Positions 1 through 64,000 of a DNA stretch of 64,000 nt are shown one piece after another (the stretch's first letter is position 1; each line of letters opens with the position of its first letter). The stretch is taken from positions 2,728,001 to 2,792,000 of the forward strand of contig NC_014829.1 of assembly GCF_000177235.2 (NCBI RefSeq), written 5' to 3'. Made by a program: the position numbers and the translations under genes. Origin of the DNA: Evansella cellulosilytica DSM 2522 (lineage in GTDB: Bacteria > Bacillota > Bacilli > Bacillales > Salisediminibacteriaceae). The notes below the pieces were generated by a model that saw only the letters and a program-made list of their open reading frames with translations, was not told the origin of the DNA and did not search any database.

Positions 1-1865
1 AGTAAATGTGACACTATATTTTCATATTCAGTTTCATACTGAACGAGTTCCTTCGCAACACCTACAAAACCCTGCTGTTGTTGAGCTTCAATTACGTCCT
101 GACCTTGTATATGGCGAGGTTTAATAACAGTCATTGGTAAAAAGGTTGCTCTCCCTAATTTCCTTTGCTTCAAAAATTGAATAGCACTTCTACCAGTTGC
201 TTCATCCTCTACAACCACATGCTGCTGAGCAGGCCCTAAAGCTATATCAATAGCTGTTTGAAACTCTTTAGAAACATCAATTAACTCAGCTACTGCTCCT
301 TTAATACCTTTAAATTGTCGATCACGTTCTTTTAAAATTTCCTTTACTCCAAGGAAAAAACCAGAATAATCATTTTGCATTTCTTCTAATACTTCTTTAC
401 GTGATTTTAACTGTTGCACATGGCGAAATGCTTCATATAAAAAGTTTTCCTTCTTTTCATACTCTCTTTCAGTTTCACCATATTGCTGCTTTTTCAATTG
501 AAAAGCATTAATTTTCTCTTCTATCACCGATTTTTCTGTTTTCCATTCCTGCTGTGCTTCTTGAAGTTTAACCCTTATTTGTTCACGTTTTGTTAGAAGC
601 TCTTGATTGTCCTTGTCCATTCTCTCTTGTTTATTTTCTTGCTTCGATAACTGTTCTTCTAAATACCGTATCTCATTCTTTTGAGACGCTTTTTCATTCA
701 ACCATTCTATGTAATCCGCCTTTAGTTGCTCTAAGCGTTCCACGGTATTTTGCTCTAATAGTGTCATTTCTTTCTCTTGTTGTACCAAAAGCTCTTTTGT
801 ACGTTTAACTTTATCTTTATTTGTATTTACTTCGTGTTCATATTTCACTACTTCTTTAGATATCGATTCTTTTTGACTTTTTAGCTCAGACATCTCTTCG
901 ATAAACTGTTCACGATGCTGTGCAAAGTTTTTCTTACGCTCTTTCCAAACTTCTTTTTGCCCTTCTTGCTTTTCTAGTTCTTCACTCGTTTTTAAAAGAA
1001 GATCTTGTAATTCATTAATAGAATTGTCTAACGTTTGCATATCTGTCCGTAAACGCTCAATTTTAGCCTCATATTGCTTAACAGTAGCTTGTGAACTAGC
1101 TTCCTTGTCCTGCAGATCCTCAAGCTGTTTTTTCTCTACATCCCACTTCGTATGCATTTCCTCAATTTCTTTTACAAGTACACCAACCTCAAAGTCTTTC
1201 AGCTCTGCTTTTTTTTCTAAGTACTCTTTTGCAATAGAGGATTGCTCCTTTAGTGGTTCTACCTGCCCTTCTAGTTCGTAAATAATATCCTTGACACGAT
1301 TTAAGTTTTCCTGTGTGTCATTAAGTTTTTTTTCGGACTTCACTTTTCTATTTTTATATTTCAATACACCAGCAGCTTCTTCAAAAATCATGCGGCGCTC
1401 TTCTGACTTACTACTTAAAATTTCCTCTACTCTACCTTGTCCGATGATAGAAAAAGCTTCTTTTCCTAATCCGGAATCCATAAATAAATCAACAATATCT
1501 TTTAACCTACAAGGCTGTTTATTTATTAAATATTCGCTATCTCCAGAACGATAAACTCTTCTAGTAACAGCTACTTCACTATAATCAATCGCTAAATGCT
1601 GGTCTTCATTATCTAATACAAGTGTGATTTCAGCCATATTTAATGGCTTCCTACTATCACTTCCTGAGAAAATAACATCCTCCATTTTTGCACCACGTAA
1701 ATTTTTAGCAGATTGTTCTCCTAACACCCACCGTATTGCATCAGATATATTACTTTTTCCACTTCCATTAGGACCAACAACAGCAGTTACACCTTTTACA
1801 AAATCGATTGATAATCTTTCTGCAAAAGATTTAAAGCCAACGAGGTCTAGTCGTTTAAGGAACAA
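1..1865 (-). CDS. smc: Chromosome partition protein SMC, N-terminal part (cut by window edge)
   Basis: Structural maintenance of chromosomes ATPase, the core of bacterial condensin with ScpA/ScpB, acting on the nucleoid. About 621 of the usual ~1190 residues are visible. The N-terminal ATPase head has Walker A GPNGSGKS at residues 31-38 and the conserved QPCRLKDI and SIIGQG blocks. A long charged coiled coil (about 170-500) follows, then the start of the hinge (GAVAELI, GRATFLP). I prefer a TTG start at 1865 (MFLKRLDLVGF) because AGAGGTG lies 7 bases before it; the ATG at 1871 nearly touches that site. The neighbour rnc, normally adjacent, is separated here by an rRNA operon and yfkK. The C-terminal coil and head lie outside the window. 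Confidence 0.97.
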   Translation of the reverse strand, partial: MFLKRLDLVGFKSFAERLSIDFVKGVTAVVGPNGSGKSNISDAIRWVLGEQSAKNLRGAKMEDVIFSGSDSRKPLNMAEITLVLDNEDQHLAIDYSEVAVTRRVYRSGDSEYLINKQPCRLKDIVDLFMDSGLGKEAFSIIGQGRVEEILSSKSEERRMIFEEAAGVLKYKNRKVKSEKKLNDTQENLNRVKDIIYELEGQVEPLKEQSSIAKEYLEKKAELKDFEVGVLVKEIEEMHTKWDVEKKQLEDLQDKEASSQATVKQYEAKIERLRTDMQTLDNSINELQDLLLKTSEELEKQEGQKEVWKERKKNFAQHREQFIEEMSELKSQKESISKEVVKYEHEVNTNKDKVKRTKELLVQQEKEMTLLEQNTVERLEQLKADYIEWLNEKASQKNEIRYLEEQLSKQENKQERMDKDNQELLTKREQIRVKLQEAQQEWKTEKSVIEEKINAFQLKKQQYGETEREYEKKENFLYEAFRHVQQLKSRKEVLEEMQNDYSGFFLGVKEILKERDRQFKGIKGAVAELIDVSKEFQTAIDIALGPAQQHVVVEDEATGRSAIQFLKQRKLGRATFLPMTVIKPRHIQGQDVIEAQQQQGFVGVAKELVQYETEYENIVSHL

Positions 1866-2028
1866 TGTCATTCACCTCTAACTAAATTTATAAAAAATGA
1901 ATCGTATATTAACTTATTTATTTTACCATAAACAAGATGATCTCATAACCTTGAAAGTTAATATAGAGTGGAGTTTTTATATTAGAATGGTACAATAATA
2001 AATATATGTTTTAGAAAGGATGGTTTAT
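1866..2028. promoter_or_regulatory. Divergent promoter region smc / yfkK
   Basis: The 163-base gap between two divergent genes. For yfkK an extended -10 (TGGTACAAT, 1988-1996) precedes the SD GAAAGGA by about 20 bases; no good -35 is seen. On the minus strand, TGG followed by TAAAAT (complement of 1920-1925) is a plausible extended -10 for smc. Because the rRNA terminator and a convergent gene lie upstream, smc probably needs its own promoter here. These are consensus matches by eye only. Confidence 0.4.
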
Positions 2029-2253
2029 ATGAATACTAAAGAACATACTAGAGAGAATTTAAGTGCGATGATTGAGGAAATAAAAAAGAAACTCCAAATC
2101 GTAAATGCTGGTGCAATGAAGGCTGAACATTATTCTTTAGACCGCTTTAGTGATGTGGAAGAACTTTACGAAATGGTTATGAAAAAATCTAACTTTAGTG
2201 TTAGTGAAATGGATGCTATTGTTACCGAACTCGGTAATTTAAGAGACAAATAA
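2029..2253 (+). CDS. yfkK: UPF0435/DUF1128 family protein, YfkK-like
   Basis: Small soluble protein of 74 residues, rich in charged helix-forming residues, with the family signature LYEMVMKKSNFSVSEM near the C-terminal half and an EELGNL-like end. It resembles B. subtilis YfkK, whose function is unknown. The ATG at 2029 is chosen over the one at 2020 because AAAGGA (2015-2020) then sits 8 bases upstream; the earlier ATG overlaps that site. It is one of three plus-strand genes here and is followed by its own terminator. yfkK is not normally next to smc, so it may have moved in with the rRNA operon or the repeats. Confidence 0.85.
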   Translation: MNTKEHTRENLSAMIEEIKKKLQIVNAGAMKAEHYSLDRFSDVEELYEMVMKKSNFSVSEMDAIVTELGNLRDK

Positions 2254-2273
2254 GCATATTATATTTATTTGAT

Positions 2274-2302
2274 AGCCCTGTTTTTTCAGGGCTTTTATTT
2301 AT
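2274..2302 (+). terminator. Intrinsic terminator of yfkK
   Basis: Perfect 7-bp stem AGCCCTG / CAGGGCT with a T6 loop and a following TTTATTTATT tract, 20 bases after the yfkK stop. Confidence 0.85.
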
Positions 2303-2432
2303 TGAAAAGGATAATTGTCCTTGTTCTCGATGTGTGTTTTCTAAAGTATGATTGTGCTTCCCATTTACTAGGTAGTAATTTTCGCTTATGATTCGGTTTT
2401 TGAGGTGGTTTGTTTTTTTGTGGGGGCTTTTG

Positions 2433-3412
2433 CTTTGTGGCCTTCGTTACTTGTTTTATAGGGCAATATTAAGTTCCTATGATGATCTTCGAGCGTTGAG
2501 TATTAGGTTTTCGGGTAGCATTGCTCTTCTATGATGACCTTCTTGGATTCGTTTATGAATTTTTGGGCAGTAATGCTTTTCTATGATGACCTTCGTGCAT
2601 TGGTTTTTTGATTTTCGGGTAGCATTGCTTTTCTATGATGACCTTCGTGGATTGACTTTTGGATTATCGGGCAGCATTGCTTGCCTATGGTGACCTTCGT
2701 TGAGTGTGGTTTGGCTTTTGGGGCAGCATTGGCCGCCTATGATGACCTTCGTGCATTGGTTTTTTGATTTTCGGGTAGCATTGCTTTTCTATGATGACTT
2801 TCGTGGATTGACTTTTTGATTATCGGGCAGCATTGAGTCTCTATGATGACTTTCGGTGGATTGACTTTTTGATTATCGGGCAGCATTGCTTATCTATGAT
2901 GACCTTCGTTGAGTGTGGTTTGGCTTTTGGGGCAGCATTGGCCGCCTATGATGACCTTCGTGCATTCGTTTTTTGATTTTCGGGTAGCATTGCTTAGCTA
3001 TGACACACTTTATTCGTATCGACATACTTTCTCACGTGTCATTGCACTTCTATGATACACTTTATTTGTTCCTACTACTTTCTCATGCGTCATTGCCTTC
3101 GTATGACACACTTTATTCGTTTCCACATAAATCTTCACGTGTCATTGCACTTCTATGACACACTTTATTTTGATCCCACTACTTTCTCACGTGTCATTGA
3201 GCTCGTATGATACACCTTATTCGTTTCCTCCAACATTCTCATGCGTCATTGCCTTCGTATGACACACTTTATTTCATTCCCACTACTTTCTCGCGTGTCA
3301 TTGGCCTCGTATGATACACTTTATTCCGTTCCTCCCACTTTCTCATGCATCATTCCACTTCTATGACACACACTTTATTCGTTTCCATATACTATATCTA
3401 ACGCATCATTGC
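2433..3412. repeat. 52-bp tandem repeat array downstream of the rRNA operon (18 units)
   Basis: Unit starts, taken at the CTATGA/GTATGA motif, fall at 2477, 2529, 2581, 2633, 2685, 2737, 2789, 2841, 2894, 2946, 2998, 3050, 3101, 3153, 3205, 3257, 3309 and 3361. The period is 52 bp with one +1 and one -1 step that cancel, so the first and last starts are exactly 17 x 52 apart. A decayed partial unit precedes at about 2433. There are two subfamilies. Units before 2998 read CTATGATGACCTTCG with TAGCATTGC. Units from 2998 read CTATGACACACTTTATTCG with GTGTCATTGC, where GTGTCAT and ATGACAC form a palindrome with a 9-base centre. The array holds no credible gene. A related array lies at 55993-56425. 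Confidence 0.95.
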
Positions 3413-3501
3413 CCCTCCCTAAAAGAACACTCCTCATTCATTTCACCACATTTATCAAATCAAACCCTACCTTCGGTACACAAAAGCCCAAATCCTAAAC
3501 A

Positions 3502-3536
3502 AAATAAAAAAAGCCACTCTCTATTGAGGATAACTT
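3502..3536 (-). terminator. Terminator of the rRNA operon
   Basis: Minus-strand hairpin just after the 5S gene: AAGUUAUCCUC, loop AAUA, GAGAGUGGCUU (3511-3536), paired through G-U wobbles with one mismatch, followed by U7. A fully paired relative lies at 56525-56550. Confidence 0.88.
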
Positions 3537-3540
3537 TATC

Positions 3541-3656
3541 TGCCCAGCAACGTCCTACTTTCACAGGGGGAAACCCCCAACTATCATCGGCGCTGGAGAG
3601 CTTAACTACCGTGTTCGGCATGGGAACGGGTGTGACCTCTCCGCTATCGTCACTTG
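3541..3656 (-). rRNA. rrf: 5S ribosomal RNA
   Basis: Large-subunit 5S rRNA, about 116 bases. It reads through the family landmarks GACGATAGCGGAGAGG, ACACCCGTTCCCATGCCGAA, TTAAGCTCTCCAGCGCCGAT and GTAGGACGTTGCTGGGC on the minus strand, with the terminal helix closed by CAAGTGAC/GTTGCTGG. It is the last gene of the rRNA operon. Ends are placed by comparison with remembered Bacillus 5S and could be off by a few bases. Confidence 0.95.
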
Positions 3657-3728
3657 ACTATGTATGAGAGTTTATCCTCTCAAAACTAGATAACATATTC
3701 TGATTAAATGATCGTCTTAGTAAAGTTT
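3657..3728 (-). other. 23S-5S spacer with 3' half of the 23S processing stalk
   Basis: 72-base spacer. AAAACTAGATAACA (3682-3695) and CTGATTAAATGATC (3700-3713) are complementary to sequences at 6768-6781 and 6749-6763 on the 5' side of 23S. In the precursor they would form the base-paired stalk that RNase III-type enzymes cut. No tRNA is present. Confidence 0.8.
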
Positions 3729-6659
<2,931 letters not shown>

Positions 6660-6968
6660 ACTAAAAAGTGTGGCGTCTTACATTTGCCTTAACTAAGACA
6701 CACAGTTGATTTCGTTAGAAGAATAGACTTCTATTGATATCTACTGGTGATCATTTAAATCAGTTTTTGTTATCTAGTTTTCAAAGGACAAATTCAAAAC
6801 GCGTAAACGTTTGAAATGTAGGTAATTATGCTATCAGTTAAACCTGATACACACAACACTATATAATTGAAGGTTTAACCCTTCAAAACTAAACAAAAAG
6901 TCCAAAGCGAAGTTCGAAAGTAATGAGCTTTATGTTTCTACAGTTGTTGTAGAAAATAACTGCTCCTT
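6660..6968 (-). other. 16S-23S internal transcribed spacer without tRNA genes
   Basis: About 309 bases with no tRNA cloverleaf, so this is a tRNA-less spacer type. It carries one half of each processing stalk. AAAACTAAACAAAAAG (6885-6900) is the exact complement of 8646-8661 upstream of 16S. TGTTATCTAGTTTT (6768-6781) and GATCATTTAAATCAG (6749-6763) match the 23S 3' flank. Confidence 0.85.
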
Positions 6969-8526
<1,558 letters not shown>

Positions 8527-8700
8527 TTGTTGAGTTCGATGTCTCTGACATCAAGCCAAATTTTGGCTAATTTTTAAATCTTATTGACGGGATATCCTTT
8601 CACCAATCGTATATACGACTAATGTGTCTATCCCACTTCGCTTGGCTTTTTGTTTAGTTTTCAAAGGTCAAAACTTGATGTTGTTGTTTTTTAGCAACTC
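8527..8700 (-). other. 16S leader with 5' half of the processing stalk
   Basis: The transcribed leader between P2 and 16S. The minus-strand sequence at 8646-8661 (AAAACTAAACAAAAAG) pairs perfectly over 16 bases with the complement of 6885-6900 beyond the 16S 3' end. The flanking AAGCGAAGT / ACTTCGCTT extends the pairing. This is the expected RNase III substrate that frees the 16S precursor. Confidence 0.75.
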
Positions 8701-8704
8701 TTAT

Positions 8705-8733
8705 ACTATATCAGAATAATAATTTGCTGTCAA
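8705..8733 (-). promoter_or_regulatory. rRNA promoter P2
   Basis: On the minus strand a near-ideal SigA promoter: TTGACA (8728-8733), 17-base spacer, TATAGT (8705-8710), about 180 bases before 16S. An ORF of 63 codons across this region is not a gene. Confidence 0.88.
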
Positions 8734-8781
8734 CAACTTTTTAACACTAACGTCGTTGTTCTTTCTTAACGACAGAATTAT

Positions 8782-8810
8782 ATAATACCATAATGAAACT
8801 TTCATATCAA
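8782..8810 (-). promoter_or_regulatory. rRNA promoter P1
   Basis: TTGATA (8805-8810), 17-base spacer, TATTAT (8782-8787) on the minus strand, 77 bases upstream of P2. Tandem P1/P2 promoters are typical of Bacillus rRNA operons. Further upstream (about 8915-8950) GTTTCAC and GTGAAAC form an inverted repeat of unknown role. Confidence 0.75.
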
Positions 8811-8986
8811 TAGTTATTTTTATTTTTTTTCTAAACCGTTGTTCTGATATGACTTGGACAATTAATATAACATTTCTCCACCAGAGAAGCAAAGGTACAT
8901 TTTGGTATTAAAATAGTTTCACGGTGAGTATTCGGACTCGAAGGTGAAACATCATTACTAGATGATTCATTTTATTTTTACAATAT

Positions 8987-9039
8987 AAAAGGAAAGGTCT
9001 ATTGATATAGATGCATTTGATCAATAGACCTTTCCTTTT
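8987..9039. terminator. Terminator between rnc and the rRNA promoters
   Basis: A perfect 20-bp inverted repeat (8987-9006 with 9020-9039, loop 13 bases) 24 bases after the rnc stop. Its A/T-rich stem base gives a short U run in either direction. It should stop rnc transcription before the strong rRNA promoters. Confidence 0.85.
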
Positions 9040-9062
9040 ATTTGGCTACAGCCTTTTTAGTA

Positions 9063-9836
9063 TTATTTCGTAAATTTTTCTAACGCTTTTTGTGCGGCCA
9101 TTTGCTCTGCTTCTTTTTTTGAACGTCCAGCGCCAATTCCAAGAAGTTTATTTTCTAACCATACTTCAGAAACAAATTCTCTAGCATGAGCAGGGCCTCT
9201 CTCTTGTACTATTTTATACTGTATTTGACCTTGTCCTTCTCGTTGGACCAGCTCTTGTAATTGGCTTTTATAGTCCATCATATCAGAAAATGCTCCATCC
9301 GCTATTTTGGGATAGACATTAACTTTAAGGAAGTCATAAACAGCATCCATTCCAAGATCTAAGTAAAGTGCTCCTACAAATGATTCAAATACATCAGCTA
9401 GCAACGCTGGTCTTTTTCGACCACCCGTCATTTCTTCTCCTTTACCGAGTAAAACGCGTTCGCCAAACTTGAGTTCGTCAGCTATTTTTGCTAGTGATGG
9501 CTCACATACGATGGCAGCTCTGAGTTTGGTCATCTCTCCTTCACTCATGTTCGCATAGTTTTTGAACAAATATTGTGAGATGGCCAATTCCAAAACAGCA
9601 TCGCCTAAAAATTCAAGCCTTTCATTATCATCATGTGGTCGAATCCGGTGTTCATTTACATAGGAAGAATGAGTAAAAGCTTGAATATAAATATCAACAT
9701 TAGTCGTTTTAACTTCTAGACTAGTTAAAAAATCTTTATACTCTAATTTTAGTTGATCAGAAATTTTCATCTTTTTAGCTTGCCTTTTTACTCCCCTACG
9801 CTGTATTTTTCTTGTTTGTTGCATGAGAACCCCCAT
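9063..9836 (-). CDS. rnc: Ribonuclease III
   Basis: Double-strand-specific endoribonuclease for rRNA precursors and structured mRNAs, cytoplasmic. The RNase III catalytic signature [13 protein letters not shown] lies at residues 71-83 and the second catalytic region around [16 protein letters not shown]-terminal double-stranded RNA-binding domain (KSQLQE..., [17 protein letters not shown]) completes it. At 257 residues it is slightly long because of a basic N-terminal extension. An alternative ATG at 9824 (MQQTRK), with GGGGG 5 bases upstream, is equally plausible. It follows acpP as in B. subtilis, but smc does not come next. Instead there is an rRNA operon whose processing stalks are likely substrates of this enzyme. 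Confidence 0.95.
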
Positions 9837-9866
9837 CGCTTCTCTGTTATATTATTTTTTTGAAAG

Positions 9867-9892
9867 CCCAAGCCCTAACGTAAGGGCTTGGG
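9867..9892 (-). terminator. Strong hairpin between acpP and rnc
   Basis: Perfect 10-bp GC-rich stem CCCAAGCCCT / AGGGCTTGGG with a 6-base loop. On the minus strand it is followed only by CUUUCAAAAAAA, so it is a weak terminator or an mRNA-stabilising or processing hairpin separating highly expressed acpP from rnc. Confidence 0.6.
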
Positions 9893-9901
9893 TAAGGAAA
9901 A

Positions 9902-10135
9902 CTATTGTTGACGCTCTATGTAATCAATAACGTCACCTACAGTTGAAATTTTCTCAGCATCTTCATCGGAAATTTCTAAGTCGAACTCATCTTCAAGTTC
10001 CATTACTAGTTCAACTACATCCAAGGAGTCTGCACCTAAATCTTCTTTAAAAGTAGCTTCAGGTTTAATTTCTGATTCATCTACACCCAGTCTGTCTGAT
10101 ACAATTTTTGCAATACGATCTATTACTGCTGCCAT
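9902..10135 (-). CDS. acpP: Acyl carrier protein
   Basis: Small acidic carrier of growing acyl chains in type II fatty acid synthesis. It has 77 residues, the normal length. The phosphopantetheine attachment motif is GADSLD with Ser37, and helix II ([17 protein letters not shown]) that docks on partner enzymes is intact. A strong SD (GAGGAGGTGAGC) precedes the ATG. It lies 61 bases after fabG with a possible promoter of its own, and is followed by the hairpin at 9867-9892. The order plsX-fabD-fabG-acpP-rnc is the classical Bacillus arrangement. Confidence 0.98.
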
Positions 10136-10158
10136 ATGTAGCTCACCTCCTCTCAGAC

Positions 10159-10164
10159 ATTATA
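10159..10164 (-). promoter_or_regulatory. Possible acpP promoter -10
   Basis: A consensus TATAAT on the minus strand, 24 bases upstream of the acpP start. No good -35 is seen 17 bases further up, so the call is tentative. A separate promoter would fit the high ACP demand. Confidence 0.4.
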
Positions 10165-10196
10165 GGATAAAATAGAAGAAATTACTAGTTTGTTTT

Positions 10197-10934
10197 TTAC
10201 ATAACCATACCGCCGTCTACATGCAGTGTTTGACCTGTCATATATGCAGATGCATCGCTTGCTAAGAAAGCGACAACTGATGCTACATGTTTAGGTGATC
10301 CTAACTTAGACAGTGGAATTTGTTTAAGCATTTCTTCTCTCATGTCTTCACTAAGAGAATCGGTCATATCAGTTTCGATGAAACCAGGTGCCACCGCATT
10401 TACATGTATATTACGATTCGCAAGTTCTCTAGCCATTGACTTTGTTAAACCAATAACCCCAGCTTTACTAGCAACGTAATTTGCTTGACCTGCATTCCCT
10501 AATACTCCAACAACAGAAGAAATATTAATAATACGACCATAACGCTGCTTCATCATTGGTCTTGTTACTGCTTTTGAACAATTGAAAACACCTTTTAAAT
10601 TCGTATTTATGACATCATCAAAATCAGCTTCCTTCATACGCATTACTAATGTGTCTCTAGTAATTCCAGCATTATTTACAAGGATTTCAACCGATCCTAA
10701 CTCCTCTATAGCAGATTTCACCATCGCTTGAACTGAGTCAGCGTCTGCAACATTTGCTTGTATTGCAATAGCATTTACACCATAGCTCTTACATTCTTCA
10801 GCAACCTCTTCAGCCTTTTCTTTGTTTCCTGAGAAATTAACTACTACATTAGCACCTTGTTTAGCTAGTTCTATACATATTGCCTTCCCTATTCCTCTTG
10901 AACCACCAGTCACTATTGCATTTTGCCCTTTCAT
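10197..10934 (-). CDS. fabG: 3-oxoacyl-[ACP] reductase
   Basis: NADPH-dependent reduction of 3-oxoacyl-ACP, the first reductive step of fatty acid elongation. A classical short-chain dehydrogenase of 245 residues. It has the Rossmann motif TGGSRGIG at 9-16, NNAG at 87-90, and the catalytic tetrad Asn112, Ser140, Tyr153 and Lys157 (YVASK). Its ATG overlaps the fabD stop by one base (TAATG), which indicates translational coupling. It is part of the fapR-plsX-fabD-fabG operon. Confidence 0.97.
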
Positions 10935-11881
10935 TACGAATCATCTCCCCCTAAAGTAGTTAAAGCCTTCTCTAGTGTTTCTTGATCAAAGACGGGTAAA
11001 ACCGTTGCACGTCTAGATACCTTTTTCACTAAACCGCTAAGAACTTTCCCAGGGCCCACTTCAATAAATGTATCTACCCCATCATTTACTAGGCGATGTA
11101 ATGTATCCTCCCATAAAACAGGAGAGTAAATTTGTTCAAATAGGAGCTGTCGAATCATCTCACTATCTTTTACTACATCAGCTGTAACGTTAGCAACAAC
11201 TTGTATTTGTGGTGCATGTATTTGAATGCTGTCTAAATGCTCCTTCATTTTTTCTGCAGCTGGTTTCATTAATGAAGAGTGAAACGGCCCACTCACAGAA
11301 AGAGGTATCACTCTTTTTGCCCCTTTTTCCTTCGCTAACTCAGTAGCAGCTTGTACACCTTCTACCGTCCCTGAAATAACAATTTGACCGGGACAGTTGA
11401 AATTTGCTGGTTCTACAATATTTGACGCCTTTGTTGCCTCTATCGTTAGTTCGGTAAGCTCGTCCCTTTTCATTCCTAAGACTGCAGCCATTGTTCCTTT
11501 TCCTTTAGGAACTGCTTGCTCCATCCATTGCCCTCTTTTCCGTACAGCAACACAAGCATCTTGAAAGCTCATTGCTCCCGCAGCTACTAAGGCAGAATAT
11601 TCTCCTAAACTATGTCCCGCAGCATAATCTGGATTGACTCCTTTACTTTTTAGGACTTCCCAAATACTAATGCTAGTCGTTAATAAAGCTGGTTGCGTAT
11701 TTTCTGTTTTTTTTAGTTCTTCTTCATCTCCAGAAAAAATTAAACTAGACAAAGATTCCCCTAAAACATCGTCTGCTTCGTTATAAATGTTCTTCGTTTG
11801 TTCATATAAATCGAATAGTTCTTTCCCCATCCCAACTTGTTGTGAGCCTTGTCCAGGAAAAAGTAAAGCTATTTTCCCCAT
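10934..11881 (-). CDS. fabD: Malonyl-CoA:ACP transacylase
   Basis: Transfers malonyl groups from CoA to acyl carrier protein, supplying the two-carbon donor for elongation. It has 315 residues, the usual length. The oxyanion motif GQGSQ lies at 10-14, the nucleophile elbow GHSLG at 89-93 with Ser91, and the catalytic His201 in GPFHS. The SD GGAAGGAG lies inside the end of plsX, and the two genes are 5 bases apart. It is likely repressed by FapR through the operon promoter upstream of fapR. Confidence 0.97.
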
Positions 11882-11886
11882 AGTAT

Positions 11887-12885
11887 CTACTCCTTCCCCT
11901 CTTCGTTTATTTCTAACTCTTTACGTATAGTTTCAACCACATTTTCTTCATGCATCGTATGAGCTTGTTTAATGGCACTAAAAAAGCCGCGATCATCTGA
12001 AGAACCATGTGCTTTTATTATTGGTGCATCAAGGCCAAAAAGACCTGCGCCTCCATATTCTGAGTAATCCATCTTTAGTTTGACTTGTTTAAAGGCAGGT
12101 TTTAAAATCCCGGCTGCCAATTTATTTTTTAAAGAAGAAGTTAGTTCCTTTTTTAAAATAGTAAATAATGAAAGTGCAGTTCCTTCAATAGATTTCAAAA
12201 CTAAATTACCAGAAAATCCATCGCACACTACAACATCAGCAACACCTTCAAGTAAATCTCTTGCTTCAACATTACCTACAAAATTTAATGAGCTTTCACT
12301 TAAAAGTGTATAGACTTCTTTAGATAGTTCCGTTCCTTTCCCTGGTTCAGATCCTACATTCAGTAAACCAATTCGAGGTTGTTTCACTTTACGTACCTTC
12401 TGCATATATATGCTACCCATTAATGCATATTGATAAAGGTGTGATGCTTTCGCTTCCATATTAGCACCAACATCCAACAACAAAAAACCTTCGCCTCCTA
12501 GTGTTGGTAGCATAGGAGATAATGCTGGACGCTCAATCCCTTTGATTCTTCCAACTCCAAGTAAACCAGCTGTCATCAATGCACCTGTGTTACCAGCTGA
12601 TATCGCTGAATCAGCCTTACCTTCTTTCACTTGTTGTACCGATAAAACCATAGAGGAATCCTTTTTACGCCGAACTGCTTTCACAGGAGAATCTTCTCCT
12701 TCTATCACAACGTCTGTATGTAAAATTTTCACCCTATCTGATGGGTCTATAAATTTTTTAATTTCGTTCTCTTTTCCAATTAAAATAATTTCTAAGTCGC
12801 TATATGTTTCGAGTGCTAGTTTACATCCATTAATAATACTTTCCGGGGCATTATCTCCACCCATTGCATCGACTGCAAGCTTCAT
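11887..12885 (-). CDS. plsX: Phosphate acyltransferase PlsX
   Basis: Converts acyl-ACP to acyl-phosphate, the acyl donor for PlsY in phospholipid synthesis, as a peripheral membrane protein. It has 332 residues. The N-terminal [14 protein letters not shown], the central SAGNTGALM and DVGANME blocks and the C-terminal [12 protein letters not shown] are the family hallmarks. The SD AAAGGATGG precedes the ATG. It lies 17 bases after fapR. The pairing of its regulator and first phospholipid enzyme in one operon is the Bacillus norm. Confidence 0.97.
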
Positions 12886-12902
12886 TTAGCACCATCCTTT
12901 AT

Positions 12903-13460
12903 TTATTGTTCTTGACGAAACATGGCAAACTCACCATGAAACACTAATTCTTTCTCTACAAAGCTATTGACTTCTACAATCGTTCTAACATTTCCAATTT
13001 CCTTCACTTGGGCTTTTGCAATAACCCTTTCACCAACAGTTACTTGACGTTTAAATGATACGTTCGCTTTTGTTGTGAGCGCTAATTCTTCATTAATTAT
13101 CGCGACAGCAAGTGAATTAGCTTGCGCAAATAAATGATGTCCACGAGCAATACCAGTTCTTGAGAAAACGTGCTCCTCTCTTACATCAAATATAGAAATT
13201 GCATGCTTATCGAGTTCTAAGTCAATTACCTCACCAATTACCTCTTCAATTGGGAGTGCTTTCACTGTGTCGTATTGTTGTTTAGCAACATGCTTAATTC
13301 GTTCACGAACTTCTGGAATATTTAACTCTAAACGATCTAAACGAATCGTTTGAACACTTACTTGAAATAATTCTGCTAATGCTTCATCCGTTATAAACGG
13401 GTTTTCTTCTATTTTTTCCTTTAACTTAGGTTGTCTTATTTTTTTAGTTACTTTCATCAT
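12903..13460 (-). CDS. fapR: Transcription factor FapR, repressor of fatty acid and phospholipid genes
   Basis: Repressor that senses malonyl-CoA and controls the fap regulon. It has 185 residues. The N-terminal helix-turn-helix is [25 protein letters not shown] linker helix leads to a C-terminal hot-dog domain with [16 protein letters not shown], the effector-binding fold. I start it at the ATG at 13460 (MMKVTKK); a GTG at 13472 is possible but would sit only about 20 bases from the expected transcription start. A FapR operator overlaps that start, so the operon is autoregulated. Confidence 0.96.
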
Positions 13461-13476
13461 TATCACATCCACACTT

Positions 13477-13529
13477 ATAGGACTAGGTACTAATAGTAGT
13501 ATATAGTTGAAATGGGACTATTTCAACTA
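13477..13529 (-). promoter_or_regulatory. fapR operon promoter with FapR operator
   Basis: On the minus strand: TTGAAA (13521-13526), 17-base spacer, TATACT (13498-13503). The sequence ATTAGTACCTAGTCCTAT (13477-13494) begins 3 bases after the -10 and covers the transcription start. It matches the FapR palindrome TTAGTACCTRRTACTAA that I know from B. subtilis, with one change in the second half-site. A further perfect 10-bp inverted repeat TAGTTGAAAT / ATTTCAACTA (13504-13529) covers the -35 and spacer. Confidence 0.85.
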
Positions 13530-13538
13530 ATAATATTT

Positions 13539-15575
13539 TTAATCTAGTTTCTCCTCTGTAAAACTGGTTTGCTTTTTCAAGTAGTCTCTCAGTAAAGCAT
13601 AATCTTCCCCGTCCCAAAAAGCTTTTGATTGAACTAATTTTACTGCATCTTGTCTAGCTACTTCTAACACTTTAAAGTCCTCTACAATATCTGCTACTTT
13701 GAATTTTGGTAACCCAGATTGTTTCGAACCAAAAAAGTCTCCTGGCCCTCTTAATTCAAGGTCCCTTTCGGACAATTCAAAACCGTTGTTTGTATCAACC
13801 ATAATTTGCATTCTCTCTTTTCCCATATCCGATTTCGGATCAGCAAGTAATATACAATAAGATTGCTCTTTTCCTCTCCCTACACGCCCACGTAACTGAT
13901 GTAGCTGTGCGAGACCAAACCTTTCTGCATCATAAATAACCATAAGTGTTGCATTTGGTACATTTACCCCTACCTCTACAACAGTAGTCGAAACGAGAAC
14001 GGATACTTTATTACGAGCAAACTCATTCATCACTGATTCTTTTTCATCAGATGATAGTCGTCCATGCATAAGACCTATTTTATACTGTGGCAGTGCTTGA
14101 GAGAGTTGCAAATGTACATCTATTGCATTTTGGACGTCTAACTTTTCAGATTCTTCAATGAGAGGACAGATGACATATGCTTGTTTGCCAACATTTAATT
14201 GCTTGTCCATAAATTGTATGATACGAGGAAGCATATCATGCTTCACCCATCTCGTATCTACAGGAAGCCTTCCTTTTGGCATCTCATCTATCACGGAAAC
14301 GTCCATGTCACCGAACGCTGAAATGGCTAATGTGCGTGGTATCGGTGTTGCAGTCATAAATAAAACATCTGGACGAATGCCTTTTTTTCTTAATATTCTT
14401 CGTTGCTCGACACCGAACCGATGTTGCTCATCAGTAATAACTAGGCCTAAGTTTTTAAAGTCTACCCCTTCTTGTATAAGCGCATGCGTTCCTAAAATAA
14501 TATCAATTTTCCCTTCTCTTAGTTCCTCTAATATTGCCCTACGTTCTTTCACTTTAGTAGAACCTGTTAATAATTGCACTTTTATTCCGAAAGGCTCGAG
14601 TAAATCAACTAGTGACTCCTTATGCTGTTCTGCCAAAATCTCTGTAGGAACCATCAAAGCGCCTTGTAATCCAGCTTGAATCACTGCAAATAAAGCACAA
14701 GCAGCAACTACCGTTTTCCCTGATCCTACATCACCTTGAAGTAGTCGGTTCATCCGATACTCACTTTGAAGATCTTTTAATATCTCGTCGATCACTCTTA
14801 ATTGTGCATTAGTTAAAGGAAACGGTAGCTTTGTTTTAAATTCCTCAATGACATTTTGTGAAAAAAATTTTTTTTGTCCTTGAACAGCTTCTCGTTCTTT
14901 CTTTCGAAACAATTGCATTTTTAACTGAAATAGCAAAAATTCTTCATAAATCATTCTTCTTTTAGCTTGTTTCAATTTTTCTATAGACGTAGGGAAATGA
15001 AGCTGGTGAATGGTCTCCGCACGCCCCATTAACCGGTAAGAAGTTAAAAGCTGAGAAGGTAATATTTCTTCCATTTGACCTTCAAATTGGGTAAAAGCTT
15101 GTTGAATGATTTTTCTTAATGCTGTAATTTTTAGGTTCCCTCTAATAGAATAAACAGGTTCTAAGCCTTCGTTAACGTTATTTTCTGTAGTTTTTAATGT
15201 TCCACCAGATAACATCAACCTATGCCGATCAAATTTACCACTTAAAGTAATAACCTCACCTAATGAAATCTGTCTTTTTAAATACGGTTGGTTAAAAAAC
15301 ACAGCCTGCAGTAAGAGACCGTCCACGAGAACGCGAACGGTCAAGCGAGATTTATTTTTACCGTAAAAGCGTAATAACGGTTCACTGTGTACTGTTCCTC
15401 TGACTGTTATTCTTTCCTCATGCTCCGCTTCTGTAACACGCCTTACTGCATGATCTTCGTACCTAAATGGAAGATGTTCAATTAACTGTTGAACTGTCTC
15501 TATCCCCATATTCTCTAATTGTTCCACCATCCGTGGGCCAACGCCATGAATTTTAGACACGGGTTGATTCATCAT
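13539..15575 (-). CDS. recG: ATP-dependent DNA helicase RecG
   Basis: Branch-migration helicase that remodels Holliday junctions and stalled forks. It has 678 residues. An N-terminal helix-hairpin and OB wedge domain (about 1-170) is followed by SF2 motor domains with Walker A GDVGSGKT at 281-288, DEQH at 382-385, motif III TATPIPRT and motif VI HQLRGRVGRG. I take the ATG at 15575 (or 15572), with AGGTGTGAT upstream. It follows sdaAA by 8 bases. Its stop lies just before the fapR promoter. Confidence 0.97.
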   Translation of the reverse strand: MMNQPVSKIHGVGPRMVEQLENMGIETVQQLIEHLPFRYEDHAVRRVTEAEHEERITVRGTVHSEPLLRFYGKNKSRLTVRVLVDGLLLQAVFFNQPYLKRQISLGEVITLSGKFDRHRLMLSGGTLKTTENNVNEGLEPVYSIRGNLKITALRKIIQQAFTQFEGQMEEILPSQLLTSYRLMGRAETIHQLHFPTSIEKLKQAKRRMIYEEFLLFQLKMQLFRKKEREAVQGQKKFFSQNVIEEFKTKLPFPLTNAQLRVIDEILKDLQSEYRMNRLLQGDVGSGKTVVAACALFAVIQAGLQGALMVPTEILAEQHKESLVDLLEPFGIKVQLLTGSTKVKERRAILEELREGKIDIILGTHALIQEGVDFKNLGLVITDEQHRFGVEQRRILRKKGIRPDVLFMTATPIPRTLAISAFGDMDVSVIDEMPKGRLPVDTRWVKHDMLPRIIQFMDKQLNVGKQAYVICPLIEESEKLDVQNAIDVHLQLSQALPQYKIGLMHGRLSSDEKESVMNEFARNKVSVLVSTTVVEVGVNVPNATLMVIYDAERFGLAQLHQLRGRVGRGKEQSYCILLADPKSDMGKERMQIMVDTNNGFELSERDLELRGPGDFFGSKQSGLPKFKVADIVEDFKVLEVARQDAVKLVQSKAFWDGEDYALLRDYLKKQTSFTEEKLD

Positions 15576-15583
15576 TATCACAC

Positions 15584-16471
15584 CTACACCTTTTTTGTTG
15601 AAAAACCGAAAATTTCTTCTTGGTATCTCCGACCTGTTGGCGTTGCTGCTAAACCACCTTCTGCAGTCTCCTTCAGTGCAGATGGCATCGCTTCTCCAAT
15701 TCTATACATCGCGTCAATTACTTCATCGCAAGGTATTCGACTCGTAATACCTGCTAATGCTAGGTCAGCTGACACGATTGCATTTGATGCACCTGCTGCA
15801 TTTCTCTTTACACAAGGAACCTCTACGAGTCCAGCTACGGGGTCACAAACAAGACCTAACATATTCTTTAAAGAAATGGCCATTGCTTCTGCACTTTGTT
15901 GCGGTGTTCCTCCAGCCATTTCTACAACAGCTGCAGCTGCCATTCCTGTTGCAGATCCTACTTCTGCTTGACAACCACCAGCCGCACCAGAAATAGAAGC
16001 ATTATTTGCAACAACAAATCCAAATGCACCACTTGTAAATAAAAATCGAATCATTTGTTCTCTCGTAGGCTTTAGCTTTTCTTTCACTGCAAATAAAACA
16101 CCAGGAACTACACCTGCAGAACCAGCAGTTGGTGTAGCACAAATAGTTCCCATTGCAGCATTGACTTCATTTGTAGCCATCGCCTTTGCAACAGCATCTA
16201 ATAGAAGGGGGCCTGCTAGCGTTTCGTTTGACTGAATGTATTCATAAAGCTTTTTTCCATCTCCACCAGTTAAGCCTGATACCGATTGAACTTGTTCTGT
16301 GATGCCCCTATGCACAGCTTTCTCCATAACGGATAAATTCTTATCCATCTGGGAGAAAACATCATTCCTCGATCGGTCATATTGCTCCATTTCTTGCCTT
16401 ATCATTATTTCTGAAATACTAATATTTTCAGCTTCCGCTAAAGATACTAATTCTTTAACATTACGAAACAT
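15584..16471 (-). CDS. sdaAA: L-serine dehydratase, iron-sulfur alpha subunit
   Basis: With SdaAB, deaminates L-serine to pyruvate and ammonia through a [4Fe-4S] cluster. It has 295 residues. The conserved cysteine regions GTICATPTAGSAG, GGCQAEVGSA and CDPVAGLVEVPC provide the expected cluster ligands. The strong SD TAGGAGGAGA precedes the ATG. It lies 29 bases after sdaAB and 8 bases before recG, in the same order as in B. subtilis. Confidence 0.95.
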   Translation of the reverse strand: MFRNVKELVSLAEAENISISEIMIRQEMEQYDRSRNDVFSQMDKNLSVMEKAVHRGITEQVQSVSGLTGGDGKKLYEYIQSNETLAGPLLLDAVAKAMATNEVNAAMGTICATPTAGSAGVVPGVLFAVKEKLKPTREQMIRFLFTSGAFGFVVANNASISGAAGGCQAEVGSATGMAAAAVVEMAGGTPQQSAEAMAISLKNMLGLVCDPVAGLVEVPCVKRNAAGASNAIVSADLALAGITSRIPCDEVIDAMYRIGEAMPSALKETAEGGLAATPTGRRYQEEIFGFSTKKV

Positions 16472-16500
16472 AGCTGTCTCCTCCTAGGTGCCTTTTCAAA

Positions 16501-17163
16501 TCACTCATGAATTTTTGTAACTTTACTTACATGGTCCAAAGTTTCTACTTCCTTTAAAATTACTTCGCTCACATTTTGGTCTATCTCTATCACCATTAAC
16601 GCTTCCTTACCTACTTCTTTACGCGATACTTCCATATGACCAATATTTATTTCGTGTTTTGCTAAGAGTGTAGATACAGACGCAATAGCACCAAAACGAT
16701 CGTTATGAACGACTAAAATTGCTGGATGGTTTCCGCTTAAACGTAGTTTAAAGCCATTTAACTCTTTTATTTCTACTTTTCCACCACCTATAGAAACCCC
16801 TACTAGTTCCATTTCGTCACTATTATTTCCTAATCTAACTTTCACTGTATTTGGATGATCAAGTTGAGCGTCCTCTTCATGAAAGGTAAAAGCTAAACCA
16901 CGTTGATCTGCAATTTCTTTTGCTTCTGTAATTCGATTATCAAATGTATCAAAACCTAAAACACCACCAATGAGCGCTACATCTGTGCCGTGCCCTTGAT
17001 ATGTTTTTGCAAACGAACCGTATAAATGAAAACTTACCCATGTTGGTTCCATTTGAAAAAGCTGCCTTGCAACTAGTCCAATTCTTGCTGCTCCAGCTGT
17101 ATGTGAACTTGATGGTCCAACCATGATTGGGCCGATAATATCGAAAACACTTCTATATTTCAT
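16501..17163 (-). CDS. sdaAB: L-serine dehydratase, beta subunit
   Basis: Second subunit of the two-component iron-sulfur serine dehydratase. It has 220 residues. The N-terminal part has SVFDIIGPIMVGPSSSHTAG, typical of the beta domain. A C-terminal ACT domain (about 148-220, PAILVVHNDRFGAIASVSTLL) suggests amino-acid sensing or subunit contact. It is preceded by the SD AGAGGAGG and followed directly by sdaAA. A 460-base non-coding gap separates it from the DegV-like gene upstream, so it may have its own promoter. Confidence 0.95.
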   Translation of the reverse strand: MKYRSVFDIIGPIMVGPSSSHTAGAARIGLVARQLFQMEPTWVSFHLYGSFAKTYQGHGTDVALIGGVLGFDTFDNRITEAKEIADQRGLAFTFHEEDAQLDHPNTVKVRLGNNSDEMELVGVSIGGGKVEIKELNGFKLRLSGNHPAILVVHNDRFGAIASVSTLLAKHEINIGHMEVSRKEVGKEALMVIEIDQNVSEVILKEVETLDHVSKVTKIHE

Positions 17164-17298
17164 AGTAGCCTCCTCTAGATGCCTCGTCTTTATGTCACTT
17201 CTATCTATATAGTATCAAAATTATATTAACTAAGCTACGAAACTAGCACTTTTTGAACAATTGTACGAGTAAATTTCCACTACAACATTTTTTAGAAT

Positions 17299-17435
17299 GG
17301 CTACGTTAAATTATGTTGTTTGTTTTCACTTCAGGAGGCTCAATTGTAGTGGGCTATGCTTTGAGGGACTAAAAAAATAAACATCGAAGTGCACTTAAAA
17401 AGTGGTGTCCTCAAATATCGCCCTTTTTCAGTGCC
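17299..17435. repeat. Fragments of dispersed intergenic repeats
   Basis: The 460-base gap between sdaAB and the DegV-like gene holds no gene. GGCTACGTTAAATTATGTTG through CTTCAGGAGGCTC (about 17299-17342) matches the start of the element at 34540. A hairpin at 17391-17434 (GCACTTAAAAAG ... CTTTTTCAGTGC) belongs to the CACTGAAAAAGTG family also seen near 21710, 34781 and 38270. Confidence 0.6.
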
Positions 17436-17555
17436 CTTAAATCTGGAACTTTTTCGTCCCTATAACCGACCGATGTGATCTTCAAATAATACTATTTCCG
17501 CCGGTGTCTCACACCTTTTGTGAAAATCAACGTTACCTTATATCAGATCCTATAG

Positions 17556-17599
17556 AAAAAAATATCACTACAGGAAGGGCTCCTATAGTGATATTTTTT
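17556..17599. terminator. Terminator after the DegV-like gene
   Basis: Stem AAAAATATCACTACAGGA / TCCTATAGTGATATTTTT with a short loop and T runs on both sides, 24 bases after the minus-strand stop at 17624. It could act in both directions. Confidence 0.88.
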
Positions 17600-17623
17600 A
17601 TTATATATGTTTCCAAGTAATAT

Positions 17624-18478
17624 TTATACTTTGGTAAACGTGATAGCTATCGTTCCAGGACCTACATGCGTTCCAATAACAGGGCCTATATTGGTGATAA
17701 CTGTATCTTTAACATTGAAGTGTTCTTTTAATTTGCTCATAAGTTGTTCTGCTTCAGATACCGCATTGGCGTGAGATATACCAATATTTACAGCAGATTG
17801 CCCATAGCGATTTGTGAACTCATCAATAATTTTTGCCGTCGCCTTCTTTTGTCCCCTAACCTTATCATGAGGGTACACTTCCCCCTCTTCAGTCAGTGAT
17901 AATATAGGCTTTATTTTTAATAAGGACCCTAACACAGCTGAAGCCTTTCCAATTCTTCCATTTTTCTCAAGATACTCTAAAGTATCTACCATAAAGAATA
18001 CTGTAGTATCTTGTAACAGTTCATCTATTCGAGCAAGACATTCCTCTTTAGATGCACCGTTGTTAGCTAGTTTTGCAACTTCAACTACAATAATCCCTAT
18101 TGCATAGGAAGCTCTTTTTGAATCGATTACTGTTACAGGGATCTCATCACCAAGTGTCTGAGATGCAATATAAGCTGATTGAAATGTTCCACTTAGTTTA
18201 GAAGATAAGTGAATAGAAATAATGTCCGATTGCTTGTCTTCCTCGTGAATGCGACGATATTCCGTTTCAAATTGATGTGGCGTTGGCTGAGATGTTGTAG
18301 GAATTTGTTCAGCTTCCTTTAATTTTTTGTAAAATTGATCGGAATTTAAATTTACTCCATCCTCAAATGTCTCTTCACCAAAATGAACCTTTAGTGGAAC
18401 TACTGATATGTTCAAACTTTCTTGAAGATCCTTAGGAATATCTGCAGTGGAATCGGCAACGATACGAACTTTCCCCAT
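17624..18478 (-). CDS. DegV-family fatty-acid-binding protein, FakB-like
   Basis: DegV fold protein that binds a fatty acid and presents it to FakA for phosphorylation. It has 284 residues. Family landmarks are IVADSTADIP near the N-terminus, PTTSQPTP, IHLSSKLSGTFQSA and the C-terminal HVGPGTIAITF. The start at 18478 (MGKVRIVADS) is fixed by AGGAGGTG 7 bases upstream; a longer frame begins inside the fakA stop region and lacks an SD. It follows fakA by 27 bases, so the pair probably forms one fatty acid kinase unit. Which fatty acid it prefers cannot be told from sequence. Confidence 0.88.
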   Translation of the reverse strand: MGKVRIVADSTADIPKDLQESLNISVVPLKVHFGEETFEDGVNLNSDQFYKKLKEAEQIPTTSQPTPHQFETEYRRIHEEDKQSDIISIHLSSKLSGTFQSAYIASQTLGDEIPVTVIDSKRASYAIGIIVVEVAKLANNGASKEECLARIDELLQDTTVFFMVDTLEYLEKNGRIGKASAVLGSLLKIKPILSLTEEGEVYPHDKVRGQKKATAKIIDEFTNRYGQSAVNIGISHANAVSEAEQLMSKLKEHFNVKDTVITNIGPVIGTHVGPGTIAITFTKV

Positions 18479-18505
18479 CAAAAACACCTCCTCATATTTA
18501 GCCAC

Positions 18506-20185
18506 TTACTCCACTGAAATGATGTAGGAATATAGTGGTTGATTACCTTTATGCACCTCGACTTCAACATCCTCAAATGCCTGCTCTAAGTAAGCTACAA
18601 TTTTTTCTGTGTCTTCTTCGGAACGGTCTTCTCCATAAATGATTGTGACTATCTCACTATTTTCATCAACCATTTTGTTTAACAGTTCTTTGGCTACTTC
18701 ATGTACATCAGGTAAGGTAGACACAATGTCTTTCTCATATATACCCATGAAATCACCTTTTTTTATTTGAACACCATTCAAACTAGTGTCTCGTACCGCA
18801 TAAGTAACTTCCCCTGTTTTAATACCACTTAAAGCGTCTTGCATTACTGATTTATTAGAATCTAAAGTATCTACAGGGTTAAATGCCAATAATGCTCCAA
18901 GTCCTTGAGGAACGGATTTAGAAGGAACAACAACAACATCTAGGTCAGAAACTGATGCTGCCTGCTCTGCAGCCATAATAATATTACTGTTATTAGGTAG
19001 CAATATAATTTTATCTGCATTTGCTTCCTCAATAGCTTTAACAAAGTCCTCGGTAGATGGGTTCATCGTTTGTCCACCTTCGATTACTTTTTTTGCACCA
19101 AGTCCTTTAAATAAATCAGCAATACCTTGTCCCATTGCAACTGTTACAATAGCATATTCTGTTCGCTTATCTTTTTCCTTAGAAACAGGTGCGTTTCCGA
19201 TTGGTTCATTTGCTAAAATGGAAGTGTGCTGTTCTCGCATATTTTCAATTTTTACATTGACAAGCGCACCAAACTTTTGTGCCGCCGATATGACATTACC
19301 TGGATATTCAGCATGGATATGTATCTTTAGTAAATCTTCATCAGAGACGACGAGTAATGAATCACCATACTGGCTCAACTCTTCACGGAACCCTTGCTCT
19401 GTAAATGGGTTCTCTTCAACCTTATCCTGTTCAAACTTGACCATTACTTCTGTGCAATAACCAAATTCAATATCTTCTGTTGATAAATGACTCTGAGCAG
19501 ATTGGTGATGCTCAACTTGAACAAGCTCTGACATGCTCGGTGCTTGTTGAATGAGATCAACTACCTTCTCCCCTTTTAGAACTGCAAGAAATCCTTCATA
19601 TATTGTCACTAGTCCTTGCCCGCCGGAATCGACTACACCTACTTCTTTTAGAACCGGTAAAAGGTCTGGTGTTCTTTTTAGAGATGCTTTCGATTCTTTC
19701 ACAACAGTTTCCATTAATGCTATTGCATCATCACTCTTTTTTGCAAATTCAACTGCCTGTTTAGCGGCATCCTTTGCTACCGTAAGAATCGTTCCTTCTA
19801 CAGGCTTCATGACAGCTTTATACGCCATGTCTACACCATACTCTAAAGCCTTACTTAAATCTTTAGCTGTTATTTCTTCTTTACCCTCTACAGATTTAGA
19901 GAAGCCACGGAATAGCTGAGAAAGAATAACCCCAGAATTTCCACGTGCACCCATGAGTAGCCCTTTCGCAAAAGCTCCAGCAACTTTTCCTACATGATCT
20001 GTACTATTTCCTTTTACTTCTTTTACACCAGAAGTGATAGTTAAGTTCATATTTGTCCCTGTATCACCATCTGGAACTGGGAATACGTTTAATGCATCAA
20101 TGGTTTTAGCATTGTTGGATAGATTGTTAGCACCCTCAATTAACATATGTGCAAACATTTCTCCTTCAATTCTCTTGATCGTCAC
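18506..20185 (-). CDS. fakA: Fatty acid kinase subunit FakA (YloV family)
   Basis: ATP-binding catalytic subunit that phosphorylates FakB-bound fatty acids to acyl-phosphates, which enter phospholipid synthesis through PlsX/PlsY. It has 559 residues. The N-terminal DhaL-like kinase domain carries FPVPDGDTGTNM (about 32-43) and GARGNSGVILSQ. The middle and C-terminal regions match the YloV family. It lies 17 bases after yloU. Its location one operon upstream of plsX and fabD fits a role in lipid supply. Confidence 0.93.
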   Translation of the reverse strand: MTIKRIEGEMFAHMLIEGANNLSNNAKTIDALNVFPVPDGDTGTNMNLTITSGVKEVKGNSTDHVGKVAGAFAKGLLMGARGNSGVILSQLFRGFSKSVEGKEEITAKDLSKALEYGVDMAYKAVMKPVEGTILTVAKDAAKQAVEFAKKSDDAIALMETVVKESKASLKRTPDLLPVLKEVGVVDSGGQGLVTIYEGFLAVLKGEKVVDLIQQAPSMSELVQVEHHQSAQSHLSTEDIEFGYCTEVMVKFEQDKVEENPFTEQGFREELSQYGDSLLVVSDEDLLKIHIHAEYPGNVISAAQKFGALVNVKIENMREQHTSILANEPIGNAPVSKEKDKRTEYAIVTVAMGQGIADLFKGLGAKKVIEGGQTMNPSTEDFVKAIEEANADKIILLPNNSNIIMAAEQAASVSDLDVVVVPSKSVPQGLGALLAFNPVDTLDSNKSVMQDALSGIKTGEVTYAVRDTSLNGVQIKKGDFMGIYEKDIVSTLPDVHEVAKELLNKMVDENSEIVTIIYGEDRSEEDTEKIVAYLEQAFEDVEVEVHKGNQPLYSYIISVE

Positions 20186-20202
20186 GAATGTTCCTCCTTA
20201 CA

Positions 20203-20568
20203 CTATGGGTTAGTTACGCGTACACCTTGTACAAAAATATTTACTGAATCAACTTGTAAGCCTAACATTTGTTCTAATTGATATTTCACCTTCGATTGGA
20301 CGTTGTGAGCAATTTCAGAAATTTTAGTTCCATAGCTAACAATAATATACATATCAATATGAATTTCTTCGTCATTTAATTCACGAATCACTACGCCTCT
20401 ACCTAAGTTTTCCTTCCCCAAGAGGTCAGTGATACCGTCCTTCAATTGTTTTTGGGAAGCCATTCCTACTATACCATAGCAGTCAATAGCTGCTCCTCCT
20501 GCAATAACGGCAACCACTTCTTTTGAAACGTCAATTTTTCCATAATTCGTTTTCATTTCGATGGTCAT
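20203..20568 (-). CDS. yloU: Asp23/Gls24 family envelope-stress protein YloU
   Basis: Member of the Asp23 (DUF322) family, often encoded before fakA in Firmicutes; the precise role is unknown. It has 121 residues with the family core VAVIAGGAAIDCYGIVGMA, HIDMYIIVSYG and a C-terminal VNIFVQGVRV. The SD AAAGGAGGC supports the ATG at 20568. It is divergent from rpmB, with 316 bases between the starts that must hold promoters for both. Confidence 0.93.
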   Translation of the reverse strand: MTIEMKTNYGKIDVSKEVVAVIAGGAAIDCYGIVGMASQKQLKDGITDLLGKENLGRGVVIRELNDEEIHIDMYIIVSYGTKISEIAHNVQSKVKYQLEQMLGLQVDSVNIFVQGVRVTNP

Positions 20569-20785
20569 GCAAATGCCTCCTTTGGGTTTTACCTTATAAC
20601 TATGGCTATTTTACTATAAACATCATTAATTTTAAAGAAGTTACAAATAAGTACTATTATTTACTTTACGTATTGTCATTATTGAAAATAACTTTAGCCA
20701 TAGGAATAACACGTATCTATCATTATTACAACGTAACTTTATAAACATGTCAAGGGAATTTCCTTGAAAGATTAGATAAATTAAC

Positions 20786-20814
20786 TTGAAATCTCTTCTA
20801 CGTTATGCTAAGAT
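20786..20814 (+). promoter_or_regulatory. rpmB promoter
   Basis: TTGAAA (20786-20791), 17-base spacer and TAAGAT (20809-20814), about 70 bases before the rpmB start. The rest of the 316-base yloU-rpmB gap shows no gene. Confidence 0.65.
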
Positions 20815-20884
20815 TACGTAGTGTTTTTTATTCATCATCGAATAAAACGGTTTACTTCTCGGGATGTGTGAAGGAGGGAAAATT

Positions 20885-21073
20885 ATGTCACGTAAGTGTG
20901 TTATTACTGGTAAAGGACCACGTTCTGGTAACAAACGTTCTCATGCATTAAATGCTACTAAACGTCGCTGGGGTGCTAACGTACAAAAAGTACGTATTAT
21001 GGTTGACGGCAAGCCGAAGCGCGTATACGTATCTGCAAGAGCTTTAAAATCAGGTAAAGTAGAACGTGTATAA
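20885..21073 (+). CDS. rpmB: Large ribosomal subunit protein bL28
   Basis: Ribosomal protein of 62 residues, basic, with the family opening [16 protein letters not shown] and the central [11 protein letters not shown]. Only the first cysteine of the zinc-type CxxC pair is present (RKCVITG), so it is probably a zinc-independent paralogue. The SD AAGGAGGG 6 bases before 20885 sets the start; an earlier ATG at 20864 is not used. It is plus-strand, opposite to the surrounding operons, as in other Bacilli. Confidence 0.96.
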
Positions 21074-21133
21074 TTGAAATGACATTAAATTGGGATTACT
21101 ATTCCTTATTTATTTTTGAATAGTAGTTGTACT

Positions 21134-21166
21134 AAAAAACGGCGCTTACCGCGCCGTTTTTTTCCT
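21134..21166 (+). terminator. Terminator of rpmB
   Basis: Stem AAAACGGCGC / GCGCCGTTTT with a 5-base loop and a long T tract. The A run on the other side makes it usable from both strands, so it may also end the spoVM transcript. Confidence 0.92.
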
Positions 21167-21279
21167 TTTTTTGAAAAAATTATGGCTACTCACCAAGAAT
21201 TCTTGGCGAAAGCCTAATAATAGCTCCTTGCTCAAAAACTTAAGAGAACAAGTGTAAAATAAATCCCTCTTATATGATA

Positions 21280-21360
21280 CTAGCTCTTTTTAAATGCGCC
21301 TAAACACGCTTTTACAAAGCCTCCGATGAACTTAGGTAGTTTAATCGTATAAAACTTCAT
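21280..21360 (-). CDS. spoVM: Stage V sporulation protein SpoVM
   Basis: A 26-residue amphipathic peptide that recognises the convex forespore membrane, recruits SpoIVA for coat assembly and is needed for spore cortex formation. The translation begins MKFYTIKLPKF and continues IGGFVKACLGAFKKS, matching B. subtilis SpoVM closely, including the key Pro9. The strong SD GAGGAGGGGG lies just upstream. Its place between rpe and rpmB is the Bacillus position. thiN, which usually lies next to it, is absent. Expression in the mother cell under SigE is known for the family; I could not pick out a convincing SigE promoter. Confidence 0.93.
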   Translation of the reverse strand: MKFYTIKLPKFIGGFVKACLGAFKKS

Positions 21361-21681
21361 TTTTCCCCCTCCTCGAATGAGCTGCCCTGCGAGTTTTAAG
21401 GACATGATGAGTTTAACGTGCATCGTTATTATCCATTATATTCATGCAGATAAAAATAGTACCTATTTTCTATAGAAATCCTTTTATATTTTTAAAATAA
21501 TTATATAAATGTTTTTTAGTAACTTTTTACCGCATGTAATTCCTCTTTCAATTTAGTCTATTCCCTATATCATTTAATGTGAAAAAACCGTTTCGACTTT
21601 CTTAAAGTCTTAACAATAACGCTACTGACTGTTATATATTTTTTCTCGTAACTCTATAAAGCACAACAACTCAGCCTCAGA
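21361..21681. other. Non-coding gap upstream of spoVM
   Basis: About 320 bases, AT-rich. No reading frame with an SD, no RNA gene and no strong hairpin was seen. It should contain the spoVM promoter. Confidence 0.5.
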
Positions 21682-21750
21682 GGCCACTGAAAAAGTGGTG
21701 TTCTTTAAAGGCACTGAAAAAGTGGCGTTCTTTCACTTTTTAAGTGCCCT
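21682..21750. repeat. CACTGAAAAAGTG repeat, two tandem copies
   Basis: Two direct copies of about 28 bases (GGCCACTGAAAAAGTGGTGT... at 21682 and GGCACTGAAAAAGTGGCGT... at 21710), the second closed by CACTTTTTAAGTGCC to form a 15-bp hairpin. The same motif recurs near 17391, 34781 and 38269. Confidence 0.75.
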
Positions 21751-21850
21751 CAAGTAAACTAGGCTAACTAAACAGATACAGGAAACATAGAGCGTGTAGG
21801 CGATTCAATGTGCACTAAAAGAAGGAAGACAAGTTTAGAGTAGAAAGTAC

Positions 21851-21899
21851 AAAAAAGGATGAAGAAAAAGTATTTGAATTTTTCTTCACCCTTTTTATT
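21851..21899. terminator. Terminator of rpe
   Basis: Long AT-rich stem AAAAAAGGATGAAGAAAAA / TTTTTCTTCACCCTTTTT with T runs at both ends, 22 bases after the rpe stop. Confidence 0.88.
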
Positions 21900-21920
21900 A
21901 TTTCATTTAGTGAGAACGGA

Positions 21921-22577
21921 TTAATACGACATATTGCCTCTAATATTCTCGATTGCCGTTCTGCGATTTTTACTATTGTAAATTGCAGATCCAGCAACTA
22001 ATACATTTGCACCAGCTTCTATACATTGACGAGCTGTATCTGGATTAACACCGCCATCTACTTCTATATCAATATCTTTTTCAACCTTAGAAACTAATTC
22101 TTTCACTTGTACAATCTTTGGGATGACTGAAGGGATGAATGACTGCCCACCAAAACCAGGGTTAACAGTCATTAATAATATTAAATCAACATCCTCTATA
22201 ATATGATAAAGGGAAGAAATTGGCGTAGCAGGATTTAAAACTACACCTGGTTTTACACCTAAGTCTTTAATATGTTGAATTGTTCTATGCAGGTGGGGAG
22301 TCGCCTCTACATGAACACTAATAATATCTGCTCCTGCTTTTGCAAAATCCTCAATAAATAAATCAGGATTCTCAATCATTAAGTGAACATCAAGAGTAAG
22401 TTTGGTTAATGGACGAATAGCGTTTACCACTAGCGACCCCATCGTTATGTTGGGCACAAAGTGGCCATCCATTACATCAATATGAATGTAATCAGCCCCC
22501 CCTTTTTCCACATCAATGATTTCCTCTCCTAGTTTTGAAAAATTAGCAGATAAAATGGAAGGCGCAACTTTTATCAT
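21921..22577 (-). CDS. rpe: Ribulose-phosphate 3-epimerase
   Basis: Interconverts ribulose 5-phosphate and xylulose 5-phosphate in the pentose phosphate pathway. A TIM barrel of 218 residues. It has [13 protein letters not shown] at the N-terminus, [12 protein letters not shown] (metal and catalytic Asp), [18 protein letters not shown] and the C-terminal [11 protein letters not shown] with GSAIY. The SD CGGAGGT precedes the ATG. It starts 2 bases after rsgA stops, so the two are co-transcribed. Confidence 0.97.
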
Positions 22578-22578
22578 A

Positions 22579-23463
22579 CTAGTACCTCCGCTTCTGTGAT
22601 TTTATCTCATCTAAAAATTGTAAGTAATGTTCATAACGATAAGTTGCAATTTCTGCAGAGGAAACTGCTTCTTTTACTGCACACTTCGGTTCATTTACAT
22701 GTGTGCACCCTCGAAATTTACAATCATTTATTCTATTTCTCATCTCTGGGAAGTAAAGACTCAAATCCTCTGCTTCCATTCCTTGAAAATCTAAGGAGCT
22801 AAAACCAGGTGTATCCGCTACGTAACCACCTTCATCTATTTTAATGAGCTCCACGTGCCTCGTTGTATGCTTCCCTCTACCTAAATGTTTAGAAATCGGT
22901 GCCGTTTCAATATTTAATTCAGGTCTAAGCGCATTTAATAATGATGATTTCCCTACACCAGATTGTCCAGCAAAAACGGAAACGTGACCGATTAAATATG
23001 GTCGAAGATCTTCAATTGTTTCCTCTACGAAAATTGATGTACTAACAACTTCGTAATCAAGACTCTTATAATAGCTCTTATACTGCTGCATTTCTTCACC
23101 TTTGACTTTTTCTAAAAGGTCAATTTTAGACATACAAATAATCGGTGAAATCTGATTTGCCTCGACATGGACTAAAAATCGGTCAAGCAACAAAGAACTG
23201 AAAGCTGGCTCTTCTGTCGAAAAAACAAGAATAGCTTGATCTACGTTGGAGATGGGCGGCCGTATTAATTCATTTTTTCTTTCATTTACTTCTAACAAAT
23301 ATCCATCCGTTTTATTTTCAGCTTCAAACTCTACCCAATCACCTACTAATGGCGTGATCTTCCTTTTTCTAAAATTCCCTCTTCCTCGGCACTGAAAAAT
23401 GCCTTCTTCATTTTCAACGTAATAAAATCCAGCCAACGCTTTAATAATTCTACCTTGCGCCAT
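22579..23463 (-). CDS. rsgA: Small ribosomal subunit biogenesis GTPase RsgA
   Basis: Circularly permuted GTPase that assists late 30S maturation. It has 294 residues. An N-terminal OB domain is followed by the permuted G motifs: SKIDLLEK (G4), [11 protein letters not shown] (G1) and DTPGFSS (G3). The C-terminal zinc knuckle is [14 protein letters not shown]. The ATG at 23463 (MAQGR) is set by GGAGG 6 bases upstream; the longer TTG frame lacks an SD. It is downstream of prkC, a kinase known to phosphorylate CpgA/RsgA in B. subtilis. Confidence 0.96.
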
Positions 23464-23508
23464 CCGTACCTCCAATTTTAACCAAAGAAATTCCTCCTTA
23501 TTTTTTTG

Positions 23509-25527
23509 TTATTCATATTCTTTCAGTTCTTCGTAAGTGTATTCATGCTCTGCAAATTCTTCTCCATTCACATATAGGAGGATAAATCCAGAGGCATTTG
23601 GTGCAACCGTCATAGGAATATAAAACTGTTCGTTGCTTGTAATATCCCTATCTACAACACGTCTTGGCGTACTATTATTCATATCAATAATGGAAATACG
23701 AACACTATAAGATTCGTTATCTTCCTCTTCACCTTCGTCCTCACCTAATATATCCTCTATTTCATCGTAATCTACCGGATACGGTACCGTTACTGTAATT
23801 GGCAAATCTTCAGGTTCTTCCTCTGGTTCAGGACCAAGTGAAAAGATAACCTTCACCTCTGTTTGTTCTCTTATTTCCGTTCCTCGATCAGGATTTTGTG
23901 AAATCACTCTTCCTTTTTCAATGGAGGGGTGATATTGTTCCTCATCTAAATGTAAAATTAAAAGCGGATGACTTGCTAGGGAATCAATAACTTCATCTCT
24001 ATTTAATCCGTTTAAGTTAGGCATTACAAATGTTGGCCTCTGGCTCAACGTTATCGTAACGATTGTTTCACCTGGAATGATTAACTCTCCAGCTTCAGGA
24101 CTTTGCCTTAATACTGTGTCATCATCATGGTCAGATGATTCTTCGTACTCCCATTCTATTTCTAAAAAGTCTTCTAATACCCTTTCTACCCAATCTCTTG
24201 ATGCTCCTACTACATCAACCATTGGCTCAGGTTCAATACCATCACTGACGATGACATCAACTGTATAACCAACCTTTACAAGCGTTCCTGCAGAAGGTGT
24301 ATGTGCTATTACATGACCTTTTTCTATTTCATCACTATAACGATCTTCACGATTCACCTCTAGTTCTAATTCAGTCAATATGTCATATACTTCCTCGTAT
24401 TCCATTCCAACTAAATCATCTGGTATCTCAACGTCGTCTACATGTAGTAATCTAGGAATCAGTGAAAATGCCAAATAAATGATACCAACTAAAAAGAATG
24501 CGATTAAAAGGCTTAATGTAATCCAAAATTTTCTTGTTTTTTTCTTTTTACCCTTCTTGTTCTTTTTTTCTTCTACATTGTCCTCTGTTTTTTGATGTTC
24601 AACTGTTTGTTGATTGTCATCTAGTTTTACGCCATTACCAATAACTGGAACAGCTCTAGTGGCTTCATCATCTTTGATCGGAATATGTAGCCTTTTTTCT
24701 GCATTGCGTGTGTGATCAAAAACGGTGTGAATATCAGTCACCATTTCACCTGTTGTTTCATATCGATCTTGAGGGTCCTTTGCAGTAGCCTTTATAACCA
24801 CATTTTCAACACTTTGTGGAACTGACGGATCATTATCTCTGATTAATGGTAATGTGCTTTGTAAGTGTTTAATAGCTACAGACACTGCGGTATCACCACT
24901 AAAAGGCACCTGACCAGTAAGCATTTCGTACATGACGATCCCTAGTGAGTAAATGTCAGATTTGTAGGTCACATGTCCACCACGAGCTTGTTCAGGTGAC
25001 AAATAGTGTACAGATCCTAGTACAGAGTTAGTATGCGTAATAGTAGCATCACTTATTGCTCGTGCAATACCAAAATCGGTAACCTTTGCCGTTCCCCCTT
25101 TTCCAATGAGAATGTTGTGTGGCTTAATATCTCGATGGATAATATGGTTCTCATGAGCATGTTCAATTGCGGCTGTAATTTGCTCCATAATATGTATTGC
25201 TTCATGGACATGTAGCTTACCCTTTTGTTGTATATAGTCTTTTAGTGTATATCCTGATACGTATTCCATCACTATAAAGTAAAGCTTGTCCTCTTCACCT
25301 ACATCATAAATATTGACGACATTAGGGTGAGATAGACTAGTAGCAGCTTGTGCCTCTCTACGAAACCTTTTAATAAAATCTTCATCATCAGAAAACTGTG
25401 GCTTCAGTACTTTAACAGCAACATCTCGGTCTAGAATAATATCTCTAGCTAAATAGACATCTGCCATACCTCCGCCACCAATCGGTCTAAGGATGTGGTA
25501 ACGGTCGTTAATTCTTTTATTCATCAT
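23509..25527 (-). CDS. prkC: Ser/Thr protein kinase PrkC with PASTA repeats
   Basis: Membrane kinase that senses peptidoglycan fragments and promotes germination and stationary-phase control. It has 672 residues. The kinase domain covers about 10-270: GGGG loop 17-20, Lys39, HRDIKPHN at 131-138, DFG at 151-153. A Lys-rich stretch (321-333) precedes one membrane helix at 334-357. Three PASTA domains follow (about 363-430, 431-500, 501-570), then a strongly acidic linker and a C-terminal beta domain. The ectodomain is unusually rich in Asp and Glu. The gene overlaps prpC by 4 bases (ATGA), giving a coupled kinase-phosphatase pair. Confidence 0.97.
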   Translation of the reverse strand: MMNKRINDRYHILRPIGGGGMADVYLARDIILDRDVAVKVLKPQFSDDEDFIKRFRREAQAATSLSHPNVVNIYDVGEEDKLYFIVMEYVSGYTLKDYIQQKGKLHVHEAIHIMEQITAAIEHAHENHIIHRDIKPHNILIGKGGTAKVTDFGIARAISDATITHTNSVLGSVHYLSPEQARGGHVTYKSDIYSLGIVMYEMLTGQVPFSGDTAVSVAIKHLQSTLPLIRDNDPSVPQSVENVVIKATAKDPQDRYETTGEMVTDIHTVFDHTRNAEKRLHIPIKDDEATRAVPVIGNGVKLDDNQQTVEHQKTEDNVEEKKNKKGKKKKTRKFWITLSLLIAFFLVGIIYLAFSLIPRLLHVDDVEIPDDLVGMEYEEVYDILTELELEVNREDRYSDEIEKGHVIAHTPSAGTLVKVGYTVDVIVSDGIEPEPMVDVVGASRDWVERVLEDFLEIEWEYEESSDHDDDTVLRQSPEAGELIIPGETIVTITLSQRPTFVMPNLNGLNRDEVIDSLASHPLLILHLDEEQYHPSIEKGRVISQNPDRGTEIREQTEVKVIFSLGPEPEEEPEDLPITVTVPYPVDYDEIEDILGEDEGEEEDNESYSVRISIIDMNNSTPRRVVDRDITSNEQFYIPMTVAPNASGFILLYVNGEEFAEHEYTYEELKEYE

Positions 25528-26282
25528 GCGTCAGCCACTTCCTTTTGCGTGATGCTATGACGTACAATTGCAATCGTAACATTATCTTCCCCACCTCTAT
25601 CGTTAGCCATTTGAATGAATCCTTCAGCTATCGTGTGAAGTGGCTTATTTAAAGAAAGCATTTCATTTATATCATCATCATCAATTTTATTCGTAAGGCC
25701 ATCGGAGCATAGCAGTAAAGATGATCCTTCTTCCCAATGAATTGTATCAATGTCTACTTTTATAGATGGTTCAGTACCTAGAGCTCTTAACACAACATTC
25801 TTCCTCGGATGAAACATCGCTTCTTCCTCTGTAATTTGACCAGATCGAACAAGTTCCCCTACTAAAGTGTGATCTTCCGTCATTTGCTTTAATCCAGTTG
25901 GGGACTTTAAATATATTCTTGAGTCTCCAACATGTGCGACAGAAATAAATTGGCTGTTGCAAATCGCCGCAACTAACGTTGTTCCCATACCTTCACATTC
26001 AGGATTATTTTGTGCATGTTCATATAGAGTGCTGTTCACTTCATGTATTGCATCTTCGAGCCATTTTTCTGCTTCTCCTGCAGTAAATTGAGTATCATTT
26101 TGCTTCCATTTGTTTATTAATGCTTCTTTCGTCATCTTACTAGCAACGTCTCCTGCTTGATGACCACCCATTCCATCTGCAACTAACGCAATTAATTGAC
26201 CGAGATTATCTTGTTGAAAAGCACCGTCATCTTCATTATGTGGTCTTAATTGACCTACATCTGTTAAAAAAACTGCATCCAT
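25524..26282 (-). CDS. prpC: PP2C-family Ser/Thr phosphatase PrpC
   Basis: Metal-dependent phosphatase opposing PrkC. It has 252 residues. The PP2C motifs are all present: TDVGQLRPHNEDD, VADGMGGHQAGD, HVGDSRIYL, LCSDGLTN and GGEDNVTIAIV, with the metal-binding Asp residues intact. It starts 4 bases after the rlmN stop and its stop overlaps the prkC start codon. Confidence 0.97.
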   Translation of the reverse strand: MDAVFLTDVGQLRPHNEDDGAFQQDNLGQLIALVADGMGGHQAGDVASKMTKEALINKWKQNDTQFTAGEAEKWLEDAIHEVNSTLYEHAQNNPECEGMGTTLVAAICNSQFISVAHVGDSRIYLKSPTGLKQMTEDHTLVGELVRSGQITEEEAMFHPRKNVVLRALGTEPSIKVDIDTIHWEEGSSLLLCSDGLTNKIDDDDINEMLSLNKPLHTIAEGFIQMANDRGGEDNVTIAIVRHSITQKEVADA

Positions 26283-26285
26283 CCA

Positions 26286-27377
26286 TTATCCCCTCGTTTC
26301 TTCATTACGCTCCTTTGCCCGAAGTTGTCCGCAAGCAGCATCTATGTCATGTCCTTGTTCTCTTCGGATAGTAACGTTTATGTCTCTATTTTTTAATGCT
26401 CGTTCAAAAGCAAAAATTTGCTCTTTTGGTGTACGAACATAATTCCTCTCCAAAACATCATTAACAGGTATTAAATTAACATGACACTTTATGTCCTTAA
26501 TCAGGTCGGCTAATAATTCTGCATCCTCTATCGAATCATTAACGCCTCCAAACAAACCGTATTCAAACGTTATCCGCCTATTTGTTTTTTTAATATAATA
26601 ACGAATAGCATCCATTAATTTATCTATTGGATACGCGCGGTTAATAGGCATAAGACGGGTTCTCGTTTCTGTTTTAGCTGCATGAAGTGAAATGGCAAAA
26701 TTAATCTGCATATTTTCATCTGCAAACTGATAAATTTTAGGAACTACTCCACTAGTTGAAACAGTAATATGTCTCGCTCCAATATTTAAACCATTATCAT
26801 GATTAATGGTTTTTAAAAATCGAATCAATTCATCATAATTGTCAAATGGTTCACCAATTCCCATTACAACAACGGAATCAACTCTCTCATCTGTATCATC
26901 TAAAAATTGCTGTGCCTTTAAAACTTGTGCTACTATTTCACCAGCTTCCAAGTTTCTTTTTAAACCACCTAATGTAGAAGCGCAAAAAGTACATCCTAAT
27001 CGACACCCTACTTGTGTAGTCACACATACACTGTTGCCATATTCATGACGCATAACAACTGTTTCTATTGAATACCCATCCTGAAGTTCAAATAAAAACT
27101 TAATTGTTCCGTCTTTAGAAGTTTGGTTTGTAATAGTAGATAATGTCGTTATTGAATATTCATTCGCCAAATTATGCCGTAAATCCTTTGACAAATTTGT
27201 CATCTCTTCAAAAGAAGTTACTCTTTTTACATATAACCAATCGAAAATTTGTTTTGCTCGGAACTTTGACTCTCCAATTCCCTCTATCCATTGTATTAAT
27301 TCCTCGTAAGTTAAGGAATATATAGAAGGCTTTTCGTTCGTTTTTTCTTCTTGTTTATTTTCTTGTGTTAACATCAT
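26286..27377 (-). CDS. rlmN: Dual-specificity 23S rRNA/tRNA methyltransferase RlmN
   Basis: Radical-SAM enzyme methylating C2 of A2503 in 23S rRNA and A37 of some tRNAs. It has 363 residues. The cluster motif CRLGCTFC, the SAM-binding [10 protein letters not shown] and the second catalytic cysteine in AACGQLRAK are present. A GTG further upstream is possible, but the ATG pair at 27377/27374, with AAAGGTGGAT before it, fits better. It lies between rsmB and prpC as in B. subtilis. Confidence 0.95.
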
Positions 27378-27407
27378 ATCCACCTTTATATAAGATTCTA
27401 GTATTTT

Positions 27408-28760
27408 TTAACTCTTAATGACAGAAGAAATGAAGAAACCATCAGTTGATTGTTCACCAGGGAACAACTGAATCATTCCATTTCCCTTTCCTTTACAATC
27501 ATGAAAAGCTTTTGGGAGTCTGTCCATGAGTTGGTCATCAAATTGAGCATTTTCTTTTTTTTGCACAAACTGTGTAATAACCTCGTTATTTTCTTCCTTA
27601 TCAACAGTACAAGTACTATAAACGAGCGTTCCACCTTTTTTCAATAACGGCCACACAGCTTCAAGGATTTCCGTTTGAATTTGAGCTAAACGGTTTATAT
27701 CGCCCTCATTTTTTGACCACTTCAAGTCGGGTTTTCGTTGTATTACACCTAATCCAGAACAAGGGGCATCGACTAATATACGGTCAAATGAATGTTCCTC
27801 AAATTGCCCACTCACTTGACGTGCATCTAATTGTTCTGTATTTATAATAGAGAGATTTAATCTTTTCGCGTTTTTTTCGATCAAACCTACTTTATGTTTA
27901 TGGATATCGAGCGAGACAATTTGCCCACTATTTTTCATTTTTTCTGCTATATGTGTTGATTTTCCTCCTGGTGCAGCACATGCATCTAACACTCTTTCAT
28001 TTTCTTTAGGAGATAAAGCGTGGGCTACAAGCATTGACCCTTCATCCTGTACAGTAATCCAACCATCTACAAATGGTTTCGTATTAATGACAGAACCTTT
28101 ATAAATTAAAACACTTTCAGGAATATTTTTACTTTGTTCCGCCTCAATTCCTTCATTTTTTAAAGCTGCAATAACCTCTTCTACACTAGCATTTAATTCG
28201 TTTACCCTTACAGAGTGAGTAGGGTGAGTTAAGTTAGCTAAAGCCATTTCTTCAGTTTTGTCAATGCCATATTGATCAATCCACCGCTTGATGAGCCACT
28301 CTGGATGACTCGTTTTTAGAGCAAGTCTCTCCACAGGGTCTTTAACAGTATCTAACTGAGGAAGTTCATTGCGTTGAATCGATCTTAAAATACCATTTAC
28401 CATTCCTGAAATTCCTTGATGACCTCTCTTTTTTGCAATCTGTACCGCCTCGTGTACAGCTGCCCTATCTGGAATACGATCTAGATAAACCATCTGATAG
28501 AGCGTTAGCCTAAGTAAAACAAGAACCCAAGGTTCTAGCTTTTCTAACGGTCTTTTTGAGAAAGGTTTTAAATAAAAATCAAGCAGCTTTTGATACTGTA
28601 TCGTACCATAAACTAGCTCTGTTAATAAAGGAACATCTTTTTGATTTAAATTTGACTTTTTTATCGTCTCATTAAGAAGTAAATGGCTATATGCTTGTTG
28701 CTTTTCAATTTTTAATAGTACTTCTACTGCAGTATCTCGTACATTACCTTGTTTCATCAT
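27408..28760 (-). CDS. rsmB: 16S rRNA cytosine-967 C5-methyltransferase RsmB
   Basis: Two-domain protein of 450 residues: an N-terminal NusB-like RNA-binding domain (about 1-140) and a C-terminal SAM-dependent m5C methyltransferase. Motifs are DACAAPGGKSTHIAEKM, VDAPCSGLGVI and the catalytic YSTCTV. The SD TTAGGAG precedes the ATG. It overlaps the end of fmt by 17 bases, so translation is probably coupled. Confidence 0.96.
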   Translation of the reverse strand: MMKQGNVRDTAVEVLLKIEKQQAYSHLLLNETIKKSNLNQKDVPLLTELVYGTIQYQKLLDFYLKPFSKRPLEKLEPWVLVLLRLTLYQMVYLDRIPDRAAVHEAVQIAKKRGHQGISGMVNGILRSIQRNELPQLDTVKDPVERLALKTSHPEWLIKRWIDQYGIDKTEEMALANLTHPTHSVRVNELNASVEEVIAALKNEGIEAEQSKNIPESVLIYKGSVINTKPFVDGWITVQDEGSMLVAHALSPKENERVLDACAAPGGKSTHIAEKMKNSGQIVSLDIHKHKVGLIEKNAKRLNLSIINTEQLDARQVSGQFEEHSFDRILVDAPCSGLGVIQRKPDLKWSKNEGDINRLAQIQTEILEAVWPLLKKGGTLVYSTCTVDKEENNEVITQFVQKKENAQFDDQLMDRLPKAFHDCKGKGNGMIQLFPGEQSTDGFFISSVIKS

Positions 28761-29700
28761 TTTCTCCTAATTTCATACCTTTTGACCAATCCTTCCCTGC
28801 ACCGAGAAGGAAAGTTTTTACATCCATTCTTTTTTTACCGGAAGGTTGCAACTCCCTCATGCTTAAAACAGAGCCATTTCCACAAGCAATTAGAATACGA
28901 CCTTCTTCGACGTTTATAATAGTACCTGGTGTTTCTTTCGTTGTTTCATCCGTTTCTTCTGTCCACCAAACTTTTAACCTATTGCCGTTAATAGTAGTAT
29001 AAGCCACTGGCCAAGGTGCCAAACCACGAACTTGGTTATAAATTTCTCTTGCTGTTTTATTCCAGTCAATTTTTTCTTGCTCTTTTGATATATTTGGTGC
29101 GTATGTAACTTCATCCTCTGCTTGCTCTTCAGCAACAATTGTTCCGCTTTGTATTTCCGGTAATGTTTCTAGTAATAGGGTTGCACCTAACTTGCTTAAC
29201 TTGTCATGCATCGAACCAGTTGTATCATTTTCTTCTATAGGGATCGCTTTTTGAGACAAAATATCTCCGGCATCCAATTTCTCGACCATGTACATAATTG
29301 TTATTCCAGTCTCACGTTCTCCATCAATAATGGATTGATGTATTGGTGCACCACCTCGATATTTTGGTAAGAGTGATGCATGAACATTAATACAACCTAA
29401 TGGTGGTATTTCTAAAAGTCCTTTTGGGAGTATTTGACCGAAAGCTGCAGTAATGATGATATCAGGTTGAACCTCCTCAACCTTCCTCCACTGTTCTTCC
29501 ATTTTTATTTTCTTGGGCTGAAATACTTTAATACCATGTTCTTCAGCTGCCACTTTTACTGGTGGTGCTGTTAATTGCTGCTTCCGGCCTTTCGGTCGAT
29601 CAGGTTGTGTAACAACTAATTGGACGTCGTACCCATTTTCAACTAGTTGATTTAATATTGGAACCGCAAAATCTGGTGTTCCCATAAAAACTACTTTCAT
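28744..29700 (-). CDS. fmt: Methionyl-tRNA formyltransferase
   Basis: Formylates initiator Met-tRNA using 10-formyl-tetrahydrofolate. It has 318 residues. The formyl-transferase core has MGTPDFAVPIL and NVHASLLPKYRGGAPI (catalytic Asn-His and the SLLP motif); a C-terminal OB-like tRNA-binding domain follows. The peptide deformylase gene def usually precedes fmt in this operon; here priA ends only 62 bases upstream, so def is missing from this locus. Confidence 0.97.
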   Translation of the reverse strand: MKVVFMGTPDFAVPILNQLVENGYDVQLVVTQPDRPKGRKQQLTAPPVKVAAEEHGIKVFQPKKIKMEEQWRKVEEVQPDIIITAAFGQILPKGLLEIPPLGCINVHASLLPKYRGGAPIHQSIIDGERETGITIMYMVEKLDAGDILSQKAIPIEENDTTGSMHDKLSKLGATLLLETLPEIQSGTIVAEEQAEDEVTYAPNISKEQEKIDWNKTAREIYNQVRGLAPWPVAYTTINGNRLKVWWTEETDETTKETPGTIINVEEGRILIACGNGSVLSMRELQPSGKKRMDVKTFLLGAGKDWSKGMKLGENDETR

Positions 29701-29762
29701 GTTTTAACCTCGCTTTCAATTGTAGGCTTTACCACATTCCACCATTAGGTAAATGTGCAAAT

Positions 29763-32192
29763 CTACATCATCATGTATGGGTTTGTATCGATCATGATAG
29801 ATAAATCAGATTTATTCATTTCACTTTGATACGTTTTTAACACTTCTTGTAAAACGACAGTGATATTTGGTTCAACTTTGTATTTTATCATGCATTGATA
29901 GCGATATCTATCTTTGATCCTCGGGATAGCTGATGTTACTGGTCCATATACATAAGTGTCGGGAGATACGCTAGACTTTATAAATTTGCTGATTTTTTCT
30001 GCAACACTTACAGTATTCCCAAGGTCAGTATCACTAACATGTATGAGTATAAGATAGTAGTAAGGTGGGTGACCCGCTTGCTTTCTAATCTTCATTTCTT
30101 TCTCGAAAAAAGATACGAAATCATGTTGTTTTACATCTTGAATACTATAGTGATCTGGTGTATACGACTGAATGAGTACTTCACCTTTCTTTTGATGCCT
30201 CCCAGCTCTCCCACTTACTTGCGTTAAAAGTTGAAAGGTTCTTTCTGCTGAACGAAAATCTGGTATGTGCAACATTGAGTCGGCAGCTAATACACCGACG
30301 AGCGTAATATTAGGAAAGTCTAACCCTTTTGCAATCATTTGAGTACCTAAAAGGACATCCGCTTCACCACGACCAAACTTATTAAGTAGTTCTTCGTGTG
30401 ATCCCTTTCTTCTAGTTGTGTCTACATCCATTCTAATCACACGGACACCAGACAACACTTTGTTTAACTCTTCTTCTACTTTTTGCGTACCGGATCCGAA
30501 AAAACGAATAGAGTCACCTTCACAGCTAGGACAAACATTAGGGGGTGTTTCGACATGTCCACAGTAATGACACTGAAGCGTTTGATTTGTGCGGTGGTAT
30601 GTTAAAGATATATCGCAATGCGGACATTCAGCCACATAACCACAATCCCTACAAAGAATGAAGGTCGAGTAGCCCCTTCTATTTAAAAAGAGAACGATTT
30701 GTTCTTGTTTCTCTATTCTGTTAATCATGGCCTCAATAAGCGGCTCTGAAAACATGGACCTGTTTCCACTTCGTAATTCCTCACGCATGTCAATAATGTT
30801 TACCGAGGGCATTTGAACATTATTCACTCGTGTGGTCATCGTTAATAAATGATATACAGACTTTTTTGCCCTCGCATAACTCTCGAGTGAAGGGGTAGCA
30901 CTTCCTAAAATTACAGGGCATGAGTAATGTTCACCGCGCTTAATTGCTACGTCACGTGCATGATAACGTGGTGCTTCTTCTTGTTTATAACTCGTTTCGT
31001 GCTCTTCATCTATAATAATAATGCCTAAATTTTCAAATGGTGCAAAAATTGCGGAGCGAGCTCCTACAGCTACTTTTACTTTTTTATCCCTTATCCTTCT
31101 CCATTCATCGTATTTTTCACCTTTTGAAAGAGCGCTATGAAGGACTGCCACTTCGGAACCGAAACGCTGTTTGAAATGTGTAACCATTTGTGGGGTTAAT
31201 GATATCTCTGGAACAAGCATAATCGCTTCTTTTCCTAACTTCAACGCTTTATCAATTGCTTGGAGATATACTTCTGTTTTCCCACTACCTGTCACACCTC
31301 TTAGTAAAAACGTTTCATGTTTATTATTTTCTAGTGTGTTTATAATTGGACTCAATGCGACTGTTTGCTGTTCGGTTAGAGGTAGTGCACTCGTCCTTTT
31401 ATATTCCCTTCCTTTAAAAGGGTCTCTTCTCATTTCAACCTCTTCCTTAATGAGTATCTCCTTCTCAACTAACGTACTGATGGTACTTCTTGACGTTGGG
31501 ACTTTTTCAATGAGATCAACTACTGTAACTGTTTCAAAATGATTAATAAAATACTGCACTAATTCCTTTTGCTTTTTAGCGTTATTAGGTAAAGACTCAC
31601 AAATTGAATGTAATTCAGTGATTGTCATATTTGGTTTTACTACAGTTCTTAATTTTTTCGTTTCTTTTGAACTTACTACAGGCTTTATATAAAGGAGTCG
31701 AGATTTCACCCCATTTAACAGCTCTTTATGTTCTCTTGGACCCGACTTTTTAATTAAGTCATTCCAATTGTACGTTTGCTCTTTTGACGAAAAAACTTTC
31801 TTTATATATGGAGTTAAATCATTCATATCGGCATCTTGATGTAACATAACAAGCTTATTATATTTCGCCTTCATTGCAGCAGGAAGCATTACTTGCAGTA
31901 CATTAATATGAAAAGACAGTGTTTTCTCCTTCAACCATTGAGCTAATTGTAGTAATTCACTCGTTAATGGAGGCTCAATATCGATTAAATCTGCTATTGG
32001 CTTCAGTTTCGATTCATCAACCGAACTATTTTTGTTCACTTCGATGACAAACCCTTGTACTTTCCGAGGACCAAACGGTACAACGACCCTCATTCCAGGT
32101 AACACGATATGCATTAACGTATCTGGCACGATATAATCAAATAGCCTATCTGTATTATTCGTTGCCACATCAACTATCACTCTTGCAATCAT
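29763..32192 (-). CDS. priA: Primosomal protein N' (helicase PriA)
   Basis: Superfamily 2 helicase restarting collapsed replication forks. It has 809 residues. An N-terminal DNA-binding part (about 1-270) precedes Walker A GVTGSGKT at 299-306, DEEH, and two zinc-binding clusters with the CxxC pairs CRDCGY, CPHC, CHYCGH and CPSCEG. Motifs V/VI are GTQMIAKGLDFPN and QVSGRAGR. Its ATG overlaps the coaBC stop by 4 bases. Confidence 0.97.
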   Translation of the reverse strand: MIARVIVDVATNNTDRLFDYIVPDTLMHIVLPGMRVVVPFGPRKVQGFVIEVNKNSSVDESKLKPIADLIDIEPPLTSELLQLAQWLKEKTLSFHINVLQVMLPAAMKAKYNKLVMLHQDADMNDLTPYIKKVFSSKEQTYNWNDLIKKSGPREHKELLNGVKSRLLYIKPVVSSKETKKLRTVVKPNMTITELHSICESLPNNAKKQKELVQYFINHFETVTVVDLIEKVPTSRSTISTLVEKEILIKEEVEMRRDPFKGREYKRTSALPLTEQQTVALSPIINTLENNKHETFLLRGVTGSGKTEVYLQAIDKALKLGKEAIMLVPEISLTPQMVTHFKQRFGSEVAVLHSALSKGEKYDEWRRIRDKKVKVAVGARSAIFAPFENLGIIIIDEEHETSYKQEEAPRYHARDVAIKRGEHYSCPVILGSATPSLESYARAKKSVYHLLTMTTRVNNVQMPSVNIIDMREELRSGNRSMFSEPLIEAMINRIEKQEQIVLFLNRRGYSTFILCRDCGYVAECPHCDISLTYHRTNQTLQCHYCGHVETPPNVCPSCEGDSIRFFGSGTQKVEEELNKVLSGVRVIRMDVDTTRRKGSHEELLNKFGRGEADVLLGTQMIAKGLDFPNITLVGVLAADSMLHIPDFRSAERTFQLLTQVSGRAGRHQKKGEVLIQSYTPDHYSIQDVKQHDFVSFFEKEMKIRKQAGHPPYYYLILIHVSDTDLGNTVSVAEKISKFIKSSVSPDTYVYGPVTSAIPRIKDRYRYQCMIKYKVEPNITVVLQEVLKTYQSEMNKSDLSIMIDTNPYMMM

Positions 32193-33397
32193 TTTTGTTT
32201 CTCCATATAAATTTCAAGCGTGTTATCTAATAGCTTTTTAGCAGCTTCTTTTTTCGTTGTCATCGGTATATGAACAGTTTGTCCATCTCTTTTATATAAG
32301 AGAAGCTCATTCGTATCAGATTGAAATCCAGTTCCAGGGCTTATAATTGAATTTGCTGCTATCATATCAAGATTCTTATTGTTCAATTTATTCTTTGCAT
32401 ATGTCTCGATATTTTCGGATTCAGCTGCAAAACCTACTAGTATTTGGTTTGTGCGTTGTTCCCCTAATGTTTTTAAAATATCAAGTGTCCTTTCCATTTC
32501 TACAGTTAAGTCTCCACTTTGTTTTTTCACTTTGTGGTCGAAAGTAGTTTTTGGCCTATAATCTGCAACAGCCGCTGCTTTAATAACAATATCCTGACCT
32601 TCAAAGTGTTTTGTGACAGCGTCATACATGTCACTTGCACTCTCTACAGGAATAGTAGTAACACCATGAGGAGGCTTTATATTAGTCGGACCTGTTATAA
32701 GGATTACTTCCGCTCCCCTTTCTGCTGCTTCCTCTGCTATTGCATAACCCATTTTTCCTGAAGATCGATTCGAGTAAAACCTCACGGGATCGATTTTTTC
32801 TTGGGTTGGACCTGCGGTAACTAGTATTTTTTTCCCCTGCCAACTTTTATTTTCTAATTTAGTAAAATGACGTTGCACGACAGATAGGATATCATCTGGC
32901 TCAGCCATTCTTCCTTTTCCGACATAACCACAAGCTAAATATCCTTCATTCGGTTCAATAAACTGGTAACCGTATGCATGCAGTGTATCCATGTTCTTTT
33001 TTACAGCTGGATGTTCATACATATGTACATTCATTGCAGGTGCAATATATACCGGCACAGTAGTAGCTAGCAAAGTTGTTGTGAGCATATCATCCGCAAT
33101 ACCATTAGCAAGCTTCCCTATAACATTCGCCGTAGCTGGAGCAACGACTACAACATCTGCCCAGTCAGCAACATCTATATGTGCTATTTTATCTCTTTCT
33201 AGCTCTTCAAATGTATTTGTATAAACATAGTCTCGAGAAAGTGCTTGGAATGTTAGAGGTGTTACAAATTCACAAGCGGATTTTGTCATAACCACTTTCA
33301 CATTGTAGTTAGCTTGTACTAGTTTACTTGTTAGCGCTGCCGATTTAAAAACGGCAATACCACCTGATACGCATAGTAAAACATTTCTCTTCTCCAC
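32189..33397 (-). CDS. coaBC: Bifunctional phosphopantothenoylcysteine decarboxylase / phosphopantothenate-cysteine ligase
   Basis: Catalyses two consecutive steps of coenzyme A synthesis. It has 402 residues. The N-terminal flavoprotein domain CoaC has VLLCVSGGIA, APAMNVHMYEHPA and the active cysteine in ACGYVGKGRM. The C-terminal CoaB domain has GPTQEKIDPVRFYSNRSSGKMG. The start is placed at the GTG at 33397 because CTGGAGGCG lies 7 bases before it; a longer TTG frame overlaps that SD. Confidence 0.95.
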   Translation of the reverse strand: MEKRNVLLCVSGGIAVFKSAALTSKLVQANYNVKVVMTKSACEFVTPLTFQALSRDYVYTNTFEELERDKIAHIDVADWADVVVVAPATANVIGKLANGIADDMLTTTLLATTVPVYIAPAMNVHMYEHPAVKKNMDTLHAYGYQFIEPNEGYLACGYVGKGRMAEPDDILSVVQRHFTKLENKSWQGKKILVTAGPTQEKIDPVRFYSNRSSGKMGYAIAEEAAERGAEVILITGPTNIKPPHGVTTIPVESASDMYDAVTKHFEGQDIVIKAAAVADYRPKTTFDHKVKKQSGDLTVEMERTLDILKTLGEQRTNQILVGFAAESENIETYAKNKLNNKNLDMIAANSIISPGTGFQSDTNELLLYKRDGQTVHIPMTTKKEAAKKLLDNTLEIYMEKQK

Positions 33398-33470
33398 AAT
33401 ATTCGCCTCCAGCAAATAATACTATCTTTATCTACTTACACATTACAGAAAAACGTTGAGAAAAACAATA

Positions 33471-33521
33471 AAGAAGAGGCGTCAAAGGTTGCTTCTTTCC
33501 CCCCCTTTGATTCCTCTTCTT
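33471..33521 (-). terminator. Hairpin between rpoZ and coaBC
   Basis: AAGAAGAGG and CAAAGG pair with CCTTTG and CCTCTTCTT around a 15-base loop, followed on the minus strand by UUAUUGUUUUU. This is a likely terminator or attenuator ending the yloC-remA-gmk-rpoZ transcript. Confidence 0.7.
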
Positions 33522-33543
33522 CAACTACGTCATATAATACTAT

Positions 33544-33750
33544 TTAATCTAGTTTGCCTTGCAACGTTAGTTTTTCTGCATCAATTTCTTCTAAAGCCAT
33601 CCCTACATAGTTTACAGACTTTGATTTAGAAGTTTTTTGATAAGATTCAGGTTTTTCTCTAAGTTCTCTAGCTCGTTTAGATGAAACCGTTACTAACGTA
33701 TACTTTGAATTAATTTTTGTCATTAAAGAATCGATTGATGGTTGTAGCAT
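33544..33750 (-). CDS. rpoZ: RNA polymerase omega subunit
   Basis: Small subunit assisting assembly of RNA polymerase. It has 68 residues, with the omega core [20 protein letters not shown], a conserved ARELRE and the C-terminal ALEEI. The ATG at 33750 is supported by GTGGAGGAGTGAG; the longer frame (start 33786) runs into gmk without an SD. It follows gmk by 4 bases. Confidence 0.95.
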
Positions 33751-33754
33751 AGAC

Positions 33755-34366
33755 TCACTCCTCCACAAGCTCTTTATATTTATCAATGAGACGTTCTTTT
33801 TTGCAATTCTCTGCTGTTACGATTGCTTTAATACGTTCTACAGCAGCCTCCACCTCATCATTTTCAACTACATAATCATATTTATCCATTAATTCAATTT
33901 CATCTTTAGCAATTGTCATGCGACTATCTATAAGATCTTTCGTTTCCGTACCTCTACCTTCTATGCGATTGCGTAACTCTTTCAAGCTAGGAGGCATTAA
34001 GAAAATAAATACTCCTTCAGGGAACGTTTCCTTTACTTGAAGTGCCCCTTGTACTTCAATTTCAAGTATTACATCATGTCCTGACGCAATGGTCTCTTCA
34101 ACATAAGTTCGAGGAGTTCCATAATAGTTATCTACATATTTTGCCCATTCTAATAGTTGATTATTTTCAATCATATGCTCAAACTGTTCTTTTGTCTTAA
34201 AGAAGTAGTTTACCCCGTCTACTTCACCTGTTCTAGGGTTTCGAGTTGTTGCAGAAACAGAATAACGAATATGTGTGTCATGCTTTCGTAACGCCCCACA
34301 TACCGTTCCTTTTCCAACTCCAGACGGTCCAGACAGAACAATTAGTAAACCTTTATCTCTTTTCAT
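33755..34366 (-). CDS. gmk: Guanylate kinase
   Basis: Phosphorylates GMP to GDP. It has 203 residues. The P-loop is GPSGVGKGT near residue 13; the GMP-binding region shows [15 protein letters not shown] and the lid region [13 protein letters not shown]. In its Bacillus place between remA and rpoZ, although a 590-base gap with repeats separates it here from remA. Confidence 0.97.
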
Positions 34367-34539
34367 ACTAACCCCCAGCTTTCATGATACCAACTCATCT
34401 ATCATGTTTTACCATAAATGTTCACCTATATTCAAGGACTTTTATGAAATTCAGCAAATTTTTTCTGCGTCTTTCATCATAAATGTATATTTTGAATGAC
34501 AAGGTGGGTAATGCAAACATATTTATTTTTTTATCTTTT

Positions 34540-34740
34540 GGCTATGTTAAACTTTGTTGTTGATTTTCGATTCAGGACGCTCATTGCTCTGTATATTGTG
34601 AATTGATGATCCCTGCACAAGCTCGCTTTCCGTGGGCGGCTGGTGAGCCTCCTCGACCTGCGGTCTGTGGGGTCTCACCCCTGCCTTTGATCCCACAGGA
34701 GTCTCGCTTGCTCCAATCTCATCAATTCGTTCTTAAAATA
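34540..34740. repeat. Bacillaceae-type intergenic structured repeat element
   Basis: About 200 bases, GC-richer than its surroundings. It begins GGCTATGTTAAACTTTGTTG and contains the blocks GCTCGCTTTCCGTGGGCGGC, GGTGAGCCTCCTCGACC, TGTGGGGTCTCACC and CACAGGAGTCTCGCTTGCTC. From memory, near-identical blocks occur in many Bacillaceae intergenic regions. Several self-complementary pairs (GGTGAG/CTCACC) suggest a folded RNA or a small non-autonomous mobile element. A relative lies at 59515-59705 and a fragment at 17299. Confidence 0.75.
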
Positions 34741-34780
34741 TAGATTATGAATATTAATATACGATACAATCATGCTTTTT

Positions 34781-34942
34781 ACTTTTTCAGTGTCCTCCGT
34801 TACTTATCTTTTCCGATCCCTCGAAGGGATGTGCGGTGTCACCTCTGTTACTTGAAAGCCCACTATAAGTGTGTTTCTTATAGTGGGCACGCCGCGAGAG
34901 TCGTCATTGCCGGACTTATGATAGGACACCCTCGCATTTATT
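34781..34942. repeat. Composite of small intergenic repeats before remA's 3' end
   Basis: ACTTTTTCAGTGTCCT (34781) is a half copy of the CACTGAAAAAGTG family. TCATTGCCGGACTTATGATA followed by GGACACCCTCGCATTTATT (34904-34942) is closely matched at 63558-63601 after sigG. No gene is visible in the 590-base gmk-remA gap. Confidence 0.6.
34858..34888 (-). terminator. Terminator of remA
   Basis: Perfect 12-bp stem GCCCACTATAAG / CTTATAGTGGGC with a 7-base loop, followed on the minus strand by UUUCAAG. The tail is like that after the acpP hairpin. Confidence 0.65.
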
Positions 34943-34955
34943 ATTGTCAACCGCT

Positions 34956-35225
34956 TTACTCTTCAGACACTTCATCTTTATTATTGAATACACGCTGCGC
35001 AACTGTTTCTGGTTGAACAGCTGATAAAATAACATGATCACTGTCAGCAATAATAACTGCACGTGTTCTTCTCCCGTACGTTGCATCGATAAGCATGTTT
35101 CGGTCCCTTGCTTCTGTAATAATTCTCTTAATAGGTGCTGATTCTGGACTTACAATGGAAATAATTCTATTTGCAGATACAATATTTCCAAACCCAATAT
35201 TAATAAGACGAATATCCATTTTCAT
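34956..35225 (-). CDS. remA: Extracellular matrix regulator RemA (DUF370)
   Basis: DNA-binding activator of biofilm matrix and osmoprotection genes in B. subtilis. It has 89 residues. The protein is highly conserved: [29 protein letters not shown] and [20 protein letters not shown], the last including the Arg-rich DNA-contacting region. It lies between yloC and gmk as in B. subtilis. Confidence 0.97.
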
Positions 35226-35272
35226 TTCCCCTAACTATATAATATGTCATTGTAGTTCATAATCTCTTTCAG

Positions 35273-36154
35273 TTATTCAATATTCTGTACTTGTTCCCGT
35301 ATTTTTTCGAGTTCAGATTTTAAATCGACGACAGTTTGACTAATAGATACATCATTCGCTTTTGAACCGATTGTATTTATCTCTCGATTTAACTCTTGTA
35401 CAAGAAAGTCTAGCTTTCTACCGACAACCTCCGATTGATTTAACACTTGTGAAAACTGTTTTAAATGGCTCTCAATTCGGGTTAGCTCTTCTTGTATGTC
35501 TGCTTTATCTGCGTATACTGCCACTTCCGTTAATATACGCGATTCATCAATATCAAGGTTTCCACTCATAAATTCTTGCACCCGTTTCATTAATCGTTCA
35601 CGGTAATGTGCTTGTACTTGAGGTGCATAGTCCTTTAGTTTTTGTGTACCTTCGTCCATTTTATTAATGCGTTTATGTATATCCTCATAAAGCATTATCC
35701 CTTCTCTTTTCCTCATTTCCTTCAATTGGCTAGTAGCTTCAATCGTCCCTTCAATCACCATCGTTTCTAAAGATTCAGCTACACTGTCTGACTCTTGTAC
35801 TTCAACGACATCCTCATGTAGTAAAAGCTTATCTATAGGAAAGGTTTGTGAGGTAACGTACTTACTACCAATTTCTTCGAATGCTTGATGGTATTCATCT
35901 AGCAAATCCCAGTCAACTTGTAAAGAACGATTAACTATACCCTCACCTTTTAAATTAATGAAGACATCAACTTTACCTCTTTTGACCTGCTTCAATATAA
36001 TTTTCTTTAATTTATCCTCTAGAAAGAAAAATTGTCGGGGCATTCGAATATTTATTTCGCAAAATCTGTGATTTACAGCTCTCATCTCCACTGTTACGTG
36101 ACAATCCCTGTTTTCCTTTAGAGTTCTTCCATATCCTGTCATACTTATAATCAT
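35273..36154 (-). CDS. yloC: YicC/YloC-family endoribonuclease
   Basis: Member of the YicC family, for which endoribonuclease activity on small RNA or mRNA is reported. It has 293 residues. The N-terminal MIISMTGYGR and the C-terminal block KLDFLVQELNREINTIGSKA are diagnostic; a coiled-coil middle lies around 150-250. The ATG at 36154 is chosen because the B. subtilis protein begins the same way and GGATGTGAT lies upstream. That leader contains a 19-base sequence identical to the one before fapR. Confidence 0.93.
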   Translation of the reverse strand: MIISMTGYGRTLKENRDCHVTVEMRAVNHRFCEINIRMPRQFFFLEDKLKKIILKQVKRGKVDVFINLKGEGIVNRSLQVDWDLLDEYHQAFEEIGSKYVTSQTFPIDKLLLHEDVVEVQESDSVAESLETMVIEGTIEATSQLKEMRKREGIMLYEDIHKRINKMDEGTQKLKDYAPQVQAHYRERLMKRVQEFMSGNLDIDESRILTEVAVYADKADIQEELTRIESHLKQFSQVLNQSEVVGRKLDFLVQELNREINTIGSKANDVSISQTVVDLKSELEKIREQVQNIE

Positions 36155-36347
36155 TTCTATCACATCCACACTTATATTCTAAATTATTTTATCGCCTACA
36201 ACAAGAGAAAGTATAAGAAACATGTATATCTACACTTAATTCCGTCTTTCTTCGTACATTAAAACATAATTTAACAAGTTATTCCAATATGAAAGTGCAT
36301 AAATATTGTGAGCATTTTAGGAATTATTTCCTGTGATTATACTTCTT

Positions 36348-36356
36348 TGCTATAAT
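36348..36356 (+). promoter_or_regulatory. Extended -10 promoter for rqcH
   Basis: TGCTATAAT, an extended consensus -10, lies 66 bases before rqcH. The -35 region is poor. The 267-base yloC-rqcH gap has no gene. Confidence 0.55.
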
Positions 36357-36421
36357 TAATAATTAGATTATTATTTTAAAGTATTAAAATTTAAATTGTA
36401 AGTAAGTATGGGGGTTTTAAT

Positions 36422-38128
36422 ATGTCCTTCGATGGCATTGTAACAAGAGCAGTTGTTCATGACATACAAAAAGCATTAATTTCAGGAAGAATCGTAAAAA
36501 TACACCAACCATATAAGACCGACTTAGTGTTGACCATCAGGGTTCACGGGAGAAATAAATCATTTTTCCTGTCAGCAAACCCTTCTTTTGCTCGCTTTCA
36601 TATTACAAAGGAGAAATACGACAACCCTCAAGAGCCACCAATGTTTTGCATGTTATTAAGGAAACATTTAGAAGGAAGTGTCCTAGAAAATATTCAACAA
36701 ACTGGCTTAGAAAGAATTGTGACCTTCTCTTTTAAAGGAACAAATGAAATCGGTGATGTATCGTATAAAACACTAATTATTGAACTAATGGGAAGGCACA
36801 GTAATATTCTTTTCGTTAATACGGATGACAATAAAATTATTGATAGCATTAAGCATATCCCACCCTCTCTATCTAGCTATCGCACTGTACTTCCTGGTCA
36901 GCCTTATAAGGAGCCGCCACACCTAGAAAAGCTTAATCCATTAGAGGTAACCGAGGAGGATTTACTAAAAAAGCTTGATTTCAATAAAGGAAAAATGAAT
37001 GAACAATTAATACAACTCTTTAGTGGATTGTCTCCACAAGTAGTGAAAGAAATATTATCTCGTGCAAAATTTACAAATAGAGAGACGCTACCTAAAGCTT
37101 TCTTTGACGTGTTAGAACCAATAAAACAGCACAAATACACACCTCAGATGATACAAACGAACGATACAGAGGCTTTCTCTGTTATAGATCTCACACATAA
37201 AAATGGAAAAAGACAACAATTTGAAAATGTACACGATCTGTTAGATAGATACTTTTATGGTAAAGCAGAGAGGGATCGTGTAAAGCAACAGGCTCATGAC
37301 TTAGAAAAATTTTTACGTAACGAATACAATAAAAATAAGAAAAAAATAAAAAAGCTTGAAAAAACATTAAAGGATGCAGATAAAGCTCAAAAGCAACAAC
37401 GATTCGGTGAGCTTTTAACTGCCCATATGCACATTGTTCGTCAAGGTGACAAAGAAGTAACTGTAACTGATTATTATGACGAAAATCAAGGTACAGTAAC
37501 GATACCAATTGATCCACAAAAGTCACCAGCTGATAATGCACAACAATATTTTAAACGGTACCATAAATTAAAAAATTCAGTATCGGTAGTTAAGGAACAA
37601 ATTGTTGCTGCAAAAAATGAAATGAGTTATTTAGATCAACTTATACAGCAAGTAGAAAGTGCTTCACCGCGTGATATAGAAGGGATTCGTGAAGAATTAG
37701 CAGAAGAAGGATATATTAAAAAACGCCCGCAAAAAAAACAAAAGAAAAAACAAGAAAAACCTATACTTGATCACTACGTATCCTCTGAAGGTGTCGACAT
37801 TTATGTCGGTAGAAATAATAAACAAAACGAGTACTTAACAAACCGAATGGCACATCAAAATGATACTTGGTTGCATACAAAGGATATTCCAGGCTCGCAT
37901 GTTGTTATTCGTAGCACTGAGTTTGGAGAAACTACTCTCAACGAAGCTGCTAACTTAGCAGCATTTTATAGTAAAAGTCGTCATTCAGGTCAAGTGCCCG
38001 TTGATTACACGCTTATTCGCCATGTAAAAAAACCTAATGGTGCAAAACCAGGTTATGTAATATATGATAATCAAAATACTTTGTATGTTACACCTGACGA
38101 AGACCTTATAAGAAAACTAAAAAAATAA
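36422..38128 (+). CDS. rqcH: Ribosome-associated quality control protein RqcH (NFACT family)
   Basis: Binds split 50S subunits with obstructed peptidyl-tRNA and directs poly-alanine tail synthesis. It has 568 residues. The NFACT-N domain (about 1-200) begins MSFDGIVTRAVVHDIQ and has NPSFARFH and ELMGRHSNI. Then come an HhH region, a long Lys-rich coiled coil (about 290-440) and the C-terminal NFACT-R domain with WLHTKDIPGSHVVIR. In older work it was annotated as a fibronectin-binding protein. It is one of three plus-strand genes and is convergent with the ABC genes. Confidence 0.96.
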   Translation: MSFDGIVTRAVVHDIQKALISGRIVKIHQPYKTDLVLTIRVHGRNKSFFLSANPSFARFHITKEKYDNPQEPPMFCMLLRKHLEGSVLENIQQTGLERIVTFSFKGTNEIGDVSYKTLIIELMGRHSNILFVNTDDNKIIDSIKHIPPSLSSYRTVLPGQPYKEPPHLEKLNPLEVTEEDLLKKLDFNKGKMNEQLIQLFSGLSPQVVKEILSRAKFTNRETLPKAFFDVLEPIKQHKYTPQMIQTNDTEAFSVIDLTHKNGKRQQFENVHDLLDRYFYGKAERDRVKQQAHDLEKFLRNEYNKNKKKIKKLEKTLKDADKAQKQQRFGELLTAHMHIVRQGDKEVTVTDYYDENQGTVTIPIDPQKSPADNAQQYFKRYHKLKNSVSVVKEQIVAAKNEMSYLDQLIQQVESASPRDIEGIREELAEEGYIKKRPQKKQKKKQEKPILDHYVSSEGVDIYVGRNNKQNEYLTNRMAHQNDTWLHTKDIPGSHVVIRSTEFGETTLNEAANLAAFYSKSRHSGQVPVDYTLIRHVKKPNGAKPGYVIYDNQNTLYVTPDEDLIRKLKK

Positions 38129-38268
38129 GCAAAAAATTGAGTCATAAGATTATTTTTAACGATCGATTTGAATGTAAGGAATGTGCTTAGTAGCCGAAGC
38201 CGCATAAAAAACAACAAAGTTTACGAAAACAGCTTTATTCAAAATCTGTATTCGAAAAGTAAAAAACA

Positions 38269-38315
38269 GAGGGCACTGAAAAAGTTGTATTGTACTTTTT
38301 CAGTGCCTCTTTTTT
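38269..38315. terminator. Bidirectional terminator built from a CACTGAAAAAGTG repeat
   Basis: GAGGGCACTGAAAAAGT pairs with ACTTTTTCAGTGCCTC over about 16 bp, followed by T6. It sits between convergent rqcH and the ABC exporter, only 3 bases past the latter's stop. The same sequence family occurs in other gaps. Confidence 0.88.
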
Positions 38316-38317
38316 CA

Positions 38318-40156
38318 TTATCCTGCATTTAAAACTTTAAATTGTGCTTTTACTAATGAATAGTATTCCCCTTTTTGATTCATTAACTCGTCGTGATTAC
38401 CTTGTTCGATAATATTCCCTTGCTCTAATACAATAATATTATCTGCTTCTCTAATAGTAGATAAACGGTGTGCGATCATAATAGCAGTACGCCCTTCAAG
38501 AAGCTTACGCAATGCTTCTTGAATTACTTGCTCTGTTTCTGTATCGATAGACGCTGTCGCTTCATCTAATATTAAAATTTGAGGATCTGCTAATAGTGCA
38601 CGGGCAAAAGAGATTAACTGTCGCTCTCCAACTGAAAGAACATTACCTCTCTCTTCAACTTCTGTCTCATATCCGTTCTTTAATTGAGATATGAACTTGT
38701 GTGCCCCTACAATTTTTGCAGATTCGATTACTTCCTTATCCGTAGCACTTGGACGACCAAAACGGATATTATCCATAATCGTTCCTGAGAAAATAAAAGT
38801 ATCCTGTAATACGATACTAACCTTTTCACGTAAGCTATCTAGCGTAATATCTCTTAAATCAGTACCATCAATCGTCACTTTTCCTTTAGTAGGGTCATAG
38901 AATCTAGTTATTAAATTTACAATAGTCGTTTTCCCACTTCCTGTATGACCAACTAATGCTACAGTTTGCCCAGCATGCATCGTTAAATCGATACCTTTTA
39001 GCGCTTTTCTTTCTTCATCATAAGCAAATTCAACATTTTCAAAACGAATTTCACCATTTATATGTTGCAGTTTTTCCGCCTTAGGCTTTTCTGGAACAGA
39101 AGGACGCTCATCTAGAAACTCAAATATTCTTTCTGAAGAGGCCATCCCTACTAATAACTGATTATACACTTGCCCCAACCTTGAGATTGGCTCCCAGAAC
39201 ATCCCTATAAAAATAGCAAAAGTTAAGAAGTCTCCAATAGAAATAGACTCGATTTGTATGAGGTACACACCGTACCATAACAAAATTCCAGTTCCGAACG
39301 CACCACTCATTTCAACGAATGGACGAAATATAGCATTCTTCTGTGTTGCATTTCTCCACGCTTCATAGTTTTCTTTATTCATTTTTCTAAAAAAACCGAT
39401 ATTTTCTTTTTCTTGTGTATATGATTGTGTGACTCTAATACCTTGAATACTCTCATTCAAGTGTGAATTAATCATAGATTGTTTTATTCTTACATCCTGC
39501 CAAGACCTACGTATTTTGCGTCTTAATTTAGTGGAAATTAAAAACATAATTGGAAGGATGACCATGATCGCTAGCGTGAGTTCTGGACTTATCATAAACA
39601 ATAAGAAGATGATACCACACAACATAATGACATCCATAAGTAGGTTAATAACTCCGTTTGTAAATAAATCTTGCAGTGAATTTACATCGTTTGTTACTCT
39701 CACAAGTATTGATCCAGCAGAGCGTTGGTCAAAAAAGCGATGTGAAAGCCGTTGAATATGATCAAACAACGATTTTCTTAAATCAAAAATGACATGTTGC
39801 CCAACTTTATTCATATAGTAAATTCTAATCGCATTTCCAGCCCATTGGATCAGATATAATCCAATTAATATAGTGACAATGAGCCATAAAAAGTTAAGAC
39901 TACCTTCTTCTATAATATTATCAAGTGCATAACTACCAATCAGTATTGGTGCGATAAGGCGGACAGCTGTTGCTAGAACCATACCTAGTATGGCTAAAGG
40001 CAATAACTTTTTCGCATATGGTTTCATATAACCAAAAAGCCTTGTCATTTGTTTCCAGTTAAACGGTTTTTCTATTGCATTATCATTTGAATAATGAAAT
40101 CGTTTAAGTGTTCTATCTTCAACATTCTCTTTCGTTTGTACATCTTTATGTGACAA
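38318..40156 (-). CDS. ABC exporter subunit, permease-ATPase (canonical Walker B half)
   Basis: Half-transporter of 612 residues: six membrane helices (about 45-330) fused to an ATPase. Walker A GHTGSGKT is at 403-410 and Walker B ILILDEAT at 527-534 with the catalytic Glu532. The signature is the unusual LSVGE (507-511) instead of LSGGQ. It starts with TTG behind GGGGGG. It pairs with the upstream 583-residue gene, 14 bases away, in which the defects are complementary. It resembles the YknUV, YfiBC and BmrCD type of multidrug exporters; the substrate is unknown. In B. subtilis this position holds sulfate assimilation genes. Confidence 0.9.
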   Translation of the reverse strand: MSHKDVQTKENVEDRTLKRFHYSNDNAIEKPFNWKQMTRLFGYMKPYAKKLLPLAILGMVLATAVRLIAPILIGSYALDNIIEEGSLNFLWLIVTILIGLYLIQWAGNAIRIYYMNKVGQHVIFDLRKSLFDHIQRLSHRFFDQRSAGSILVRVTNDVNSLQDLFTNGVINLLMDVIMLCGIIFLLFMISPELTLAIMVILPIMFLISTKLRRKIRRSWQDVRIKQSMINSHLNESIQGIRVTQSYTQEKENIGFFRKMNKENYEAWRNATQKNAIFRPFVEMSGAFGTGILLWYGVYLIQIESISIGDFLTFAIFIGMFWEPISRLGQVYNQLLVGMASSERIFEFLDERPSVPEKPKAEKLQHINGEIRFENVEFAYDEERKALKGIDLTMHAGQTVALVGHTGSGKTTIVNLITRFYDPTKGKVTIDGTDLRDITLDSLREKVSIVLQDTFIFSGTIMDNIRFGRPSATDKEVIESAKIVGAHKFISQLKNGYETEVEERGNVLSVGERQLISFARALLADPQILILDEATASIDTETEQVIQEALRKLLEGRTAIMIAHRLSTIREADNIIVLEQGNIIEQGNHDELMNQKGEYYSLVKAQFKVLNAG

Positions 40157-40170
40157 GCTGTTTCCCCCCT

Positions 40171-41922
40171 TTATTTCGCTTCCTGTAAGAACGAATTTCT
40201 ATCTTTGAATTGGATATCATATATGCGGCGATAATGACCATCATTCATGAGAAGTTCATCATGTAAGCCTCTTTCTACAATTTCTCCGTTATCTAGTACG
40301 AGAATTTCATCAGCATGCATAAGAGAGGAAATACGGTGTGCGATAATAAATGTTGTCCTCCCTTTCATTACCTCTTTAAATGCTGCCTGAATTTTTGCTT
40401 CTGTTTCCATATCTACAGCACTTGTCGCGTCATCTAATATGAGAATACTAGGGTCTATACAAATTGCTCTTGCAATCGCAATTCTTTGTTTTTGACCACC
40501 TGAAAGACCCATCCCTCTTTCTCCGAGTACAGTATCGTATCCGTTTGGTAACTCCATAATAAAGTCATGTGCTTGTGCCCTTTTAGCAGCATCTATAATT
40601 CTATTCATTGAAGCATCAGGAGAACCATAAGAAATATTATCCTTTATCGAGGAAGAAAACAAAAATGATTCTTGTAAAACAACACCGATATTATGTCTTA
40701 CTGATTTTAAAGAATAATCATGTAAGGGATGACCATCAATCAATATTTCACCACGACTAGGTTCATAAAAACGAGAAATTAGTTGTGTAATAGACGTTTT
40801 ACCCGATCCAGTTGCGCCTATTAAACCAATCGTTTTACCTGGTGGAGCATCAAAGGTAATATTTTTTAGAGCTAAGTCATCTTCACTATCATAACGGTGG
40901 GTAACATTTTTGAATTGAACATGACCTGTCAAACGATTTACTTCAATAACACCAGGCTCGTCAAAAATATCTTCTTTCTCATCCAATACTTGTAATAGTC
41001 GTTCACCAGAAGCCTTTGACTGGGAAAACATATTTACAATAAACCCAAGGTTCATCAGTGGCCCAATAATATACCAAATGGAACTAACAAAAAGTCCGAG
41101 GACACCAGGGGTTATTTGACCATCTATAACAAGCCAGCCCCCATACCCTATTAAAACTACGACACAAATATTACCGATTAACTCCATGACTGGGAAATAT
41201 TTAGCCCAAATGCTTGAAGTATAAATAAACTTGTCTTTATAGTCATTATTTTTGTCATCGAAGCGACCAATTTCAAATTCTTCTTTAGATAACGATTTAA
41301 CAGTGTTCATACCGCTAATGTTTTCTTGCACTTTCGTATTCATATTTGCAAGGGACTTTCTAATACTACGAAAAGCAGGATGCACCTTTTTATCAAATCT
41401 ATAAACAGTGACAACTAAAAATGGCATAGCTGCTAATGTAAATAATGCAAGGCTAGGGCTATAGTAAAGCATAATCCCCATGCTCATACTAACTATTAGG
41501 ACTAAATTAATCAATTGTGCAAATCCATTAGACAAAAAGAAACGGAATCCCTCCACGTCTGCAGTTAAGCGCGACATAAGGTCCCCCGTTCGTGCATTAT
41601 CGTAATACCTAAATGGTAAAAATTGCAGTTTACGATATAGCGCATTACGCAACTTATAAACGGATTGAATACCGAAAAGTTCCCCTAAATACTGATGGAA
41701 ATAAACGGCTACCCCTTTTAAAGCGGTTATTAATAAAAATCCGATCGCTACGTAAGGAACGAGATCAAAATTACCTCCAAGTACAATATGGTCAATCGTT
41801 ACTTGTAAAATGATAGGATAAACTAAAGTAAACCCAGTTACAAAAAGTAATAAAAATACAGAAATGAAAAAATACCGCTTATACGGCCAATAAAATTCCT
41901 TTAAACGTTTAAACGTATTCAA
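40171..41922 (-). CDS. ABC exporter subunit, permease-ATPase (degenerate Walker B half)
   Basis: Half-transporter of 583 residues with six membrane helices (about 15-300) and an ATPase domain. Walker A GATGSGKT is at 369-376 and the signature LSGGQ at 473-477 is canonical, but Walker B reads LILDDAT with Asp498 where the catalytic Glu is expected. I choose the TTG at 41922 because GGGAGG lies 8 bases upstream; the in-frame GTG at 41931 overlaps that SD. Together with the next gene it should form a heterodimer with one active and one degenerate ATP site. Confidence 0.9.
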   Translation of the reverse strand: MNTFKRLKEFYWPYKRYFFISVFLLLFVTGFTLVYPIILQVTIDHIVLGGNFDLVPYVAIGFLLITALKGVAVYFHQYLGELFGIQSVYKLRNALYRKLQFLPFRYYDNARTGDLMSRLTADVEGFRFFLSNGFAQLINLVLIVSMSMGIMLYYSPSLALFTLAAMPFLVVTVYRFDKKVHPAFRSIRKSLANMNTKVQENISGMNTVKSLSKEEFEIGRFDDKNNDYKDKFIYTSSIWAKYFPVMELIGNICVVVLIGYGGWLVIDGQITPGVLGLFVSSIWYIIGPLMNLGFIVNMFSQSKASGERLLQVLDEKEDIFDEPGVIEVNRLTGHVQFKNVTHRYDSEDDLALKNITFDAPPGKTIGLIGATGSGKTSITQLISRFYEPSRGEILIDGHPLHDYSLKSVRHNIGVVLQESFLFSSSIKDNISYGSPDASMNRIIDAAKRAQAHDFIMELPNGYDTVLGERGMGLSGGQKQRIAIARAICIDPSILILDDATSAVDMETEAKIQAAFKEVMKGRTTFIIAHRISSLMHADEILVLDNGEIVERGLHDELLMNDGHYRRIYDIQFKDRNSFLQEAK

Positions 41923-42409
41923 TCGACGCACCTCCCTATTGTCAAAAAAAAACGATTGAATATTTTTCCCTTCAAAAAATTCTGAGTATTAATTGTTCAC
42001 AAAATAGTTTAAAAAGGGAACACTATATAATATATCGATTTCCGAAATAATTTGCTAGTCATTAAATCTTTACATTTCGTCATATATTGCCTATATAGCT
42101 ATTGAAGGTTAAATTACTTAACAAAAACCGATATTTACTGTTATTTCCTTTTGTTTATTTACTTTATCGATTACAGCAGACAAAAGAGTACATAAGACTC
42201 ATTTATTACATATATTTGGAAGATCCTAAAAGAATGCCAAAATCAATAACATTTTTACAAGTAGTCGTGCTGTTTTCTCTGGAGTGTTTGCAGGCTTCCC
42301 ATCTTACCTTCATCCCAGTTGTTCCTTCTTCAAGGTCAGGTAGTGCACCAGGTCCACCTCCTTTTATTAATAGTAGCCCACTAATAACCTCTAACATAAA
42401 ATACAACAG
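41923..42409. other. Non-coding gap between the pyr operon and ABC exporter
   Basis: About 490 bases. Most is AT-rich and should hold the ABC promoter (TATATTATATAGT on the minus strand near 42030 is a candidate -10). The stretch 42270-42375 is clearly GC-richer and stays open on both strands (minus-strand frame 42206-42421, with an AAGGAGGTGG inside). I recognise no protein family and do not call a gene. Confidence 0.5.
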
Positions 42410-42449
42410 AAAAAAAAACAACTCAAAAGGTTGATTTTCACCATTTGAG
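42410..42449 (-). terminator. Terminator of the pyr operon
   Basis: CTCAAATGGT / ACCTTTTGAG with an 8-base loop and one mismatch, followed by UUGUUUUUUUUU on the minus strand, 54 bases after pyrE. The plus-strand motif CTCAAAAGGTTGATT recurs in the sigG terminator. Confidence 0.88.
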
Positions 42450-42502
42450 CCGCTTTAATAATCATCATTAAAAATTAATCTCTACTTTTTGTAGCAGTAC
42501 TA

Positions 42503-43134
42503 TTATTGCTGCATGTCACTCCATGCTTGAGGATCTTTACTCCACTTTTCGAGGAGAGGAACATCACTCTCTTCAACCTTTCCCATTTGAACCGCTTCTC
42601 CTAGTAATGCAGAATATGTAGTTAAAGAAGATACACGTAGGTTTGCATCTTTGAACGCTTCCTTCGCAATTTCAAACTCATACGTAAATATAGAAGTAAC
42701 TCCAATGACGTCTCCACCAGCTTCTCTAACTGCATTAGCTGCTTGAATGGAAGATCCTCCAGTTGATATTAAGTCTTCAATAACAACTACCTTTTTACCT
42801 GATTCTAATACACCCTCGATCATATTTTGCTTTCCATGCCCTTTTGCTTTTGAGCGGATATATATCATTGGTAATCCGAGTTTGTCTGCTACCCAAGCTG
42901 CGTGTGGTATTCCTGCAGTTGCTGTACCAGCAATTACTTCCGCTTCTGAATAGCGCTCTTTAATTTCATTGGCAAATTGGTTCGCAATGCTATCTCTAAC
43001 TTCTGGGTAAGACATCGTTAATCTATTGTCACAATAAATTGGTGACTTTAAGCCTGAACTCCAAGTAAAAGGGGCATTCGGTTTTAAAGAAACTGCACCA
43101 ATCGTCAGTAAAGCTTTTGCAATATTTCCGTTCA

Positions 43135-43135
<1 letters not shown>
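42503..43135 (-). CDS. pyrE: Orotate phosphoribosyltransferase
   Basis: Joins orotate and PRPP to give OMP. It has 210 residues. The PRPP loop is VVVIEDLISTGGSS; FTWSSGLKSPIYCDNR near the N-terminus and GTATAGIPHAAW are family blocks. The ATG at 43135 shares one base with the pyrF stop (TAATG) and has GGAG upstream; a longer frame from 43150 lies inside pyrF. Last gene of the pyrimidine operon. Confidence 0.97.
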
Positions 43136-45525
<2,390 letters not shown>

Positions 45526-45529
<4 letters not shown>

Positions 45530-48500
45530 ACATTAACCCTCTTTTTCATTGAATCTTCCTGTCCCATTGCTTCAGCAGAAAAAGTGATCATTTCCATTAC
45601 ACGAAGAAGTGCTTCAGCTGTATCAATAGACGTTAAGCAAACAATGCCATGCTCTACTGCTTCTCTACGAATTCGGAATCCGTCTCTCGCTACTTGCTTC
45701 CCTTTAGTTAACGTGTTGATAATATATTGTACTTGTCCTCCTTCAATGACATCTAACATGTCTGGAGTCTCTCCACCTATTTTCGAGACGACAGTGACTG
45801 GAATGTTTTCTTCTTGAATACTTTTTGCTGTCCCTTCTGTCGCTAATAAATGATAACCGATTCGGTGGAATCTTTTTGCAAGCTGCATTGCTTCGTCTTT
45901 ATCCTTGTCAGCAATTGTAAATAAGACAGAACCGTGTGTTGGAATCTTCATACCTGATGCAATTAGCCCTTTATACAATGCTTTTTCTAATGTGTAGTCA
46001 CGACCCATTACTTCACCTGTAGACTTCATCTCTGGTCCTAGTGTAATATCAACACTTCTTAATTTGGCAAAGGAGAATACAGGAACCTTTACTGATACAA
46101 GCTCTGGTTCTGGTAAACATCCTGTTTCAAAGCCTTGTGATGGTAAACTTTGACCTAATATCGCTTTCGTCGCGATGTTAGCCATATTTACACCAGTAAT
46201 TTTACTTAAAAACGGTACAGTTCGGCTCGATCTAGGGTTAACCTCTAATACGTATATTTCGTCGCGATGGATAACAAACTGGATGTTCAATAGTCCAATA
46301 ATGTTAAATCCGCGAGCCAATCGTATCGTGTAATCGATTAATTGCTGCTTTAATTGATGACTAATATTTTGTGATGGATATACTGCAATTGAGTCACCAG
46401 AGTGAACACCTGCTCGTTCAATATGCTCCATTACCCCTGGAATTACGACAGTTTCTCCATCAGAAATAGCGTCTACCTCTATTTCTTTTCCTGTTAAGTA
46501 TCGGTCTATCAATACTGGGTGCTTTTCATTTACTTTTACTGCACGATCCATATATTTTAATAAATCCTGCTCATTATAAACAATCTCCATTGCTCTTCCT
46601 CCAAGTACGTAGGAAGGGCGAACTAAAACTGGGTATCCAATACCATTTGCGATTGTCACAGCCTCGTTAACTGAGGTTGCTGTTTTTCCTTCTGGCTGAG
46701 GGATTTCAAGCTGCATTAAAGTTTGTTCAAACTTGTCTCTGTTCTCAGCACGATCCATATTTTCTAGCGATGTTCCTAATAACTTTACACCTCTAGCTTC
46801 AAGATCTGCAGCAAGGTTTAAAGCAGTTTGTCCACCGAACTGAACAATTACACCAATTGGATTTTCTTGAAGTATAACGTGCATCACATCTTCAACAGTC
46901 AGTGGCTCGAAATATAGCTTATCCGATATTTGAAAGTCCGTTGATACCGTTTCAGGGTTATTGTTAATAATGATTGCTTCATATCCTGCTTCTTGAATTG
47001 CTTTAACTGTATGCACAGTAGCATAATCAAACTCAATACCTTGCCCGATTCTAATTGGTCCTGATCCTAGAACAAGAACAGATTGCTTTTCCGTTTGCTT
47101 CGATTCGTTCTCATCTTCGTACGTACCATAATAGTATGGTGTTTCTGATGCAAATTCAGCAGCACACGTATCTACCATTTTATATACTGGAAGGATTTGC
47201 TGTTCTTTTCTATACGCTTCGATCTCTTCTACACTGCTTTTCAACAAATGCGCAATCTCTACATCTGAAAAACCTAGTTCCTTTGCCTCTCTTATTGCGG
47301 TAGCATCGAAGCCAGCTGCTGTTAATGTTTTTTCCATTAATATAATTCGTCTTATTTGGTAAAGGAAGAAACGATCAATTTTCGTCATATCAAATAACTC
47401 TTCCATATCATAGCCTAAACGGAATGCTTCAGCGACTAAAATAAGGCGTTCATCGTCAGCGTTAACGAGACGTGTACGTAATTCCTCATGCGAGATATCT
47501 AATTGTTTATTAAAGCGAATATGATTTAAATCAACTTCCGTTGACCTAATTGCTTTTAATAACGATTCAGGAATGTTTCTCCCGATTGCCATTACTTCTC
47601 CCGTTGCTTTCATTTGTGTCCCTAGTTTTCGATTTGCAGCATCAAATTTATCAAAAGGCCATCTAGGAATTTTTGTGACAACATAGTCTAATGCAGGTTC
47701 AAAGCTAGCATAGGTTGTATGTGTAATTGGATTTTCACACTCATCTAAATGGTAACCAACTGCAATTTTTGCTGACAATTTTGCAATCGGATATCCTGTT
47801 GCTTTAGATGCTAATGCTGATGACCTACTTACCCTAGGGTTCACCTCAATGATGAAGTAATTTTCACTGTCAGGATCTAGCGCAAACTGAACGTTACACC
47901 CACCTTGAATGCCTAATGCTCTTATAATTTTTAAAGAGGAATTTCTTAAAATTTGATATTCTCTATCTGTCATCGTTTGGCTTGGTGCAACAACGATTGA
48001 ATCACCAGTATGAATACCAACAGGATCTATATTCTCCATGTTACATACAACGATTGCTTGGTTATTTGCATCACGCATAACTTCATATTCAATTTCTTTA
48101 AATCCTGCAATACTCTTCTCTATTAAACATTGATTAACTGGACTCTGATGTAAGCCACCTAATACGATCTCTCTTAACTGTTCCTCATTATAAACGAGCC
48201 CACCACCAGTTCCACCTAGCGTGTACGCAGGGCGAACGATAACAGGATAGCCGATTTCTTCAACAAATTTCATTGCTCCATCTAATGATTGAACAATATC
48301 ACTTGGTGGTACAGGTTCATTTAGTTCATTCATTAGAGACCTGAACATTTCACGATCTTCTGCCTTTTGAATCGCTTCTAAGTTTGTTCCTAACAGCTCA
48401 ACCCCATACTCATCAAGAATGCCCGATTCAGATAACTCGACTGCGAGGTTAAGGCCTGTCTGACCACCTAATGTCGCTAAAATACCATCAGGCTGCTCTT

Positions 48501-48738
48501 GGCGAATAACACGGCTTACAAAATCTACAGTTAATGGCTCAATATACACACGATCTGCAACAGATTCATCCGTCATGATAGTAGCAGGGTTTGAGTTAAT
48601 TAAAATAACTTCATAACCTTCTTCCATTAATGCTTGACAAGCTTGTGTTCCTGCATAATCAAACTCCGCTGCTTGTCCAATAATAATTGGACCTGATCCT
48701 ATAACTAATATTTTTTTTATGTCAGTACGTTTAGGCAT
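45526..48738 (-). CDS. carB: Carbamoyl-phosphate synthase large chain (pyrimidine)
   Basis: Makes carbamoyl phosphate from bicarbonate, ammonia and two ATP. It has 1070 residues, full length, with two homologous ATP-grasp halves, each opening with VLVLGSGPI or ILVIGSGPI, and both [12 protein letters not shown] and [12 protein letters not shown]. The C-terminal allosteric MGS-like domain starts near residue 930. The ATG at 48738 (MPKRTDIKK) is clearly the start; the longer frame lies inside carA. It overlaps carA by 8 bases. Being inside the PyrR-controlled operon, it is the pyrimidine-specific copy (pyrAB). Confidence 0.97.
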
Positions 48739-49819
48739 GGGTAATCCCCTTTCTAGATGAATCAAGCATCTCTCGAAATTCTTTAAATAAATCCTGTGCA
48801 TCTTCAGGACCTGGTGAAGCCTCTGGATGATATTGCACACTAAATGCTAACTCTTCCGTATGGCGAATCCCTTCGATTGAACCGTCATTAACGTTAACAT
48901 GAGTTACTTCTAACTTTGTCCCCGATAAGCTGTCAGGATGAACAGTATACCCATGGTTTTGAGCTGTAATTGCAATTTGACCTGTTCGTAGATCTTTTAC
49001 TGGATGATTGCTTCCACGATGTCCGAACTTCATTTTTACTGTTTCAGCTCCACAAGCTAGCGCCAATAACTGGTGTCCTAGGCAAATACCGAAAATTGGT
49101 ACTTCTCCAATTAATTGTCTCACTGTTTCAATACATTCTTTTACGTCCTTTGGATCGCCAGGGCCGTTACTTAACACAATACCATCCGGTTGAAAAAGTC
49201 TAATTTCTTCCGCGGTTGTATTATGAGGCACTACCATTACTTCATAACCTTCCGCTACAAGGTTTTTAACAATTCCTTTTTTTACTCCATAATCGATGAG
49301 GACTACACGCTCTTTTGTTCCAGGGTTAACGAACCTAGTTTTTGTTGATACCCGAGAAACTTGATCTGTTGGAAATGGGATCTCTTTTAAATGAGAAACG
49401 ACTTCCTCAACATTGACATCGGCAGCACAAATCCGCCCTTTCAACGTACCATTTTCTCGAATCATTCTCGTTAGCTTCCGTGTATCAATCCCTTCAATAC
49501 CAGGAATATCAAAGTGCTTTAACCATTCATCTAGAGAAAGATTTGAACGAAAATGACTAGGATACGCTGAAGCTTCTTTTACAATTAACCCGTGTATATT
49601 TGGAATGATGCTTTCAAAGTCGTCGCGGTTTATTCCATAGTTCCCAATAAGTGGATACGTCATTGTTACAATTTGGCCACAGTAAGAAGGATCAGACATT
49701 ACTTCTTGATAGCCAGTCATCCCTGTATTGAAAACAACTTCTCCATCTTTTTCTTTATCACTGCCAATCCCATTTCCTTCAAGGACTTCTCCATTTTCTA
49801 ATACTAATAATCTCTTCAT
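48731..49819 (-). CDS. carA: Carbamoyl-phosphate synthase small chain (pyrimidine)
   Basis: Glutaminase subunit supplying ammonia to CarB. It has 362 residues. The N-terminal domain is followed by class I amidotransferase motifs: nucleophile Cys in GICLGHQ and the His-Glu pair in [12 protein letters not shown]. The ATG at 49819 ([10 protein letters not shown]) is set by GAGGAGG 8 bases upstream and overlaps the pyrC stop (ATGA). Pyrimidine-specific (pyrAA) by context. Confidence 0.97.
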
Positions 49820-51114
49820 GACGTGACCTCCTCGTTTTTCCATGCTGTCTTTCCTGATACTACTGTTTGAATCGGCCAGGCTGTTAACACCTCATTTGCA
49901 AATGGTGTATTTTTCCCTTTCGATAAAAACTGATCTACATTTACCTTATCTGTCAGATCCACATTAATAATTGTAAAGTCCGCGACGTTCCCTTCTTGTA
50001 ATCGCCCATACGGTAAATTAAATGCATCTGCAGGCTTTTCTGTCAACCATTGAATGAGTTCATGTAATTGGCAAATACCTGTTTTAACTAGTTTCGTATA
50101 TAAAAGTGGAAATGCTATTTCTAAACCGACAATTCCAAAAGGTGCTTCCTCAATAGCCAGTGCTTTTTCCTCTGCGGTATGAGGTGCGTGATCGGTTGCA
50201 ATAAAATCAATTGTGCCATCTAGTAGTCCTTCTATTAGTGCTTCTTTATCTTGCTTACTACGTAGTGGGGGATTCATTTTATAATTTGTATCTTTACTAG
50301 GAATATCATCTTCACACAAAATCAAATGGTGTGGCGTGACTTCAGCCGTTACTTTAATACCTGCACGTTTTGCATCTCTAATTACTCGTACAGATTCCTT
50401 CGTACTTACATGACAAACGTGATAATGAGCACCTGCAGCTTCTGCTAACAGGACATCTCGAGCAATATGTACGGATTCTGCTGCTGATAATATGCCTGGA
50501 ACCCCATGCTCCTTTGAAAATTCACCTTCATGGACTGCTCCACCATATAAAAGACTATTATCCTCACAGTGAGCAACAATCGCTTTGTTTACTTTTGCAG
50601 CTAACACCATCGCTTCATACATTTTCCCAGCTTCTTGTACACCAACACCGTCATCTGTGAAAGCGAAAGCGCCAAGATCTGTTAATGTTTTCATATCCGT
50701 AAGCGTCTTACCCAATTGTCGTTCTGTAATGGAAGCATAAGGTAATACACGGACGTGGCCTTTATCTTTCATTGCTTGATGAATATCTCGAAAATGTTCA
50801 GGTGTGTCTGGAACAGGTCGTGTATTTGGCATCGCTGCTATTGTAGTAAATCCACCTCTTGCAGCTGCCATCGTTCCTGTTTCAATTGTTTCTTTTTTTT
50901 CACCACCTGGCTCTCTTAAGTGGACGTGTAAGTCAACGAACCCTGGTGTGATAAGCATGCCATTAACATCTATTACATCATCAAATCCCGATACGTTTAC
51001 TTCTTCATGAAAAATCTTTTCAATCTTTCCAGTTTCTGTGTTGATATGTAAGGAGAGGTTTTCTCTCTCTCCTTTATCATTAAATGTATACCCATTTTTA
51101 TATAGCACGTTCAT
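49816..51114 (-). CDS. pyrC: Dihydroorotase
   Basis: Zinc amidohydrolase that cyclises carbamoyl aspartate to dihydroorotate. It has 432 residues, class I type. Metal ligands are in [29 protein letters not shown] and the catalytic Asp in [10 protein letters not shown]. The start lies inside the end of pyrB (17-base overlap), with GAGGT upstream. Confidence 0.97.
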
Positions 51115-52006
51115 ATGTTTTTACCTCCATTAAATCTAAGACGTAAGCTAAAACTGCTTTTCTAACAAGGACACCATTTCTCATTTGCTTGAAAATTCTA
51201 GATCTAGTACATTCAACGAGCTCACTAGCTAACTCTACATCTCTGTTCACTGGTGCAGGGTGCATAATAATTGCATGATTTCTCATCATTTTTTCTCTAT
51301 CCACTGTTAGTCCAAATTGATCATGATAATCCTTTTTCGACCAACCGCCTGCATCTCCATGTCTTTCTGTTTGAATACGTAACATCATCATGACATCAGC
51401 TGATTTTACCGCATCATCCATAGAAATGACATTTCCTTGAGTAATGCTTTCATCCATCCAATCCTCAGGACCTGCAAATGAAACTTTTGCTCCAAGCTTT
51501 CGAAGAATATTTGCATTCGTTCTTGCCACTCTACTATGACGAATATCTCCACATATAACGACATGAACACCTTGAAAAATAACAAACTCTTGTTGAATCG
51601 TTAATAAGTCTAATAATGACTGGGTTGGATGATCACCAGCTCCGTCTCCAGCGTTAATAATCGGAATCGAGATGTTGTCTAATTCGTCATAGTAAGCTTT
51701 TTCTGGATGTCTAACAACGACTGCTTTACAACCAATTGTTTCGAGCGTTTTAATCGTATCGTATAGTGTCTCTCCTTTTTGAACACTAGATGATCCAACA
51801 TCAAACTGAAGTGAATGTAGTCCTAATTCTTTTTGAGCCATTTCAAAACTACATTTTGTACGAGTACTAGGTTCAAAAAATAAGTTTGCGACAGATATTG
51901 GTGTATCCCCTTGCTTAAATAACGCAGTCTCCATTTGATTTGCTTTATACAAAATTGCTTCTAACTGCTCTAAAGATAGGTCTTCTAAAGTTCGTAATTG
52001 TTTCAT
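51098..52006 (-). CDS. pyrB: Aspartate carbamoyltransferase catalytic subunit
   Basis: Condenses carbamoyl phosphate with aspartate, the committed step. It has 302 residues. The carbamoyl-phosphate loop [20 protein letters not shown] and [11 protein letters not shown] are present. No regulatory pyrI gene is nearby, as in other Bacilli. The SD AAGGAGAGG supports the ATG. Expression is controlled by the PyrR attenuator just upstream. Confidence 0.97.
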
Positions 52007-52049
52007 GGTACCCTCTCCTTATAAGAATAGTTAACTGTTTTGGAGTGTT

Positions 52050-52174
52050 AGGGTAAATTGAAAGCACCCTAACGTTAATCGTGGGTGCTCACAAACCACT
52101 GTGCTTAACACACAGTGTAAGAGGTCCTTTTTTAAGAACTTCTTATGTGCCACCCTTGAAAGCCTCACAGGACT
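52050..52174 (-). promoter_or_regulatory. PyrR attenuator upstream of pyrB
   Basis: The PyrR-binding loop AGTCCTGTGAGGCT (minus strand, 52161-52174) fits the family consensus ARUCCNGNGAGGYU. A CACTGTG/CACAGTG hairpin (52098-52118) and the terminator AGCACCC/GGGTGCT (52063-52089), ending UUUCAAUUU, follow. With UMP bound, PyrR would favour termination. Confidence 0.9.
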
Positions 52175-52190
52175 TTTTTAAAGGATGATG

Positions 52191-53525
52191 CTATTGTTTT
52201 TCTTTATCCATTTTTACATTTAAGCTTTGAAACATTTCCTCAGATTTTTTTATGTGTGGTCTTCCTGGAATAACTAAATTCAAAATGATTCCGACAATAG
52301 CTGCTAACGCCATACCTGGGATCTCAATCTCGTCGGTAATGTGAATAACACCACCACCGATACCAAGGACTAAAATAACCGATGATATAATCAAATTTCT
52401 TTTTTCACCAATATTGATCTTATTATCAATTAGCATTCTTAACCCGCTTGATGCGATAATACCGAATAATAAAATGGATACCCCACCCATCACTGCCGAT
52501 GGAATTGTTTGTATGATTGCAGAAACTTTACCGATAAAACCAAAAGCGATTGCAATGACTGCTGCGCCACCTATGACAAAAACACTAAAAACTCTCGTAA
52601 TTGCTACAACACCTATATTTTCTCCGTATGTTGTATTCGGTGGTCCTCCTAAGAACGAGCTAATGATTGTTGCTACTCCATCCCCGAATATAGAACGATG
52701 TAAACCTGGCTTCTCAACAAAATTTTTACCAACAACTTTACTTAGTACCATTTGGTCTCCGATATGCTCAGATAGTGTTACTACTGCAACTGGAACCATA
52801 ATTGCAATGATTGCCCATGAAAAGCTAGGTGTAAATGTCACAAATGGAATATAAAATTCTGGTACTGCAAACCACGCTGCGTCTCTAATAGGAGAAGTAT
52901 CTATCATTCCAAAAAAGAGAGAAATGATATATCCACCAACAATCCCGATTAGAATTGGAATTAGTCCAAAGAACCCTCTAAAAAATATTGCTCCTACTAC
53001 TGTAATTAAAAGGGTCAACAATGCTATCGTAAATAACGTTCCATCCCATATTGGTTCAGGCGTTCCAATTGTTTCTGGAAGATACATTGCCATTTCAAGC
53101 GCTACAGGGGCTAAGCCTAGTCCGATAACCATAATGACAGGTCCTACTACGATTGGTGGCAATAAGTTCATCAGCCACCGGACGCCACCTGCTTTTATAA
53201 CTAATGCTACTACCCCATATACGAGACCAGCTACAAAACTTCCTACTAGCATGCCTTCAATTCCACCAATGGTAATCGCAGCTATCATTGGGTTAATAAA
53301 AGCAAAGGACGATCCTAAATAAGCTGGTATTTGTCCTCTCGTTACAATCAAGTAGGCTAAAGTTCCTAAACCACTTGATACAAGAGCAACAGCTGGGCTA
53401 ATTTCAACAATGGTTGGTACAAGAATAGTTGCACCAAACATCGCAAACAAGTGCTGAATACTTAATATTAACCAACGATCAAAACGCGGTACTTCTTTTA
53501 TTCCTACGGTTCTTTGTTCATTCAT
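52191..53525 (-). CDS. pyrP: Uracil permease
   Basis: Proton-coupled uracil importer of the NCS2/UraA family in the cytoplasmic membrane. It has 444 residues with about 12-14 hydrophobic segments. Family blocks are QHLFAMFGATILVPT near the N-terminus and GGPPNTTYGENIG (the substrate-site loop). The SD AGAGGAGG supports the ATG. It lies between two PyrR attenuators, in second place of the operon. Confidence 0.96.
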   Translation of the reverse strand: MNEQRTVGIKEVPRFDRWLILSIQHLFAMFGATILVPTIVEISPAVALVSSGLGTLAYLIVTRGQIPAYLGSSFAFINPMIAAITIGGIEGMLVGSFVAGLVYGVVALVIKAGGVRWLMNLLPPIVVGPVIMVIGLGLAPVALEMAMYLPETIGTPEPIWDGTLFTIALLTLLITVVGAIFFRGFFGLIPILIGIVGGYIISLFFGMIDTSPIRDAAWFAVPEFYIPFVTFTPSFSWAIIAIMVPVAVVTLSEHIGDQMVLSKVVGKNFVEKPGLHRSIFGDGVATIISSFLGGPPNTTYGENIGVVAITRVFSVFVIGGAAVIAIAFGFIGKVSAIIQTIPSAVMGGVSILLFGIIASSGLRMLIDNKINIGEKRNLIISSVILVLGIGGGVIHITDEIEIPGMALAAIVGIILNLVIPGRPHIKKSEEMFQSLNVKMDKEKQ

Positions 53526-53539
53526 TTTCTGTTCCTCCT

Positions 53540-53663
53540 CTAATAGAGTTGATCATTCAAAAAACTCCTTAATGAGGTAATTCGCTATATCTAGTATGAG
53601 TACTAGGTGTAATAGTATTCACATATAGGAGAAGAGAATACCCCTTCTTAGTCTCGCAGGACT
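53540..53663 (-). promoter_or_regulatory. PyrR attenuator between pyrR and pyrP
   Basis: PyrR-binding loop AGTCCTGCGAGACT (minus strand, 53650-53663), starting 4 bases after the pyrR stop. The terminator hairpin is less obvious than in the other two leaders: a short stem near CCTCATTAAGGAGTTTTTT (53553-53571) is the best candidate. Confidence 0.8.
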
Positions 53664-53666
53664 ACT

Positions 53667-54212
<546 letters not shown>

Positions 54213-54274
54213 TTAAATCCCTCTTTTCAAAGTGGCATCATTTTATTAACAAGGATTCCTTATGTATTTATGGC

Positions 54275-54382
54275 ATAAAAAACCCTCTTACTTAGCAGTA
54301 AGAGGGTAAAAATACGTAGACATACGTAAATTAGGTACACTTCCCCTAGGAAATGTCTGTCCCTTTTCAGCCTCACTGGACT
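54275..54382 (-). promoter_or_regulatory. PyrR attenuator upstream of pyrR
   Basis: PyrR-binding loop AGTCCAGTGAGGCT (minus strand, 54369-54382) followed by a strong terminator ACCCTCTTAC / GTAAGAGGGT (54282-54307) with U6. The gene starts 63 bases beyond. Confidence 0.92.
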
Positions 54383-54443
54383 GCTATTAAAGGTAATCCG
54401 TTATTAAATTCTTCTGTAATTATGTCATTCATGTCGTAGTTTG

Positions 54444-55361
54444 TCAACGCTCAATTTTTTTAATTTCCGTTAAAACCGTTTCCATGTCATGTGGCATTGG
54501 TACTTGAAATGTTTTTAATTCGTTAGTTGATGGATGTTGAAAACCTAGTAGCTCAGCATGTAACGCTTGTCCTTCTATCGGGAATTTTTGTTTTTTTCTT
54601 GGACCATACTTCGGATCTCCGACGATTGGGAACCCGATATACTTCAAGTGGACTCTAATTTGATGTGTTCGCCCTGTTTCAAGTTCACAAGAGACTAGTG
54701 TATGTCTATAAAACCTTTCAACTACTTGAAAATGGGTAACTGCATCACGACTATTTTTTTCGGTAACCATCATACTTTGACGATCTTCAGGATTTCTTCC
54801 GATAGGTGCGTCAATCGTTCCTTTATCATGCGGAATAATTCCAGATACTATTGCATAATAGCGTCGCTTTGTTTCTTTGTTTTTCAGTTGGTTCACAAGA
54901 GATTCATGGGCACGATCATTTTTAGCTACCATTAATAATCCAGAAGTGTCTTTGTCAATTCTATGCACTATCCCTGGTCGCATTACCCCATTTATGCCTG
55001 ATAAATCATGACAATGATACATCAAACCATTTACTAAAGTCCCTGTGTAGTGACCTGGGGCTGGATGAACAACCATCCCTCTCGGTTTATTTACTACGAG
55101 TACATCTCCGTCTTCATAAATTATATCCAGGTTAAGGTTTTCTGCTGGTATTTCTAGCGGGATTGGATCTGGTTCACGGATCTCAATATGATCCCCAGCC
55201 TTGACCTTGTATTTACTTTTAATAGGAGTCCCATTTACTTGAATATGATTATCGACAATCCACTGTTGAATAATTGTTCTTGACCACTGTGGAAAATGAT
55301 CGGAAATAAATTTGTCTATTCTTACTCCATTTTCCTCTGATGTTATTTCATATAGTTCCAT
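54444..55361 (-). CDS. RluD-family pseudouridine synthase (YlyB-like)
   Basis: RNA pseudouridine synthase, probably acting on 23S rRNA. It has 305 residues. An N-terminal S4 RNA-binding domain (about 10-75, GVRIDKFISDHFPQWSR) precedes the catalytic domain with HRIDKDTSGLLMVAKN, where the Asp is the nucleophile, and the C-terminal ETGRTHQIRVH. It starts 2 bases after lspA, the same order as in B. subtilis (ylyB). The exact target base cannot be assigned from sequence. Confidence 0.92.
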   Translation of the reverse strand: MELYEITSEENGVRIDKFISDHFPQWSRTIIQQWIVDNHIQVNGTPIKSKYKVKAGDHIEIREPDPIPLEIPAENLNLDIIYEDGDVLVVNKPRGMVVHPAPGHYTGTLVNGLMYHCHDLSGINGVMRPGIVHRIDKDTSGLLMVAKNDRAHESLVNQLKNKETKRRYYAIVSGIIPHDKGTIDAPIGRNPEDRQSMMVTEKNSRDAVTHFQVVERFYRHTLVSCELETGRTHQIRVHLKYIGFPIVGDPKYGPRKKQKFPIEGQALHAELLGFQHPSTNELKTFQVPMPHDMETVLTEIKKIER

Positions 55362-55363
55362 GT

Positions 55364-55828
55364 TTAATTTACCTTCCCTTGCTTTTTATCTTCTAAATAA
55401 ATAATAAAAATAACGAATATAAAGCCAATTACTAATGCACAATCAGCAACATTAAAAATTGGATAATTGTAAGAAAAAATAAAAACATCTATAAAATCTA
55501 CTACTTCACCATATATTACCCTATCTATAAAGTTTCCTATAGCCCCTCCTAATATGAGCCCTAACGATATACCAAGCCATTTATTATTTTCGACCTTTGT
55601 TTGTATGTAATAAATGATAAAACCTACTACTATGGCAGTTACAATATAGAATAACCACATTTGTCCAGGTAATATACCGAATGCAGCCCCTGGATTTCGA
55701 TGAGATGTCAAATATAAAAAACCTTCAATAATAGGAATACTTTGCCTTAATTCCATATTAGAAATAACAAGCAACTTTGTTAATTGATCGACAATAATGA
55801 TAATGATTGCAATTAAGTAATATACCAT
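55364..55828 (-). CDS. lspA: Lipoprotein signal peptidase
   Basis: Membrane aspartyl protease that removes the signal peptide of prolipoproteins. It has 154 residues with four membrane helices. The conserved [29 protein letters not shown] and [11 protein letters not shown] contain both catalytic Asp residues. The ATG at 55828 (MVYYLIA) is fixed by TTGGAGGA 5 bases upstream; a TTG further up lies within that SD. A 52-bp repeat array lies upstream, between ileS and this gene. Confidence 0.96.
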
Positions 55829-55992
55829 CTGTTCCTCCAAGAGAATTATACTATAACTAATTTAATCGTACTCATGCATTTTAGCATAGTGATATGCTAC
55901 AAACAATTTATTTATTAACAACATTATGAGGAACATTTCGTATTGCTTTCCTATAATCGGGTTATCGTTAAAATTTCGTATCTATTTTTGGT

Positions 55993-56425
55993 GGTGCAAT
56001 CATCTTATTTTCATTTTTCTTCTTTCTCGTGTGTCATTGCCTTTGTACGACACATCTTATTTTCATTCTTCTTCTTTCTCGTGTGTCATTGCCTTTGTAT
56101 GATACATCTTATTTTCATTCTTCTTCTTTCTCGTGTGTCATTGCCTTCGTATGATACATCTTATTTTTATTCTTCTTCTTTCTCGTGTGTCATTGCCTTT
56201 CTATGATGCATATTATTTTCATTCTTCTTCTCTCTCGTGTGTCATTGCCTTTGTATGACACATCTTATTTTCATTCTTCTTCTTTCTCGTGTGTCATTGC
56301 CTTTGTACGACACATCTTATTTTCATTCTTCTTCTCTTTCGTGTGTCATTGCCTTCGTATGATACACCTTATTTTCATTCTTCTTCTCTTTCGTGTGTCA
56401 TTGCCTTCGTACGACACATCTTAAT
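55993..56425. repeat. Second 52-bp tandem repeat array (8 units), between ileS and lspA
   Basis: Unit marks (GTATGA/GTACGA/CTATGA) fall at 56045, 56097, 56149, 56201, 56253, 56305, 56357 and 56409: seven steps of exactly 52 bp, with a partial unit before. The unit is TCGTGTGTCATTGCC - TTTGTATGACACATC - TTATTTTCATTCTTCTTCT. It contains the GTGTCAT-N9-ATGACAC palindrome and is closely related to the promoter-proximal units of the array after the rRNA operon. The Ser/Phe-rich reading frames on the plus strand are by-products of the repeat. Confidence 0.95.
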
Positions 56426-56517
56426 TTTGACAGCTAAGATCTTATCGCCCCTATTATTACTCCTATGACATTATCTCATTGGTGCAACCGAATCTAACAA
56501 AAAGTCCAACCATAACA

Positions 56518-56550
56518 AATAAAAAAGCCACTCTCTTTTGAGAATGACTT
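56518..56550 (-). terminator. rrn-type terminator now ending the ileS transcript
   Basis: Minus-strand stem AAGUCAUUCUC, loop AAAA, GAGAGUGGCUU (56525-56550), followed by U6. Its 3' arm is identical to that of the rRNA terminator at 3511-3521. All 11 pairs form in minus-strand RNA, two of them G-U; the plus-strand copy would have C-A mismatches. Confidence 0.88.
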
Positions 56551-56553
56551 TAT

Positions 56554-56650
56554 GTGCCCAGCGAAGGCATTGTTTTAAACGCCCAACTTTATGCAGAGTT
56601 GGAGAGCACACTACCATCTTCGACATGCAGTGATCTCTCCCACTATCCAC
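56554..56650 (-). pseudogene. Decayed 5S rRNA gene
   Basis: About 97 bases aligning with the intact 5S at 3541-3656. Shared blocks on the plus strand are TGCCCAGC, CCCAACT, TTGGAGAG against CTGGAGAG, ACTACC, TTCG-CATG, and TCTCCC against TCTCCG. Many substitutions and about 20 missing bases break the 5S helices, including the loop with CCCGTTCCCATGCC, so it is very unlikely to be functional. The homology extends through the terminator and the spacer up to the repeat array, as at the intact operon. No 23S remnant is visible between it and ileS. Confidence 0.85.
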
Positions 56651-56690
56651 ACTGGAAACAAAAAAATTATAATAGTCTCTACACGATTGA

Positions 56691-59453
56691 TTATGTGTAG
56701 TGGTTTAATACAATATCTGTGCAGCTATCACAAAGGCCCGGGTGATCTTCATGCTTTCCTCTTGATGGTGTTACTACCCAGCACCGTTCACATTTTTCCC
56801 CTTCAGCAAAATCAACTACGATTTTCAAGTAATTGTATTCCTTCGCTTCTGATGGGGCATCACTTTTTTGAGACACAGTAGCTGTAGAAGTGATAAATAA
56901 TTTATTCAACGATGGAATATTAGCTAATAATTCTTGATCCTTTTCATCTGCATAAATGGCTAATGCAGCTTCCAGACTCTTTTTTATACCTTTTTCATTA
57001 CGAGCTTCTTCTAGTGCTTTTAGTACATCATCACGTAATTCCATGAAGTGGTCCCATTTTTCTACTAAATGGTCAGAAACATGATATTCCTTCACTTCAG
57101 GAATATCCGTTAATTGTACACTCTCAGTAGTCACGCCAGGGATATGCTTCCAAACCTCATCTGTCGTATGGGATAAGATTGGTGACATTAGCTTTGTTAA
57201 AGCTACTAGCGTCTCATACATAACCGTTTGTATACCACGTCTGTCTGGATGACTGGCATGTTGAATATATAGTGTATCTTTTGCAAGGTCCATATAAAAT
57301 GAGCTAAGCTCAATCGTACAAAAATTGTGCACTTTATTATAAACTGATCCAAATTGAAATTCTTCGTAACTATTTCTAACATCTTTTACTAATTGGTTTA
57401 GCTTCACGATCATATATTGATCAAGCTCAGACATATCTTCAAAATTAACTTTATCCGTTTCTGGATTAAAGTCGTGGATATTACCGAGCATAAATCGGAA
57501 CGTATTACGAATCTTTCTATACACTTCAGCAACTTGTTTTAAAATATTATCAGATACTCTTACGTCGGCTTGATAATCAACAGAAGATACCCAAAGACGT
57601 AATATGTCTGCACCTAATTGCTTCATTACTTTATCTGGGACAACAACATTACCAACTGACTTACTCATTTTACGCCCTTCACCGTCTAGCGTAAAGCCGT
57701 GACTTAAAACAGTTTTATATGGCGCTTTTCCTGTTACAGCGACTGCAGTAGATAATGATGAGTTAAACCATCCACGATACTGGTCTGACCCTTCTAAATA
57801 CATGTCTGCTGGTCGTTGTAATTCTGCTCTCTCTTCTAGTACTGATTGATGAGATGATCCAGAGTCAAACCATACGTCCATAATATCTGTTTCTTTTGTA
57901 AAAGTACCATTCGGACTATGTTCGGATTTAAAGCCTTCGGGTAGTAAGTCAATCGTATCCCATTCAAACCATATATTAGACCCGTGTTTACGGAATAAAT
58001 TAGAAACATGTTCAATTGTCTCATCTGTAATGATAGGCTCATTATTTTCACCGTAGAATACCGGAATAGGAACGCCCCAAGCTCTTTGGCGTGAGATACA
58101 CCAATCTCCACGATCTCTTACCATGTTATATAGTCTCGTTTCCCCCCAGTGAGGTACCCAATTTACTTCATTGATTTCCTTTAATAAATCTTCACGGAAA
58201 TCTTTAATAGATGCAAACCATTGTGCAGTAGCTCTATACATTACTGGTTTTTTTGTTCTCCAATCATGTGGATAAGAGTGTGTCATAAATGACAAATGTA
58301 GTAACGCACCTACTTCTTTTAGTTTTTCTGTAATCGGTTTATTAGCTTCATCATAAAATAAACCTTCAAACATCGGTGCTTCCTCTGTCATAACCCCTTT
58401 ATCATCTACTGGGCATAGTACATCAAGACCATACTTTTGACCAACAATAAAGTCATCTTCCCCGTGTCCTGGAGCGGTATGAACACATCCGGTACCGGCT
58501 TCTAATGTTACATGTTCTCCAACCATCACTAGAGATGAACGATCATAAAAAGGATGTTTAGCAACTGTATTTTCTAATTTTATTCCCTTAACTGTTTTTA
58601 AAATTTCATAGTCTTGCCATTCAAGCTCTGTCTCTAACTGTTCTAAAAGTCCTTGAGCAACGATAAACTTATTCCCATCGACTTTTACAACAACATAATC
58701 TAAATCAGGATGAACGGAAATACCTAAGTTTGCAGGGATAGTCCAAGGTGTTGTTGTCCAGATTACATATTTTTCATCTCCATCTAGAACATCTTTCCCA
58801 TCCACAACATCAAAAGCAACATAAATAGATGGAGAGCGTTTATCGTGATATTCAATTTCCGCTTCTGCTAAAGCTGATTCAGAAGACGGTGACCAATATA
58901 CTGGTTTTTTCCCTTTGTAAATATATCCTTTTTTAGCCATTTCACCGAAAACTTTAATTTGTTGCGCTTCATAGCCATGATCAAGTGTTACATACGGATT
59001 TTCCCAATCACCTCGTACACCTAATCTTTTAAATTGTTCACGCTGATTATCGATTTGCTTCAAAGCATACTCTTCACATTTTTCACGAAATTCAGCAATT
59101 GTTAATTTTTTACGGTCAACTTTCCCTTTTTTTGTTAGAGCGGTCTCAATTGGCAAACCGTGAGTATCCCAACCTGGAACATATGGAGCATGAAAGCCTG
59201 TCATTGACTTATACCTTACGATAAAATCTTTTAAAATTTTATTTAATGCATGCCCCATATGAATATCTCCGTTTGCATAAGGGGGGCCGTCATGTAATAT
59301 AAAAAGCGGTCTTCCTTCCGTACGTTTTTGAACTTTCTCGTATAACTTATTACTATCCCAATCTTCCTGCATTTGTGGCTCTCGATTTGGGAGATTTCCA
59401 CGCATAGGGAAATCTGTTTTCGGCATTAGTAAGGTATCTTTATAATCCATCAT
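56691..59453 (-). CDS. ileS: Isoleucyl-tRNA synthetase
   Basis: Class I aminoacyl-tRNA synthetase charging tRNA-Ile, with an editing domain against valine. It has 920 residues. The HIGH-type motif is HMGH at 65-68, KMSKS lies in the second half, the CP1 editing region has [13 protein letters not shown], and the C-terminal zinc site is CERCWV...CDSC. The ATG at 59453 (MMDYKDTLL) follows AGGAGG by 6 bases; the longer frame lacks an SD. It is controlled by a T-box leader 310 bases upstream, an unusually distant position. Confidence 0.97.
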
Positions 59454-59514
59454 GCTAATCCTCCTATTTTCATTTAGCTCTTTTCGCATAGATTGTTGTT
59501 TTTAAGTATATTCA

Positions 59515-59705
59515 TATGCTTGACTGCACTACAGGCGGCGCTTTCCGCGGGCAAGGCTTCTAGAGAGACTCGAAAAGGTCGATAATTACCTTTTCCAATC
59601 ACTCAATACAATGAGCAGCCCCACACCGAAGGTTCTTCAGCACTTGCTACTCCCGCTGAAGTCGCCACCTTTCGTTTCACCAAGCTGAAAACAAAACAGC
59701 CTTTC
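59515..59705. repeat. Intergenic repeat element inside the ileS leader
   Basis: About 190 bases with blocks GGCGGCGCTTTCCGCGGGCA, AAGGCTTCTAGAGAGACTCG, GGTTCTTCAGCACTTGCTAC and CCCGCTGAAGTCGCCACCTT. These resemble, from memory, a common Bacillaceae intergenic element and are related in type to the copy at 34540. It occupies most of the gap between the T-box terminator and the ileS start, so it is transcribed as 5' untranslated RNA whenever the T-box reads through. Confidence 0.65.
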
Positions 59706-59761
59706 ATTCTTATAAAACTTTCATTTCTATGAGCAACGGTTGCTTACGTTTTTTAGCAAAT

Positions 59762-60030
59762 AAAAAACCTCCTCATCCACAAAGGGACGAGAAGGATACC
59801 CGCGTTACCACCCTAATAAATATAACACTGTTATATTCACTTAGTAATCGTTTAACGGTCATTAGCCGGCATAGTCTACTAAGAACATTATTCCGTTCGG
59901 TATGCAACTCAAGGGTGATCTTCCAAATGAATCTAGTGTCAGGCTCCCACCAACCCTGACTCGCTTTGCCTAGTACTTCATATGTACTGTCCCTATCTTC
60001 GTTATCACTTATTATTATCTTCTCCAAAAA
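59762..60030 (-). promoter_or_regulatory. T-box riboswitch for ileS (specifier ATC, isoleucine)
   Basis: On the minus strand: AGTA of stem I near 60000, specifier codon ATC at 59917-59919 within GGAAGATCACC, the T-box AGGGTGGTAACGCGGGT (59798-59814), and a terminator TCGTCC/GGATGA with T6 (59762-59794). Uncharged tRNA-Ile should stabilise the antiterminator and allow ileS expression. Confidence 0.95.
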
Positions 60031-60110
60031 AATAATGATTCAATCATATTTGAGTTTTTTACTCATAAAATCTTATTAAAGTATATGATAAGTTCAATTC
60101 AAGCGTCAAG

Positions 60111-60605
60111 TTATGATTCTTTATTTAATTCAAATTCCGCATCTAACTTACTAATATCATCCCAATCCTCTGTGCTGAGCATTTCAAGTTGGGCTTCAAG
60201 TAGCATTTTAAACCGTGTTCGGTAAACCGAAGCTTGTTTTTTCAACTCTTCAATTTCCAATGCTACTTTTCTTGATTTACTTAATGCTTCATTTACAATT
60301 CTATCTGCATTTTTCTCAGATTCTTTAATGATTAATTTTGCCTCTTTTTCAGCATTACGTTTTACTTCCTCAGCTGTTTCCTGGGCAATTAAAATGGATC
60401 TATTTAACGTACTTTCAATATTAGAAAAATGACTAAGCTTATCCTCTAACTCAGAAACTCTATCAAATAGTTCCTTTTTCTCTCGTATAACAATCTCATA
60501 GTCTTTGATCACTTGGTCTAAAAACTCGTTTACTTCATCCTCATCATAGCCACGAAATCCTCGAGAAAATTCCTTATTATGAATATCTAGCGGCGTTAAC
60601 GGCAT
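60111..60605 (-). CDS. divIVA: Cell division protein DivIVA
   Basis: Coiled-coil protein that binds negatively curved membrane at poles and septa and recruits Min and sporulation proteins. It has 164 residues. The N-terminal lipid-binding domain is MPLTPLDIHNKEFSRGFRGY, with the exposed Phe/Arg tip; two long coiled-coil segments follow (about 30-60 and 65-145). The SD GGAGGTGG supports the ATG. It lies between ylmH and ileS as in all Bacilli. Confidence 0.97.
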   Translation of the reverse strand: MPLTPLDIHNKEFSRGFRGYDEDEVNEFLDQVIKDYEIVIREKKELFDRVSELEDKLSHFSNIESTLNRSILIAQETAEEVKRNAEKEAKLIIKESEKNADRIVNEALSKSRKVALEIEELKKQASVYRTRFKMLLEAQLEMLSTEDWDDISKLDAEFELNKES

Positions 60606-60702
60606 AACAGGCCACCTCCAATTATGTTTTAATTACAACGTTTCTTCTATTATAATACATATTTTCGACAAACAGTACTCTAATTCCTTTAATCACGACA
60701 AA

Positions 60703-61476
60703 TCATTTTGGGAATGCAACAGATAGACGAAACTTATTTTTCTTTGTCTGTCCTTCATTCGAGACTATTTCACATCGGCCTTTCCCTCTTACAGATAATA
60801 CATCTTTTATTTGAAGTGAAAAGCTCGGATCCTCTATTACCTTCCAATTAACCTTTATGTATCCATTTTCTATCATAGGTTTAACCTTTGACCTAGACAG
60901 TTTGTATACTTCAGCCACAATTGTATCGAGTCTCAGGGATGATGCAGTGATGTGCAAATAAGAATATTCCTTCGTTACACTAATACTTTCCTCGATAGGA
61001 ACCACTTGTAAGCTTACTCTCGCCTTTCCTACAGATTTTAAATTCCAACTAACAAATTCAGCTACTTCCTTTGCTAGTACAATTTGAAACCGTTCAGCAG
61101 AATTAAGAATGTCGCCAAATTTCTCTCGCTTTAAACCAACATTCATTAAGGCACCTAATATTTCCCTATGCTCTATTTGAACAAACTTTGTTGGATATAA
61201 GAGCTCGTATAGAGCAATGTCGTAATCCTCTGTTACTGGCTCCACATAGTGCGGATATATTAGGCACCTTTTTCTCTCTGCTTCCTTATAACCTCCGTAG
61301 AAGGATACTGCAACCTCATCATTTTGGCCTACCAAGGATTGAACAATGTATTGTTGACGTGGATCAAGAAAGTCGGTCAACTTTGAACGGTATTGTTCAA
61401 TTGCTGTCTCCTTCCACTCCATTACTTGGTCTACAAAGGCGTGTTCGTCCTTTCGAAAGTGTTGATAAACACTCAT
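60703..61476 (-). CDS. ylmH: S4-domain RNA-binding protein YlmH
   Basis: RNA-binding protein; in B. subtilis it is linked to ribosome-associated quality control and cell division. It has 257 residues. The N-terminal half is the YlmH-specific domain; the S4 domain is at about 180-245 (LRLDTIVAEVYKLSRSKVK). The ATG at 61476 is preferred, with GGAG 11 bases upstream, to a longer frame from 61509. rqcH, its proposed partner pathway, is also in this window. Confidence 0.93.
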   Translation of the reverse strand: MSVYQHFRKDEHAFVDQVMEWKETAIEQYRSKLTDFLDPRQQYIVQSLVGQNDEVAVSFYGGYKEAERKRCLIYPHYVEPVTEDYDIALYELLYPTKFVQIEHREILGALMNVGLKREKFGDILNSAERFQIVLAKEVAEFVSWNLKSVGKARVSLQVVPIEESISVTKEYSYLHITASSLRLDTIVAEVYKLSRSKVKPMIENGYIKVNWKVIEDPSFSLQIKDVLSVRGKGRCEIVSNEGQTKKNKFRLSVAFPK

Positions 61477-61530
61477 GCAATAAACAACTCCATTAAAAAT
61501 TTTACACAATCTCTATACACAATCTCTTTT

Positions 61531-61797
61531 TTAAACAAATAGACTAAATAAGAACGTAACGCCATCTCTAGCGAAATTCAATGCAAAAATTGCAATAAGT
61601 GGAGAAATATCAATCATACCAATCGGGGGAATGATTTTTCTAAATGGAGCAAAATATGGCTCCACCAATTTCCCAATAATTCTTCCTATCGATGACTCCC
61701 TAGCATTTGGAACCCAAGACATAAACACATAAATAATACATAGGAAAAAGTAAATCGTAAATATACGCTGTATTACATCGTGAAGTAAAACTATCAT
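61531..61797 (-). CDS. ylmG: YggT-family membrane protein YlmG
   Basis: Small membrane protein of 88 residues with two hydrophobic helices (about 5-25 and 65-86) flanking the family motif SWVPNARESSIGRIIGKLVEP and FRKIIPPIGMIDISP. It is associated with division or envelope functions by gene neighbourhood. The SD AGAAAGGTGG precedes the ATG. It lies between sepF and ylmH. Confidence 0.94.
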   Translation of the reverse strand: MIVLLHDVIQRIFTIYFFLCIIYVFMSWVPNARESSIGRIIGKLVEPYFAPFRKIIPPIGMIDISPLIAIFALNFARDGVTFLFSLFV

Positions 61798-61820
61798 AAA
61801 ATTAAATCCACCTTTCTGTA

Positions 61821-62228
61821 CTAATCTTGAAGCATCTCTGATATAGATCCAGATACGTCTACGTTATCAGGTGTACAAAGAAATATGTTAGACCCGAGCT
61901 TCTGAATATCGCCACCAATAGCATATACTGTGCCACTAATGAAATCGACTACTCGTTTTCCTTGTTCGTGCGGTAATCGTTGTAAATTAATAACAACTGA
62001 TTTTCTATTTTTTAAATGGTCCGCAATTTCTTGAACCTCGTCATAGCTATGAGGTTCAATAAGCATTACTTTTGCTTGGTTTTGTATGCTCGTTAAACTC
62101 ACTACATTCTTTTTTTCTTTCTCGTGCCGTTGAGGGTATGTAGGCTCAATATCTCCACTATGCTCGACGGTATCCTCATATTCATCTTCAAGCTCAAAGA
62201 ACTTCTTAAAAGTCTGCTTTAAACTCAC
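61821..62228 (-). CDS. sepF: Cell division protein SepF
   Basis: Membrane-associated FtsZ anchor that shapes the septum. It has 135 residues. The N-terminal amphipathic segment (MSLKQTFKKFFEL) targets the membrane, a variable charged linker follows, and the C-terminal globular domain has SVVINLQRLPHEQGKRVVDF and GGDIQKLGSNIFLCTP. It starts with GTG, with AGAGGTG 7 bases upstream. Confidence 0.96.
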   Translation of the reverse strand: MSLKQTFKKFFELEDEYEDTVEHSGDIEPTYPQRHEKEKKNVVSLTSIQNQAKVMLIEPHSYDEVQEIADHLKNRKSVVINLQRLPHEQGKRVVDFISGTVYAIGGDIQKLGSNIFLCTPDNVDVSGSISEMLQD

Positions 62229-62249
62229 AGTATTTCACCTCTCTATTCT

Positions 62250-62933
62250 TTACTCTTCCTTCCCTACTAAAGCAGTTCCTATACGAATAAAGGTTGCTCC
62301 CTCTTCAACTGCAATGGCAAAATCATTAGACATTCCCATCGATAACTCATGACACGGTGCATGAGATAATTTCAACTTCTCTATCTTTTCCTTCAATTCT
62401 CTCAATTGTCGAAAATATGGTCGAACTTCTTCTGCATTCTCTACAATTGGGGCCATAGTCATTAAACCTACAACCTCAATTGCTTTATACTTTGATAAAT
62501 CATGAATAAAAGAAATTGTTTCTTCAGGTTTAATTCCTGATTTCGTTTCCTCTCCTGATACATTTACTTGAACGAAGCACTTCATCGTTTCCCCTTCAGG
62601 TGTACGCTTGTCTATTTCTTTCGCAAGAGATAAACGATCTAATGAATGGATATAATCAAATTGATGAATCATTTTCTTTACTTTTTTTGATTGTAAACTC
62701 CCAATAAAATGCCATGTCCCTTTTTCTCCAAGCACTTCCCATTTCTTAAGAGCTTCTTCTACACGATTTTCACCTATATGCTGAATACCAGAAGCTAAAG
62801 CATCTTTTGCTCGTTCAATAGATACGTACTTTGTAACTGCTATTATGTTAACACAGTTATAGTCTCTATTCTCCTTTTTACAAGCATCTTTCACAACTTG
62901 ATGAATTCTATTTAGATTCTCTTGTACTGACAC
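62250..62933 (-). CDS. ylmE: YggS-family PLP homeostasis protein (YlmE)
   Basis: Pyridoxal-phosphate-binding protein that buffers PLP, without known catalysis. It has 227 residues, an alanine-racemase-like barrel. PLP-binding Lys is in IIAVTKYVS; HIGENRVEEALKK, HFIGSLQSKK and SMGMSNDFAIAVEEGATFIRIG are conserved. I start it at the GTG at 62933 (SVQENLNRIH) because GGAAGGAG lies 8 bases upstream; an ATG at 62960 has no SD. pgeF/ylmD, normally between ylmC and ylmE, is absent. Confidence 0.94.
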   Translation of the reverse strand: MSVQENLNRIHQVVKDACKKENRDYNCVNIIAVTKYVSIERAKDALASGIQHIGENRVEEALKKWEVLGEKGTWHFIGSLQSKKVKKMIHQFDYIHSLDRLSLAKEIDKRTPEGETMKCFVQVNVSGEETKSGIKPEETISFIHDLSKYKAIEVVGLMTMAPIVENAEEVRPYFRQLRELKEKIEKLKLSHAPCHELSMGMSNDFAIAVEEGATFIRIGTALVGKEE

Positions 62934-63067
62934 GAGCGAGACTCCTTCCAAACTAAACATTTATTTCATACTAATATCATAAAGAATCTTTGCTCATCAA
63001 GCAATGATTAATCAGTGAGACATTATCATTTTTTTTAGAATAACGTCGTATTTTGGGTAAAAAAACA

Positions 63068-63092
63068 AAACCTCCGCATATGAAGGAGGTTT
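63068..63092 (-). terminator. Terminator of ylmC
   Basis: Stem AAACCTCC / GGAGGTTT directly after the ylmC stop, followed by UGUUUUUUU on the minus strand. Confidence 0.88.
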
Positions 63093-63356
63093 CTAATCAT
63101 CATCTGAATCGCTCGCGCCACCAGGATGATGCCGTACAAGAACAACATCAGAACCTATTTTAACGACATTTTTCCAAGGAACAATGATCTCTTGATCTCC
63201 ACGATTAAATAACCCCATCATCTTACCTCCACCAATAATTAAAGCATCTACTTTCCCAGATTCTAAATTAATATCCAAGTCAGTAATATGTCCTAGTAAA
63301 CGGCCATCTGCGAGATTGACAATATCCTTCGCTTGAATATCAGATATTTTTAACAT
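63093..63356 (-). CDS. ylmC: PRC-barrel sporulation protein YlmC/YmxH family
   Basis: Small PRC-barrel protein of 87 residues with the family features MLKISDIQAKDIVNLADGRLLG, DLDINLESGKV and EIIVPWKNVVKIGSDVVLV. An acidic tail (SDSDDD) ends it. The SD GGGGAGGGG supports the ATG. Genes of this family are often found next to sigG and regulated with sporulation; the molecular role is not known. Confidence 0.93.
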   Translation of the reverse strand: MLKISDIQAKDIVNLADGRLLGHITDLDINLESGKVDALIIGGGKMMGLFNRGDQEIIVPWKNVVKIGSDVVLVRHHPGGASDSDDD

Positions 63357-63478
63357 ACTAGACCCCTCCCCTTTATTCGATACATTGTATGCATAACTTG
63401 TTCAACTTATATCACTAATAATAAAATCTTTTAACTAGCTATCTTCGGTAGGAAAATTGTCTTTTTATACGTAAAAAG

Positions 63479-63521
63479 GAGGGGGACTCAAAAGGTTGAT
63501 TATACCTTTTAAGTCCCCCTC
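63479..63521 (-). terminator. Terminator of sigG with repeat-like flank
   Basis: Long stem GAGGGGGACTTAAAAGGT / ACCTTTTGAGTCCCCCTC with an 8-base loop, followed by CUUUUU on the minus strand. The plus-strand arm ACTCAAAAGGTTGATT is shared with the pyr operon terminator. The adjacent 63556-63601 is a copy of the sequence at 34902-34942. Confidence 0.88.
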
Positions 63522-63599
63522 TATACGAGTGACCTCTGCAATTCCTGGCTTATGTAGGTCATTGCCAGAACTACTTATCTTTTAGGACACCCGTGCGTT

Positions 63600-64000
63600 T
63601 TATTCTTTAGCATGTTTATTCATTTGTTGAATGGCAGCCTTTTCTAGTCTGGAAACTTGTGCTTGGGAAATACCGATTTCATCGGCAACCTCCATTTGCG
63701 TTTTCCCTTGGAAAAAGCGCATATCAAGTATCATTTTTTCCCTGTCATTTAAGCGAATCATTGCTTCTTTTAACGCAATCTCTTCAATCCATTGAATGTC
63801 CTTTTGTTTATCATCACTAATTTGATCCATCACATAAATTGGATCTCCTCCATCATTATAGATTGGCTCAAACAATGATACTGGATCTTGAATTGCGTCT
63901 AAAGCAAATACAATATCTTCTTTTGGTACATCTAATACTTTTGCAATTTCTTGAACAGTTGGCTCCCGCTCACGTTTTTTCTCATTCATCATATTGTCTC
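63600..64000 (-). CDS. sigG: Sporulation sigma factor SigG, C-terminal part (cut by window edge)
   Basis: Forespore-specific RNA polymerase sigma factor. The visible 133 residues cover the end of region 3 and all of region 4: FALDAIQDPVSLFEPIY, GGDPIYVMDQISD, the -35-binding helix-turn-helix QMEVADEIGISQAQVSRLEK and the terminal KAAIQQMNK. The match to B. subtilis SigG is close. The frame stays open to the window edge, so the start lies outside. Placement next to the ylm cluster is standard. Confidence 0.95.
   Translation of the reverse strand, partial: DNMMNEKKREREPTVQEIAKVLDVPKEDIVFALDAIQDPVSLFEPIYNDGGDPIYVMDQISDDKQKDIQWIEEIALKEAMIRLNDREKMILDMRFFQGKTQMEVADEIGISQAQVSRLEKAAIQQMNKHAKE

Follow-up and report, generated by a model that had tools for sequence, protein, structure and literature searches.

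Eukaryotic satellites are built from nucleosome-scale monomers whose length is kept while their sequence turns over, with concerted evolution within arrays, and the mycobacterial MIRU minisatellites are dispersed intergenic tandem units of about 50 bp that form one sequence family. Intergenic palindromes in regular arrays and in many dispersed copies are found in the REP/BIME-2 system with its RAYT transposases. In a paper on these elements, BIME-2 is described as binding gyrase, and the inter-REP segments of Stenotrophomonas as varying substantially in length (PMC2817692).

The 52-bp arrays that we describe here from Evansella cellulosilytica DSM 2522 (genome G000) and its relatives share these traits of REP/BIME-2, with regularly spaced units in dispersed intergenic arrays. 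They differ from REP/BIME in three respects: by eye they have no conserved GTAG or CGTC tag (GTAG occurs in part of the type-A right boxes, where TAGCAT and CAGCAT are both present, and is absent from the type-B, G002, G004 and G016 boxes), cognate boxes are absent at the three G000 Y1 genes examined, and one unit length extends over many sequence groups. As in MIRU, the units are intergenic, tandem, about 50 bp long and dispersed in the genome, whereas here many groups have one length. As in eukaryotic satellites, monomer length outlasts sequence and evolution is concerted within arrays; unlike them, the arrays are bacterial, intergenic, of about 2-50 units of 52 bp, often with inverted boxes, and involve no nucleosome. 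To our knowledge, no intergenic palindromic arrays are known that keep one repeat length across sequences without clear kinship in different species, and no description of these 52-bp arrays was found in searches of an open-access paper library.

Arrays in the window, in the genome and behind rrn operons

The window is a stretch of 64,000 nucleotides of G000 (contig NC_014829.1, positions 2,728,001 to 2,792,000). Because its rrn operon lies on the minus strand, the array at 2478-3412 is downstream of the 5S gene (Table 1). Eighteen units keep a 52-bp register, with unit starts from 2478 to 3362 (17 x 52), and Tandem Repeats Finder gives period 52 with scores of 520 (2477-3003) and 348 (2988-3393). 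The original prediction was right about the exact register of the 18 units, about the single +1 and -1 units that cancel and about the position behind the operon. The one array it described is real but composite, ten type-A units (TATGATGACC...GGG(T/C)AGCATTG) being followed by eight type-B units (TATGACACAC...GTGTCATTG), and it is one of many. A known structured RNA was rejected, as Rfam gave no match in the array (2270-3540: best E 0.49, all six listed matches under the gathering score). The hairpin between 5S and array has a shuffle z of only -0.75, and a terminator consensus scan did not flag it.

Table 1. Arrays and rRNA features located in the window.
Feature	Coordinates	Strand	Basis
Ten type-A units, forming one half of the array, with boxes TATGATGACCTTC and TCGGG(T/C)AGCATTG	2478..2998	+	
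Sole 53-bp unit	2842..2894	+	
Eight type-B units, forming the other half, with boxes TATGACACACTTTATT and TCA(T/C)GTGTCATTG; last unit degenerate	2999..3412	+	
Sole 51-bp unit	3051..3101	+	
Hairpin with U run, resembling a terminator, between 5S and array	3505..3537	-	by eye and single-strand fold
5S rRNA, end of the rrn operon	3542..3657	-	
23S rRNA (LSU)	3727..6659	-	
16S rRNA (SSU)	6971..8525	-	
Second 52-bp array, type B, 8.2 copies, 92% match	56001..56428	+	
Decayed 5S and terminator region, adjoining the second array	56500..56656	-	alignment

The window holds a second array next to a decayed 5S, both near ileS. The decayed 5S aligns with a score of 138, whereas the best of 200 shuffles reaches 46; Rfam gives no 5S match to it up to E 10. 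This region (56001-56656) looks like what is left of an rrn copy that was lost while its array stayed.

A genome search with the window array and 5S, complemented by fetched stretches, places A/B arrays of at least 2 units at 29 sites in G000, 7 of them at rrn operons and 22 elsewhere. We found ten 5S genes, the number also given by the genome paper, in whose passages DSM 2522 is said to have no CRISPR and 52-bp arrays are not mentioned (PMC3617157). An A/B array is present at each of the seven rrn operons whose last gene is 5S, and the three that run into tRNA clusters have none in the fetched stretch, one stretch ending 0.9 kb past the last tRNA seen. The array behind rrn is probably shared among rrn copies through duplication or gene conversion. 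The 22 other arrays are intergenic, by position checked in G000; the few flanking genes identified (ribosomal protein L19, signal peptidase, Rieske protein, M20 peptidase, GGDEF-EAL protein, Mutator-family transposase) have no function in common. At L054 (2823-5026) the Mutator-family transposase gene lies between two related 52-bp arrays, as if inserted into one array. An orientation with respect to replication was rejected as a property of the A/B arrays: it is inseparable from gene orientation, and the 17 of 22 non-rrn arrays that show it (by hand, p 0.017) include two, 2323k and 2455k, in a region where the position of the terminus is uncertain; with these two left out, 15 of 20 show it.

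The window array sequence has no match at E 0.001 in 79 other genomes, with at most six candidates per genome scored. Arrays of other sequence occur behind rrn in relatives. Of the nine 5S genes found in G002, six are followed at 0.2-2.4 kb by 51-bp arrays, with no tRNA seen close by; the remaining three run into tRNA clusters and have no arrays. With G000 and G002 pooled, arrays occur at 13/13 tRNA-less rrn operons vs 0/6 of the others (Fisher p 3.7e-5, the rrn copies being non-independent paralogues). Among the seven of ten 5S regions fetched from G004, three are without tRNAs and none of these has an array in the 6 kb around it; among the five of nine from G003, the sole tRNA-less one has 101/86-bp repeats. 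The rrn-linked periods are 89 bp in G001 and 138 bp in G007. The survey of rrn downstream regions finds arrays at tRNA-less operons in two genomes, none at the three of G004 and other periods elsewhere, and neither array nor period is universal behind rrn. Varied periods in relatives, which the original prediction had named as evidence against it, are in part what we find at rrn (51, 101/86, 89 and 138 bp). The tie to the rrn operon that it proposed is not essential: 22 of the 29 A/B places are away from a working operon, one array persists beside a decayed 5S, and the three G004 operons lack one. The rrn side is one common site for arrays, and the rrn link is secondary.

A period of 52 bp across sequences and taxa

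Four Evansella genomes were sampled by 37 stretches of 20 kb each, spaced about evenly; further stretches then came from the family, order and phylum. Repeat rows with a score of at least 100 were kept, except that rows inside an ORF of more than 100 aa were dropped if their period was a multiple of 3, which removes several 21- and 42-bp rows. With the window left out, the four Evansella genomes (740 kb) gave 18 kept rows of period at least 25, 14 of them at 52 bp and the other four at 45, 82, 91 and 91. The 14 rows come from G000 (four), G002 (six, five of them from one stretch), G003 (one) and G004 (three), and four of them have only 2.0-2.2 copies. Rows at 52 number 1/5 in the family outside the genus (540 kb), 1/2 in the order outside the family (240 kb) and 0/3 in the phylum outside the order (400 kb). 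The surroundings of ileS in 41 named genomes (933 kb) contain one 52-bp array, in Evansella sp. AB-P1, of yet another sequence, which was left out of the kinship comparison below; those of the other 40 genomes, including the close relatives Evansella vedderi and a related MAG, contain none.

Within arrays, exact 52-bp steps make up 316/332 in G000 with chaining limited to 50-54 (278/380 in a looser motif search, where much of the rest is a false 14 + 38 split), 213/225 in a G002 family, 80/103 in G004 (22 more at 51), 95/99 in G016, which belongs to another genus, and 39/44 in G052, which belongs to another family (of the other five, three are 104 and one is 156). In the 51-bp family of G002, 107/151 steps are at 51 and 29 are a false 16 + 35 split. 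Adjacent copies match at 85% in G000, 86% in G002 and 90% in G004, thus differing by 10-15%, so that substitutions are frequent and changes of length rare. In G000 the non-redundant rows (score at least 120, Y1 loci left out, A and B halves of one array possibly counted twice) comprise 40 at 52 and three at 103-104; G002 has 19 such rows at 52 and 12 at 51, and G004 has 15 at 52 and two at 51. Since most of them were fetched by likeness to a known array, the survey of stretches picked irrespective of arrays is the fairer sample.

Several families are dispersed within their species. Searched with one array per query, and counting overlapping pieces rather than arrays, the large G002 family (boxes TAGTGCCCGAA and inverse) gives 152 matches, the G016 family 44, the G004 family (boxes CAGGGAACGAA and inverse) 40 with 3 more in G003, the G052 family 18 and the C family of G000 9, one of them at an A/B array. 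Most fetched family loci have period 52, and L303, L305, L320 and L342 gave no repeat row. A period of 51 is found in one G002 family, in two G004 arrays (2615k, 2617k) and in a 1.9-copy G003 stretch. Other periods in the same genus or family are 91, 45, 57, 101 and 138 bp; no 63-bp array was among the rows seen, and most of the 42-bp rows inspected represent two steps of 20-21 bp.

The 18 typed units fall into about 12 sequence groups, two of which (L167 and L190) are represented by arrays with about two copies. Unit pairs that exceed the shuffled maximum (29/52) are C with C, L131 with L192d, L189a with L189b, and L185 of G004 with L199 of G003 (33/52 matches); type A and type B match at 28/52. 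The best pair between groups has 27/52 matches, and 8/146 such pairs reach 26/52, the shuffled 99% point, a mild excess that may reflect very distant kinship. A hidden motif common to the groups was rejected, as no 5-, 6- or 7-mer exceeds the shuffled range. As expected by the original prediction, unit length mostly stays at 52 while sequence drifts, in E. cellulosilytica, G002, G004, G016, G052 and, weakly, G003. Because groups without clear kinship in several taxa have 52 bp in common, the idea that spacing outlasts sequence holds more widely than had been claimed, and the common period suggests that something in these cells measures the 52-bp length.

Other repeats were met nearby. In G002, L192 (10827-20000) has several different 52-bp families side by side and a 45-bp array, and in G052 a second 52-bp family (GAGCACTCG...CGTGTGCTC) adjoins the first at L382 and L395. 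A separate dispersed G000 family forms 91-bp arrays with AACCCGGGTT palindromes (L162 3149-4652, L167 8915-9126, L176 14922-15316), one of them near a Y1 transposase gene. Arrays with steps of 20-21 bp, about two helical turns, occur in Evansella (TTCGTTNATTGA, TTGCGAA, TTTATGAGC; L196, L184, L198) and in several Sporosarcina (L278-L292 near 21950) at nearly equal distance from ileS. The sequence GAACCGTCCC, like a CGTC-type REP family, is found at L161 912, 3144 and 4802 around a Y1 transposase gene, and 6 times in 404 kb of samples vs 0.77 expected; a similar sequence borders the L048 array. A phage or plasmid origin of the arrays was rejected, with no match in viral contigs (two patterns), plasmids or phages.

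Boxes, spacers and palindromes in the units

An A/B unit consists of two conserved boxes and a freely drifting spacer. It starts with TATGATGACC or TATGACACAC, the inverted partner follows about 25 bp later, and a 9-bp gap separates the arms of neighbouring units. Between 11 arrays each, boxes are 0.88 and spacers 0.46 identical in type A, and 0.73 and 0.48 in type B, box identity being somewhat raised because the boxes were delimited after the units and alignment had been seen and types were sorted partly by the right box. Within arrays, boxes and spacers are 0.89 and 0.78 identical in type A, and 0.90 and 0.89 in type B. CRISPR, which likewise has regular direct repeats with partly palindromic boxes, was rejected, as here the whole 52-bp unit repeats and the spacers, instead of being unique, are common within an array and drift between arrays. 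The original prediction held that phase rather than sequence is selected: spacing does outlast sequence, about 12 groups sharing 52 bp, but the unit sequence is not free, as the contrast of type-A boxes and spacers indicates.

Both arms change together from type-A to type-B units, and the G002 and G004 boxes are near-perfect inverted repeats. Within one type, however, selection for a hairpin was rejected: arms mixed between arrays pair nearly like real ones (374/2000 mixes reach the real value), and type-A arms keep two G-A mismatches in 121/142 and 119/142 units, so hairpin pairing is not the selected target in type A. Long stems as a general unit feature were rejected as well, since a stem longer than in any of 60 shuffles is found in only 7 of 23 units tested, and not in the A, C, 3977k, L167, L192c, L189b and G052 units. 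Single-strand folding against shuffles gives z 0.18 for type A and -1.55 for type B of the window, and strong values, from one stretch each, for two G002 families (-4.48, -4.67) and one G004 family (-2.70). Since window type A folds no better than shuffles, folding is not the common property; pitch is. The ends of 18 arrays cluster at the palindrome (Rayleigh p 0.004 and 0.013). Only arrays whose first and last units each have the two boxes can enter this test, a possible source of bias.

Possible explanations for the common pitch

The explanation to which we lean, tentatively and at less than an even chance, is that the arrays are bacterial satellites of fixed monomer length whose pitch is held for cooperative protein binding along one face of the DNA. 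In many families the working element would be an interrupted palindrome of about 27-38 bp (boxes 8-11 bp, gap 7-16 bp), set head to tail in intergenic DNA with centres 52 bp, sometimes 51, apart. A putative DNA-binding protein of the nucleoid or topology type would occupy successive units cooperatively on one face, and unequal exchange or slippage would enlarge the arrays and make their units alike, with units of wrong length being lost. The constraint is placed on the pitch of double-stranded DNA, as hairpin pairing is not selected in type A, folding is uneven and array ends lie at the palindrome; such a constraint would follow because 52 bp is close to five helical turns. What is seen directly is the conserved A/B boxes, the drifting spacers, the long stems in part of the units, a pitch of 52 bp in groups that have no clear kinship, and the fact that length seldom changes.

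Helical phasing itself is plausible. Both 52 and 51 bp fit five turns. A demand that is only helical should equally permit about 63 bp, however, and the lack of such arrays among the rows seen speaks against the one-face model. So do the small share of units with long stems (7 of 23), the 51-bp G002 family and G004 arrays, and the arrays of other periods in the genus or family. A 10.4-bp A/T signal inside the units of 11 groups is marginal against intergenic windows (p 0.04 and 0.07) and absent in the A/B arrays (z 1.7 and -0.8). This signal decides neither for nor against phasing, and the helical phase claimed in the original prediction is only a plausible reading.

The main rival, nearly as likely as one-face binding, puts the ruler in the machinery that makes or moves the units: a transposase or recombinase would cut at a fixed distance and amplify, for example by rolling circle, a model proposed for BIMEs (PMC2817692). 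Species-specific boxes in many dispersed arrays are consistent with such machinery, as are unit-sized G016 matches without neighbours among the matches listed (e.g. 3889358-3889413, 3632462-3632511) and the REP-like GAACCGTCCC sequences around one Y1 transposase gene; a mobile element would account just as well for the conserved boxes and for array ends that lie at the palindrome. However, Y1 transposase genes are present in 9 of 9 Evansella genomes searched, yet unit families differ by species, and three G000 Y1 loci (about 5 kb each) have no A, B or C box within 2 mismatches, on which ground mobilisation by RAYT via the array palindromes was rejected. We know of no enzyme with a sequence-independent 52-nt ruler.

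It is unlikely that one ancestral 52-bp array drifted and spread, its length being kept by descent and without function because homogenisation purges units of other length. Spacers homogenised within arrays and drifting between them agree with this, as do the L185/L199 pair and the mild excess of alike pairs, but the boxes are conserved from locus to locus, 52 bp is also the length in families of another genus and of another family that show no clear kinship, and full sequence turnover with almost no length change needs some constraint. A role of the arrays as RNA, as strings of hairpins in 3' regions that affect termination or decay, is very improbable: three families of G002 and G004 fold well and arrays are rare between divergent genes, but the window array folds poorly, type-A arms keep their mismatches, a terminator-like hairpin precedes the window array, and a role as RNA would not explain a 52-nt pitch. 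The divergent-gene comparison (about 4 of 68 arrays vs 53 of 282 intergenic gaps of the sampled stretches, p 0.0095) is weak evidence that arrays avoid promoter regions. It covers the 68 arrays resolved after 13 stayed unplaced, is unmatched for gap length and was partly sorted by hand: from the divergent class alone, one duplicate was taken out along with the rows linked to rrn, six from G000 and three from G002, and the other classes kept their rrn-linked rows.

Nucleosomes are thought to shape eukaryotic satellites, and it is conceivable, if somewhat doubtful, that some Bacillales comparably possess a ruler in the cell, 52 bp or five turns long, from which intergenic satellites of any sequence take their form, with a conserved architectural protein or filament that would read the pitch together with species-specific boxes. 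If sequences without clear kinship do keep one length, the pitch would be a direct handle on a DNA-organising protein or an amplifying enzyme.
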